A DNA stretch of 64,000 bases from the NCBI GenBank assembly GCA_963969395.1, contig OZ017798.1:26156173-26220172 (forward strand). Reading direction: 5' to 3'. The notes below the pieces were generated by a model. The model had not been told where the DNA came from. It saw nothing but the letters and a program-made list of their open reading frames with translations, and made no database searches. This document shows, one piece after another, positions 1-64,000 of this stretch; position 1 is the stretch's first letter; each line of letters begins with the position of its first letter. This stretch comes from Pseudoscleropodium purum (lineage: Eukaryota > Streptophyta > Bryopsida > Hypnales > Brachytheciaceae). A program made the position numbers and the translations under genes.

Positions 1-2459
1 TACATAATTATTTCCAATTCCGGATCTGCACTCACATCACTCTTTACTAAAAACCGGATTACTGTTTCGATAGTTCAAAGGCACCACGCGCAATTCTTTT
101 GTCTCGTATCTAACATCATTACAATAATACTCCCTCAATCCGATCAAGTTATCCGAAATCCGGATTCCTCCTCACCCGTCCTTCTCACATCTTAATACTC
201 AAACAACAAACCAATACAATCCAGATACACGGTTGGAGCCAGAATGTTCACCAAGTGACTCAAATTAAAGAAGGGAATTGAATACACAAAATAATTGCTA
301 GAATGGAATGAGAGGGCAACAAACTTACCTACCCTTAAAAATCAAAATCAAAACCAAAGTCAACGCCTAAAAAGCCAAAAAGGCATCTTGGAAATCAGAG
401 CAACCAACCAATGAACAACCTGGGATATTCGGAATATCCACAACCCAACTGCCCTGACAAATCCGAAACCTCTAAAATAATTCGGAACTCGGACCCACAC
501 TTGAAAATCCCGCTCCGAATAATTATCCTACCTAACTACCTACGCTCTACCTACCCTACCGTGCCTTCTTGGAGCTGCTCCCACTTTGATTGCCCAGAGT
601 CTTCACCGAAGCCTTCACTGGTGTACTCTTTACTGAAGATTAGGTTTAGGGCTTCCGTGAAACCTTGAGAGGCAAGTCTTTTGATTTCGTCTCTTCCTCG
701 GATCCGGACTTCAACACCTCTTCTTTCAACTCCTCAATCTCTTGAATCTCCGAATCCTTGGCTTGTAGTGATTCACTCAATTCAATCTCAACACAATTCT
801 GTTTTGAAGTCGACTGTTGCATATGAGAGAAATTTTGCGAATGAGACCGAGCTGGATTCACCATTACTCCAATCCGTGCATCGAGGTTGCCACGAACTGT
901 CAATTCGGGTACCATAAACTTTCCGACCATAACTTTTCTACACGGTGGGAAAATTGGGACGGAAATCCCTTGTTCTACCGGAACAAACTTCTCACTTGCC
1001 TTTTTCTCTGGCTTAAGTACCACAGGTCCTGATAGAATCCGTGTTTGGCTACTTGAGGATCCTGCAACTAGGGTGAGAATAGACTTCAGTCCCTCCGATT
1101 GGAGTTGGATCGGGCCACTTAAAGCTTGCCAGATTGGAGTCTGTTGAATCAAAATATTCCGGAATATGCTCTTGAGGACTTCTGGAAACCCTTCTAAGTC
1201 GATGGCCCATTCCGAATCCAAGTACCCCAGCAACTTCTGCATGTCCTTCAAAACAATCCCCATGTAGACTTCGAAGTCAACCAAGATCTTTACCATCCTA
1301 GATTCAGTCATGTGCCCTTCTTTCTTCAACCAAGCGGTATAGAGGTCACCTCGGATCACCGTATGTTCCGGAACCATGAGGTGTTCTTTGAGGTCGTGGA
1401 TGAATCGGAGAGCCTCCATCTCCTTCCGTCTCGCTGCGTTCAACTCCCCCTCTATCCACTTAAGTTGGGACTTGAAGCTATCCTTTTCTTCTTCTAACTT
1501 CCGGATTTGTTCCTCCTTCTATCGAAACTCTTTCGAATTCGAACGTTTCTAGATCTCCTCTAAAATTTGATTCGACTCCACCTTGAATTCGTTTGCAATA
1601 AGAAGCACGTGATCCTCTAAGTTGCCATACATTTATTTGGCCTGTTGCATCCATTGGATTCCAACTTTGAAGAACTCGAGCTCTTGGAGATGTTCCGGAT
1701 CTGGTATTGGTTCCTCCCGTTCTGATGTTGACGCCTTCCCCCATGTTGCCGAATCTGTAGACTTCCTTCATTTCCAGTCCATTGTTTCTTCTTCCTCTTC
1801 TGATTGCTCTTCTTTGGATTCCTTCTCCTCCTTCTCCTCCTTCTCTAGCTCTTCCGTGAGGCCGTATTTCAGGATCTCAACTCCGGTGTTGTACTCAATC
1901 ATCTCCTTGGCACTCAAGACCTCCTTTTAGTGATAGAGGTAGAACAGATACAGCATGATAGGGTTATACTTTGCTTGGCCCACGTGCTCTACTAGTTTGC
2001 CTATGACTCCTTCAATCACTCTCCCCCAATGTACAATCTGGTCCTTGAAAGCTCCGAAAATGGTGTCGGTCACCATGACCAAAACGCGGGTAGGCTTTTC
2101 CAAATACAAGATTGGAATTAGGAAGTTTAGTACCCGTCTATGCCTCTCATTTTTACAGTCACTAATGGCAAATCCTTCCTTTGAGTGGACTTGACTCCAG
2201 AACTTTCCGGCGACGTACTTATCCGCTCTTCTGGTTAGTCCGAGCCCATTCTTTTTGAACGAATAGACGTCTGCCTAGATGTCTTCCGTCCAAGCTATGG
2301 ATCGACCTCTTATTGTTAACTTGCACTGATTCGGAACTCCGTAAATGAATTCTTGAATCATCTCCTTATTCTTCATGCTCCACACCCTATTTAACAATCC
2401 AATATACCTAATACACATGAGGTCCTCCTCTAACTGCATTACAAAGCTTAGGACTGATG
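1..2459 (-). mobile_element. Partial, decayed copy of the TG...CA gag-like element seen at 51362-54632
   Basis: Read on the minus strand, broken reading frames between about 2450 and 646 match the protein encoded at 51792-53450. Shared stretches include EKPTRV followed by DTIFGAF (other copy NTIFGAL), and SRMVKILVDF (other copy SRMVRILADF). The match begins near 2450 (QLEEDLMCIRYIGL against QLMEDLTSMGCLGF), and the sequence beyond 2459 is unrelated AT-rich DNA, so the 5' end is lost or interrupted there. The noncoding 3' part runs off the left window edge; it keeps CCGGAT-rich sequence and a GAGTCACTTGG segment also found near 54570 in the other copy. Several stops and frameshifts make it non-coding now. 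The homology is read by eye and is strong over the middle region. Confidence 0.8.
646..1443 (-). pseudogene. C-terminal coiled-coil part of the gag-like protein, decayed copy
   Basis: This open stretch of 265 codons is the longest intact piece of the decayed copy. It matches the C-terminal third of the protein at 51792-53450, including the SRMV(K/R)IL motif followed by a charged helix, and ends in an acidic and lysine-rich tail. It has no zinc knuckle and no enzyme motif that I can see. It is not expected to be expressed as a full protein. Confidence 0.6.
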
Positions 2460-3149
2460 AATTGTTAGAAATTATTATGTAGTTACTATTTTTTCATGGG
2501 TGCGTACATTAACTTGCAAGTTATCACATTGTTACAATACACATGATTATTGTAAAGAATTGGCACTACTTTATAATATGTATTAACCATGATACTTTTA
2601 AATGTTAATCACAAGTGCGTAAAAAACAAAAATTATACACAAAAATTTATTATCTTTGTTGTGCATTTTATGTATGTTGAAATACTCAAAAAATACATGA
2701 CAATAATGTCATTGCTATTTGCATTGTAATATTCTTATTAAATTATATCAATGTTCCGAAAACAAATATCATTTTATTTATTAGTAATTTTTTTCTTAAT
2801 CAAATTTCTTACATTATATTTGTGAAAACCTGATTCAACTAAATCCATCCTTATTATAAGCCATCAAATTTTAGCTTGAACAAACTCCATCAATAAGCCA
2901 TCAAGAAACTTGATAACATAGAGAAGAAATTGAATCCATCAATAGGCCAACAAGAAACTTAACAACATAGAGAAGAAATGTTCACAAAACTTTGATGAAA
3001 TTGATGTGTGGAGAGGTCCTTTATATACAGAAATCTATCATTTGTCATGGCAAAGGATATGGAATAACTTGAAGATGAAAGCTTCAAGCTCATTGTCAAC
3101 TTATTGTAGTTGGTCAGTGTAGAAATTGTATTCAAAGTAGATGTTCAGG
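2460..3149. other. AT-rich intergenic sequence with a 49 bp tandem duplication
   Basis: No gene is visible. A 49 bp unit beginning TCCATCAATA is repeated twice in tandem with a few differences at 2886-2980. The rest is AT-rich sequence without recognisable structure. Confidence 0.6.
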
Positions 3150-3470
3150 CCTCATTTAGGCATAGTTAATCAACTTTTTCTTAAAAATTTTGAACTAAGA
3201 AAAGTTGTCCAATGAAACTAAATTTCACTTACAAAAATACGTTTGTGATTTAGAGATTTTTATAAAAATTTATGGACAAAATTCAGAGACAGGTTTATAA
3301 ATGTAAAAAAAAATTGTCCATTCCAACTTGTTTCTGAATTCTGTCCATAACTTTTTATAAAAATCTCAAAATCACAAACAGATTTTTGGAGGTGAAATTT
3401 AGTTTCATTGGACAACTTTTCTCAGTTCAAAGTTTTTAAGAAAAAGTTGATTTATTATGCCTCAATGAGG
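3150..3470. repeat. Foldback (hairpin) MITE-like element
   Basis: The two halves are inverted copies of each other over roughly 135 bp per arm. The left arm starts CCTCATTTAGGCATA and the right end, reverse-complemented, starts CCTCATTGAGGCATA. Both arms contain the same block around GTTGTCCAATGAAACTAAAT. The arms differ at several positions, so the element is not recent. A clear target-site duplication was not found, so its superfamily is open. Confidence 0.75.
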
Positions 3471-4533
3471 TTTAAAGTGTGCTGATTTTACAAAGTTAAC
3501 TTTTCAATCGACTTACTACGAAAGTTGTAAAAAAAAATTTTAAATGCAATGTTAGTACAAAAACTACGCATGGACATGATGTAGTGTGATTATTGCACTA
3601 ACTTCATATATCTTAAATTAGCACTAATGTTGCATGAAGTTAGTCGCCTATCGCTAAACCACGGAAGTCATGCATATTTTGTTAAGCATAGTTATCGTGC
3701 AACTTTAGCACTTTATACTCAAATATCAATAGCATGCGCAAATTGCATAGTGCTAGTGAATGTTAATATCATGTGGTAATAATATTTTTGAATGAACAAA
3801 TGTAACATGAAAACAATGTCCGACAATAATTGTACGATTACTATTGACAATTCATGACAAGGGAACTTTGTAATGTGCACTTGGTGAGCTGGATCAAAAG
3901 GAATAACCAGACAAACCATCCGGGCTACAACTCCAGACTTTCGTGTAGCCAGGTCGGTAGTCACCGCCATGAATCACCGACAACTAATAAACCTAATCTG
4001 GTACTAATCCTTTCGTCTCCTTCCTATCTTAGTTGCTATTTGACCACTCTTTCTCTCAACTATACGTTCATCAAGTTCAACAAGTAGAGAAGGAGAGAAA
4101 GAGAAGTGGTGGTGGGTTTAAGTACTCAATGGGTGGCCAACAATTCCTAGTGGAGAACAGGTAGATGACCATTCCCATAACGGTCTCCTAGTTTCCTAGA
4201 CTAGAAGTCTAGAATGTAGATTTGGGGAATCTGGTACTTTTCCGGATTCCAGATCTGTATCAGATTTGTTTCTGTAACGTTACTAACAATTTTATCAACC
4301 CAAAAAATGACTATTTCTATTATAGTTGTAGTATAGCAGCAGTCTCTAGAGGTTACCAAAAAAAATGAAATTTGCAAGTCTATCTAATCCTAATTCTAGA
4401 CTAACTTATCCGGTTTGAGTTTTTGTGCTCCCACACATATAAACAAGAGTTCCTTGCATTTAAGATGTAGTGTACCACAAAATGGTGTGACAAAAATTTC
4501 TAGGACTTATGGAGTATGATTACATGGAATCAT
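3471..4533. other. Intergenic, no gene seen
   Basis: Open frames here are short and have no recognisable motif. I see no RNA gene or repeat that I can support. Confidence 0.5.
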
Positions 4534-4758
4534 GCCTTGCAAATATGGTATCCTAACCTCCTTATTCTCTCTGAACTAGCTTGTGTGTAGTGTATTTCTA
4601 CAGCAACTTGTGAACATGCTTTTAGTGTGCAGAATTTGATCAAGACACAAGTTAGGAACTGATTGGGCTCTAAGAACTTAGAAGCAAAGCTTAGAATTGC
4701 CCTAAAAGGCCCAAATGAACATATAGATGACATTATATGTGATGTTATATGTCTTTAG
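4534..4758 (+). pseudogene. Relic of a hAT transposase C-terminal dimerisation domain
   Basis: In one plus-strand frame the sequence reads WYPNLLILSELA, then STATCEHAFSVQNLIKTQ, then LGSKNLEAKLRIALKGP, with in-frame stops before CISTATCEH and in the RN*LG position. This is the signature of the hAT dimerisation region (pattern S-x-A-x-C-E-R-x-F-S followed by K-x-x-x-R-N-R-L). The stop in RN*LG fits a CGA to TGA change. No terminal inverted repeats or N-terminal half were recognised, so this is a fragment unrelated in sequence to the large hAT at 41179-51214. Confidence 0.75.
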
Positions 4759-6904
4759 AAGAATGATAGCAAGTATAGGTTCTTATTTGCTAACCCCACT
4801 TTTTATTTGAATGCTCCAAGTGGACCTAGTGTTAGTGATGCTTCTTGCTTAGGTGTTGTATTTGACTATGGTGTTAGTGATACAAATTTGTTGTGACTTG
4901 AAATACTAACCATACTAACCAGCCTCCGGAAAATGCATGGACCCTCTTTTGGATCCTTGCATTTTCCAAAGACTACATCCTTCAATCCTTGGCCCTAGAA
5001 TGGTAGGGACTTGGCCAGGTTCAATTCCTGCCAAGGATATTTAAAACTCAAAGTGAGCATAAAAATATAGAACTAACAAAAAAAATTTGAAATAAGAAAA
5101 AAAATATGGAAGTACATAAACTAGCCCCATTTTCCTCACAAAGGAAAATAGCCAAATGGAAAACAAAAAATCCAGAAAATTGCCAAATCACAATAGAAAA
5201 AGGAGGATTTCAAGTGAACCAATTTACACTCTCTAGGTCAACTTCCGGGTAAATTTTCAAAAAGTCGAATCACCTTCAAAAAGTATGGAAATGATTTGAT
5301 TCCTGTACAAAACTCCCCAAACTCTAGTTGCCACCATGGGTTACCAACAATGTCTTTGATTTTGGCTTGAATGATGACACGCTTATAAAAATAGTTGTTT
5401 GTACTCCCATTCTTCAAACCCAAGTGGATTCAAGTAACAAGGTTATGACTCTAGCAAAGACTCTTGACCTCTTGAAGACTAAAGACATCATGATTGCTTC
5501 ACTACAAAGCGATGTGAAGAAGTTGCGATTTGAATGCGAACACAAAAATGCTCTCATTTCTTAGCAATCTACAAAACTACAATGGTTTTAAAAAAAAAGC
5601 TTCACACTTTGACTTTGTTGGACATGGATGATGGCTTTGTTGAGCATGAGCCACATCATTTGGACACTAGTGTAGGGGGACCTTACTAGGGATGTCCTTC
5701 ACCATTCTCCTCTTGCCAAGCTTACCAAATGTTTTTCAATTATTCCAAGTGCACTTTCACTATTATCACAGGAGATACTACCAATGACAAAAATGATCTT
5801 TATAGAATCCAAGATTCATATGTTGTCATTTCCTATGATTGTACATCCCATATATATAGTCACAAAAAAGGACTAACCTTTAAAAAGAAAAGAGAGTGCT
5901 TCAAGCATGGTTGTCATAGTTCATGGCTACATAATACTATTAGAAGGTCATGTGCATCCCTTTCATGAACATATCACAAGTTACTCCAAAGTTGGAGAAA
6001 GTTTCAAAAAACTTCATTGTACATGCTCTTGAATGAAAGTGCAATCTCATGTCACGAGCATTACTGGAAGATATGTTTTCCAATAACATGCCCACGTTGA
6101 GCTTGGTGGAAAAGAATCTAATAGATTGGACACAAAATAATTGAAACCACCCAAATCACATATTTCGCCACAATGAAGTGGAGACATGAAAGCTTTTGTA
6201 CTCTACATTGCATCTTTTTTAAGTCTAGAAAAGACAACTTGCATTGACAATTTTCCTTCTTAGTTGCGTAAGCTTGCAATTGTTGTTGATATTATGGATT
6301 TTTTTGGCTTTTGGCTTCAAGAATTGCATGGCCTTCATGTTGTATAAATTGCCAAAAACATCAAGTGTTCAATGTAATTGTACCACAACAAAAAGAATTT
6401 CAAATTATATGCCAAATTAAAGAAAAAAAACTAATTTGCAAAGTCTACTCCTTGTCTAAATTATTTACAATATAGTAGTGTGGATAGAGCCACTACTTCA
6501 AGTCCCACCCCAACCTAAGATTTTTTCCTCTTTGAGTCCCCCTTTTTATTTGTAGAAGCCCATTTACTAGTCTAAATCCCCTTCACCTACCAAAAGCCCT
6601 TCTTCATTCTACCAAGCCTCTTCCCATTAAAACTCCTTTAGAAACATCAATAGCTTCTTGTAGACCCAATTTTGGGTAGTTTTTTTCCTTCTTAACTTAC
6701 TCATTGAACTTTGTTTGCCTTGTGCTATCCAAACAACATGCACCATTTTAGACACCATAACTTTTCACTCAAACATCTAATTGGAGTTTTTCTTTCACAC
6801 ACAAGTATTCATTGTATACACCTTGTGTCCAAATTTCAAAAGCATCTCTTCTAAATTGACTTTTGTAGAAACCTACTTGGATTTCCAATTATCCATTCAA
6901 CAAA
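4759..6904. other. Intergenic AT-rich sequence, no supported gene
   Basis: A 78-codon plus-strand frame at 5328-5564 has a heptad-like stretch (KTLDLLKTKD, SLQSDVKKLR) that could be a coiled-coil relic, but nothing flanks it that supports a gene. The remainder shows only short frames. Confidence 0.45.
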
Positions 6905-7870
6905 CAATCATCCTTAACCTTTTAACCCCTAAATGCCCAAACTATGTTTTTTGGCAACATAGAAATTTTGGACAACTCACTAAAAATGGAGTTTTTATTT
7001 ATTTTCTTTGAAAATTTAACACAATATATGCCTAAAGGGTAACTTTAAGGCCCAACAATTTTCATGACTTTTGATTATATAATTAAAAAGTTATTATATG
7101 ATATGTAATTTTCATTGCTTGACGGGCAACTTGGGCAATAAAAAAAACTTCTTTAAAAATCATTTTTTTAATAAATTAAAATTTGAAATTGGTTCTCTTT
7201 ATTTTCATATACTTAGAGAGCTTTGAATTATTCCATTTTGATCAATGAATCAAAAATTATGAGGAGTTTTAGTTTGTGGGAGTTTGTTGGTCATTATTGA
7301 ATCTCTACTCTATGACAAACTTTGAAGTCCCTTATTTAACTTAATTTTCAATATTTTTGGAAAAAAAATAAAAAAATTTGATATAGATTGTTAATAATAG
7401 CACTGCAATCGTTGGTATTGGCATTTTTCAATATCAAAAATAAATTGTTAACAATTTAGTATTTTGAATCATTCTCTATTTGTTTCTACTTACTATTTTT
7501 TCCTATATGTTGTATGATTCCAAATGATCTAAAATTTTTCAAGCATGTAGCCAACTTGACTTGAAAAATGAATTCAAAGAGTAACCACCATTTTAGACAT
7601 TTTTTCTTACAGATGTGACCTTCTGAAGTGCAGCTACCTGGATTTTCATAGGGCCCAAAAGGGAAATGTATCACTTCAAATGCTAATATCTTGCAATCTA
7701 CATGGTCGGAATTTTTGAAGTTTTTTCTACATGTTTTCAAATAAGCTTACTACAAGATCCTATAGCTACATGTATCCAAAAAAAATAGAAAAAAAAATTG
7801 GTATATGTATTGGGTACTTGCAAGAAACACTTGCCAGTTTTGGGTCAAAATGGCCTTATTACTAGAATTT
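6905..7870 (+). repeat. Dispersed AT-rich repeat family, copy A
   Basis: About 950 bp aligns by eye with 31420-32370. Shared landmarks in the same order include AAGGCCCAACAATTTTCAT, ATTCCATTTTGAT, AATATCTTGCAATCTACA, and ACTA(C/T)AAGATCCTATAG. A tail resembling the end of the other copies (TTTTTTGGTGAAAAAATAGTC, then TTTAGGGGTTA) lies at about 8565-8605, so this copy may extend to there with extra internal sequence. There is no coding capacity that I can defend. Confidence 0.7.
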
Positions 7871-10800
7871 CGTGACTTTTGGAAGAAATTTTTTTAAAAT
7901 AAAATAAAATGTGGATAATTTGTAAAGCATTAAAAATAGTACGTGTGTACAATTTCAAGCCTAAAAAAATTTATCTCTAAAGGTTATGCCCAATAAAAGA
8001 GGCCTAGAAAAACACAAGAAAATGCATACTTTTGAATTTGATTTTTAGAAAATAGTAAAAAATTTGAAATAATTAAAAGAAAAAAAATCCATTTTTCTAA
8101 TTTTTTCTCTAGTCCCATGTAAATAAAAAATTCATTATAAATTTTTTTTCCTCTTCATAGTGCTTGCGCAAACAGTGTCCACTTTCAACCCATGTGCAGC
8201 CCTTACACCGAGTTCTTTGCCAAAAATCTCATAAGAAGTCTTTAGAATGTTAGCCCACCTACAGCAAGTCAAAACTTTGGCTTCAGAATCACATTTCTAG
8301 TCCCCAAATAAGACTAAGAACCCCCAAAACAACCAAGGTAGACATCCAATCGGGGTCACCTTAAAAATAGTAAATTATTTTTTAAAGAATTGAAAAAATT
8401 ATTCAATATCTAGATCAACAACATGCACCTCTCTTCCAAATTTCAGCTAAAATGGTCTTAAACTGCAAAAATTATGAAGAAAAACACCTCCATGGACACT
8501 AAGGGGATACAAAAAATGACAAGTGTTTCTTGTAATCACCCTACTAAAAATGGTAGTTTGGAAGTTTTTTTGGTGAAAAAATAGTCAAAATCATTTAGGG
8601 GTTACGAGACGAAGCTGGGTGTCTACATAACTCATTAGTTTCTATTATTGTGTGAATTTTTTATTTAAAAAATTGTGAAAGCACTCATTGAAAGTCAAGC
8701 TATTGTAGAAGACCTTCTCTTTTGACAACAAAATTCCGTAGATGAATAGTTGAACTTCTGTCCCTATTACAAGGACTCCTTGTCATCCATTGGATAGCAA
8801 ATGTCCTTGTTGATGTTTAAGGGTTAAGTCCTTAGTTCAAAAATTGGAGTTGGCTCAGGAGCCATGTAAAACCATTTTGTTCACTGGTTGTAGATCCTTG
8901 TCAAGGATGAAATACGAGACCCCTGCCTGTTTGCTGCCTGATTGGTAAACAATGTTCTGTCACATGATCCAGTCTCCGCGTAATTTCTTCGAAACCTGGG
9001 TTACGTGCCATATGGCAGTGGACGGCGGTTCCGTGAACTAGTTGAATCGGCTCTGAACTAACGGCGTAAAGGGTTCGAAAAGAAGAGTGAATGTCTCGAT
9101 CAGAAATGGTGCATAGGTCGCAACTCCGAAGTCTCTACCCGCATCGTATGATGCACCCCGTAAGTCGCAGCCTCGGAGATGGTGTGAGTCACACCTGCTC
9201 AGATTTTTTGCACTTTCCGCCAAAGTGAGAACCATCTGCGTAGATGCACCGTTGTCAATTGAACTCAACGACTTCCAATGAAACCCTCACGAAACTCAAA
9301 CGTTCAAGAATTTCCATTTAATTCTTGTGAAAGTTACACACGGCGATTCCTATGGCCACTGCTTTCACACGGCATTGTCCTCACTTAGTTTGTTGCCACT
9401 TTGTATGTAGATGTGTATGAAAATTTTTATTTTTATTTTTAAGAGATGAAGCTACATGTTTTCTATACTTCATGAAAATTTTAAATTTTTTTGAGAATTT
9501 TTCTTTTTATGCAAATTTTTGAAGAAAAAGTGAAAAAAAAAAAAAAATCATGTCAAATAAAAAATTATCTCAAAAAATCTGAAAATTTCACCATGTGTGT
9601 GCATTACAGTGAAAAACATCATGGTGTAAATTCAGTTTCCGTATCATTATATGATTCTCATTTAATTCTCATTAAAAATACAGCTGAAGTTCAAATTACA
9701 ATAGAATATTCACTTTTACGAATTTTTCCAAAATTCAAATTGGAGTAGAAACTAGAGTAGAAGACCTTCATTTCATTAGTTGGACTTAAACTCAAAAAAA
9801 GTCATTTTCAAGGAGAAATTTCAGATTTACTCAATTTCCCAAAATAAACTGAAATGGCAAATTTTGCCATCCGTTTTTTTTCATTACTTCTCAATTATAT
9901 GGAAATAAACATCAAATAGACCAAAAACTCCATTGGACACTCTTTGTAACTCAACATACAAGGTCATTTTAAAAAAAAAGAATGGATGAAAAATCTATTG
10001 TTGAGGTCTTCTTATGACCACTTGAAATCATCCAGAAGCCACGAAATGGCTCCTGGGCATTCCAGGGTTAACATGAGATTGGACAAATTGAACAAACACA
10101 GGAACTTTCTCTTAGCAGGAATTGAACAAAAGATCTCATGTTTGTTCCTCATCGATCTTGTTGCAACTACTAAACGAAAATGTTTCTTTCTTTTCTTTCT
10201 TTTATAAACATATGAAGGAATTTTATTGCAGGGAGTAGTGTCGCAAGACCTACATTGGGTGACAATGTTATCACAACATTGGTGAAAATGTCTCTTTCAA
10301 GAGAGGGCATATTTATCCAATAATAGATTGTTGTAAAGTAAAATCCAATGCTAGTAATCACCCAATTCTGATATTTATTGGACCCTTTCATTTATATCAG
10401 TTACCCACCAATTTCCACAAAAGTGTGTAATTCATTTTATTTAAGCACGTAATTGAGTGCTATTGTTAAAGAATGATATCAAATCTATATCTATTTACAT
10501 ACGTTCTAAGGCTGATAAAGATGTGGTTCATTAAGTGTTGGTTATGGTGGGCATTGTGAACAAATGCTTGTTATAATATGTTGTCCCTTTAAGTAATAAA
10601 AGAGGTGCTTTTAGAATGTTGAACTTGTGCTTTCTAAGCACTCATCAAACAAGATTAGGGTAGGTCAATAATCTTGAACCTTTTTAAGATGGTTGTGACC
10701 CCACCGAATGATGGTTTTATATTTTTGCAACAAGCATACTTGAAAATTCCTAACAATTTTAGTTCTTATTATACTAATATGCTTCCACTTGTATTTGTGT

Positions 10801-11040
10801 TTACTCAACTAATTCTTTCTCTAAATTTAAGGCAACAATAATATAGGCATATTATTGTTGCACAACATCCAATCTGGGTGGTCATAGGCTGTTCAACCTT
10901 ATTTCTTTTCTCAACGGAAATCGCAGAATTTTTGCTTCAAAAATAAATAAAAATAAATGTAATCCAATCACTCATGAGGGCCCCGACTGAGCTCTGACCT
11001 GCGCAGCAATCTGCACGCTGAACGAAGCTGGTGACGAATT
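7871..11040. other. Intergenic sequence, with a lower-AT island at about 8940-9310
   Basis: Most of this stretch is AT-rich and without genes. The segment around 8940-9310 has a visibly more balanced base composition than its surroundings but only short frames, so it may be a relic of a gene or promoter. Confidence 0.4.
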
Positions 11041-11531
11041 TGTGAGGAAATGAGAACACACACGGACTCGGTGTGGCGTACCGACTGCCGGAAGCAATCG
11101 CCACTTTATAAGATGATGTCAGTAAGGTTGTGGCAATGGCTAGACTTGCTCTCGAAGGTCGAGGACAGTAGTGTATGTATTTGTCACTTCAAGCATTTCA
11201 TGAGTGGGAACTGTTTTATTGAGGGATCACGCAATTGAGCTCACTGGAGAAATCTTTGGAGAGATCACTGGGAAGCTCAATTCGGATACAACTACTGCCA
11301 AACTCTCTACAGATCAAATTTGTATGAAGTTCTTTAGCCCAGTCAAGCTTATAGCACTTGCTAATAGAAGGATAAATAAGTACGAATTGATGTGTTTCTA
11401 TTGGTAACAGAGTTCCCTTACGGTTTCACCATCCTCAGCCTTAAACTTTGAGTCTTCGTTTCCTTACTGAGCATTGAAAAGTGCTGGCAGGGTTTGATTT
11501 AAACGTGATTCAATCGAGACTTTGATTTGCA
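11041..11531 (+). promoter_or_regulatory. Putative promoter and 5' leader of the BBE-like gene
   Basis: The sequence leading to the ATG at 11532 is less AT-rich than the flanks. It contains possible TATA-type elements CTTTATAAG (about 11104) and GATAAATAAG (about 11371). Which one is used, and whether the leader contains an intron, cannot be decided from the sequence. Confidence 0.3.
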
Positions 11532-13662
11532 ATGCGGTTCAATCAAGCGATTGTTTTTCTGGTGGTCAGCTGGGCCGCCTTTGCGGCTGTCGCTGACAGT
11601 GCTGGAGACTCTCACAAGTGCCGCTGCTTGGCTTCCAACGCTTCTTGCTGGCCTACAGTTGAAGAATGGGACGCTTTCAATATGACCATTGGTGGTCGCT
11701 TGATCGCCCCCAAGCCCACAGGTACACAATTTGGTCAAACTTATGAAATTCGAGTGATTCAGATCGCTAAATTGTGACAACGAAGGTGCCCAGAGCTCGT
11801 ATCTCTAAAGACAAGAATCTGTGATTTCAGATGGGAGCCAGGAAAAAGTGCCTATCTCTAGAAAATTCGTCATTTTATCGGTTATTGGAATTATATATTC
11901 TCAATTTCTTCATGATTGTCAGGTGAATTTCACATCTGTTGAGATGTGTGGATGTTGTAGGAAATGTGAATAACATCAGCAATGCTGTTGTAATGCGTTA
12001 GAATGAGGTTCGTATGCACGAATTTTGAAGTTGTGTGGTAAGAACGTCGATCTGAGCTATGGCCTGAGCTCGTGCTTGTGATGAATTTCAGGCCGCCCCT
12101 GCCACCAGCCAGATTCTGACGCAGCACGGTGCAAATACCTCCGCGAGAATTACTTCAACGCCTACCTGCGAGCCGACAATGCCGGGAGCATGCAGTACGA
12201 GAATTGGGAGGATGGTGACGGCTCCAAAACATGCTCCATGAATGCCCCCCCGCGCACGCCCTGTCATCAAGGTCACGTCCCATCACGAGGCGTCCAAGCC
12301 GAAGAGATCTCCGACGTGCAAGCCGCAATCATCTTTGCTGCCCACCACCATCTCCGCGTCGCAGTGAAGACCAGCGGCCACGACTTCCTGGGTCGCAGCA
12401 CCGCCGCCGAGTCCTTCCTCATCTGGCTCCACAAGCTGAAGAAGACTCTCACCGTGCACGACTCCTTCGCAACCTGTGGCAGCTCCGTCACTCCGGCCGT
12501 CACAGTCGCAGGGGGAATTACCTGGGGTGAGGTTTACAACGCGCTCAACTCGACAAACTACATCCTCATCGGCGGCATGGGGCTCACCATCAGCGCCACG
12601 GGCGGGTATGTGCAAGGCGGTGGCCACGGTGCCCTGAGCCCTTCCTTCGGCCTTGCGGTCGACAATGTGCTTGAAATCGAAGTCGTCACAGCCGACGCAA
12701 AACTCCGCCTTGTCAACGAGTGCCACGACCCGGAGCTTTTCTTCGCCCTCCGTGGTGGCGGTGGTGGCACATTCGGGGTCGTCACCTCTGTCACGTACAA
12801 ACTCCACCCCACCCCATCAAATCTCGTCGGCATTGTCCTCTCAATTCAAGCCCCCAACTCCTCTTCATTGACACCAGCAACCCAAGAAGAAATTCTCACC
12901 ACCTGGTCATCTCACGCGGCCTCCCTCTACACCGCGAAGTGGGGCGGCTACTGGACTTCCAGCCCCACCTCTTTCTTCGGCTTCTTCCTGGCGCCCACAT
13001 CCCAAACAGAGGCAAATTCTACCATCGCCACCATCGTTCACAACCTCTCCCAAATCCCCCACGTCCCCACCCCGTACCAATTGACATTCCAAGTGTCCAG
13101 CTTCCAGGAATGGCACAACTTGATCTACTCCTCCATCTCCCCCAAGACTGACACCGACCCCACCGGCGTGCACCTGATCTTAAGTTCCCGCATCATCCCC
13201 TTCGCAGCCGTCACGAGCAACCCGCGTCGCGTGGCGCAGAAACTCCTCGCCGCGCGCGGAAACGGGACCTTCACAGTGAACTCGATTATCGGGCCTGGAG
13301 TTCGCGACGGAGATCCGCGTAAGCAAACGGCGGTGACGCCGGCGTGGCGTGACGGGCTGTGGCATGTCACGGCTGGTACTTCGTGGACGTGGAACGCGAC
13401 GAGTGCGGAGAAGAGAAGGGCGCGTGAGCTTGCGAGGGAGTTTGTGGAATTGTTGCAGGAGGAGTATCCAGAGTCGGGGGCGTATTGGAATGAAGCGAAT
13501 GTGGATGAGCCGCAGTGGCAGCGGTCGTTCTGGGGTGTGGAAAACTATGCACGCCTGTTGGTTACAAAGGCGTGGGTGGATCCGGAGGGGATGTTCGTCT
13601 GTCGACGCTGCGTGGGGAGCGAGTTCTGGGACGACAGCGGGAACTGCAGGCGGGGACTCTAA
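11532..13662 (+). CDS. Berberine-bridge-enzyme-like FAD-linked oxidoreductase (secreted)
   Basis: Two exons, 11532-11721 and 12092-13662, joined across a GT-AG intron in phase 1, give 586 residues. Residues 1-24 are a signal peptide (MRFNQAIVFLVVSWAAFAAV), so the protein is probably secreted or vacuolar. The FAD-binding PCMH domain follows: SGHDFLGRS places His160 at the site that carries covalent FAD in this family, and GGYVQGGGHG is the glycine-rich loop. The second position, a cysteine in bicovalent plant enzymes, is not seen; the equivalent stretch reads GLTISATGGY, so single-site flavin attachment is inferred. The C-terminal BBE segment is present (YWNEANVDEPQWQ then FWGVENYARL). N-glycosylation sequons are frequent. 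The substrate cannot be predicted; relatives oxidise sugars, alcohols or alkaloids. The coding region is GC-rich relative to its surroundings. Confidence 0.9.
11722..12091 (+). other. Intron of the BBE-like gene
   Basis: The donor reads CCCACAG|GTACAC and the acceptor TTTCAG|GCCGCC. Joining restores a glycine codon and an unbroken frame KPTG-RPCHQPDSD, which supports the call. Confidence 0.85.
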
Positions 13663-13842
13663 TTGGAACGGCTGCCTGGCGTTTTGTTGATAGATTAGTT
13701 GGGAAGTTCGTGTTGTTTAGTAGTGTAATGTAAATTCGTTTGATCAATTTCTTATAAGATAAGGAGCTAGGGGGCGCCGTCCACCGCGCTGCTCGCCTCG
13801 ATAATTGCCACCATACGCCTCGCGGGTGTGCTTTGGAGGACG
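13663..13842. other. 3' flank of the BBE-like gene
   Basis: The 3' untranslated region is expected here. The sequence CTTATAAGATAAGG near 13750 precedes a short GC-rich segment; no clear poly(A) signal was chosen. Confidence 0.4.
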
Positions 13843-14500
13843 TCAATGACAGAACTGAGGGCGGACTCGAGTTCCAAGTGTGTATGCGCCTTGTTCCGGG
13901 CATGGTTGCTCCATTAGCTCACGATGGAGTTTTTCCTTAATCATGGGACTAGAAAATTCTGAGAATGACGATGAGTCGGTCCTGTAGATCAAATTGTTAG
14001 ATAAACCTTCCCAGCTCGATGGTAGAAAAGAAAGAATTGAAGTCAATTCCGGGATCACCACACCAATGCTTGACAGTGACTGAACTTTAACCAGATGGTC
14101 ATTGACCGATCCATTCTCATCAAGCCTCAAAAGTATTCAGTTTGCGTTTGAGAAAGATCTTCGTAGGGGTACTGTTGCTCTCGTATAGATTTTTTAGTAT
14201 TTCCCAAAACTCAACTGGGTCTTTGACCCCAGAGATGTGGGGTATAAACTTATGTATCACTGACAATAGCCAAAGCTCTCTATTTTCTTCTGGTCAAGTT
14301 GGACACATCAGCTATATGGACTCTATGACCTTGCCATCATCATTCTCTACTACAATGACGAGTTCCTATAAATCCTCTCGCTCTCACTCTGAACTTCGAA
14401 GCACTGTAGTTAGCAGACCTGGTCAAATTGACGGATTCCGCAAAGGTGACCTCAATTGCAGCCATGAGTCCATGACGTAAGAACTTGAGTGGAGCTGTGC
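13843..14500 (-). pseudogene. Relic of a Copia-type gag gene
   Basis: The minus frame reads NGSVNDHLVKVQSLSSIGV, then LPSSWEGLSNNLIYRTDS, then KEKLHRELMEQPCPEQ. This is the gag (UBN2-type) region of plant Copia retrotransposons: LPSSWE and the hydrophobic-charged pattern after it are characteristic. Earlier codons up to about 14500 are interrupted by stops. A degenerate tRNA-Met primer site (TGGTGTTAGAGG on the minus strand, 14575-14586) lies upstream, in the right orientation. No protease, integrase or reverse transcriptase follows, so this is a truncated insertion between two host genes. Confidence 0.7.
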
Positions 14501-14574
14501 TACACACAGAATAAAAAGACTGTAAACAATCGATTCAAACAGCAAAGATCAATTAAGTAGAGACCTGCTCTAAG

Positions 14575-14586
14575 CCTCTAACACCA
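14575..14586 (-). other. Degenerate retroelement primer-binding site
   Basis: TGGTGTTAGAGG differs at three positions from TGGTATCAGAGC, the common plant Copia primer site complementary to initiator tRNA-Met. Its position upstream of the gag relic supports the reading. Sequence to its right, to about 14750, may be LTR remnant. Confidence 0.4.
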
Positions 14587-14967
14587 TAAAGAGGTAATGA
14601 GGAATGATCGTACTTAGATGATTGGAATAAAACAGACATCCCAGTATATATGACAGAGTTTGAGGATCCATGGTCCTGGTGGAAGAAATTTCCACTAAGA
14701 TAAAGTAAAGGGCACTAACTTTCTAACAAATTACAGACTATTAGGGAGATCAACTACCATCAGTAACCGTGGGGCAGGTACAATAAAGGATGATATGTAC
14801 AGTACAGTGAAGATCTTCATCACCGGAATGGATGTACAGGAACACAAGAGTTCCTCCTCTGGGTTGCACCAACATATATATTTTCAGTAGAAAGAGATAT
14901 TCGGTGACACAAAAGGTGAAATGGATATAATTACGGTACACGAGTACTCTTCAGAAACCAGACCCCT

Positions 14968-17296
14968 CTAACAGGGCTTATGGAATCCCATGTAATCACC
15001 ATGAGCATACTGCTCCCAAACCTCTAATCCTCCAAAGATAGTTGTCAAAATTGCACTTAGGCCCAATACAGAGCTAACAGCGAACACAATGACTGAACAT
15101 CGCCCGAATTTAGTAATAGCGTGTTGGACGACACGGAGTCCAACTAGGGAGAATATGAAACAGATGACCGCGAAAAGTACAGCAAAGTCAACTGGTAGTC
15201 GACCCAATAGCCAATACTGTATGACTGACAATGAGGACGAGAAGAACACCATGAAGGCAGTTGTTGCGGCAGTGAGCTGCACAGCAACGACAACAGCGAT
15301 ATCAAAAAAATAGATTCATATGTTGAATTGAGTCACATTTTGTGATGAGCAATGTGTGTATCGTAGGAAATTTGATGAAGACTTCATTAGGCTTGTGTTT
15401 AAATTGATATTTCTGAAAGAGAATATGAAACTTAAAAGAGAAAATGACTGAATAAATGATATCAAAGCAAAAACTGAGAGAAGATGCTCTGGTATGTGAC
15501 AACTAAATACCAGAGGATGCATGCCGATTTCAATGAGGAGGGGATTGATGATCATGCCCCCGCCAATTCCCAACATGCCGCCCAAGAATCCTGTCAGCAG
15601 GGCCATGCTCGGAAAGGCAACGAATGCCCTTGGCCCAATCAAGTCCCATTCCTCTGGCTTCATTCACAGAAAGGAGTAAGTTGATTAAAAAAATGCTCCG
15701 CAAATAGCTTTGCAATATTGGTGAAAAGTTCGTCAAGAAGTTACCTGAAGATCGGGGGAATCGTGCTTGGTGGAGGTATGATGCAGGTGCCAAGCAGCCC
15801 ATCCCGTGAGTAGAAAGGCAAGCGGAATTTGCGAAACCGTCAGCAACCAGTAGGCTCTCGTACAAGGCTCCACGTTTAGAATGCTCTACATGTTGAATCC
15901 AAAAGCAATTTCAAAAGGCAATAGGGCGAGTTTCGTTCAAACATGTAAAAACTTAGACGATGAACATGTTAGCACCTTGTATAAGGAACAGATAAAACCG
16001 CTCTTGTATTGGCCACAAGGAGAGAAATACAACGAGATAACATATGTAAGTGTAAAAATTGTCGTCGCTGGAACAATGTAAGAAGAAATTTATCTTCGTA
16101 GTCATGTGATTAGAGATTCGATTCTCAAGAGGAAGAGGTTTGTGACAAAAAACTTACAGGGCTAGATTTTCCTCCACGCAGAACTTGGACTGCGAAAAAG
16201 GCTAGCCACACCACTGTAAGCATCAAGAGTTTTCCGTAAGGAAAATGACTCGCTTGGTTCGCAGTGCCTAGTAACGGCTCCTGACTTTCACTAGCCTCTT
16301 TTTGAAGAGATTTCAGACGGTGTTGCCGAGCATTTTTTGAATCCAACCTTTTCAGCATTTCAGGAGGTGCTATATCAGATTCTTCGAGAACACAACCTGC
16401 GTTCATATTGCAAAAGATTGACAGTGAGACTTCTGATGCGTACATAGAGCCACACTTAAATTGCATGTATAGACCTAGTCCTTTAGTCTCTAGGTTAAGA
16501 TTCTCTTTCAATAAAAGAACTTCACAAACTTGCCTGTGAGAACATTATATGAGCTTGACCTCTGCTCCGCCAGTAATTGTCCTCGTTCTTGTGCGTCTAT
16601 GGACAAAGTTGACCTCTCTTTCTGCTCTGCTGCCAACAAGGTCTCAGTTTTCCATCTAAGCAGTCCGCTTTTGAAGCTCCTTTGAGTGATGTATCCCAAG
16701 GTTATGACAAACTCCAGAATAATGAACCAAGATGGAAACACTATGTTGCAAATAACTCCAAGGCTAATTCCCAATAACATGTTCGGCTGCAGGAGTAACG
16801 CGACGTCAAAATCAACAAGGGGGTGGCCAGCATGGAGAGGATGCTCTTGTCTGAAGTTCCAACCAACATTTGCGATGGAGCCTCCAAGAATCATGAAATT
16901 GGACAGAGCCGCTGCTGATTTAGCATCGAATCCAAGGAGAAGATTGAAAAGAGGGATGAATAGCCCGCCTCCTCCGACACCACCGGCGCTGCATAGAGAA
17001 GCTCCCAATGAGCCTAAAATTACGGCCAGTACTAACCTCCAGTTCCATTCTAGCTTGGGCCAATGCAATGCTTGGACGCCGCCCTCGAAAGAAAATACCT
17101 GCATTACGACGGTTTTCAAAGAATGCAGAACCGCTGATTGTTCGTTATCTGGGGACACATGAACTTCACCATGGCCAGGTGATGAAGAACCTGCTGAAAG
17201 GACAGACAGCTGAGGATCTGAATGCGCAATGCTTGCGCCGATGAGCATGGCCATGACCAGTAGCCATGTTTGAAAGTGCGGCGAGAGTTTCATCAT
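14968..17296 (-). CDS. TauE/SafE-family anion permease (sulfite exporter-like membrane protein)
   Basis: Five exons on the minus strand: 17296-16534, 16396-16158, 15885-15745, 15657-15511 and 15276-14968, joined in frame to 532 residues. Residues 1-25 are a signal peptide or first membrane segment. Two homologous TauE/SafE halves follow. The first holds SLGASLCSAGGVGGGGLFIP and LLLGFDAKSAAALSNFMILG. The second holds LTGFLGGMLGIGGGMIINPL and LTAATTAFMVFFSSSLSVIQ. About ten hydrophobic membrane segments are visible, with a polar linker (about residues 220-295) between halves. The family moves sulfur-containing or other organic anions across membranes in bacteria; plant members are poorly characterised, so the substrate is unknown. 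The length is normal to slightly long for plants. The start is the first of two consecutive ATGs. The second half resembles plant relatives more than bacterial ones by eye. Confidence 0.9.
16397..16533 (-). other. GC-AG intron in the TauE/SafE gene
   Basis: The donor reads CTCACAG|GCAAGT and the acceptor AACGCAG|GTTGTG. Only this GC donor keeps the frame (phase 1, restoring a glycine codon) with the downstream exon. A GT four bases further in would leave the wrong phase. GCAAGT is the usual consensus for the rare GC-AG class. Confidence 0.75.
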
Positions 17297-18960
17297 TCTT
17301 CAAATCTTGAACCTTGATTCTCCTAGCCGGTTGAGTCAGTTTTCCACCGCTACCAACCTTGTCAAATTCTTACAGTCAACTAGAAAGGTAGACACGTTCA
17401 AGAGTTGCGAGAAGAATTCCGCGACGTTACAAGCAAGATTGATCAATAACTCTCGTGAGGCAAGATACATTGATATCTTAACTTCCACCTGCGCAAGCAC
17501 ATTGACGAAGAACATCAGCTGCAACAAATTCAGACCAGGCCGCGGCTTTAGATGAGCAACAGCACAGCATTTGTAACCAGAAAACTAAAAAATCCATAGA
17601 ATTAACAATCTTGAGTCTGAGGAAGAGAGAGTCATGGTAAGTAATACGCCGTAATTCGAAACGCAAACGAGTGCAACACATTGGAAAGAGTGACTTGTGA
17701 AATCTTAGAGGCCGACAGCCAATTCCTAAAATCGGCACGAACTTGAGGTCATCAAAGGTAATGCAGGCACTCGCAAAGATGGACTTAAGAAGCAGTGGAA
17801 TTGTACCAAATGAGAGCCGCAATTGTATGCATCGAAATTGGCCAGAGCCGAATCTCTTACCCCACAAGTACAAGTGAAAAGAAGTTTCGACAAAAACTCA
17901 TTGACGGTAAACACCTCGACACAATACCGCAAATACTCTCGAAGAGGAAGTGAGAAGGAAGGTCAAGATATACGCTTTGTATGCGAAATGAAAACGTGCC
18001 TACCTAAGCAAATTTTTGAAAACGAATTCAATACAATGACTGCCGTGAATTTACGAATGAAAGCAAACTAGAAACCTTTAATACTTCGAACTACCGCGCA
18101 ACAGCATTGTCAGGCACACATGCACCACGAATTTATACACCAGAAGCTTCCACCTTCAATCCCGAAGGCAGTTTTGAGCACAAACTAATGAAGGATGAAA
18201 ACATCGAGAGTGAGACACAACACCGTCGATACTTTCCAGAAGCAAGAAGATTAAGCTGCATGCTTCATGTGCCAAATTCAAAGTTAAAGTACGCACCTAC
18301 GCGAATTTCTGAACTAACTAAAGAAAGAAAGCAAACAGGTGGAATCCTCTAAAAAAACTAATGAGCACGTAAAGAGTGAGACACAATACCATGAATATTC
18401 TCCAGAAATAAGGGAAGAGAAAATTATTTAACCTACATGCTTCATGTTTGCAATTCAGACGTGGGCATCTAAGCAAGTCTCTGAACCCGAATTTATCACT
18501 CCGAATGCCGTGCATGTCTGATTGAAAGAAAGCAAAACAACAAGAAACCTCTGAAAACTGCTGCACCTGCCGTGAGCAGGAGAACACAACAGCATTGCGA
18601 GGCACTTCTCTTTTACTAAAATCCGTTATACACTGCGCGCAAGCGCGCTTCTCTCTCTACCTTAAAATCCCTCCAGACCAAAAACAAACTCTCTTTCTAT
18701 CTCCTTCAATTCCTAAGGTTAGACTGTCAAGAACATTCACACAAAACCGCGACCAATTCCAGATTGCAATTCCTCTCAACACAAACAAATAAATTCTCAC
18801 TTTATTTCTCTCGAGTAAAACCGTAAAAACGCTTAACACACAACCTAAGACAATTACACCTCCATGCGCTTCGACTGACCTCCATTTCCAATTGACATTC
18901 GCAACTAATGAACCTTGCAAACTCGAATTAATCAAAAGCTGGTAATTAAAGAAAAAGGAT
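17297..18960 (-). promoter_or_regulatory. Upstream region of the TauE/SafE gene with diverged tandem repeats
   Basis: The leader and promoter of the permease gene are expected here. A block recurs at about 17908, 18209 and 18374, with the core GACACAA(C/T)ACC followed by a run ending in GAAG/AGAG and a distal CTGAAC motif. The last two copies are 165 bp apart. Copies differ by many substitutions. No convincing open frame exists. Confidence 0.45.
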
Positions 18961-21390
18961 CAATAATGATCTGTAAAGCATCACAAGTAGAAATCCGGTC
19001 GGCAAGTGAGGATCGTCCGTACTATGAAAGATGGAAGCGGTCGGCTTCACGGTTAACAGAGCTCATAATGAGAGAAGATTGCTGAGCACAAATACTGCTT
19101 CACACACAGATTGTAACTTAACTGAGTTGCCCCAGTCTCCTGCACATGCAACTCCATGTTCAACATATACATGTTCCTCAGAACCTAATTTCTATAATTG
19201 GAAATGGCCAAGACGAAGAAGACGGAGAACTGGAGGACGCCGGGAATCGAGAACGTAAATCTGGGACGGTTTGCTTTGTGTAGTAATTGTTGGTCTTATT
19301 ATTGGACTGCTTTTAAGGCTTGCCGATTCTTGTAAGCGGTTGAAAGGGGGTTTCGAAGTGTTTGGATTCAAGCTTGAGATGCTCCAGTTTGGATGTGGTA
19401 TGATAAAGTGGTACAGGTCAAATATGCTACAAAATCCGTGTAAAAGTTGATGTGGTTTACATTCTGATTCTCATTAACTTAGTAACCCTACGCTTGGGTC
19501 AGATTCATTGAAAAATAAATCAAAATATAAAGAAATAGGGCATGAAATGAAATTTTCAAAAATTATAGCATGGTGTATATGAACATTGTAGAAAATATTA
19601 ATGAAAATAATATGAAATCTGGGGGAAAATAGATGATAAAATGAAAAATGAACGACAAGCACCAAACAAGTCACGAGTATCCAAATAAAGCTATGAGACA
19701 CCGGTGCGAAACGCGTATCACGGTAAACAATGAGGATCCAAATTTGCCAAATGGCCATGACAAAATAGGTGAAAACCATGAGTATTGTGGGAAAGTTGTG
19801 AGGACCAGTGAGGCCCCTGGAGCTGCAGCTAAGCGTCACAAAATATTAGATCTTGAAAAGCGAAATTCCAAAAATTCTAAATTCAGTTAACGAAAGGAAA
19901 CTTTACCAAAAAAAGAAAAGATTTCGTATAACCTCTAACGTATCTGACCTCAACGTACGGTATTCTTTTGTTCAAGATTTTGGGGTGTCATTAAGAAGTA
20001 AGACCTTTGTTTGAAACTGGATTCTCTTATCATAATTTTTTGTTAACTCTCATTATCCTGTGAAAGTAACAGTAGAGGGTTGGAGCTTGGAAGTGCTGAA
20101 TAATTTCCTGCAGAACTTCGAGTTATGCTTTTGAACTGTAGCAAATCAAACCACCATTTCGTTTCATTTGTTATTATTGTAACAGTGGAGAGAATCAGTT
20201 AGTTTTTAAAAAAACCTGGGTCCCTGACAGAATAAAGTGGTCCGAGAAAATGGGTAAAGTGAGAATGGGAATTGTCCAGGTTCAGACCCTCAGAAATCTG
20301 CCATGCCGCATTTGTCGTTCAAAACAAGCTCAGATACTACTGCAGGATGTAGCCCAAATCCACCCTTCCAGTTCGGCCTAATTTAGCTCTGTTCCATCTT
20401 ATTATTGTAAAGTATGGCCAAGGTAGTAGGTACAATCAAAATGGCATGACTAAGCAATAATCATCACGTCTAGATTCTTGTCTAGAATGAAGGTACCATA
20501 GTTAGTCCTGAAAAGGTCATCTGGAGTTGTAATAGTGGTTAGTGTCCGAGGAGGGTTTAACCTTAAAAGAAATAGTACAAAAGAAACTGAACACCAAACT
20601 CCATCTAGCTCGAGTTTTGGTGTTCCAAAGGAATTTGTACGGGTTTTTTTTCAAATTCCGGCTCCTGGTCTTGCATTGCACAAACTTTACAATTAACACT
20701 ATAAATTTTGAAGACTAAAATTGTGTAAACGTTAGGATTTAGTGTCAATTTATAATACCCTAGTGTTTAACCCTACAACATTGGCAAAGAATAAAACATC
20801 CTTTTGATGAATGAGAATTCATTTGTTGTGAAGAGAAGGAAATTATGACTTTTTTTTCATCTATTTTGAGTTGTGTGTGAGGAATTAGATTGTGTGGTAT
20901 GAAGAGGACTAAAGAAAATCATCGTCATCGAGGAGTTCTTCTCTTAGCCAGCAATTAGAATTGAAAAATAGTGCAAATGGAAATTAGGTTCCACTAAGGT
21001 GAAGGCTCCAATATAAGAATTTTAAAGGTAGACAACTTGAATCCTAAATATTTTAGGAGTTTTTTTCTTGAGTCATGTCATAGTACTTACATGAATAGAC
21101 ATTGCTCACTTTGGATTCCAACTTTGCCCCCACCTATACCTTACAACAATTGCAAACTTTGTGTTTGTTTAGCTATGGTAGATTTGGATCTTGCTTCTAG
21201 TCAAGCTTATTCTTTGTAGTCAAATGTTGGTTTGTCAATTTCGAAGACCCATTTCTTGATCCCATATTATCCTTGTATCTAATGCTAAAAAAAAGGGTTT
21301 CAAAATTTAAATCATTCTTGCCACTAATGCACCAATCAAGTGTCTAAATACTAACAAAATTGAGCGCTCCCACTCCTTCATCTAACATTT
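18961..21390. other. Intergenic, no gene seen
   Basis: Frames are short and lack recognisable motifs. No RNA gene was identified. Confidence 0.5.
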
Positions 21391-21619
21391 CACTATAAGA
21401 AAACCTTGTTTTAAGTGATCAATTGACATCAAAAAGAACAGATTTTAGGTGACATCTGAAGTGACATCAAAAAAGCAAATCCATATTTTTATATCAACAA
21501 AGATGTTCATTGATATTATATTGAACACCATTGTTGACATAAAAACATGGATTTGTTTTTTTCAATGTCACCTAAAATTAGTACCTTTTGACATCAATAA
21601 ACTTTGGTTTCTTATAGTA
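21391..21619. mobile_element. CACTA-type MITE (229 bp)
   Basis: The ends are CACTATAAGAAAACC and, inverted, GGTTTCTTATAGTA; the last base differs from the expected G. This matches the CACTA(C/T)AAGAAA end of plant CACTA (En/Spm) transposons. A 3 bp duplication TTT flanks it, as expected for the superfamily. The interior is itself largely palindromic (TTTTAGGTGACAT against ATGTCACCTAAAA), giving a near-complete hairpin. It encodes nothing. Confidence 0.75.
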
Positions 21620-24461
21620 TTTGTATTTCTAATGAATCCGTTTAGAGCCCAACTGTACTATTAAAATGTCATAAAATAAAAAGTCATAGCCTATGTGGAC
21701 TCCATCTACTACTCATTCACACATGGTTGAAGGCCTACCCTTATAGGATAAACAATTTGAAGATTCATAATTTATTCATATGATGTTCCAATTGAACATT
21801 GGAATTTTCTTTCACTTGCCAATAAGACCAATAAAAATAATAATCTCCAATAGGATTCATAGTAGGAAGCTATTTTTTTTATTTTTTTATTTTGAGGGGT
21901 GGATCTGAATATCTAAATTATATCTTTAATTTTTTTTAAATGAATTAAATATAGGATATACCCTCCTTTCTCAAACTAGACAAAGATTGATATACATATA
22001 GGTCAATTAAAGATTATGAAGAAGATTGACTTAATATGATTTTAAATCTTTCTCTTTTTCTCACCACATCAAGATAAATGAATATAAACATACTATGAGA
22101 AGCTCATTTGTTAAAGGTGTTCATACCCAAAACTTGCCTACAAAGTTAAAATCTTAGTGTCATATTAATATGGTAATATTATGTTTGTATTCATAGAAAA
22201 ATACATGAATAATTAAACAGTAGATTGAAATGTAATGGAGTACAAAAAACAAACGAAATCTAAGATAGAGATATATGTTTGTCATATGTCATATTGTGTA
22301 AATGGTGATAGATTGTAATTGTTAATTGAACATTATCTTTGAAAAGAGTATTTCAAGAATTAAAATAAATAAATCTTTAAACATACAACTTTGCATGATT
22401 TACCATAATTTATTGATTATTATTTGAAACATTGTTATAAATTTTGATTGTCCTCATCCAATGGTGAGAAAACAACAAACTAAATTTGTAAGTTTTATAT
22501 GAGTAAAAGGAACAATTGATGATCAATTCCATCTAATTAAGGTAGCTGAATCTCTTCCCCTCCCTTTTCTACCACCAATAGCTCATTGGTTAAAATGAAT
22601 GATGAGATTTTTAGCTTCCTTGAGAAAAACCCAACTCTAGCTATTTAGTATTTTTCCAACACTCACACAATACTTACAAAATATGAATTTTTCAGAGTTG
22701 AAAATATAGAATACCTACTCTATACTCATACCACCAAACTTCCTTTATTCAAACACCCATGAAGCATAAAATGTTTAGACTCCGTGATGCTTTTGAGGCA
22801 CCAAGTGAATTTTAAAAATAAAACAAATTAGGTGGTGCAATTAAAAATGTGGGCTCAGCTACCTCAGGCCTTTCACCAAAAGGCACGTAGGTATGTTGTG
22901 GTTTCTATTGATTGGGCTTCTCTAAGTAACAACAAAAATCGGCAATGCCATTGATGACCACGTTCGGTGAATGCAACTGTGGATAGTGCTGACGTGTCCG
23001 ACACATCATCGACATGTGCCCATTTGTGAAACCAAGTCTTCCAGATGCTCTGCTTGTCAGCAGACAGGAGTGAGGTTTGGATTCTTCGAAATCAACAAAA
23101 AAATCAACGGCACGAAATGCTAAATGAATTTCTATCTATGAATAATTGAAATTCATGAAATTTAATAAATGAAACATTTTATTTTACATTTCTTACATTT
23201 TTGTAAAACTCTATTTGCTAATCCTGGATCAGCTTCAACTCCTGAAATTGATACCAGTATAATACTAGAACTTCAGTGAACACCTGCACGTGAAAGGTGA
23301 ATGTGATGAAAGGTATGATGTGATACAAGGTGATATTTGGAATCAAACATGCGGATTAGGAAGCACACAATTGCTCATTGGGATTGTCGAAATGTCATCT
23401 AAACGTTCCGTCCTGTTTAGAACAGGCATGTGGTATAATTAGCAAGTGGTCATATTATGACAACTAAAAGTTCTTTAAGTTGTAGGTGTCTTGAAATGGG
23501 CCTTCTCTTGCTTTTTGTTTCTCACAAGTAGTGTAACTTTGGTTTTTAAGTTGTAACTCAAGATCAGAAATTCACACACTTAGTTGAACTTTCACTTAAA
23601 TTTCAAAACCACCACACTTAAAATTCAAAGCTATCTTACTCGGAAAGTGAGTCAGTCTCACAATCAGAGAGCCACTCTTAGAGATGCTACATGTTTATTT
23701 AGTAAAGATGAAAACGGAATTTCCGGGTATTCAAGAACATGGAGAAAATATCCGGCCAACTGCATGTTGTTCTCCAATTTAACTCATCTGTTTGTTAAAT
23801 TTCAATGTCGGTCGTGCCGATTGCAGAATATCCTGTCTCCAGCTTTGTGCCGGATAACGTTATGAAGATGCCGAATTTGTACCCAACGATTTTGGGATTT
23901 CCAGGGCAAGAGCAATTAGAGAGAGTGCAATTAGAGAAGGTTGATCGTAATGTTAGTCACTTTTTCAGAAGACTAATAAGTAACACTGTGGAGTAATTGA
24001 ACATCAGTGTCGTAGAACAAAATCAATCAACGCCCACCTAAATGAAGTAAATTAATTGCACTACTAAAACTCACGGAAACTTTGAGTTTAATATACTGAC
24101 CCGCCTTGATCAGATTACATCTGAAGAGTCTTTCTTCAACATGCAAGCCTTACACAAACACTGCAAAGTGTTCACAAGAAGATTTCAAAAAGTAGCAGTA
24201 CAAGACGGGTTGAGGGCCTGGGATATAACAGTACACATGTTCACCAATATGAACATCGAATTTACAGCTGAAGGTGGTGGATTGACAGAAAAATCCCATA
24301 ATGTTAAGCAGTGTTTACCTGTATCCACCATGAAATTCGAAAGGATGAGCGTCTGTAAACGTAAAAATTTACTTGAAGACAAAAGTTTAAACATCAAGCA
24401 CTCGGAAGGGACTTACTCAGGAATAAGCACAGTCCACGAGCAAATGAGACATTGGCATCAG
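21620..24461. other. Intergenic, includes the 3' flank of the coiled-coil gene
   Basis: The left 1.2 kb is very AT-rich. A more balanced segment at about 22850-23080 has no supported gene. From about 24000 the sequence may hold the 3' untranslated region of the minus-strand gene ending at 24462. Confidence 0.4.
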
Positions 24462-27400
24462 CTATGAGAATTCAGATTTGGTGTTAACATCACCAGGTGA
24501 ACAACTAGCGTTTCGTTTGATTTCTCGGAGGGGCACTCTCTTCTCGGGATGGGAAGGAGGCGACACCCGCAGACTGCCAGCGTACACTGGTCCTGGTTTT
24601 TGAGCTCCATTTGCATTTCCCTTTTTCTGCAGCCCTTTCAATGGAATTGGACTGTTGCCAAGGTTTGAACGAGTCTCTGACATGCTCATATCACTACTTG
24701 GAGTACCTGGTCTCCTGCTCTTTGGTCTTTGCTTGAACCACTTCTGGGATATCGACTTCTCGATCTCCGCCTTTGCAGTTTCCTGGACAGTACTGATTGG
24801 TTCGGCTTTCGGTGGAGTTTGAGAATCATCGTCTTCTTGTGCTCCTTCGTATCTGTGTCTGCTGCTGGCTGGCCCACTGGTGGCTGTCGCCTCGCTCGGT
24901 TCTCTGTCAGGGCTGTGGACTTGATTTGAATTTGGAGGTCGGTCAGAGCTAGGTTCATCGACTGCACAGAACAAGATATTCATTAAATTGGCAATATATG
25001 AGATGCACAAGGGGATCTTACTCAGAAAAACTCAGGCAGATAAAGATTTTGGATTTGCTTAGTAGTTGAACTCTTGAGTCATTATACAGGAAGTTTTTTA
25101 AGTTCGTGGATTGAAACTCTTACAAATGTCAATACAGTTTTCGAATGAGGCTGCGTCTTCGGGTGTGTTTTCAAAGTCGGACGCAGCGGCAGGATGGTGA
25201 AATCCCGAAGATGTTGAGATATGGCAATGTGAACACGCGTCACAATCGGTGGCGCCTTTGCATGATCCGTTGCTCGTCACGATGGGTTGTAAAACTAGCG
25301 TGTAGCCATGGTTGCTACCAGAGCCCAGCAACCGGCTCTGCTCAAGGGCATGCCGGTTCCGGACTTCTTCAAGCGTTGCTCGGACTTGCACAAGGTCTCT
25401 CTCCAATTCTCTTACTTTCTCTTCAAGTTTCTGAGCTGCCACCCGCCACTTCTCCTCCTGAACAAATTAAAGAGAAGAAAGTCTTAAAAGCCCTGAAGGA
25501 TCAAGGATTCGTGGTTTGAAAACATATGACTACTGATGTTGAAATATAATTCGGGTGGGACCGAAGATCATATCAGTGAAGTGCATTGTAAGAAGTACAT
25601 AAAATTGGACAAAAGGAAATCTCCATACGAGCTGCTGAAAAAAGATGAAGCCCAAGCAGGGCATTTTGGTCCATAAACAAACGATTCAGCTTAGTGACAG
25701 TGCATTGCAAGCTACCGGTGAGATAGAAAAAATACAGATTTATTCCTTGAGTTATTTATGTACCTCAATCTGCAAGGAAGCAGCTTTGGACTCCGCAAAA
25801 GTGGCCCGCTTTTCCCAATTTTCACAACTGTATTGTAAGGATCCTGTCTTGCCTCTCAGTTGCTTCAGTACTTCCTGGACTTGCGCCCAATCCTCTCCGT
25901 CTGACGTGAGCTGAAACAGAATCACCGAAGTTCACACATAAGAAAAAATGAATCTCCATTGATGATTGAAAAATGAAGTCATGAGGACGTAAATTACCAT
26001 CAGCTAACAGAAACATAATCTACAAACGTGAATCATGTCCGCACAGAGCTACTTACTAATGTTTTACAAGCGCACAGATTGAGGCTCTAGCTACAATGCA
26101 CCTTCGGTAGATTGATTAAGACTGACTCAAAACACAAATTTCTTAGCTCTTCAACATCACGTTACGAAGCCTCCAGCTGTAATGCCACTAACTACAATGA
26201 GAAAACATCCAGCAGCCTTTCTAGTATTTTCAACTCTCACCAAAACGATTGTGATCCGAAAATGGTGCACTCTCAAATCTGAAAGCATGAACTTACGAAA
26301 CCGGACAAGTACTTACCACCTGGGTCGTGGATGACGTGCTGCTCAGACGCGTCTTGGAGACGCTCGAATCTCCACTTCGGATTTGAGACTGAAGTCGGAG
26401 GGTCTCGATCCGGCTTTGGAAGCTCTTCGCTTTGTCTTCGAGATCGCGCTGCACGTTCCCCGTATGAAGGCGCTGAATTCGTTGCTGGAGACCAGGGGTG
26501 TAGTCTTCTTGGTGACTTCGGCCAGGTGTACACGGAGCAGATACTGTTCCCCTCTTCGCTGTCTGAAAACAGACGATTTCGAGTCAGAGTACGTCACGGG
26601 CTATGGCGTCTCTTCTTCATCATAACCGGGTTAGATTATCCAGTTGTAGCAATCAGTCAAAAAAATGTACTGAATGTGAATCGATAACACTAACAGCAGG
26701 GTTTACTCCCAGACGTGTATAATATGACCCTTCTATGAACTGACATCCTGAGACAGTTCCCAAGAGTATTTCACGAGCTACATCGTTAGTCAGAACTTTT
26801 ATTGCTGGGTCATCGTACGTCATCCGATAGTCCGAATCAGACAAACAAATGCAAATAAAATTTGTTAACGACCCTCACAGCAAGGTTAACACACATACAT
26901 CTTTAACATGGCCTCCTCTATTAAAACGAAATTACACACATGCCACACTACCATTGTCAGCAGCACACATTCAAACTTTCACATTGGTAATGCTTCGGGA
27001 CTTCTGAGAGAAGGTCTCAGGGTGTACAAGAAGTCAGCATATCCCAGGCACTGGAATTCGATTCTCTATTTCACCATCACCGAGTATCAATCTTTAACAT
27101 CTAAAAGTGCGAATCAATCAAATAAAAGCGAAGAAAGGTAATTGATGACGCTAACAGCAGGGATTAAGGCAACTGAGAGAATTCAATTGAGAGGAAAACA
27201 TAAGCAACGATTGAAACCTCCAGTATGGTCTGCACGGACGACCGTAGACAATGCGCCATCTCGGCCGCTTGCGCCAAATCCGCATTCTGTTGCCGCAACC
27301 GTTGATCCGCAAGCTCCTTCTCCATTTGCAACACCTTGCATTTGGCCTTAAGAATCGCAGGCCACTCCAAGTCCGCTCTCCTCTTCTCCTCCTCACCACA

Positions 27401-27991
27401 ATTCATTTCCAACCCCTCTTGTTTCAACCCTCTTCGACGAGAACTCACCTGCGACCGCCGGAGGTTTAACTCCATACCCGATGAAACCGACTCATGATCA
27501 CTATTGCAGCGACGTCGCAGCGCATCTTCAGCAAGATTTTCGCATTCCAAAGCGCTACTACTGCTCGAATCACAAGTGGTGGCAGTATTATCACGAGCTT
27601 GCGCAGAGCGCCAGGAATGATTACCAGGAGAGAGGTTCTGTCGCCGCACAGTCTCCCAATACAAGCTGTCCTGCTCGAACATCCACCCGCACTTCCACTT
27701 CACGCCACGCCGCACGCCGCGCACGCTGCAGCTCTCCTCCTCGGAGACTTGCATCGAACCGGACTTGTGCTCTTGCTGGTTTGCTGCTTTACCGTTTTGC
27801 TGTGATTTCACGAAGCGACCCATTTCACGATCGAGCTTCTGGAACGTAGTGAGGCGTCCACTGCTTCTACGCATCACATCCTCCGAGAGGCAGCGGCGGC
27901 GACGAGAATGAGGTCGGGGAGGCTTGCGACTGGAGCCGCGACGGTACTCCCCGGAAGCCTCCTGCGACCCATCTTTTGCTGTCATCCCCAT
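24462..27991 (-). CDS. Coiled-coil protein of unknown function
   Basis: Five minus-strand exons, 27991-27218, 26562-26317, 25910-25764, 25457-25124 and 24961-24462, join in frame to 666 residues. I do not recognise the family. The N-terminal third is basic and serine-rich (SSRKPPRPHSRRRRC). A coiled coil begins near residue 200 (ILKAKCKVLQMEKELADQRL) and continues through exon 2 (LEDKAKSFQSRIETL), exon 3 (EDWAQVQEVLKQLRG and ENWEKRATFAESKAA) and exon 4 (EEKWRVAAQKLEEKVRELER). A cysteine-histidine cluster (CKGATDCDACSHCHIS) follows in exon 4. The C terminus is disordered and basic-proline-rich (KRVPLREIKRNAS). This layout resembles plant microtubule- or cytoskeleton-associated coiled-coil proteins, which is inference only. 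The exon 2 donor is ambiguous by one codon, since two in-phase GT sites exist. An extra small exon cannot be excluded. Confidence 0.7.
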
Positions 27992-28560
27992 TGCAAAATC
28001 GCATTCACTGATTTTACTTCCCAAACATATTCAATGGAAAACTACTGCAATTGCAGCTGCAGCTTTCAATACATCTCCCTCGATCAGCGCCTAGAACTTC
28101 AAACAGAGAGCGCCGCCGCTGTGTGCACCTCCATAGTCAAAACCAGCCGATGGACAACGTACGCCCCCAATGTTGCTGCTGCAGCTTTCAATTCATCTCC
28201 CTCGATCAGCACCTGGATCTCCAGACAGACAGGGTTGCCAGTAGTTGCGCCGCCATAGCCAAACCTGCTTGGTTGTTAGCTACTTCCCATCAGGTTGAAA
28301 TTCAAACAGTTGCAAACGGTGACGACCGAAGCAAATTCTTGTGCAAATACTTTTGCAAATACTATGTCAAGCTTCGATTTCCGAGCTTGGGAGATCGATT
28401 GATGCTCCCTTAGTATCTGCAATAACGCCTAAATCACCCACATATTTATCGCCCAACCCAAGGATATGTGATGATTCCGCCATAGCCAGGGAGCTTGAAC
28501 AACTGATCGTTCTTTCCCCAACGTATTGAAATTCAAATGTGGGATCGAGCAGGCGTACGT
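27992..28560 (-). promoter_or_regulatory. Upstream region of the coiled-coil gene with a tandem duplication
   Basis: A unit of about 122 bp is present twice, at about 28056-28177 and from 28178. Both contain GCTGCAGCTTTCAA, CATCTCCCTCGATCAGC and, at the end, GCC(A/T)CCATAG. The copies differ at many positions. A third partial trace (CCGCCATAGCCA) is at about 28478. The block lies directly upstream of the gene start, in the expected leader or promoter. Confidence 0.5.
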
Positions 28561-30649
28561 ACGTTCGGTCATTGAGGTTAGAAACTCTATGTCCATGTCA
28601 CGATTTAACAGGTTAGAACGAACTGTAACATGACATGTGTCAATTTGGGGGAGACCATTGAGTTATGTCGAATATGAACCGTACTGGACGCAGACTGGCA
28701 ACAATTTGAAATTGGCACGCTGCAAGCGTCAGCTCTCACTGGGACCGCTGAGACGTACGATGGCTGACGGACAAGCCGAGGAGTGAACGCGACAACTTAA
28801 CGATCCATTTACTATATCAGTCTTCAATCTGAAGGACAACTTATCTGACACGGATATGCATGACCCTGCATGCGCTGCTCACTCCTGCAGGACGTCGATC
28901 AATGGTTTAAATTTTTTGCTTAAAATCTCTAATTAGCCAAATTTATACTTGAATGTGAGTGGTTTTCCAATAGATATCTACAAACACTGATTTCATTTGT
29001 ACACATGCAGATGGACTGGTGTCCTTGATGAACAGTGCAGCTCACATAGACGTGTGTAGTTGGCATTGTTGATCTCTATTTTCTTAATTAAGATTACTAA
29101 GCAGCTGACCATAATTTAGAAGTCAAATTTTAATTGTTGGTTTAGCTGGTCGTCTAGCCCTCTGAGCTCATTTTCGAAACTCCAAATGAAAAGCACCACA
29201 TCGAGTCAAGGAAATCCATGATGACCAGGGTAGACAAAGCATAAAATTGTAAAAATCGGATAGGCAGAATTGAAAACTTTTGTAATTTTTTTTCCTAAAC
29301 AGTTCATGCCTTCCCAGGTGCCTCGGTAAAACTTTACTGTAGAATACATCCCCATGTTGCCAACTTCAGTTAATTTGCTAATTACCTCTAGTTTGTCAAT
29401 TTAGTCAAATAGCAGTTTGGTGCCATTCCTGGACCAAAACTTGTGCGTACATTTAAGTTACACAAAGTTCTAAACACTGAAACTCACAAGCCCTCATTTA
29501 AATCTCAAGCAGAGCATCCTGAAAAGTGCCAAAGTAGTGGATCACCTTTCCGGCTTTCAATTCAATGAATTGACCTAAGTTCTATACATTAAATCCCGCA
29601 AGGCTTTGCCTACTTGGGTACGTGCGTTACGTAGTAGTAGGCAGGGAGTCGTCGCGCATATTTGGTAGATTCAGAGTCCCTGTCTGTCTAGTGTCTATCT
29701 TCAATTAGTTTGCCGGCGGCTTCAGTTGAATCGATCCGTCGCTTGGATTGCTGCAACGCTAACTTAACTGAGCTGCTGCCGTGGCCAGCCCTTTGAATTT
29801 CTAAGTCACTGTTGGTCAGTACTGTAACTATACAGTAACTGTGATTTGTGTCTGGCGTTGCATGTGGGCAACGTCCTACGCCATGGCCAGCACCTTGCTA
29901 TTACACGCTCAGTCTTACAGGTCGCTTTGAAATTTGAAAACCTGCCTGGGTCACTGACTGATGGGGTGGTGCCATTCAATTCTTGCTGCAGGATCATGAT
30001 GAGAGGTAATTCCTAAAGTTATAGGGAGGTCGCCTTTGACCAGCTGATTTGCAATTCTGAAGTGAGTTCAACTTCTCAAAATATTTTGCAGTAAATTTAC
30101 CTTGAAAAACAAATGAAATTGGCATCCAATCCAATCTTTTTTTTTTAAATTTTGGGATCTGTGAGGAATTGTTCATGAATTTTGTAGTGGGAATCACCAA
30201 GGGTTCTAATAGAAGCGTCCACCTCCCAATATGTTTAGTATTGGTACATTGGTGAATACAATTGATACATAGAAGAAATCAATATGTACCTTAGCATTAG
30301 AGAACACTTTTAGAGTTTGAATTTTTTTAGTGAACCTTCTACTTTAGTGCATTTTCTTCATTGGTATAGAATGTGCATTTTAGGATACAAAGGTGTATTT
30401 GGAGTATAAGAAAGTTTGGATTGGCTTGATTTATTTGTGATGAAAGGGAGTGTTAATTGCATAAATTTGGAATTTTTTGGGACATTGTCTTTTGATTTCT
30501 ACAAAAAAAATGTTGAAAGTATTCAATTCTCAAAACTAGTAGATATAGTGCAAATAAGGTAAGGTAGATTTATTGGTCTATCAAAAGAGTTTGTAGATCC
30601 TACTTGGCTTGGAGTGCTTGGATGACAATAGGACTATAGTTGTGGCGTA
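28561..30649. other. Intergenic, no gene seen
   Basis: The base composition is balanced at the left and becomes AT-rich to the right. Frames are short and motif-free. Confidence 0.5.
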
Positions 30650-30749
30650 CACTAGTAGAAAACAACATTTCAAACAACAAAAACCAAATGATGTTTTCAA
30701 AAAAACATCATCTAGTTTTTGTTGTCTGGAATGCTATTTTCTACTAGTG
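30650..30749. mobile_element. CACTA-type MITE (100 bp)
   Basis: Perfect terminal inverted repeats CACTAGTAGAAAA and TTTTCTACTAGTG bound exactly 100 bp, flanked on both sides by the 3 bp duplication GTA. The interior also pairs (AACAACAAAAACCAAATGATG against CATCATCTAGTTTTTGTTG), so the whole unit can fold into one hairpin. Both the end sequence and the 3 bp duplication are typical of the CACTA superfamily. Confidence 0.85.
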
Positions 30750-31419
30750 GTACTTCTTGCCATTTGTTGAGACAATTGAGGATTGTTTTATAGGATTGGG
30801 CAAAATGGAGGTATGGGATTAGGTTGTTCACAATTATTGCACTAAACTCCTGTTGAATGTGATCTTGATTCATGATAGGTTGGTGAAGCCATCTAACGAT
30901 TTTGAACTCAAACTAGAACTGCCATTTGCTCTATTAAGTCTCGTACTGACATGATGATTTTGTTAGTGGCTTGTCTTATTTCTATACAGAGTTGGTCAAG
31001 TCCACTAGTAGGTGCCATTAGCATAAGCATTGGTTCTTTATTGGCTAACGATACAATTATCCCCTTAGGTGAAAAATGTGGATAAGTTACAAAGTTAGAT
31101 GCTTTAGAATGGACAGACATGAATTCAACAATAAGTTCTTCTACCCTCCTTACCATATATTCATTTTCATTGTCAATCTATTCAATTTTTAGAATCACAT
31201 GCATCTTCCAAAGTTGCAGGACTTTTTAACAGTATTTCTTGAATGGTCAAAGATGAATTGATGCCTTGAATGAAGTATTGGTGTATAGTCCCATTGTTTA
31301 ATAGATTCTCAATATAATGGGTGAAAATCATATTGAAGCGGCGAACATAGAATGTGATGTCTTTCGTTAATGATCTTTGAATACTAGTCAATGTTGTCAA
31401 AGTTTGTTAATGTTCAATT
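30750..31419. other. Intergenic with possible gag-like fragments on the minus strand
   Basis: Two short minus-strand frames at 30908-31156 and 31182-31400 are hydrophobic-charged and could be decayed retroelement gag (for example ITFYVRRFNMIFTHYIENLL). The evidence is weak, and no zinc knuckle or primer site was found nearby. Confidence 0.3.
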
Positions 31420-32370
31420 TCTAAGCAAAAACACCATTTAACCTCTAAAGGTCCAAATTGTGTTTTTTTGGCAATATAGAGATCTTGGGTAGCTAACTAC
31501 AAATGGATTTTTTAGTTTTTTTGATTGAAATTTTCACACAAAATGTGCCCAAGGAGTATCTTTAAGGCCCAACAATTTTCATAATTTTTGACTACATGAT
31601 TCAAAAGTTATTGCATGATATGTAATTTTTGATGCTTGGTAGGCAGCCCAAAAATTTCTTAAAAAATCACTTTTTTCAAAAAGAAAAATTTGAAATTGAT
31701 TTTTTAGACTTCTATGTATGTGAAAAGCTTTGAATCATTCCATTTTGATTTATGAGATGAAAGTTATGAGGTGTTCTAGTTTGTGGGCAGTCATGGATTC
31801 CCTACTCAAAAATAAACTTTGGAGTCCTTTATTTAACTCAATTTTCAATATTTAAAAAATAAAATAAAAAGATATGATGTAGATTGTTCATTACTACATT
31901 ACCACTGTTGGAATTGTAATTTTTCAATCTCATAATTAAATTCTTAACAATTTAGTGTTTTGAATCACTTTGTACTTCTTTCTATTTACTATTTTTTTCC
32001 TATATGTTGTGCAATTCCAAATGATCTAAATTTTTTTAAGCATGTAGACAACTTAACTTGAAAAATGAATCCAAAGAGTAACCGTCATTTTGGACATTTT
32101 TTCATGAAAATGTGACCTTGTGAAGTACAGCTGCCCGTATTTTCACAGGGTCAAAAAAAGATTTTTTGTCACTTCAAATGTTAATATCTTGCAATCTACA
32201 CGGTGGAAAATTCTGAAATTTTTTCCACATCTTTTCAAAATAGTTTACTATAAGATCCTATAGTTACATGTGTCCAAAAATGTTTTTCATCTAAAATTTG
32301 ATGCTTGTATAAGAAATGGCAGTTTTGGAGCGTTTTTGGTGAAAACATAGTCTTCGACCTTTAGAGGTTA
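31420..32370 (+). repeat. Dispersed AT-rich repeat family, copy B
   Basis: It aligns with 6905-7870 over its whole length by shared ordered landmarks, and its right end (GGTGAAAACATAGTC, then TTTAGAGGTTA) matches the ends of copies A and C. It is non-coding. The family's ends and mode of spread are undetermined. Confidence 0.7.
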
Positions 32371-34420
32371 AAGATAGCTTACAATTGTAACCATGTAGTA
32401 AAAAATTGTGTTTCATGTGAACAATATCATGAATAAGTGATTTATGCCAAAGTATGAGAAAACTATATAAGATAGTACTTGTGGTTAGTTACTAGGTTAG
32501 AAATAAAAATGCCTAGAGACATGGTGATATGACTTGCCAACAAACTATCGATTATCGGTTTATTGTGGCCTAAGGTGAAATTCTACAATCCCACATACCT
32601 CTCCTATAGGGGTGGTTGGCAACAATCCCAACAATCCTCATTAATTGGGTTGGGAACTCCTACCTTCCTCTCGTAAAAAATATAATTCACTTCCTACTTT
32701 GGTTTTTAGTAAGGCTATGAATGTTTGTTCTTAATATTAACTTCGGGTTTTACTACAAATTCTAAATCTTGACTTCAAATTCTACTACCTAGGCTCTCTT
32801 TCTTACTCTATGAGTCTACAATTCCACATTCTCAATTTTTACTATCCTATACTCACTAATTGTGGATTAGGGTTAATTGAAGAAAAATCAATGCTACTCA
32901 AGATGAACTTCAAAGGTTAAGTTAATGATTCACCTCATTGCTTATAGTGTTGGAAATGATCTTGTCTATACTTGCCTTCTCATAGTCCATCATAACTGTT
33001 GATTGCTTGGGTCTTTGTTGAGATGAATCTCCTTGCTTTATCTTTTAAGGAAATCTATCTCCCTCGTGTAATCTAACTCCTCTCTTTCTCTCCTTTTCTT
33101 TCCCCCGTTGTCTTTCTACTCTAGAACTATTCCACCAAGTGCATTCATGTTGGTCTTACAACTATAGATCTAAACTCCAAGGCCCTTAATGGTGTCCTCT
33201 TTCTTACGTGTTTCCCTTTTCATCATACTAATTCTATTTCTAACGGTCACCATAGAACCCCATAAATTTCCTATCTAATCTAGTTGCTAGCACACTATTC
33301 ACCTTCTTCCTCCTTGTTCTCTATTTCAATCCTCTCTCTTCTAATCTCCTTCCATTACTTATAGTTGACCTTGGTTGGTGAGGGAGAGAGTTGGATTGTG
33401 TGTATTCAAGGTAGTGTAGAAAGGTCCCCTCCTTCTCTTCTTTTTTCTTCCTCTTCCTTCTCCTTCTTCCTCCCCTTTTTTTTGTTGTATACTCCCTTGT
33501 TTTCCCCCCGTTTTTAGGCCTTAGCTTGACTTCTTTCACTACTGAACTCTTTTTCCTATGGCCCTCTCTGCTGGACTTCTCTCCCCTATGGCCCTCCCTG
33601 CTAGATCCTCTCCTACAACCCTCCTACGGACCCTTCTTTGACAGCCCTCCCTGCGACCCTCCCTGACAGCCTCTCTTTGTGGACCCTCCCATATTTAGCT
33701 CTCTACGGATCCTCCCCATACCCGAGCTCCCTACAAACCGTTTCCATACCCAAAATCCGATGCTCGGGCTCCAGTATTGGGGTTTTTGGCTATTGTCTAT
33801 GGGAGTTTGGTACTACGGGCTTGGTGTTGGGGCTTGTTGGATATTTGGAAACTAAAAACAATATCCTTGTGTGGATATTTAGAAGCTAACTTAGGGACTT
33901 GTCTAGCACCTTATAAAACATGCCAAACTTCTTTTTTCTTTCTACTTGCTTTCTAGTCCACCCACCATATATCCTTGGAACCTTAGAATTAATAATATGT
34001 TTTAATTTTCTGTATTGTAGGAATAAGAATTGGAATTAGAAGGATAAATGCAATTGTTCGTTACTTACTATAATTCCTTTAAAAGGTTCTCCTTTCTCCC
34101 AAACTTTGCTAAGTGTTATTCTTTTTATATCTATAGGTAATCAATCAACGAAATCTTTAAGTTCCTTGTCCTTTATATGGTTTCCACTTAATTGAAAAAC
34201 CTGCCCAAAGTAAGCTCCTCTATAAAATTAGTATAAGGTTTTAAAAAGGCAAGGGCCGGAATAATGATCCTCTAATAGTTCAGGAACTTCCCATGGAAAT
34301 AGAGGTTCTATTCTTAAATGTATTTATACCTTAAGAATTTCTGAATTATTTAATTTTTACTTTCCTTATAATTTTTAACAAGGAGGTCGGCAATGTTGGT
34401 TATATGACATAGAATGAAAA
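32371..34420. other. Intergenic; pyrimidine-rich low-complexity sequence at 33300-33720
   Basis: The segment near 33540-33720 contains irregular repeats of CCCTCC(C/T)TG. The rest shows short frames only. The left side may contain further remnants of the retroelement whose gag lies at 34421-34871, but I could not identify polymerase motifs. Confidence 0.4.
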
Positions 34421-34871
34421 TTGATTAAAGTATCTATTATGGTTCTTAATTGTCTTAACTTTGGAATTGTTATAGGTTGGATTTATAATAAGTCTAAAAA
34501 TTTAACAACTTTTAAAAATCGTGGTTCATGGTCTAATACTATAGGTAATTTTTGGATAGAGTTTTTAAAGGCTTTATTTTTGGCACATGTTTTCTTAATA
34601 TGACCTCCCTCTCCACAAAAGTTACACCTAGTTTTTGGTTTCTCCTTTTTAAATTTTTTTAAATTTTTTTAGTTTCCAAATTTGAATTTATTGGTAATTT
34701 TGGAGAGATATTTTTAATAAGTTCATTTGAAATTTACGGTCTAGTGGATAATAAATACTTTCAATTATAACAAATTATCGGCTTAGGTTGACTAGGATTA
34801 CTATCTTTTTGAAAAACGTTCAACAACACTTCATTTATAATTTCATTACTAATTTTGGTATGGGATTCCAT
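34421..34871 (-). pseudogene. Decayed retroelement gag with CCHC zinc knuckle
   Basis: On the minus strand an ATG at 34871 opens a gag-like frame (MESHTKISNEIINEVLLNV) that is soon broken by stops and a frameshift. At 34626-34585 the sequence encodes CNFCGEGGHIKKTC, an exact C-x2-C-x4-H-x4-C nucleic-acid-binding knuckle, flanked by lysines. A primer-binding site lies 275 bp upstream at 35146-35163, in the correct order and orientation. The element class (Ty3-type or other) is not determined because no polymerase was recognised. Confidence 0.65.
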
Positions 34872-35145
34872 TTTAATTTAAAAGAAGGGGTAAGAATTCT
34901 TATCATTATTATCTAAATGCGCATTCCTAAGTTAAGGATCTTTTAAATATTTTCACCGATCAATTTTACTTTAGAAATATATTATGGGAAGAATACATGC
35001 CATTCTTCTTAATGTTTTAAAACTCAATAGAACAAGGTGCATATTCTATTTTTTCACAATAATTCCTAAATTATATCTACTGATGGTGAATTTAAAAGGA
35101 AATCCTTTCCTATTCTACATCTTAAACACCAATAGCTAGGACCTT

Positions 35146-35163
35146 TCCTTGACAGCGGTGCCA
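35146..35163 (-). other. Retroelement primer-binding site
   Basis: The minus strand reads TGGCACCGCTGTCAAGGA, of the TGGCRCCG-TGYC type used by plant LTR retrotransposons. Just upstream (higher coordinates) the strand reads CCAACA, a plausible LTR end; on the plus strand the LTR would start TGTTGGAAAAG at 35173. Confidence 0.5.
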
Positions 35164-35172
35164 AAAATGTAG

Positions 35173-35847
35173 TGTTGGAAAAGACTTGGATCACAAACCC
35201 AAGAAATTCCCTAGTGGTGGTTCTCTCATTTGGTAAAGGTCAAATAGTCTATCATATTGTTTCTAAGGTCACTTTTATTGTAGGAAAGCATTCAACTTAG
35301 TGTTCTGAAAAGTAAAATTAAATTAAATTAAATGTAAATGTGAATGTGCAAAGGGGTACATTAACCAATACTAGTATTCCATCCAATTCCTAATGAATGC
35401 AAACTCCATGATATGCTGTGTAGTCTTAATACTAATATGCTAATGTCAAATAAACTAGGTATGTCAAATAGTCCGGGTGGGTCAAATAGTCTCATGCCTT
35501 GTAATGCATTCTATCAACCTAATTAAATAGCCACATATAATATTTATGCCATCTTCCTTAATTACTTCATTTTAATTCATGACAATTGGTCAATTGGTCC
35601 AGTAAGCTAATTAGCTACCACTAATTACTACCTATACAGAATGCAAATTCCCAAATTTGTAAATTGTCAATTGGTCTCAATATGCAAAGTATGCAAAAGG
35701 AAGTTTACTTATTTGTCACTTTTCGCCCCAACAATTAGACTTATGGTTATTCTTTCTCCCATGCTTCAACTCCATCTGCTTCAACAAGTCAATCTGTCAT
35801 ACTCAACAATTTAAACTTTCTCAACGTATTGTTTGTATAGTCAATTG
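35173..35847. repeat. Older AT-rich sequence, segment 1 of 4 (target of nested insertions)
   Basis: If the primer site at 35146-35163 is real, this is the start of that element's LTR. With the segments at 40891-41178, 51223-51361 and 54638 onward it forms one sequence once the three flanked insertions are removed. All four share a style rich in CAATTG, TTAGAC and similar words. Confidence 0.55.
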
Positions 35848-36000
35848 TGATGGAATTCAAGAACGATACAAAAATGATATATATATTAACCACACCATGA
35901 TGGATTTCAAGTACATGGTAGCTATTATAGTACTACCTAAATCTATGAATAGTCACACCTTTTCAGTACTACAACTAATGTCTAATTCTCTATTCTAACA
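35848..36000 (-). repeat. Copia 3' LTR
   Basis: It is 153 bp, 97% identical to the other LTR. It contains a near-duplicate of its own first 14 bases (TGATGGAATTCAAG at 35848, TGATGGATTTCAAG about 51 bp later). The polypurine tract CAGTGGGAG (minus strand) directly abuts it at 36001-36009. Confidence 0.95.
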
Positions 36001-36048
36001 CTCCCACTGAATTTGATATTAGTTGTTTCATCTATAGCGTCGATTTTG

Positions 36049-39000
36049 TTAATTTGGTGTGATCAATCCTTTGTGTTTTTGTGCTTTTGTACTTGATCTG
36101 GGACTTGCTGGTTGCGAACTTGATAGGTCATTTAGCCCCCATTGTATTCCTTTAGTTCTTACACCAAAGTTGTGTGTACACCATATATGTTTTGTTTTAG
36201 GAAGTGCTTTCGTTAATACATCTACTACCATAAGTTCTGTTGAACAATAATTTATCTTGATCTCAGATTTTTCTACATGTTCTTTTATAAAGTGATGACG
36301 TATTTCTATATGTTTTGTTCTTGCATGGTATTTGGGATTCTCAGTAAGTGCGATTGCACTTCTATTATCACAATTTATTGTTATTGGTGATGTTTGAGGT
36401 TCTTGTATATCACCAAGGAGATTTCTCAACCACAAAGCTTCTTTCACAGCTTCAGTGCATCCCAAGTATTCTGCTTCAGTGTTGCTTAGGGCCACAGTAT
36501 TTTGTCGCTTACTGCTCCAAGAAATTGCTGTGCCATTAATTAAGAAAACATAGCCAGATGTAGATCTTCTTTTGTCAGTTTCTCTAGCCCAATCTGAGTC
36601 AATATATCCAACTGGGCTAATTAAATCTTCACTATTTAACTTTCCATCATAAGTCAAACAATAATCTAATGTACCTTGTAAGTATCCCATTATGCGTTTT
36701 ACAGCCGTCCAATGAGAGGGTCCTGGATTAGATAAAAATTGGGACACTACTCCCACTGCATAGGCTATATCGGGTCGTGTGCAAATCATTGCATACATCA
36801 AACTACCAACTGCACTTTGATATGGTATTTCCTCCATTGCTTGTTTTTCTTCTTCCGTTTTAGGACACATTTCATTTGTTAGCTTAAGTCCAGTGGCAAA
36901 AGGTATATCAATGGGTTTACAATCTATCATATTGTATTTCTTTAAAACATTCTGTATATAATGTCTTTGGTTTAATTTAAGTTCTTGCTTTGAAAAGTTT
37001 CTCTCAATTTGAATTCCTAATAGAGATTGGACCGGACCTTGGTCCGTCATCTCAAATTCATCATTTAATAATTTCTTATACTTTTGAATTAATTGTCTTT
37101 TCTCATTGCAAATTATTAAACAATCATCAATATAAATTGCAACAATCACTATGAGAGGTGGTTTTGAATAAATGTAAACATTAGAATCGGCTGAACTTAC
37201 ATGAAACCCAATATCTTTCATGTAATTTCTAATTCATTGATACCAATATCTTGCCGATTGTTTAAGTCCGTAAATTGTTTTATTTAATTTACAAACTAAA
37301 TGTTCAAACCTTTTCCTAGCAAATCCAGGAGGTTGCATCATATATATGTCTTCATTTAAAACACCATTTAAGAATGACGTTTTAACATCCATTAAATGTA
37401 CTTCATATCCTTTCTCTGCTGCAATAGCAAGCAAAGTTCGAAGAGAAGTAATTTTTACAATTGGAGAAAATGTTTCATGAAAATCAAGTTCAGGCATTTG
37501 GGAAAACCCCTTTGCCACTAGCCTTGCTTTTCGTCTGTCAACTGCACCATCATCTTTTAATTTCAATTTAAAAATCCATTTACATCCAATGGGTTTTCTA
37601 TCTTTTGGTGGCTCAACTAATGACCATGTATCATTTTTTTTATCAAAGAATCATATTCTTGTTTTACAGCCTCCATCCATTGAGGTGCATCTTCTCTTTG
37701 TGAGGCTTCTTCGAGAGTCTTAGGTTCAATAATCAAGTCTATAGAGGTTAAAGCTTGTATATAAGCTAAATATTTGTTACCACTTGTTTCAATGTTTTCT
37801 ATAGCCTTTTTACTTAATTTACGAGCTCTTTGAGACTTTCTTACCCCGGTGGTTTCTTCAATTTGATCCGGTATGTTTTCTATGGCATCATTTTGCTCAT
37901 CAATGTCTTCAAATAAATTCTCAGGTAAAAATTGAATAGGATCAAACTCATTAATCTCATTAGTAGGGTCTTCACTTGTAATTTCATTGTCATTCCTTGT
38001 TTCTTCAAGGTTTGTTGAACTTATCCTCGAGACATCAAAACTTTTGTCATCATAAGATAGTGATTCTTGCACCAAGGGGATGGGTTCATTATTTGGTTCT
38101 AAGTTAGTTGGAGGATGTACTTCCCCTACCTTATTTTGTTGGGAAGGTAACACAATACTTCCTCCAGATATTGAATGAAAGTCCTTATTTAAGGATATAT
38201 TCAAATTTTGTGATTTGGATAAGGGAATTTCTTCATTGAAGATAACATCCCTACTAACAATAATCTTCTTTGACTTAGGATCATACAATCTATATCCTTT
38301 TGTGCTTTCCATATATCCTAGCAATTTACATTTCTTTGACTTATAATCAAATTTTTGTCTTACTTCGGTTGGTATATGCACATATGCATCACATCCGAAG
38401 GTTCTTATATGCTTCAATGAAGGTTTAATTCCCAACCACACTTCTTCAGGAGTTTTATTTTCTAATGCACTATGTGCAGATCTATTTTGTAAGTAACATG
38501 CCGTAGAAATTGCTTCTGCCCAAAATTGATTTGGCAACTTTGAAAGATGTAACATACATCTTGCGCTTTCAACTAAACTTCTATTTTTCCTTTTAGCAAC
38601 TCCGTTTTGTTTTGGAGTATAGGGAGCTGTTAATTCTCTTGCTATTCCATGTTTACTACAAAATTCTAACCAATTTTTAGATACATATTCGCCACCATTG
38701 TCACTTCATAACGTTTTGATTGTCATTTGAGATTGGTTCTCAACTAAAGCTTTGAAGATTTTGAATTTATCTAAAACTTGAGATTTTTCATAAATGAAAT
38801 ACACAAAAGTTTTCCTTGAAAAATCATCGATAAAGGTGACAAAATATTTCATTTTATCATATGATAAGGTTTGCATTGGTCCACACACATCGGAATGAAC
38901 CAATTCTAATATCGTTTTAGTTCTTCTACTTTGACCAATAGGAAACTTAAGATGTTGTTGTTTTCCATACAAACAACTTGGACAAAATACTAACTTTTGT

Positions 39001-40448
39001 TGTGGTATTAAGTCCAAGCCTTCAACCATTTGATGTTTAGACATTAATTTTAAATCTTGTTCACCAATGTGACTCATTCTATAATGCCAAACATTTATAT
39101 CAGATTTTGTTGGTATAGAAGAATTACCTATGTCTGAAATTGCATTTGCAATTATTGCATGCTCATCAATTTTGCAAGAAATATCTAACTTGTATAGATT
39201 TCTTTGCCGTTTTCCTGTGCAAACAATTTGATTAAGGGAATTATCTTTGACAATACAAACATTTGGCTTGAATGTAATATCATATCCAGAATCTGTAACT
39301 TTTCCCACTGAAATCAAATTAGTTTGTAGATTTGGCACATAGAGGACGTCATTTATACGTCGATTTTGTCCATTGGGTAAGTGGACTATGATAGATCCTT
39401 TTTCTATCACATCACAATAAGTGTTATCTGCTAGGTAAACTTTTTCTGGATTTTCTATCTTTGTAAATTGAACAAACTAATTTCTATTTGGTGTTATGTG
39501 GTGTGATGCACCTGAATCCAAATACCAATTATTTGTTTCATTACTTGCATTTACTAAAGCAGCAATGAACAAAGTTGGTGGGTCTTCACTTGCTATGTTC
39601 AATTTAACTTCATTTGGTCTTTGTTCTTGTTTAGAGAGTTTGCAATCACTTGCAAAATGACCGTATTTATTACAATTAAAACATTTAACTTTCTTAATGT
39701 TTTTAGTGAATTTGGGTGGTGGTCCACTCCTTTTATAGGTGTTAAAACCTTTCTTCTTTTGAAAGTTGAACTTTCTTTTTGTATAAAACACACTTGATGA
39801 TGATGATGACAATTCATTGTTGAAATGACCATCCAACTTTCTCCTTAATTCTTCCTGCAATAACTTTGACATTGCAGTTGATAAGGTGATGCCAGCAGTG
39901 TTGCTTAAGACATCAACCACATTTTGGTATGATTGTGAAACACTTCCAAGAAATGTTTCAAGTTGTTCGTCTTCTTGAATTGTTGCACCGACGGCAATCA
40001 ATTCATCAAAAACTGACCTGAACATATATATATGTTCGCTCATACTCTTATCATCATCCATTTTCAATTTAATGAATTTTCTTCTCAAATACACTCTATT
40101 TGATATGTTGCTAACTTGATAAATTGCTTGCAATTCATCCTAGGCCTCTTTAGCCGTCGCAACTCTAGTGATGTGATGAAGACTTGAATTCTTCACACTA
40201 TTAACTAGTATAGTGAGGGCAGACAGGTTTCTATCTTCCCAATCAACAATACTCTCCGGCCCGGTTGCAGGTAAGGGAGCAATGTTTGCCTCCATAGGGG
40301 CAACTGGTCTTCTTTCGCTTCCGTCAACAATAGACCATAGCTTTTCTTTCTTTAGAGTGAAAGTTATTCTAGTTCTCCATATAGATTGATTTTACCCATC
40401 TAACTTATCAATATGACGTAATTCGTATGGAGAACTTTAAATATTCAT
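36049..40448 (-). pseudogene. Copia gag-pol polyprotein (broken)
   Basis: A single minus frame runs from the ATG at 40448. Domains in order: gag with KEKLWSIVDG, a CCHC knuckle CFNCNKYGHFASDC, protease WYLDSGASHHIT, integrase (WHYRMSHIG, CPSCLYGKQ, VHSDVCGPM, SDNGGEY), reverse transcriptase (IYIDDCLII box) and RNase H (SNTEAEYLG, KHIEIRHHFIKEH). In-frame stops lie at 40437-40439, 40392-40394, 40140-40142, 39477-39479, 38706-38708 and 37234-37236. One frameshift lies near 37640 in a run of eight T on the plus strand (eight A in the coding sense). Neighbouring context (for example TL*SDNGGEY and YWYQ*IRNYM) suggests most stops were Trp, Arg or Gln codons changed by one transition. Confidence 0.95.
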
Positions 40449-40469
40449 TGTCAAATTTTTTATTTTATT

Positions 40470-40685
40470 TTATTCTTGTACAATTCTATTTATAATTGTA
40501 CTCTCATTTTGTAAATGCAATTCATTTTGATCAATGTGTTCAACATGGAGTTGAAAGAGTTCATTGAAGATTGCATTTATAAATCTTAGATGATTCTCAA
40601 CTTCACTTCTTTCTTCTTCAACAATTAGCAAGTTGAATACATCTTCACTTGAGCATTCCGCTTTGCTTGTTGGAGGAAAACACAT
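40470..40685 (-). CDS. Small leader ORF between primer site and gag in the Copia element
   Basis: An ATG at 40685, 35 nt after the primer site, opens a 71-codon frame with many glutamates and a predicted helix (EEERSEVENHLRFINAIFNE). It ends 22 nt before the probable gag start at 40448. I do not recognise it. It could be a translated upstream frame or chance; it is intact while the downstream polyprotein is broken. Confidence 0.35.
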   Translation of the reverse strand: MCFPPTSKAECSSEDVFNLLIVEEERSEVENHLRFINAIFNELFQLHVEHIDQNELHLQNESTIINRIVQE

Positions 40686-40720
40686 GATTAATTTGTTAAA
40701 TTAAATTCATGTAATATTTT

Positions 40721-40732
40721 GCTCTGATACCA
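40721..40732 (-). other. Copia primer-binding site (initiator tRNA-Met type)
   Basis: The minus strand reads TGGTATCAGAGC immediately after the 5' LTR. This is the standard primer site of plant Copia elements. Confidence 0.95.
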
Positions 40733-40885
40733 TGATGGAATTCAAGAAGGATACAAAAATGATATATATATTAACCACACCATGATGGATTTCAAGTACA
40801 TGGTAGCTATTATAGTACTACCTAAATCTATGAATAGTCACACCCTTTCAGTACTACAACTAATGTCCAATTTTTTATTCTAACA
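40733..40885 (-). repeat. Copia 5' LTR
   Basis: It is 153 bp, followed on the minus strand directly by the primer-binding site. An AT-rich ATATATATATT tract inside may serve as the promoter core, but the transcription start is unknown. Confidence 0.95.
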
Positions 40886-40890
40886 AATTG

Positions 40891-41170
40891 AACCTGCTAG
40901 TCCAAACTATAACTAATTCTTTTGCTTAATTGAATTATAGACTAACATTGCTCTATAGCCGTAAGGTCCATTTGTCAAGCACAATGGTTCCTATCAAACC
41001 TACCAATCAATTGGTCAGTCTACTCTAATTCACAATTTCTAATTTCAACTTAACCAAAGTTCTATCATTTAAATTGACTAATTGACATCTCAACAATTGG
41101 CAACCACCAAAGAAATCTTTTAGGTAGCTTCATCGTTTTGTCTTGTTCTCCAACATTTGTTTGATCCTCA
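40891..41170. repeat. Older AT-rich sequence, segment 2 of 4
   Basis: This piece lies between the Copia target duplication and the hAT target duplication and continues the style of segment 1. No gene. Confidence 0.5.
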
Positions 41171-41178
41171 CTTGATAG
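41171..41178. repeat. hAT target-site duplication, left
   Basis: CTTGATAG, identical to 51215-51222. Eight base pairs is the hAT hallmark. Confidence 0.9.
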
Positions 41179-41311
41179 TAGGGTTGACGAATCTCTACGT
41201 CCGCCCCAAAATAGCGTCCGTTTTCCGGACGTCCGGACGCACGGACGCTAGCGGATGCAGCGTCCCTCCCGCCGTCGGAAGGCGGATGGGCGGGGCGGAC
41301 AGACGGGGTAG
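41179..41311. repeat. hAT left terminus with GC-rich subterminal repeats
   Basis: The terminal TAGGGTTGACGAATC is followed by dense GGACG/CGTCC words. The first base is T where the right end and the nested MITE have C, again a C to T type change. Such arrays are usual transposase-binding sites in hAT elements. Confidence 0.8.
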
Positions 41312-41887
41312 CTTAGAAAACCCATTTTGGGTTTAGGGTTTTGATTGTTTTCACCAATGAAAGGTTGAGAGTGAAGTCATTTTGATTTTAATTTTTCTTA
41401 TATTGCAATTGCGATTCAATAGAGTTGTATATCACTATTTATGTAAAAGCTAAAATATGAAATATATTTTTAATTTTTTTTGTTGAATTTCATTTTGATT
41501 TAGAAACAAAATCACTTTAAAATCCAGCGAGATGTATATCATCAATAAACAAACAATTTTATAATAAAATGATTGAAGAAACCATTGTCATTTGTCAACA
41601 TGAGCTTCATATATCATAAGCAACTAAACAATCAAACATCTAAATTCACATCTCCACAATTCCTATGGACGCCAATCCACATCTCCTCTAACCTCAGCTC
41701 CACTACTCTTTCTTGCAACTCTCCGTTCAAAATCTTCATTATCGGAGTCATCTTCATTGTTGGAGTCATCTTCATTGTTGGAATCAAGTATCGTTGTCTC
41801 CTTCAAGTCTTCTTTCGAAGTAGGTTTACTCCCTTCTTTCGAATTTAATTTTTCTTCTTCTACTTTGACAGAACGATTAAAGGCTTT

Positions 41888-44800
41888 TTAAATAGGAACC
41901 TTTCTTTTTTTTCTATTTGACAAAGTAGCAACATTTTCATCAAGAGGGGTCCTATTCTTCACTGGAGAGATAGAAAAAGGTTGCATTTCTCTTTTCGCTT
42001 TCACGTTACTCGATTCTTGAACCATCAATCTCGATGTAGGGTCGACATGTCCATGAACGGTTATCTCCACTTTGGCTTTCTTTTGAAGTAATAGAGTGCC
42101 GTTTGTTGATTTGATGGGTTCTTGCGCCATTCCCTTTCCTAAAATGCAAGCACACAAAGATGCCAATGGCATCCGATCACTATCCGTATCACTTAGGCTT
42201 GTAGGTGATGACGTTACTTTCCGTAGATTACCGCTTGTAGAAATTTCTTTGGAAATATTCATTAGGCATTTTCCATATCCAAAGCTCTGAGAATCATTCA
42301 ATCGTGTGGTAACAGACTTCAATGGTATTGGTGGAAGAGCACTAGATCTCGGTACTTCAAAAATTGACTTCATTGGCTCTTTTCTTTTATCACTCTTCAC
42401 AATTGCCGAATTTGTGACTACCATCCCAAGTGAATCATTATTTTTCTGTACCGCAATATTTGGTTCCCCCTCATCACCACTATTGTTGCCCACATCTTTT
42501 GGAATGTCCACCTCCATGACCGCATCTTCTCTTTTGTCGTTTCCTTGCACTACATTTAATGCCATAGATGGAGATTGAGAAATTAAAACTTCTTCATTTC
42601 TCCCATCATCACCAATAGCATTCTCATTGATTTTCACCTCTTTGGCAATAGCGTTTGCCTTTTCCGATAGAATGTTTTCGCTATTCAAGAATTCCATTCC
42701 ATTGCAATATGCAGTTAAAGAAGGTAGATTCGCCTGTACCCCTACATTGTCCTCGTCTTCACAAAAGGTATATGCATCGTTTGCATTGTCGGGAACGACA
42801 TCCTTGCGGTTTAGATGATAATCATGCGTATCATTCACCAAATCGGGAAAGCCTTCCATAACGTCTTCATCTCCCCATGCTGTCGCACGATTGAAGTCAT
42901 CTCCGCCATCTACAGCTGAAAGGGCCCTTTCCAAATCCTCGTCATCATCGTCTTCTAACGTCGGCCTATCTGAATCCTCTGATTCCATTGGATCCACATT
43001 ATCATTATACCATTTTTTTTCATCTTTTTCCTTCGATGCGTTTAATACTTTGGAATTGATATACACGTACACCAAATCCGCTGCTCTCTCCGGCTTCAAT
43101 TTATTTTGAGATTTGTTGTGAACAAAAGAATAATTGCTCCAATTTCGTTCACATGAAGATGATGACACCGGTTGAGCCAATATCCTCTTCGCTAATGGAA
43201 CTATAAACTTGCCACATGCACCTTCAAAATCCCACCAAGCATGTGCGGACAACATTTGATCTCCCAGATTCAACATATTGTGAAATGGAGGTTCCTTGTG
43301 TCGAAAAGCTACAAATTCCTTCACCACTACTGCATATTCATCTGGTTTACATATTCTCTCCAAAACTTTCTTACATCCTGACATTGCATCTGCGTCATCC
43401 GCTAGCTCTTTGTTATGAAGAAGGTATGGATTCAAAAGAGCTACGGCTGATTGGAGATCGTTGTCCACCATTCTTCTTCGGGCATAAAAAGACTATACCA
43501 ATGGAATTGCAAATTCTTCTAGCAAACAAAATGGTGGACTTTGTAATCCGTTCACGTGCTTCTCTAATTTCCTCATGATATGCAACACCTTCCCTATGCA
43601 TGGTGATTTTGAATCCAAATCGCGAAGTGCACATATGATTGGTTCAACCATCTCCACATAATTGATGGACTGATTCCAAAAATGGTCATCAAGAATAATT
43701 TTCTTCACCGCTAAGGCCAAGTCTTTTGGTTGGACTTTGGCTCCACGTTTTTTCTTGAGAGTATGTACATACTCAACCCATTGCGGATCTACCACCGTTT
43801 GTTCCAATGCTCCTCTCAATTTTATCAAACGTTCCATCATGATAAATTTAGAGGCGAACCTTGTATCCCCAGGCATTAAGAGACCAAGATTTGGCGAATA
43901 CTTTCACAATAGAGCTAGCGGCATATGTCTCTTTCTGATAAATTTAGCTACAAGAACTCCTTTATCCAATTTGGAAGCAATCCATTTTTGTGCAGCCCAA
44001 TCCTTCAACAACAAATTCAATGCATGTACCACGCACCTTTGGTAAAAAATATGAGGATATTTTGCAGATATTACATCCCATGCGGACGAATTCACGGGAG
44101 CATTATCCGTAGTTATTAACACGACGTTCTTGGACCCCACTTGTTCAATGAACTTTTCCAACACAGTTGCCAACAGGGTTGACGAATTTCAACATCCGCC
44201 CCAAAATAGCGTCCGTTTTCCGGACATCCGGACGCACGGACGCTAGCGGACGCAGCATCCCGACCGCTGTCGTAAAGCGGACGGGCGGGGCGGACGGGAG
44301 GGGGCGGACGCCCAGATCGTGCTGACCAGATCAGTTCACGCGTAGATCGGACGGCCGTAATCGGGCGGACGAACGGGCGGACAGGGGACAGGCGGACGTT
44401 GTGTCCGCTAGGACGCGAATGTCAGCGGACGCTGCGGACACAGCGTCCGCGTCCGAACGTCCTGTCAACCCTGGCTGCCAAATACTCCGCATTTTTTTCA
44501 CAACCACTTGTATCTACAGATCCAAGAAATTCTTCACCTGCGGATAATACAAGCATAGCATTGATGAGAGGTCGATTAGTCACGGAGCTCCATCCATCAA
44601 TGGACAATGTTGCTCCAAATTTTCGAATGCTATCTTCAGTCCGTGCATTCAACTGTATCTGAATGTTGGTCTTCGCCTCATTCAACAATTTGTACCGAAG
44701 GTCGTGGTATGAGGGAGGAATGTATGGCCTACCAAACGCAACCGTTTTCTTCACTACTTCTTTAAAAGCTGGATTTCAAGCCACGGAAAATGGTATGTTC

Positions 44801-45327
44801 GCCGAATAAAAAAAATTTGCCCACACTGAATGTAATTTGCGTCTATGACCTTCTTCAAACCCATTCAGTAAGCTGCCTTGCCTCTGAGGCCTAAAACTTG
44901 ATGTCCTCGGGGTTTCACGTTCACTAGAAGCTTCCGTATTCAAAGTCATTTCAGTTGTGGCACATACCATTGATACTAATTCTTTGGACGCTGGACAAGA
45001 ATCTTCGTGGTCAGAATGCGACACAACCTTTCCGGCCGAAAACTCTTGAACATCTGAAAGGCCAGGGTTGCCATCCACATTGTCCATTACAACGGGTTTT
45101 GGAAAAACTCCTTCGCAATGCCGAAATAAATTTCAAACTGCCATTGATAATCGTGGATAAAGGCTCACTCCTTTATCACGTACACCTCCAGGCCCAGAAT
45201 AGCCTAAGTGGCTGAACATACAGCTGAGCTTCCTTGACATGCTCGCTTTGCAAAGCCTACATTTTACTTTACCACCCTCTTGCACACTAAACCAAGGAGA
45301 AAAATCCCCCATCGGTTTGGCCACCAT
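41888..45327 (-). pseudogene. hAT transposase with BED-like zinc finger, interrupted by a MITE and four stops
   Basis: If the 300 bp MITE and one target copy are ignored, one minus frame of about 1,043 codons runs from the ATG at 45327. A BED-like finger (VKCRLCKASMSRKLS, then MFSHLGYSG) is N-terminal. The catalytic domain has LSIDGWSSVTNRP with the first Asp (about 44597), LITTDNAPVN with the second, and the conserved Cys-His in YQRCVVHALN. The hAT dimerisation region reads SSSSCERNWSNYSFVHNK then KLKPERAADLVYVY (about 43175-43050). A 375-residue acidic, disordered tail with a basic end (NRKKRKVPI) follows, longer than is usual. Stops lie at 45133-45135, 44776-44778, 43904-43906 (TGA) and 43493-43495 (TAG). 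All are explainable by single transitions, so the gene is recently dead. Confidence 0.92.
44174..44473. mobile_element. 300 bp hAT MITE nested in the transposase, made of the host element's own ends
   Basis: It starts CAGGGTTGACGAATTTC and ends GTCAACCCTG, flanked by GTTGCCAA (44166-44173) and GCTGCCAA (44474-44481), an 8 bp duplication with one transition. Its left half matches 41179-41311 (including CCCCAAAATAGCGTCCG) and its right half matches the last part of 51056-51214 (AATGTCAGCGGACGCTGCGG). It is thus an internal-deletion derivative of the same element. Removing it restores the transposase frame across YLA-TVLEKF. Confidence 0.92.
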
Positions 45328-45640
45328 ACTAACAAGTGTATGTTTTACCTCAATTTCAAAAGAAATCAATAAAATGTTTTAAATTTGAAACCCACAACGT
45401 GACAATGTATACAATATCAATGAAATTAGTCACACAAAGCTTTGAAAATCAAAGTCCCCCCGTCCACCGAACTATGCATTACCAAACAAGAGACTCAATA
45501 AATTGAAGCTCATAGCCCTTGGAAATCTTAGCGTTCGGTTTTTCGAGAGTGAATACCAAAGCTTCTCTTCTAACATTTATAGTCCCCTCCAGAAAATTAA
45601 AGGTTCATTTTTAGGGTTTCCGTTCAAAAACAAGCAACGG

Positions 45641-45860
45641 CCCGGACGGGGCGGGCGGACGGACCGGTCGGACGGGTCGGACAGGGCGGTCGGACGGGGC
45701 GATCGGGCGGACAGGCCAAACAGGGCGGACGGGGCGGTCGAACGGGACTGTCCGCACTATCCGCCTTCCAACGCCGTCCGCACTTTGGACACGCTAACCG
45801 CCTCACTTAAACACTGACCGCCGACGGCGTCCGCCCAGGTGTCCATTGGAGCATCCTAAG
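45641..45860 (-). repeat. Internal CGGACG-type repeat block upstream of the transposase
   Basis: Irregular tandem GGACGGGGCGG words, reading CCGCCCCGTCC on the transposase strand. The block lies about 310-530 bp before the transposase ATG. It has no TIR at its border, so it is internal to the element. It may act as promoter or as extra transposase-binding sites; that is inference. Confidence 0.7.
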
Positions 45861-47724
45861 AGGCCGATATAACTCAAAAAGAGCGGTAACATTTCCAAAA
45901 AAAAACAGCCTAATAATCACTGCTAAATGAGGATCAATGTAATTGATTTATCATTTAAAAAAAAAAAATGTAAACCCTAAACCCTATACCCTAATTACCC
46001 TAAACCTTTTCTTTTCTCCCCTAAATTGTTTTACGAATGAGGGGAATGTGGTTAAGTTGAATATGTTTGGATAATTTACTCATATTATCCTTCTAAATAG
46101 GTTTTGAGAAGATCTGAAGATGGTGGGGATTTTTTTAAAGTTCATTAGGAAATCAAATGTTTTGCAGAAATAATCAATTCCTTTTTCATCATAAGCAAAT
46201 GAAATTTTAAAAAAAGGCCCCAATACATAATTAGAATAACAATTTAATGGATTTCAACCTCATGATATTTAATGAAAGGTTGTGTTTTCTAATTAGAAGT
46301 GCATCACGATCTTGAAATGAACATCGAGTCTTTCATATTTTTTAATGAAATTTTGATTAGATTTGAAAACAAAGAAAAAGAATCAATGTTTTAACTTTCA
46401 AATCATATATGGCTATATTTTTCCTTAAAAACATAGAAAAATTCGTTACTTGAGTTGGTTGAGTAGAATACATTATACACTTATACATGTACTATATTTA
46501 TTTTGAAGGGTAATTCCAATATTCTTATTTAAGATGTTTTTAAATATTAATTTTAAAAAAGAGGGTTCATTGTTTAAAGATCTAAAAAATTGACAAACAT
46601 AATTTCTATTATAAATAGGAATTGAATTCGGAATTCGAATTTTGAAATGATTCAAATGAACAAGATATTGATTATAAAATATTTCTTTGTTTGAGTTTTC
46701 AAAATGAATTCACGAAACAATTGCAAACTTTTGAACTTAGGTATATGATATTGTTTTCGGTTTGTACTTTGTAGAGTATAATACTTCAATTTTAATCCTA
46801 AATAAATGAAAAAACTCCACATGAATGAAATATTTCTATGTATTGCACAAAGATTTCTACCAATTACTATGATAATTAAATACATTGTTACATTTCATAA
46901 AATATTCTACATAGAAAGAAAAAATCATTTCAGTTTTCAATCATGATAAACGATGTCTTCTACTCTTTTTGTTATATGTTCATTTTGTATAACGTGTACA
47001 TTGTACAATCTTTGAGAGCAGGGGAGCTCATTTTTGACTCTCATTGAAATAGAAAATATATTTGTGTTTGGATTCTGAAATCATTATGTATTCTACAGTC
47101 TTGCAAGAATGCATCTTGCTTTTTCCTTTGAATCCTTTTGATATTTTTTTTTCCTTTGCTTTCTCGTAGGGCTCTTGTTCTCTTCATTTGACCAGCCTAT
47201 TTGGCTTGGCTCTTAGTTTTTGTTTTTTTTAATGCAATGGTTTATGCATATGTTATAAAAAATATATATTATTTATTTAAAATTAATATATTGATGAACG
47301 AACGCATAAAGGCATTCAATGCTTTCACATTTAAAGTTATAAATCTATCATAAATCACTCTTACAAATTTGAATGATTGAATCGAAAATTTGAAAATGTA
47401 ATTACAAGAGCTTTCAATTCAATCAATTGCATAAATCATAAATGTTGAAATGCAACTCGTATGAGTTTAGCATCTATGAAGATTAATTCATGCCATCCAC
47501 ATGCAATTTTCGAATTTAATAAAATGCAATTGAGTACTTCAATTTCTTTCCCTTCAATTCTCCAAGTAACATTCACTTCATATCTTTCTCTATTTGTTTA
47601 TTTAATTTTTGGGAATAAATGGAGAAACCATCTTTGTCTATATTTGAACATGCACTCTTATTTGATTGATGAAGAATAGATCTATGAAATATATAATCAT
47701 TGATTTGTTCATGTTGATTTATTT

Positions 47725-47770
47725 AATATATTTAATATATGTATATATATTTATATATATATATATATAT
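47725..47770. repeat. (TA)n microsatellite
   Basis: Almost pure TA/ATATT repeats inside the AT-rich spacer. Confidence 0.8.
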
Positions 47771-47984
47771 CATTAAAGGAGTATGAAAGACAAGATTGAC
47801 AGATTGTGTTCAAATGTTGTTGATTTTGAAATGATTTAGTACTATATCATTTATAAGAATATTATAATGGTATTATGTTATAATATTCCTAAAACAATTG
47901 CAACAAATATTAAAATACATGCTAAGTTAGGTTTGTTAGCCTACCAATTGTTCATTAATAGACATAATTGAGTAGCCCCCTTAA

Positions 47985-48195
47985 ATGAAACACTCAATAT
48001 CTAATATCTTACAATCCAAATGGTGGATTTGTCTAAAAATTTTTCCACATCTTTTCCAACTAATTTACTACAAGATCCTACGGTTACATATGCTCAAAAG
48101 TATTTTTCTTCCAAGACTTGGTATTTGCACTACTACTGGCAGTTTTGAAGTGTTTTTAGTGAAAAGAACTTTAGGGGCTAAACATCTATACCATT
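47985..48195 (+). repeat. Dispersed AT-rich repeat family, copy C (3' fragment)
   Basis: It matches the right part of copies A and B: AATATCTTACAATCCAAA, TTTTTCCACATCTTTTC, TTTACTACAAGATCCTACGG and the end TTTAGGGGCTA. Its presence within the hAT means one of the two inserted into or captured the other. Confidence 0.6.
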
Positions 48196-48636
48196 AGATT
48201 TTGAAAAAAGAACAATTTGCTTCATTGGGGATAACTATAAGTCCATGCTCTTTTTCGATAGCCAAAACACACTTGCAAGGACTTGGACATTTAGTGGTTT
48301 ACTAAGTGATTAGACGTCAACTAATTCAATTTAATAGTAGAATTTTTATTCAACTACCTTATTACAATTGCTTTATACATAATGCAACGTGAATATTTGG
48401 GTACATATATTAAACGTCGCAATCCTTTCGTCAATTTTTGCACATTTTTGCTCATATCTTTGTACAAAAATATTTTTTACCAAGAATTCATAAATTTGGT
48501 CATAAAGGAAGGCTACCTTTTTTAATTTCAAATTTTACATTGAATGAATGAAAAGTTAGTTGAACTATACAATGCCATGAAGACCTCTGTTTATCGTGCA
48601 AAATATGGATTTAGGATCGCTTTAGGGTCAAACCGC

Positions 48637-49025
48637 CCCGTCCGCCCCATCCGCCCAGACCCCCGTCCGTCCAGACCCCGTCTGCCCGGATACCTGTCCG
48701 CCCCGTCCGCCCTCTTCGCCCCGTCCGCCCCGATACCTGTCCGCTGTCCGCCCTGTTCGCCCCGATACCCGTCCGCCTCGTCCTCCATACGCCCTGTCTG
48801 TCAGATCCGGCGGCCGCCCTGACCGCCCCGTCCACCCCGTTTCGGCGATGCGTCCGCCCCCTCGGACTGTCCGATCGGGCGGACGGGGCTCTAGGGTTTC
48901 GGGGAGGCGGACGGCCGATCCGTCCGCCACCCCCGGCCCGTCCGATTGGGCGGACGGTTTAGGGCCGTCCGATGGGGCAGACGGGCCATCCGCCCTTATA
49001 AGAGGGGCGGACGGGCCGTCCGCAT
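48637..49025 (+). repeat. Internal CGGACG-type repeat block upstream of the kinase-like gene
   Basis: Irregular CCGCCCCGTCCGCCC words on the plus strand, changing near 48870 to GGGCGGACGG words. It ends about 200 bp before the kinase-like ATG. Relative to its gene it has the same orientation as the block before the transposase. Open frames across it on both strands are low-complexity artefacts. Confidence 0.7.
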
Positions 49026-49223
49026 TGTCACTTTTGCTTTGCCCCTTGTGAATGCAAGGTGGAGCGGAGAGCTTGGTGGTTCATCCTCCATTGGCTCCTT
49101 TCCGAGGCAAGGCAAGGCAAGAGTGGTTTATTGGGGCCCCCTTGTTGCTAATTTTTTGGACACTTGCGCGTGAATTCAATTTCAAATTAAAAAATTTGAT
49201 CTATATCAATTTCATTTGTCACG

Positions 49224-50372
49224 ATGACGAAGGGGAAGAAGAAGGTTGCGAAGCTTAAACATGGAGAGGGACCATCAAACTTGGAGGTAGCTCGCCAAAG
49301 TCCTTCAGAGGAATACAAAAAATTCATGATTGAGCGCATCGTTCAATTTTATGAATTAGAAACAACATTGTCTTTAGACAATAAGTACATCAGATATCAA
49401 GAGGAGTGTGTGTCTAAATTCAAGATAGACATGACACAGATGTTGTTGGATGCATTGAATGTGGCGAAGTGGCATGACGAAATGCATAAAACGTACTTCA
49501 CCAAATGTTTGGAGAACAAGGTTCATGACGCTTTGTGGAATTCTAAAGTCATTTTGGTTAAATATGGCAAGGAATATCGACCCAATGACGCCCAGTTTGA
49601 AGAAGTGATTCTGAAAGCGGACTTATTTAGGGGGCGATGTGCTCCATTCGCCAAAACGCAGAATCGAGTTGGTTCAATTGGTTGGTGGAAAAGCAATGAT
49701 GGAGTTGTTGAAGCGGAAAGGAACAAACGGCACCTCATAGCACTTCCAGATACAGCACTCATGATTGCTGTTGATGATAGAACGATGAGAGGTGGATATG
49801 CAACGATTCGAAAGGTTCGTATTGAAGGATGTCCAGGAATACTTCCTCATTGGGAGTTTGCGGCAAAGAAATCCATTCACCACCAAACTCGACCCGATCT
49901 TGCAAAGTTAGAACATCAAAACGAATCAATGGCTGTTCAAATTCCACACGTAGGTGTGATACGGTTTGTTGCGGTGCACGGAACGACGTGTGAAGGTTAT
50001 GCGTATTGGTGGAATGGTGGAATTCTTCGACAAATGTTGAATATGGATAAGGACTTTCCAGACAACATTCAAATCCGTTTGATGTATACGAATCCAACCG
50101 AAGAGAAGGTTGTAAAAGCTCACCATTTAGGACGATATCTGAAGAAGCGCACGGAGTTGATATCGGCGTTTATGCATATAATGTATGTAGTGCATCTTGC
50201 TGGACATTTGCACAATGATCTTTCTCCGGACAACATCTTGTTGTATTTTCTAGAAGATGAGTCACGTGTGTACATTGGAGTTTGCGATTGGGACATGACC
50301 ACCTTAGCTTCTCAGCCAGTGAAGTCTTTGTACACATTTACATCAGCAGATGAGATGAAACAAACTTTGTAA
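49224..50372 (+). CDS. Protein-kinase-like gene carried by the hAT element
   Basis: An intronless frame of 382 codons from an ATG after a short leader. The N-terminal 175 residues are basic then helical, without a known domain. A kinase fold follows: glycine-rich loop RGGYATIRKV (189-198), AAKK with the ATP-contact lysine (215 or 216), a helix-C glutamate candidate at 230 or 234, then PHVGVIRFVAVHG, the usual beta-4 region. The C-lobe has catalytic HNDLSPDNILL (His330, Asp332, Asn337) and CDWD in place of DFG (Asp355). All catalytic positions are kept, so activity is plausible. The substrate is unknown. It lies entirely inside the transposon. The frame stops at 50372 early in the C-lobe; related sequence continues to about 50718. 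I do not recognise a host orthologue. Confidence 0.75.
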   Translation: MTKGKKKVAKLKHGEGPSNLEVARQSPSEEYKKFMIERIVQFYELETTLSLDNKYIRYQEECVSKFKIDMTQMLLDALNVAKWHDEMHKTYFTKCLENKVHDALWNSKVILVKYGKEYRPNDAQFEEVILKADLFRGRCAPFAKTQNRVGSIGWWKSNDGVVEAERNKRHLIALPDTALMIAVDDRTMRGGYATIRKVRIEGCPGILPHWEFAAKKSIHHQTRPDLAKLEHQNESMAVQIPHVGVIRFVAVHGTTCEGYAYWWNGGILRQMLNMDKDFPDNIQIRLMYTNPTEEKVVKAHHLGRYLKKRTELISAFMHIMYVVHLAGHLHNDLSPDNILLYFLEDESRVYIGVCDWDMTTLASQPVKSLYTFTSADEMKQTL

Positions 50373-50718
50373 AGGAGATGGTGGGTGGATCCACGTATTG
50401 CATATTTGCATAAAGCAGGTGCAGATGTGGAAGTCATTCCGATGTATTCACGTAAGTCGGAAGAGTATGCCATTCAAAAAATTGCTTAGGCGAATGAATG
50501 GAAACAACATGTCAAAGGCGTATTTCAACGTGCTACGAAAAACACCTAGTGCGACACAATTTGCCTTTCATGACTTTGCAAAAGTGTTTTATGCTTACTT
50601 GAAGCGCATTTCTTCGAAGACTGACGATGAAAATACTAGTTTGGCCCATGTGATTACGCGATTTTCTAATACATATCGTTGGCCGATGCCAGATGAACAT
50701 TTCCGCCATTTATATTAG
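50373..50718 (+). pseudogene. Decayed C-terminal part of the kinase-like gene
   Basis: After the TAA the same frame continues RRWWVDPRIAYLHKAGADVE and EEYAIQKIA, then a TAG, then ANEWKQHVKGVF. The next frame takes over as KTPSATQFAFHDFAKVFYAY and ends FRHLY before a stop at 50718. Both stops could be CAA to TAA and CAG to TAG changes; the frame change lies near 50545. The original protein would have been roughly 495 residues, giving a C-lobe of near-normal size. Confidence 0.6.
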
Positions 50719-51055
50719 ATTGGTAGTGTAGAAGTAGTAGTTGAATAGGTTATATAGGCATTAAAAATTAGTTTAGAAATATAGAGTTGGAATGAAAAAA
50801 ATTATATGTGCAATTAGCCAAATGTGCACAATGTATGGTATTCTACATTAAATTGAATACATTTTGCCCATATTGATTATGTTTGTATTTGTATTGATCT
50901 CGATTTTTTAAATAGTATATATATATATTTGAAGTCACAAATTTTTTTAGTTTGCCTTCTGAAAATGAATTGGAATTTTTTCATAGTTTCAAGACTATCA
51001 TGGACTCATGGTAAAACTTTATAATCTTTTAAATTGTTTAAAGATTAAGGGAGTG
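50719..51055. other. 3' flank of the kinase-like gene inside the hAT element
   Basis: AT-rich, no gene. It probably holds the transcript end. Confidence 0.4.
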
Positions 51056-51214
51056 ACCGCGGGGCAGTTTGGATAGGGTGGTCGGGGGAAATAGGGCCAT
51101 CAAAGTGGACGGGACGCACGGGGCGGTCCTGGTGGACGCTGCGTCCGCAGGGACCGCGAATGTCAGCGGACGCTGCGGACACAACGTCCGCGTCCGGACG
51201 TCGTGTCAACCCTG
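51056..51214. repeat. hAT right terminus with GC-rich subterminal repeats
   Basis: It contains GTGGACGCTGCGTCCGC, AATGTCAGCGGACGCTGCG and ends GTCAACCCTG. The last 60 bp or so are nearly identical to the right half of the nested MITE. Confidence 0.8.
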
Positions 51215-51222
51215 CTTGATAG
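51215..51222. repeat. hAT target-site duplication, right
   Basis: CTTGATAG, identical to 41171-41178. Confidence 0.9.
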
Positions 51223-51361
51223 ACAATTTGTCCATTCCTCACAACATAACAACATTAATCAATTCAATTATTAATCAATCCCATTCTTTCAATTTGTTGA
51301 GACCATTAGGCTTCCAAGACATCAATTGCTTCCACTTACACAGACAATTGGACAAGGTACT
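51223..51361. repeat. Older AT-rich sequence, segment 3 of 4
   Basis: A short piece between the hAT right duplication and the left end of the TG...CA element. Its last five bases GTACT are the element's target duplication. Confidence 0.5.
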
Positions 51362-51616
51362 TGTCGCAGCTTAAAATTTTGATTTTCTTAGGATTCACCA
51401 AAATAGGAACGGAAACTAGTCATTAGGGAACCGGATCCGATTAGGTGGGGAAGGAAAACTCAAAATTAGCACAGAACGTGAAGTAGTGGGCCTCTTGGAT
51501 CTAATCCGGTCAGGAGTAACTAACGACGGAAACGGAATGCAACATTGATTAGGTCTAGAACCGGATTATGATGGTGAACCGGATTCATGATGACCAAACC
51601 GGAAAAGGTCCAGAGA

Positions 51617-51626
51617 CTATATAAGG
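51617..51626 (+). promoter_or_regulatory. TATA box of the gag-like gene
   Basis: CTATATAAGG lies 166 bp before the ATG at 51792, in otherwise GC-balanced sequence. Confidence 0.55.
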
Positions 51627-51791
51627 AGGAGCTTTCACTGTTGCACCCCCTTTTTAGAAACTCGACCTTGAGAGCGCGTGGTTGAGTTTTCGCATTTGTG
51701 TTCTGCTTGTTTCGATTCCGGTTGAGATCGGAGAGAGAACGTGAGGAATGGGACATGCGGCTAGGAGAGAGTGAGATAGATTGGAGTGGGA

Positions 51792-53450
51792 ATGCCGCCG
51801 CTACGTAGGTCTAGACCAGCGAGTCCCTCTGGAGGCGAGGTGAAGCTCCGGAAAGTCATTCCGGTTATTCCCTCCACAGAGCCGGAAAAGTCTCAACTCA
51901 TGGAGGATCTCACCTCTATGGGTTGTCTAGGGTTTGCAGAGAAACCCTGGTGGTTTAGGGAGGAGAGAATGGTCAAGGAGCTCCTCGGAAAGCTGTCCAA
52001 CCAGTATGACAACACCATGAGAGGAACTCCCGTCCGCTAGAACGAGGGAATGTGGAGAGCGGTTTCCGGTTTCTGGGCAGGAGGTTTAGGGATGGCGAAC
52101 CGGAAGGATGAGTTTGTCCGAGGGAAGTTCCAGGGGGCTGTCAACCCGAAGGACGGATACGCGGTCGAGGATTGCGTGGATGACCGACACCGTCGGCTCC
52201 TGCAATTCCTGGTTCCGGTTCTTCACCCGGAAAAGCCGACCAGGGTGACGATCACCCTCGGCAACACCATTTTCGGTGCCCTCAGTGGTACCCGGAAAGT
52301 GGACTGGGCACGGATCATTTCCGATCTCGTGACCCAGCTCGTTAGTAGAGTTGGGAAGAAGAGGGCCAGTCCAGTGTGCCCTTACCTCTTCCACCTCTAT
52401 CGTGACCACCAAGTCCTCACTGACGCGGAGGAGAAGGTGTGGAGGACTCAAGAAGTCCTCCTGAAGTATGGGGAGTCGGAAACGGATGACGAGGCCGAAT
52501 CCGATTCCGAGTCAGAGCGGGAGTCGAGCGAGGAAGAGGAGGAGCCGATGCCGCCCATCAAGCGACAGAAGTTGACGCCTCCACACAAACGCGGGACGCC
52601 TCCTGGTCAAGACAGACCGGCCCCGGAAGAGAGACCGGAAGCCGAGAAGACCGTTTCCAGGGGAGACCTGGAAATGCAAGATCCGTTCAACGGTCTTATC
52701 AATGTCCTCTGCAACATCAGGGCGGATTGGGAGGTCAAGCACAGGACGCTTGCAGCGATCGGAAAGTTGGTAGGTGCGCCACCGGACAGCAAGTTGGCGG
52801 AAAAGGTGGCGGAGTGCATCACCAATCCAGAAGAGACCCGGAAACAGGAAGCAGAGATCCGCCGGTTGCAGGAGGAGGTGGATAACCTGAAGGCAACTCT
52901 TTTTGCCTATCGGGAAGACGTGACGGCCACCCGGGAGATGGCGGAGGAAACTCGGAAGATAGCCGAACGAATCAAGGCGACCCTGGGAGAAACCGGAACG
53001 GCCGCCGCCAAAGCGAAGCTCTTCGACGAGAAGATCCACGAAGAGAAGAAACTATCCGGTTCCCGAATGGTCCGGATTCTCGCCGACTTCGCTGAACAGG
53101 TGGAGACGGTAATGGTGGAGGGGCGGAAGGCTGCGGACCGGATCGAGGAAAGCAGCCGGAAGCTGACTAGAGCGACGTGCTTCAAGGGGATACATCTTTC
53201 GGATATCTCGCTACCGGATATCTTTCCGGACGCGACCATTCCGAAGGATAGGAAGGATTGGACTCCCGAGTCCAAGAAGTCTACCCGGGCTGAGACTCCG
53301 GGCAGGAGACCGGATATCACAATCGACCTGGAGTCTTCACCCGGATCTAACCCTGCGGAGGGGGAACGGATCCGGAACTTGAGTGAAGTCTTCGAGGAGC
53401 TGGTTCCGGAGATCGGAAGCCTGACAATAGGATCTAGGGTTGTAGAGTAG
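51792..53450 (+). pseudogene. Gag-like coiled-coil protein, one in-frame TAG
   Basis: The frame runs from the ATG at 51792 to 53450, 552 codons, broken once by TAG at 52038-52040. The N-terminal part is basic, proline-rich. A conserved core follows (EKPTRVTITLGNTIFGAL, DWARIISDLVTQLV, PYLFHLYRDHQVL), shared with the copy at 1-2459. An acidic run (about 52490-52545: ESDSESERESSEEEEE) precedes a long coiled coil (AEIRRLQEEVDNLKATLFAY). The C terminus is disordered. The core has the flavour of plant transposon proteins of unknown function or of retroelement gag, an inference. In the other copy the codon aligned with this TAG is Trp, so TGG to TAG explains it. Codon use is GC-rich, unlike its surroundings. 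Confidence 0.75.
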
Positions 53451-54632
53451 ATAGGATTTTGATTTGAGTTAGGAGTAGGAGCGGATCCGGATCCGGATTC
53501 GGCTCAACAGTATTAGGTTAGACCGGAAGTTAGATTAGGATGGCGGCGGACCCCCACGGGTTTTCCGCTCCTTTTTGTGCTTTTAGGGTTTTTACTCTTT
53601 GTATATAAATCGGTTCCTGAGATGGGAACTGGGAGTTTTTCATTTTGCAAACTTCTTGTACCTTTCTCTTCTCCTCATTGTGTGTCTCTCTCCAGCGCGA
53701 CAGGATTGTATGATGTGGAGTTAGGATAGTACGAGCCGATTTACGAGTGATTTCTCCCCTTGGTGTTTTATTTCCGATCCTAGGTGCATGTGAGTAGGTA
53801 TCGAAGAGTTGGGAGTGAACTTAGTTCCTCAGCACGTCTAGAGTTTGAAATTCCGGGTGAGAAAGCCGTTGTTAGGCTAGGCAGGTAGGGAGGGATTCCT
53901 TAGCTGCGCTAGAACTCACGGGTGGGAAATCCGGTCGAGTGTCCGATCTCCTATAAGGTCTCACCACCCGTATGGGTAACGGAAGAACTTTAGTTGATGT
54001 TGGAACGGACGGGTGCACTTGTAACCACCTGTCTTCACACGGATCGGAAGTAGCATTAAGGTCGTTGTAGTACGAGAGGGTCGAGTGTGGGGTCTTTGTG
54101 TGACCTACAACCCGGATTGCTATCTGGGTTGTTGTGAAGGACCAAACCGGATCCGGATTAGCTTAGGAGTTTAGGAAGTAGGACAGTGGGTCTTCAGTCA
54201 CTATAAGTCACGGAAGGAGTGGTGGGCCTACCACTCTCAAATGTAAGCAGCGACCCCTCTGATGGTGAAACAAAGGCAAAACTAAACCGGATAGGATTAC
54301 GGATACATGATGACCATCCGGACCGGATTGGTCAGGACGGATTTCCAGGATCGGAAGTTGTAAGATCCTGGGATTTGGATATTTGCACAGACCGGATAGT
54401 TAGTAGGACCGGAAGAAGGGGAAATCCGGTCTATAGTTATCCGGTGTGGTGGTATTTCTGGTTCTAGATCTAGGACCGGAAAGTAAGATTGGGATACTGA
54501 CTTAGTTTAACTGCTTAATAGAGCTAGATACTTCACAGGATCTCGTGGGTTCGATCTTTAGAGTCACTTAGTTATACTCTAGAGCGATTTTTGTGAGTAT
54601 AATGGGGAATTGACCTGCCCTGTGCTGCGACA
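53451..54632 (+). other. 3' noncoding part of the TG...CA element
   Basis: About 1.2 kb without a gene, containing TGTATATAAATC at about 53600 and many CCGGAT words. The segment ACATGATGACCATCCGG (about 54305) resembles TCATGATGACCAAACCGG near the left end (about 51583), possibly a subterminal repeat. Confidence 0.5.
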
Positions 54633-54637
54633 GTACT

Positions 54638-56000
54638 ACAATTATCAATTATTCATTCAAATTAACAATTGACCACAACTATAACTGCTAAACTATTGGT
54701 CCTATTCAATTTGGAAAACTTCTACCAATCTTTGGCTACCAATTTTTCTCAAATTTATTGTCTAATTGATTTCACAAATCAGCCCATATACTGTTGATTA
54801 CACAGGTTACATCGGCCTTCGCATATTATCAAATTGACATCCTTACCAACCACTCATTGATTGCTCATTTTAATTATCAAACTTCAAAGACTATTTGTCT
54901 TGTATAGCTCTCTTAACTACACATTAGACATTATCTATAATCAAATAATCCTAGCCTTATCCAAGCTCACAAACTAATAGTCTTGTTGGGAGAGCAGGGT
55001 TGAATGACAATTATGTATAATTGGATGTCAGTTGGTCAATGCTAATTATCCTTCACACAAAAATAAAAGATAAACTCTTCTAATCATTGGCTTAACAAAC
55101 AATTGGACTCATATTCAAATACTCAACCATATGCTCACAAACCTTGACTAATGGACTCGTTCATTTGATATTCTACTGCTTTGAAATGAACTAGACCATT
55201 TGCCGAATACACAACTCTCAAAATTTGACAGCATGCAAGGAATGACAACCGCTTAGCAAATTGCTTGAACAATAGACTCAGATGTATACAAAACTCCCTA
55301 CTCTTACAACAAGACTATTAGACCAATGCAAAATAAAAATAAAGGAGGCAATGCCAATTATTGGCAACTGCTCCAAATAAAAGAATAAAGCCAATTATTG
55401 GCTATAAAGAAAATTAGACACACACAAAAAATTAGACAAATAGACAATTTGTATTACACTTGAAGGAATGCACAAGTACAAATTGACATAGGCAGCAATC
55501 ATTGCAAACACCTGAGAGAAAGCAAAATGAGCCTAAGTCGATTAGTCTTATACCTTCTTGGCTCTCAACTAACTCCTTGCTAACTACCCATTTGTCTCTA
55601 ACTACCCAGCTACTACCAACCCTAACTCCTCTTATCCACTATCTAATGGTCCTTTCTACACTACAATGACTAATTGACCTTACTTTCACTATAAATAGCT
55701 TTTAAAGCTAATTATCAGTCCATTAGTCTTCCACTTCAAAATTTTGCAAAAATGAAGTCAAAATTTGTGTCTACACATACTAAGAATCGGGGTTTCTTGG
55801 GAATTCATTGCTCTAATGGGGATCTTCAAACCTAACTCTAGGACCCAGCCTATTGGCCTCGTTGTGGATCCCTCGGACTGACTTAGCCAAGAATTGCCAC
55901 ATTCATGGTGGGATTTAGCCCTTGTAGGCCTATGTGATTAAAATTTACAAAACCTGCTATCTTGTAATTTCCTCTCTATTCTCAAGCTGATTTTGTGGGA
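54638..56000. repeat. Older AT-rich sequence, segment 4 of 4
   Basis: It continues the sequence interrupted by the three insertions. A TATA-like CACTATAAATAGC lies at about 55690. The right limit is not defined. Confidence 0.45.
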
Positions 56001-58993
56001 GTTCTACATATACAATCAAAACTAGATCAAATACTATAATGGGCTTGTCATGACCCTATTTCAATTCTACACTCTTTTATGGCTTTTTGTATACTTTTAT
56101 CTACTTTAAATGGCGATTTAAAACAAAAGAAAATCTTTGAGTTCCAAGTGACGAATTGGAAGCTCATATTGTTGGATCATTGTCTTGGGATTCAAAGAAA
56201 CAAAACAGGTTGTAGAGGATTGGTATTTCTTGCAATCCTTGATATACTAAGATTGGCAGACCTCTAGATAATATCATGGGGGCAATGGTGGGATCTACAA
56301 CTGCTTCTAGTGGTTTTACATCATGTACCAGTGGTACTTTATTAGGTGCCAACAGTCTTGCTGGTCTAAATGGGGCATTATGCCTGTAGTTTATTTCTTT
56401 TTCAAAAGTTTGAAGGACACCAAGCCTTTTTATAAAAGTTTCAAGAGAACCAACCCTTTCTTTGGAAGTTATAACTGACAAATTTATTCAAGTTGAACTA
56501 CCTCCGTTTGTCTTGTGTTTCAAGTCTCAACATTCTATTTGACTTTAGTGTGTTAGTAGATTTAAGTGGCATTTAAAATTTGTATGTTAGTAGATGAGTC
56601 AATTCACACCAAACAAATCCAATCATAAGTAAATACATAAATACAAATAGAAAAATTACTCCACACAATACTATCAAGCTAGCTATTCTAAGTTGATGCT
56701 ATAATCTCATTATTACAAATATGAATACTCATGATCTATATTAAGGTTGGTCGATATTCGAAGAAATATGGTGCTTATGTCTCTTCGATTGATAGAAAAT
56801 GACATTTTCAAATAGTGGCATTTATGTAAAAGATTGCATGTAGAATTTGATTTTTTCAAGTCCTTTACCATATAATAAATATGAATAGTACAATGGATGA
56901 AAACGAGGCCAATGAAGATTCTCACATCCCAAAGCGATATTCAGCAAAATTTGGTAGTCTTTGGCATTCTTATAGGATTTACAAGCTAAAGTGTACTCAA
57001 TGATATATTTGAACTGTTGTTCCATGATGAAGGTAGATGGTATAAGACTAGTCAAAATGCCTTGACAACACTGAATGGTTAAGGGACTAATGCCGCTATG
57101 CCACAACTAAAATTACTCTAGTTTGATGTAGGAATTGTTGTGATTTCAAATCTTGCCACAATTCTATTCGTTTATTTGAAAATGATTGATGCCTTAAAGA
57201 GGAAGTGGTGTTGCGTATCAAATATTGAAGAAAAGCCACTCGGTAAAAATCTCATTTCTATCGTTGACAAGATGTTGAGCCTCAAAACATTTATTCATGT
57301 ACATATTTTCAAACCTTTTGTATGCTAATACAAGTCTCCAATCAGAAAATTATACATGAGTTGAACATGTGTTCAAACACATCAAAGTCACATGCATCAA
57401 GAGCGCATGCTATTGGGCCAATATATTTTTTGGGCTCTAACAAGAACTATCAAGCCAAGTGTGCCCAAAACTCAAACGACCAATTTTACTTTTGTAAATT
57501 AAGCACAAGGTATTTTATCAAGAAGACATCATTGACTTCGTCACTGCTAAAGCCTAAGTCATCATCGAAGTAATGTTTGATTGACAGATCTTGATCAGTG
57601 CTTCTCCAAACGTCAAATTATGTGTACAACAGCTCAAGTGGTAAATTTTCTTGAAACACATCTTCAAACTCTTCATTTTTGTCAAACCCTTCGTTTTTTT
57701 GAAGCAATGTAGGATTCCTACAAATTCACATTTAATTAGTAATAAATTTCACATCAAAACAGACTCCTAGCAAATGCAACAATATGTGGGCGTTTATTTA
57801 CCCACCCTTGGTAAATAACCAAGCACAACTAGGTTCTTTTTAATTTATCAATTTTTTAAACTAAGTTGGGTACCTACATGTTGTTCTACTATGCTTTCCA
57901 AGCAACAAATCTTCTTAGAGTGCCTACAAATACTCAAATGTGCAAAAATATTAAAAAAAAAACTATAAGTCAAATGCAAGTATTAAGATAATTGGCTGAA
58001 TGAAGTAGGCCACCGTAGTTTTTCATGCAAGATAAGACAAACAAAAATTAATAATTTAAGCTTATAGAAAAAAAAAATTCCCTTTTCAAAAATGTAAAAT
58101 TCAACCCTAGGTGATTCTCCTAGCCAAAGTTTTAAGTGGATGAAGTTTTAACTACTATTTAGTTCATTAAACTTCATTCATGGTTTTGCCTTAGTTTCTT
58201 AATTCAATTTTATATGAAAATTCATTATAATAGAAATTGGGCCTAGAAAGGGCCTTGGAATCATATTGTTGCCCATCATTTATTTTTTCAAGTTCAAGAA
58301 TCATGATGACGGAATCTACGTGGGCGATAGTAGTACATGTTGTGTAGAACAGTTGTGATCATTCTTAATCAACAACCAAGGGAGCCATTGGATAGCTTTT
58401 GAATGGGAATATTGAGCGAGAAAGGTGATCAAGCTTCTTAGGTGGTACTACTCAAGTTTTGGCGTGAGGGTTTTTGCAAGGGCTTTTTTACTCTACCTTT
58501 TTGATTTTTCATATTTTGGGATTTTGTTTTTGGGATTTAGATATCAAAATGAGTTGAATTTATTCCTTCATGTAGACTTCATCGCAATATGCCACAAATC
58601 TTTAAAACACCTGTCCATGTGTTGATGTATATATTGATTGTTCAATTTGAACTTTGTCTAGATTGATGTTCATACTCAAAGTTTGAACTTCTTGTTTGTA
58701 TGTTATCATTTTCAAATAAACAATTGGTTAGAAAGCCTGAGGAATGATCACAGAGAAGACTTTTATTGGACGAAGGGTGTTCTATCAATTATGATTGGAA
58801 CAAAATATTTGTATTCCAAGTAGTTGTCTCTAACTTGCACCAATTTCTCCTTGATTTTTTTATATGTTTGTTGTCACTCTTTTAACACATGTGTCCTTCA
58901 GGCAAACATTGGATTCAAATGTAGGATACTTAGATTGTCAATGGTCTTTGATCTTATTAAAATCTTGTATATTTTAGGAAGTTCACTTGTTGC
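56001..58993. other. AT-rich sequence with unrecognised minus-strand frames
   Basis: Frames at 56164-56481 (105 codons) and 56822-57106 (94 codons) on the minus strand look mildly protein-like but match nothing I know. They could be pieces of one decayed transposon gene. Confidence 0.35.
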
Positions 58994-59284
58994 TTGAAAG
59001 TAATTGAGTCCTTTGTTTCTTTTAAAGTGAGGCCACAGCATACTATTCAATCAATATTAATATACAATGAACTAGATAGTAAAGGCAATTGGATTCCATT
59101 GAGACTTGAGGTTGGTTCTTGGGTCCATCTTCAATTGGAGAAGATTGGATTACATGCACGAGATGCAAAGAAACATGGTGGTACAAGCATCCGTGGTTCT
59201 TACAAAGCAAAGGTTTTACAATTTAGACTGAGTCATGGTGGGAAATCTATTTTGGTTGTGAGAGTGCAATACACTTACATGTGA
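58994..59284 (+). CDS. Short ORF of unknown function
   Basis: A 96-codon frame with a basic, balanced composition (GNWIPLRLEVGSWVHLQLEK, HARDAKKHGG, SYKAKVLQFRLSHGGKSILV). It looks more coding-like than its neighbours, but no family is recognised and there is no upstream exon that I can define. It may be a fragment of a transposon or decayed gene. Confidence 0.3.
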   Translation: MKVIESFVSFKVRPQHTIQSILIYNELDSKGNWIPLRLEVGSWVHLQLEKIGLHARDAKKHGGTSIRGSYKAKVLQFRLSHGGKSILVVRVQYTYM

Positions 59285-60102
59285 CACCAACTTGATCTCC
59301 CCCCTACGGTGCCTAATCAAGATGCTTAATTTCTCAATTGTAAGTTCTTAATTGTTTTTCAGTCTGAGACTTTTCAAATGCTTTTGAGTCTCTCTTTGCC
59401 AAGATGCTTGTGCTAGTTAGATGCAAGAACCCTTCAAATTAGGTGCTAATCATTGTCTTTTTCTTTCCTATCCACTTCTTTCTAAAAAAAATAATTTGGT
59501 GTAAATTATGTTGTTTGTTTAGACCTATATCTATCGAACTACAAAGATTGGGTCACTCCTCAAAGCGTATTGGGGTGATTGTTGTCACACATGCAGAGAT
59601 TAACATTAATTTATGGCAATAGATTACATTCCTAGCTCTTGGAAGATTCTATTTTTTTAATAATGCTTTCTATAGACCTCAATGTGGTACTGGATTTGAC
59701 ACACTAGAAATGATTCTTCTACCAGCTTTTGATTCCCCTTATTGGCCTTTGCTTGATATGGCCACATCTGAATCATTCAAGCCAAGTTATGGCAAGATTT
59801 TAAAAATTCTATGCGCCCTACAAGTAGCAAACAGACAAATCTATCATAGTTTATGCCTATGAGAGTCTTTGTAAACCTCTTCTATGTTGCTATTCATATG
59901 CGGAGGACAAAAATGATGTTTGTATACAAAGAAGTTACTAAAGAATTATGCACATCTTTGATTGACAACGGATGGGATACAAAGGTTACAAGAATTCAAG
60001 ATGCTGAATTTCCAAGATGCTGAATTTTTTAGATTAGATGTATACAATCACAGATTTACAACAGTTGAACTTTGACAATAGTGATATAAATAAATATATA
60101 AG

Positions 60103-61570
60103 CTAGAAAGAGCAAATTATTGAAATAACAATAAGGCAAATTACTGAAAATAAGCAATAAAGGTTTGGATTGTTACCTGCTAGAGTTATACCATGTGGAT
60201 GGATCATTGTTCGTTGAACTTGTTCAACGTTACAGAAAAATGAATTCATATCACTAAAGACCACCTTTATTGGGGGATTTTTTGTACTCTTAGCACTTAT
60301 TGGAACCAATATGGTTTCATTGAGGCAATGGTATTCTCCAATGTATTCATGCAACTTGGCATTGAACATCCTCCGAGTACAAGCCACTTGCTAGGGGCAC
60401 GACAAACAAGTCACTCAGATGCCTTATCCTACCATTTGTGTAGCAACTTTGAACTTTTTGAAGAAAGCATTGTAGCTTGTATGTCAGATCAAGTTTAGAT
60501 CACACGTTTCTACAATGTCATCTGGCTTGATCAGGCCTCCAACCTTACTCAAAAAATCATTCACTATCTTCACTCCAATCAGTTTTAACTTTGGATCTTC
60601 ACGAATTGTTGATACTTCTAACAATGATAACATGGATGTGAGAACCTTTCCAATCTCAATCTGCATCTCTCTAGTTCCACACAATTGGCACTTGAAACCA
60701 GAAACCTTGTTCATTATTTGAATATTTCTAATAGTTTTTGGATTCATAATAGAGCGAGCTAATTGTATTCTCCATTTTGCATGCCCTCCCTTGAGAGCTA
60801 AGTTGGATAAGTCTTTCACCTCTCTTATATAGCTGTAATAATCAAATGGAGTTTTCACTAAGTTTTCTAGTCGTTTCTCTTGAATTTCAGCAAAGCCTTG
60901 GTGCGCTTAAGAATAGAGGCTAAGTTAGCTAACAATCTCTTATGAGATTTGTTTTGAGATTGTATTTCTATCCACATATCAACTTCAAAGCTCAGTCTTT
61001 CATCACTTTCTAGCAGAGATTTTGCGTCTTATGCAATCAATCAACTCTCATGTTCGCTAATCAAGCATTTGTTCTAATTTCTCAGAGTTGCAACTTCATC
61101 TTTCAATAAGAGTTTGCGACCAAAGATTCAGAATTTTCTTGATCTAATTGTTGTCAAGATTGCAACTTGGATTGTGTAAATAAAAGAAGCCTTTCTTTCT
61201 CTTTTGAGTTACGCATTAAACTAAGGACTTGTTCTTTCATTGATTGTAACTCTTTCTAAGCCTCTTGGAGACAAAATTGAATTGAAGCATCAATTTGACA
61301 TAAACTCTCCATGTATCCAAGAAAACCACTTCCACCGTCTTCTACAAATTGTAGCAAATTAGAAATTGATCTAAAATTTGGCTCCTTGTTGGAAATAGGA
61401 TATTGAGGATAGATTAAACCATCCGTCTACAAATCAAGGCTTGTTTCTCCACAATCTTTGAGAACTAAAAAATTTGCCTTTGAGGTTTGTTCATGAATCT
61501 TATAGCTGCAATTTATCAATGGAGCATACTTCCTATCCAAAGAGGCACTAATTTTGTAGTTTTTCATAGC
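60103..61570 (-). pseudogene. Decayed gene of unknown family
   Basis: From an ATG-like start near 61566 (MKNYKISASLDRKYAPLINC) the minus strand shows a long protein-like reading with scattered stops. It includes NLLQFVEDGGSGFLGYMESL, ELQSMKEQVLSLMRNSKEKE (coiled coil), IEIQSQNKSHKRLLANLASI, an open block at 60858-60484 with a CQLCGTREMQ cysteine pair, and a last block at 60387-60103. Adjacent blocks change frame. Its length and helical character suggest a former coding gene, perhaps of a transposon, but I cannot name the family. Confidence 0.45.
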
Positions 61571-64000
61571 TACAATGCATTAAAAAATGCTAAAAAAACC
61601 CACCAACGTACACACTCAAGCTCAAAGGTGCAATAACAAGGTGCAAAAAAGAGGTGCAAAAAAGTAGGTGGTATAGAGAAAAGTGGGTGGTAAGCAAGTA
61701 GCGTGCAAAGCCAAGTAGTTTTTGCATGGCAAACAAATGGTGGGAATCAAGACTAACGTGGCAAGCTGCGATGATGAAGACTAGAGTACGATTTTAAACT
61801 TTCTGCTGGAGCCTTCTGATCCTTGGCAAATGAATGGTTGAAATGTGGAGATGTTATGATTTAAGTTGGTTGCCTTTTGGAGTACTTTCTTCCGCCACAA
61901 CTTTTTATCAAAGCAAAATGGTCTTCTATAGGCCCGATTCTTCCCATAATGTATTAAAGTGAATAAAATATTGAATTCTATGTTAAGTACAAGCTTGGCT
62001 CTTATTGGTTACTTTCTTTAACTTTTCATCCAAATTCGGCCTACTACTTCATCCCTCTATAACTATTGAAGTTTTTTGTATTTTCTTGAGATTGAAGTAG
62101 TTTTGAAATCGTTTAAATTCCTTCTATTCGATACTAATTCTAACTTCTTACTTGGTTGTCTTCAAGAGATTCTAATCTACTTCCTACTTCATTTTTAAGG
62201 TTAGGAATTTTTTCTATCAATTTACTATTTTTAAACTTTAAAATTTTATTCCTCGTAAATTCTAAGATTAACTATCCAAATTGCTAAAGAACTTTAGATT
62301 CTAACCTTCTTAGTGAAAGTTATAAATCGATGAAGTTTATTGCTAATTGATATTTCAAAACTTCATCTGCTATTTTCTATCAACCTACAATTCAAAATCT
62401 ACTATCATTTTTATTTTTGAATTTTAGATTTTTAATCCTATGTAAATTTCTACTCTTATTCTTTATGAATGAAAACTTCTAAGTTTCACTCATTTTGTGT
62501 TCTAAACTTCATCCACTTCTAACTTCTTTGTTTTAACTTTGAATTAGGCTTACTTTAGGTTTTTGTAAAGCTCTAGATCTTTTCTATAATATTATAAATT
62601 TAAATTTGACTTGACTCTAAGTCTAAGTAGTCTGACTTACTTTTAGGCCTCAGCCTTAATTTAAACTTACTAATGAAGATGTTTTGAAAATAAAAAGGAG
62701 AGCTTAGTAACATACTTCAAAGTCAACCTCCTTCACAATCCTATCATTCATACTTCAAGATAAATGTTGTCAAGAAGTCCATCGGTCTCCGTTTTGAAAA
62801 ATTTAAGGTTTTTGTATATTACTAATTTGATAAGTATACAATTTTAAGTGAAACTTCACTCTATATTCAAATTTATATTTTTTTTCTATGTCTATTTCTA
62901 ATTTTGTTTTTGTTTTTTGGCTATTATTTTTCTATAGTCTCAATCTAATTTATATATCTATAAGATGCTATTGTTGATTTTACCATGAGATTTTTTAGTA
63001 TAATCTAGAACCTTGCATGACCGACTTGCGAAGATGTTGGTAAGGCATCTATCTTGTCTTAGGCTTTAAATGCGCTTATTGACCTTTGCATTGAATTTTT
63101 AATCTATTCTAAAACTACACACATTTGATGATGTCAAGATTTTTGTTTGAAGAATGTAACTTGTCCTATCCTTTTGTTTCTATTCTAACGTCTAATTTTG
63201 GTTTGAGATATCTTTCTTACTTTTTAATGCTTCTTCCTTTTTCTCTTCTCCTATTAAACGTTCTCATTCTTCTTTATAAACTTCACTTCTCTACTCTTAA
63301 GCTTTGGTTGTCACTCTACTTGAATTTGAGTTTGTTTATAATAAAAAATTCCATGTTCCTTAGTTTGTGTTTCTTCTTGTTCCAAGCAAAAAGATCCTTA
63401 TTCTAATGCAAGCACTCAAACTTTCTCTTAGAATCACTTCCTCTTACTATTTAGGCACCCATTCTTCAACCTTGACTATAATAATATTCACCAATGTTGG
63501 AGGGGATCGCTTTTGCTTCCTCCAAAAGCAAGAGCCTCTTAGTATGGAACTTACTCAAAATTAGAAGTAATTTATATCCAAACACTTGCTCCCCAAACTT
63601 TGGTGTGCAGTGCTAGAAAAAGTAGGTGAACTATAGCGGCTATCAATTGAAGGATCTTCTTCCACCTACTTCAGTTGAACCAAGTTGCAATGCTTGCCAA
63701 ATTTTTTGAGGTTTTGTGTTTATGGAAGAGAAGTGAGTGATGGAAGCCATCACCAAATTTTTTAGCTCTTTGTATAAAACTCAGTTGCCATATATAGGTT
63801 TTTTCATTAGGGCATGATCTTTTGGATTTGGTGGTGAGAGCCAAAGTTGTCTTGTTGGATAGGATTTTGGGTTTTGACATTTGATAGACGTTGCATATCA
63901 TGTATGACAAATGTCAAGTATGCATGACATTTTGAGATTCTGAAGGCATATTTCATAGTTGAGGCAATTTAGAATATAATATGTATTTATCAAATTGGAA
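61571..64000. other. AT-rich intergenic sequence, no gene seen
   Basis: Pyrimidine-rich plus-strand sequence with short hydrophobic frames that reflect T-rich composition. No RNA gene or bounded repeat was found. Confidence 0.5.

Follow-up and report, generated by a model that had tools for sequence, protein, structure and literature searches.

A dead 10 kb hAT transposon in the moss Pseudoscleropodium purum with a decayed protein-kinase-like gene beside its transposase gene

Results

Borders and termini of the element

The stretch of DNA analysed here (the window, 64 kb of the genome of the moss Pseudoscleropodium purum) contains a hAT element of 10,036 bp, from 41179 to 51214, that is flanked by a perfect 8 bp target-site duplication and holds two divergent genes, one encoding a hAT transposase and the other a kinase-like protein (Table 1). 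Borders, matched ends, length and gene arrangement are as a sequence-only reading had proposed them, and the borders are exact: among offsets of up to 3 bases, only these positions give 8/8 agreement between the two copies of CTTGATAG. The terminal inverted repeats consist of a T/C difference at the first base followed by nine identical bases (left TAGGGTTGACG, right reversed CAGGGTTGACA), and we take these short ends to be of the CAGGG type, as in plant hAT elements. Past the first ten bases the termini are little alike (16/40 overall), so the inverted repeat is short. The 8 bp duplication, the short terminal inverted repeats and a transposase with a hAT C-terminal dimerisation domain place the element in the hAT superfamily.

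The transposase gene is interrupted by a nested 300 bp relative that is without the kinase gene, as is usual for non-autonomous copies. This copy joins a transposase-side end to a kinase-side end and thereby provides independent evidence that both ends belong to one family. Within the 64 kb window, the 9-mer AGGGTTGAC is restricted to the outer ends of the element and both ends of the nested copy, and the 8-mer CAGGGTTG has one further internal copy, at 45063 within the transposase gene. The 8/8 duplication and the recurrence of both ends in the nested copy bear out the proposal that the whole 10,036 bp is one mobile unit.

Table 1. Features of the element and of a contig carrying a related transposase (positions are those of the window unless the contig is named)
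Feature	Position	Strand	Remarks
Left target-site duplication CTTGATAG	41171..41178		8/8 versus right copy
Left terminus and CG-rich subterminal region, TAGGGTTGACG...	41179..41311	+	88% over 129 bp versus left end of nested element
hAT transposase gene, decayed	41663..45327	-	BED finger, DUF659, hAT dimerisation; tail long and acidic, with SSGAEVRGDVDW at its end
Nested non-autonomous copy of 300 bp, each end from this family	44174..44473		inside transposase gene; flanks GTTGCCAA/GCTGCCAA 7/8
CG-rich repeat block upstream of transposase gene	45630..45862	-	repeat comparison, motif counts
AT-rich spacer between the genes	45863..48619		27% GC; holds dispersed repeat fragment
CG-rich repeat block upstream of kinase gene	48620..49030	+	repeat comparison, motif counts
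Kinase-like gene, decayed	49224..50718	+	frame open to 50372, stop(s) and frame change beyond it; full-length relatives match to 50715
Right CG-rich subterminal region and terminus, ...TGTCAACCCTG	51056..51214	+	89% over 84 bp versus right end of nested element
Right target-site duplication CTTGATAG	51215..51222		8/8 versus left copy
RING-finger protein, 856 aa	L001:2825-5392	same as transposase end	PF13639 4e-9

Counted on both strands, CGTCCG occurs 46 times in the element and 6 times in the remaining 54 kb of the window, and no CGTCCG/CGGACG blocks are found in the AT-rich middle of the element. A CG-rich block of this kind indeed lies upstream of each gene. The further claim that the two blocks have the same orientation relative to their genes stands as a bias but not as a strict rule: on the gene strand, CGTCCG outnumbers CGGACG by 5:2 in front of the transposase gene and by 10:4 in front of the kinase gene, and the pooled 15:6 has a two-sided binomial probability of about 0.08, in a count where tandem copies are not independent. 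The internal CG-rich blocks contain inverted copies that face each other (33 nt, 88%). Inverted repeats in the spacer between them (the 25 longest of 36) are AT-rich and short, and make no case for the spacer as an independent insertion.

The dispersed repeat represented in the spacer (at about 47983-48165) is also present at about 7664-7771 and at 32182-32345, with 76-77% identity to the spacer copy. Directly left of the element, on the minus strand (36049-40139), lies a Copia-like LTR-retrotransposon coding region in pieces, the frames of which were recognised by eye. Two long frames, at 646-1518 (minus strand) and 52041-53450 (plus strand), also look alike by eye, share a coiled-coil stretch and a '..SRMV+IL.DF..' pattern, and perhaps represent a repeated gag-like gene. 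ARAGORN identified a tRNA-Lys (CTT) gene at 57345-57431 (minus strand), and Rfam gave no family in the 64 kb window.

The transposase gene

The pieces of the transposase together cover the BED finger, both halves of DUF659 and the hAT dimerisation region (Pfam PF05699, 3e-8; PF04937, 3e-16 and 4e-13; PF02892, 3e-4). Besides the nested insertion, internal stops break the gene at five places, two of them in the N-terminal and three in the C-terminal piece. A search for relatives, in which scoring was limited to the 7,995 candidates with most words in common, matched 69 clusters, 30 of them with proteins of 900-1,210 aa. In an alignment of 22 sequences (21 of the 69 matches and the window piece, with the C-terminal tail in 18 rows) the mean conservation of the tail was 0.41, while its end SSGAEVKGDSDY reached 0.88 and an MQPFAxSP stretch 0.65. 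A quick, midpoint-rooted tree of 57 rows (55 of the 69 matches, the window and the contig L001 described below), in which long branches were flagged, placed 41 rows in one group, with 15 named proteins of angiosperms and one of a green alga falling on the other side. With a profile of the transposase, none of 99 pattern matches in viral contigs and one of 21 in prokaryote genome contigs (L001) was confirmed.

The kinase-like gene and its protein family

The window copy does not encode an intact kinase, as had been supposed: a stop at 50370-50372 leaves the C-lobe incomplete, and another stop and a frame change follow downstream. The claim that all catalytic positions are present holds for the Lys, the Glu, HND and the Asn, but DWD stands where the family has DWG (G in 30 and A in 2 of 32 aligned relatives) and the frame ends before a complete C-lobe. 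With both its transposase and its kinase gene decayed, the window copy is a non-functional, dead member of its family.

Relatives of the kinase form 71 clusters of proteins of ~495 aa, with 28-75% identity and up to 126 members in the largest cluster noted, in a search sensitive only to relatives with short exact words in common. Two of the clusters are named Ceratodon purpureus, and none of the 71 bears the name of a host kinase with a known function. The active-site residues (Lys, Glu, Asn-Asp, Asn and Asp) are invariant in all 32 aligned relatives, and the catalytic loop reads HND, not HRD. The window copy retains these residues too, but is truncated beyond its DWD. The window piece scored 13.2 bits with Pfam Pkinase (cut-off 31.7); of five relatives tested, P0071 passes this cut-off with 45.4, and P0027 (23.2), P0067 (24.8) and P0071 (39.5) pass that of PK_Tyr_Ser-Thr (23.1), P0001 and P0040 reaching neither. 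The family has an ordinary protein-kinase (ePK) fold, as predicted in the model of a relative. A Foldseek comparison with viral models retrieved viral kinases at 10-16% identity, which merely repeats the fold. NCBIfam gave weak matches, far below cut-off, for four kinases, and a sequence profile found no match among solved structures at E 0.001. None of 14 pattern matches in prokaryote genome contigs or 69 in viral contigs was confirmed with the kinase profile, and P0001 had no match in plasmids and phages.

Association of kinase and transposase relatives outside the window

For one kinase relative (P0023) and one transposase relative (P0086) the longest contig is of the same size, 27,639 bp, and both come from the source 'ena'. 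The chance of such an equality was estimated by jittering at ~0.0015 for the 12 kinase contigs of at least 10 kb versus the transposase contigs, and at 0.27 with contigs of all sizes, so that the weight of the match lies in its being a long contig. No other contig size is common to the kinase and transposase relatives. Kinase and transposase are thus apparently linked in a second genome, a linkage read solely from the equal contig size. P0023 (362 aa) and P0086 (776 aa) are both shorter than the full-length forms; their identities to the window agree (54% over 88% of the query for the kinase, 56% over 47% of the query for the transposase), though in its N-terminal part the P0086 transposase is just 43% identical. 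Both proteins fall in clades near that of the window in their respective trees, although the branching order differs between the trees. In the kinase tree (44 of the 71 matches and the window) the grouping of the window with P0023 had a support of 88/92.

The one transposase relative among prokaryote genome contigs, L001 (CADCWO010000266.1), comes from a cyanobacterial MAG, in which this contig of 6.3 kb is presumably a plant contaminant. On it lie the end of a related transposase (35-46% identity) and, on the same strand, the gene of a RING-finger protein, with a CCCCGTCCGCCCC-kind repeat block after it at the contig end. Neither a kinase match nor an element end was seen within the 6.3 kb, and a repeat suspected to be common to L001 and the spacer of the element was dismissed, BLAST giving no such match. 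Twelve relatives of the RING protein were found, one of which is 99% identical to it, in clusters of up to 45 members, and an SP-x-S...Y-x-TR motif is found in 11 of the 12 family clusters. The best match of these relatives to the window had an E of 0.017 over 45 residues, and their contig sizes equal none among the kinase or transposase relatives. A second accessory gene of the hAT lineage is a possible reading of the RING gene.

Discussion

We consider the element in the window to be a dead member of a large hAT lineage, probably of mosses, of which the autonomous members would encode a hAT transposase of ~1,000-1,100 aa and a divergent protein kinase of ~495 aa; we give this reading a probability of roughly 0.6. 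That the kinase is a component of these hAT elements at the level of the lineage is, taken by itself, rather likely, and its inheritance together with the transposase across the lineage is supported but not proved. The existence of a kinase family of its own, the constraint on the catalytic residues, the large clusters and the one shared size of 27,639 bp make a one-off capture unlikely, and favour a lasting component over random capture, as the sequence-only reading had argued. Weighing against the two-gene lineage are L001, where a RING-type gene and no kinase match accompanies the transposase end, the unequal branching orders of the two trees, the 88/92 support for the kinase grouping and the 43% identity of the N-terminal part of P0086.

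Plant DNA transposons commonly capture genes and the window copy is decayed, both of which would suit a simple capture, where a hAT copy took up a host kinase gene in the Pack-type manner and moved with it without a lasting role; moreover, a host parent was sought in one search, limited to relatives with short exact words in common. Such a history is improbable given that the kinase relatives constitute one family with many full-length members in large clusters, none named as a known host kinase, and that kinase and transposase relatives are found on contigs of equal size. Genes captured by Pack-type transposons tend to be partial, to have host parents and to vary between copies. The element resembles these transposons in carrying a gene unrelated to transposition, whereas its kinase is part of a separate family for which the one relative search showed no host parent.

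We find it about equally hard to favour a composite origin, by which two adjoining hAT-like elements, one with the transposase and one with the kinase, came to use common outer ends and left the internal CG-rich blocks as remains of the inner ends. The composition of these blocks is indeed like that of the CG-rich ends, and they form inverted copies that face one another, but the terminal 9-mer is confined to the outer ends and those of the nested copy, with the 8-mer once more in the transposase gene, and the nested copy unites the transposase-side and kinase-side ends in one small element. There is likewise only a small probability that the kinase serves the host or another mobile element and merely rides along, for instance as a multicopy mobile family in different carriers. 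Most kinase relatives lie on short contigs without known neighbours, and a recent study reports that fungal TET/JBP genes pass between transposon superfamilies (PMC12730594); against this, no terminal motif except those of the element itself was seen around the kinase gene, and one equal-size contig links the kinase to this transposase family.

A two-gene hAT lineage, which we prefer to these alternatives, has known counterparts in part. Commonly, hAT elements are described as single-gene transposons. With plant hAT elements of the DUF659 type the window element shares the 8 bp duplication and a transposase with BED, DUF659 and hAT dimerisation regions; it differs from them in its length of 10 kb, the long transposase tail with a conserved end and the protein kinase as a second gene. 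Fungal TET+ IS3EU transposons are reported to have a transposase and an alpha-kinase gene in opposite directions, and fungal hAT7 transposons carry TET/JBP genes (Kojima 2025, PMC12730594), so that accessory enzymes, even kinases, are already known in DNA transposons. The opposite orientation of kinase and transposase genes is thus common to IS3EU and the window element. IS3EU, as characterised there, belongs to another superfamily in another kingdom, with 6 bp duplications and an alpha-kinase, whereas the window element has hAT domains and an 8 bp duplication, not an IS3EU transposase and a 6 bp one, and its kinase shows the ordinary protein-kinase fold in Pfam traces and the predicted fold. 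The hAT7 elements, on the same account, are like the window element in being hAT elements that carry another enzyme gene next to that of the transposase, and unlike it in having 7 bp duplications and a DNA-modifying enzyme instead of a kinase. The assertion that no hAT element of this kind has been described therefore needs qualification: a literature search that included few subscription papers and not Repbase listed among its matches no plant hAT element with an ordinary-fold protein kinase, but kinase genes in fungal DNA transposons are known from the IS3EU report.

Cut-and-paste transposition is a general property of the hAT superfamily, and the autonomous elements would move in this usual way. 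The kinase may act in trans in the nucleus, as suggested by the presence of at least three Lys/Arg within residues 2-15 in 27 of the 32 relatives, and would most likely phosphorylate either the transposase or host silencing or repair factors; phosphorylation would then set the level or the timing of transposition. We put the odds of a regulatory role of the kinase in transposition at about even, and an action on host silencing would be as likely as one on the transposase. The latter has some appeal, since the tail of the transposase evolves fast around conserved islands, one of which has an SP site, but SP sites are common, and it is doubtful that the tail is the direct substrate of the kinase. 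A still more speculative scheme, and one we think rather improbable, would be an old moss lineage of large hAT elements equipped with a few signalling genes, in which an HND/DWG kinase that arose within the transposon phosphorylates conserved tail motifs of its own transposase, some sub-lineages add a RING ubiquitin-ligase-like protein, and transposition is under a switch that the element itself encodes.

A hAT lineage with a retained protein kinase would show that cut-and-paste elements are able to evolve signalling proteins of their own, and mosses, being tractable, would offer a testable system for the regulation of transposases or the countering of host silencing by phosphorylation. Some multicopy genes that moss gene sets list as 'protein kinase' might then be transposon genes.
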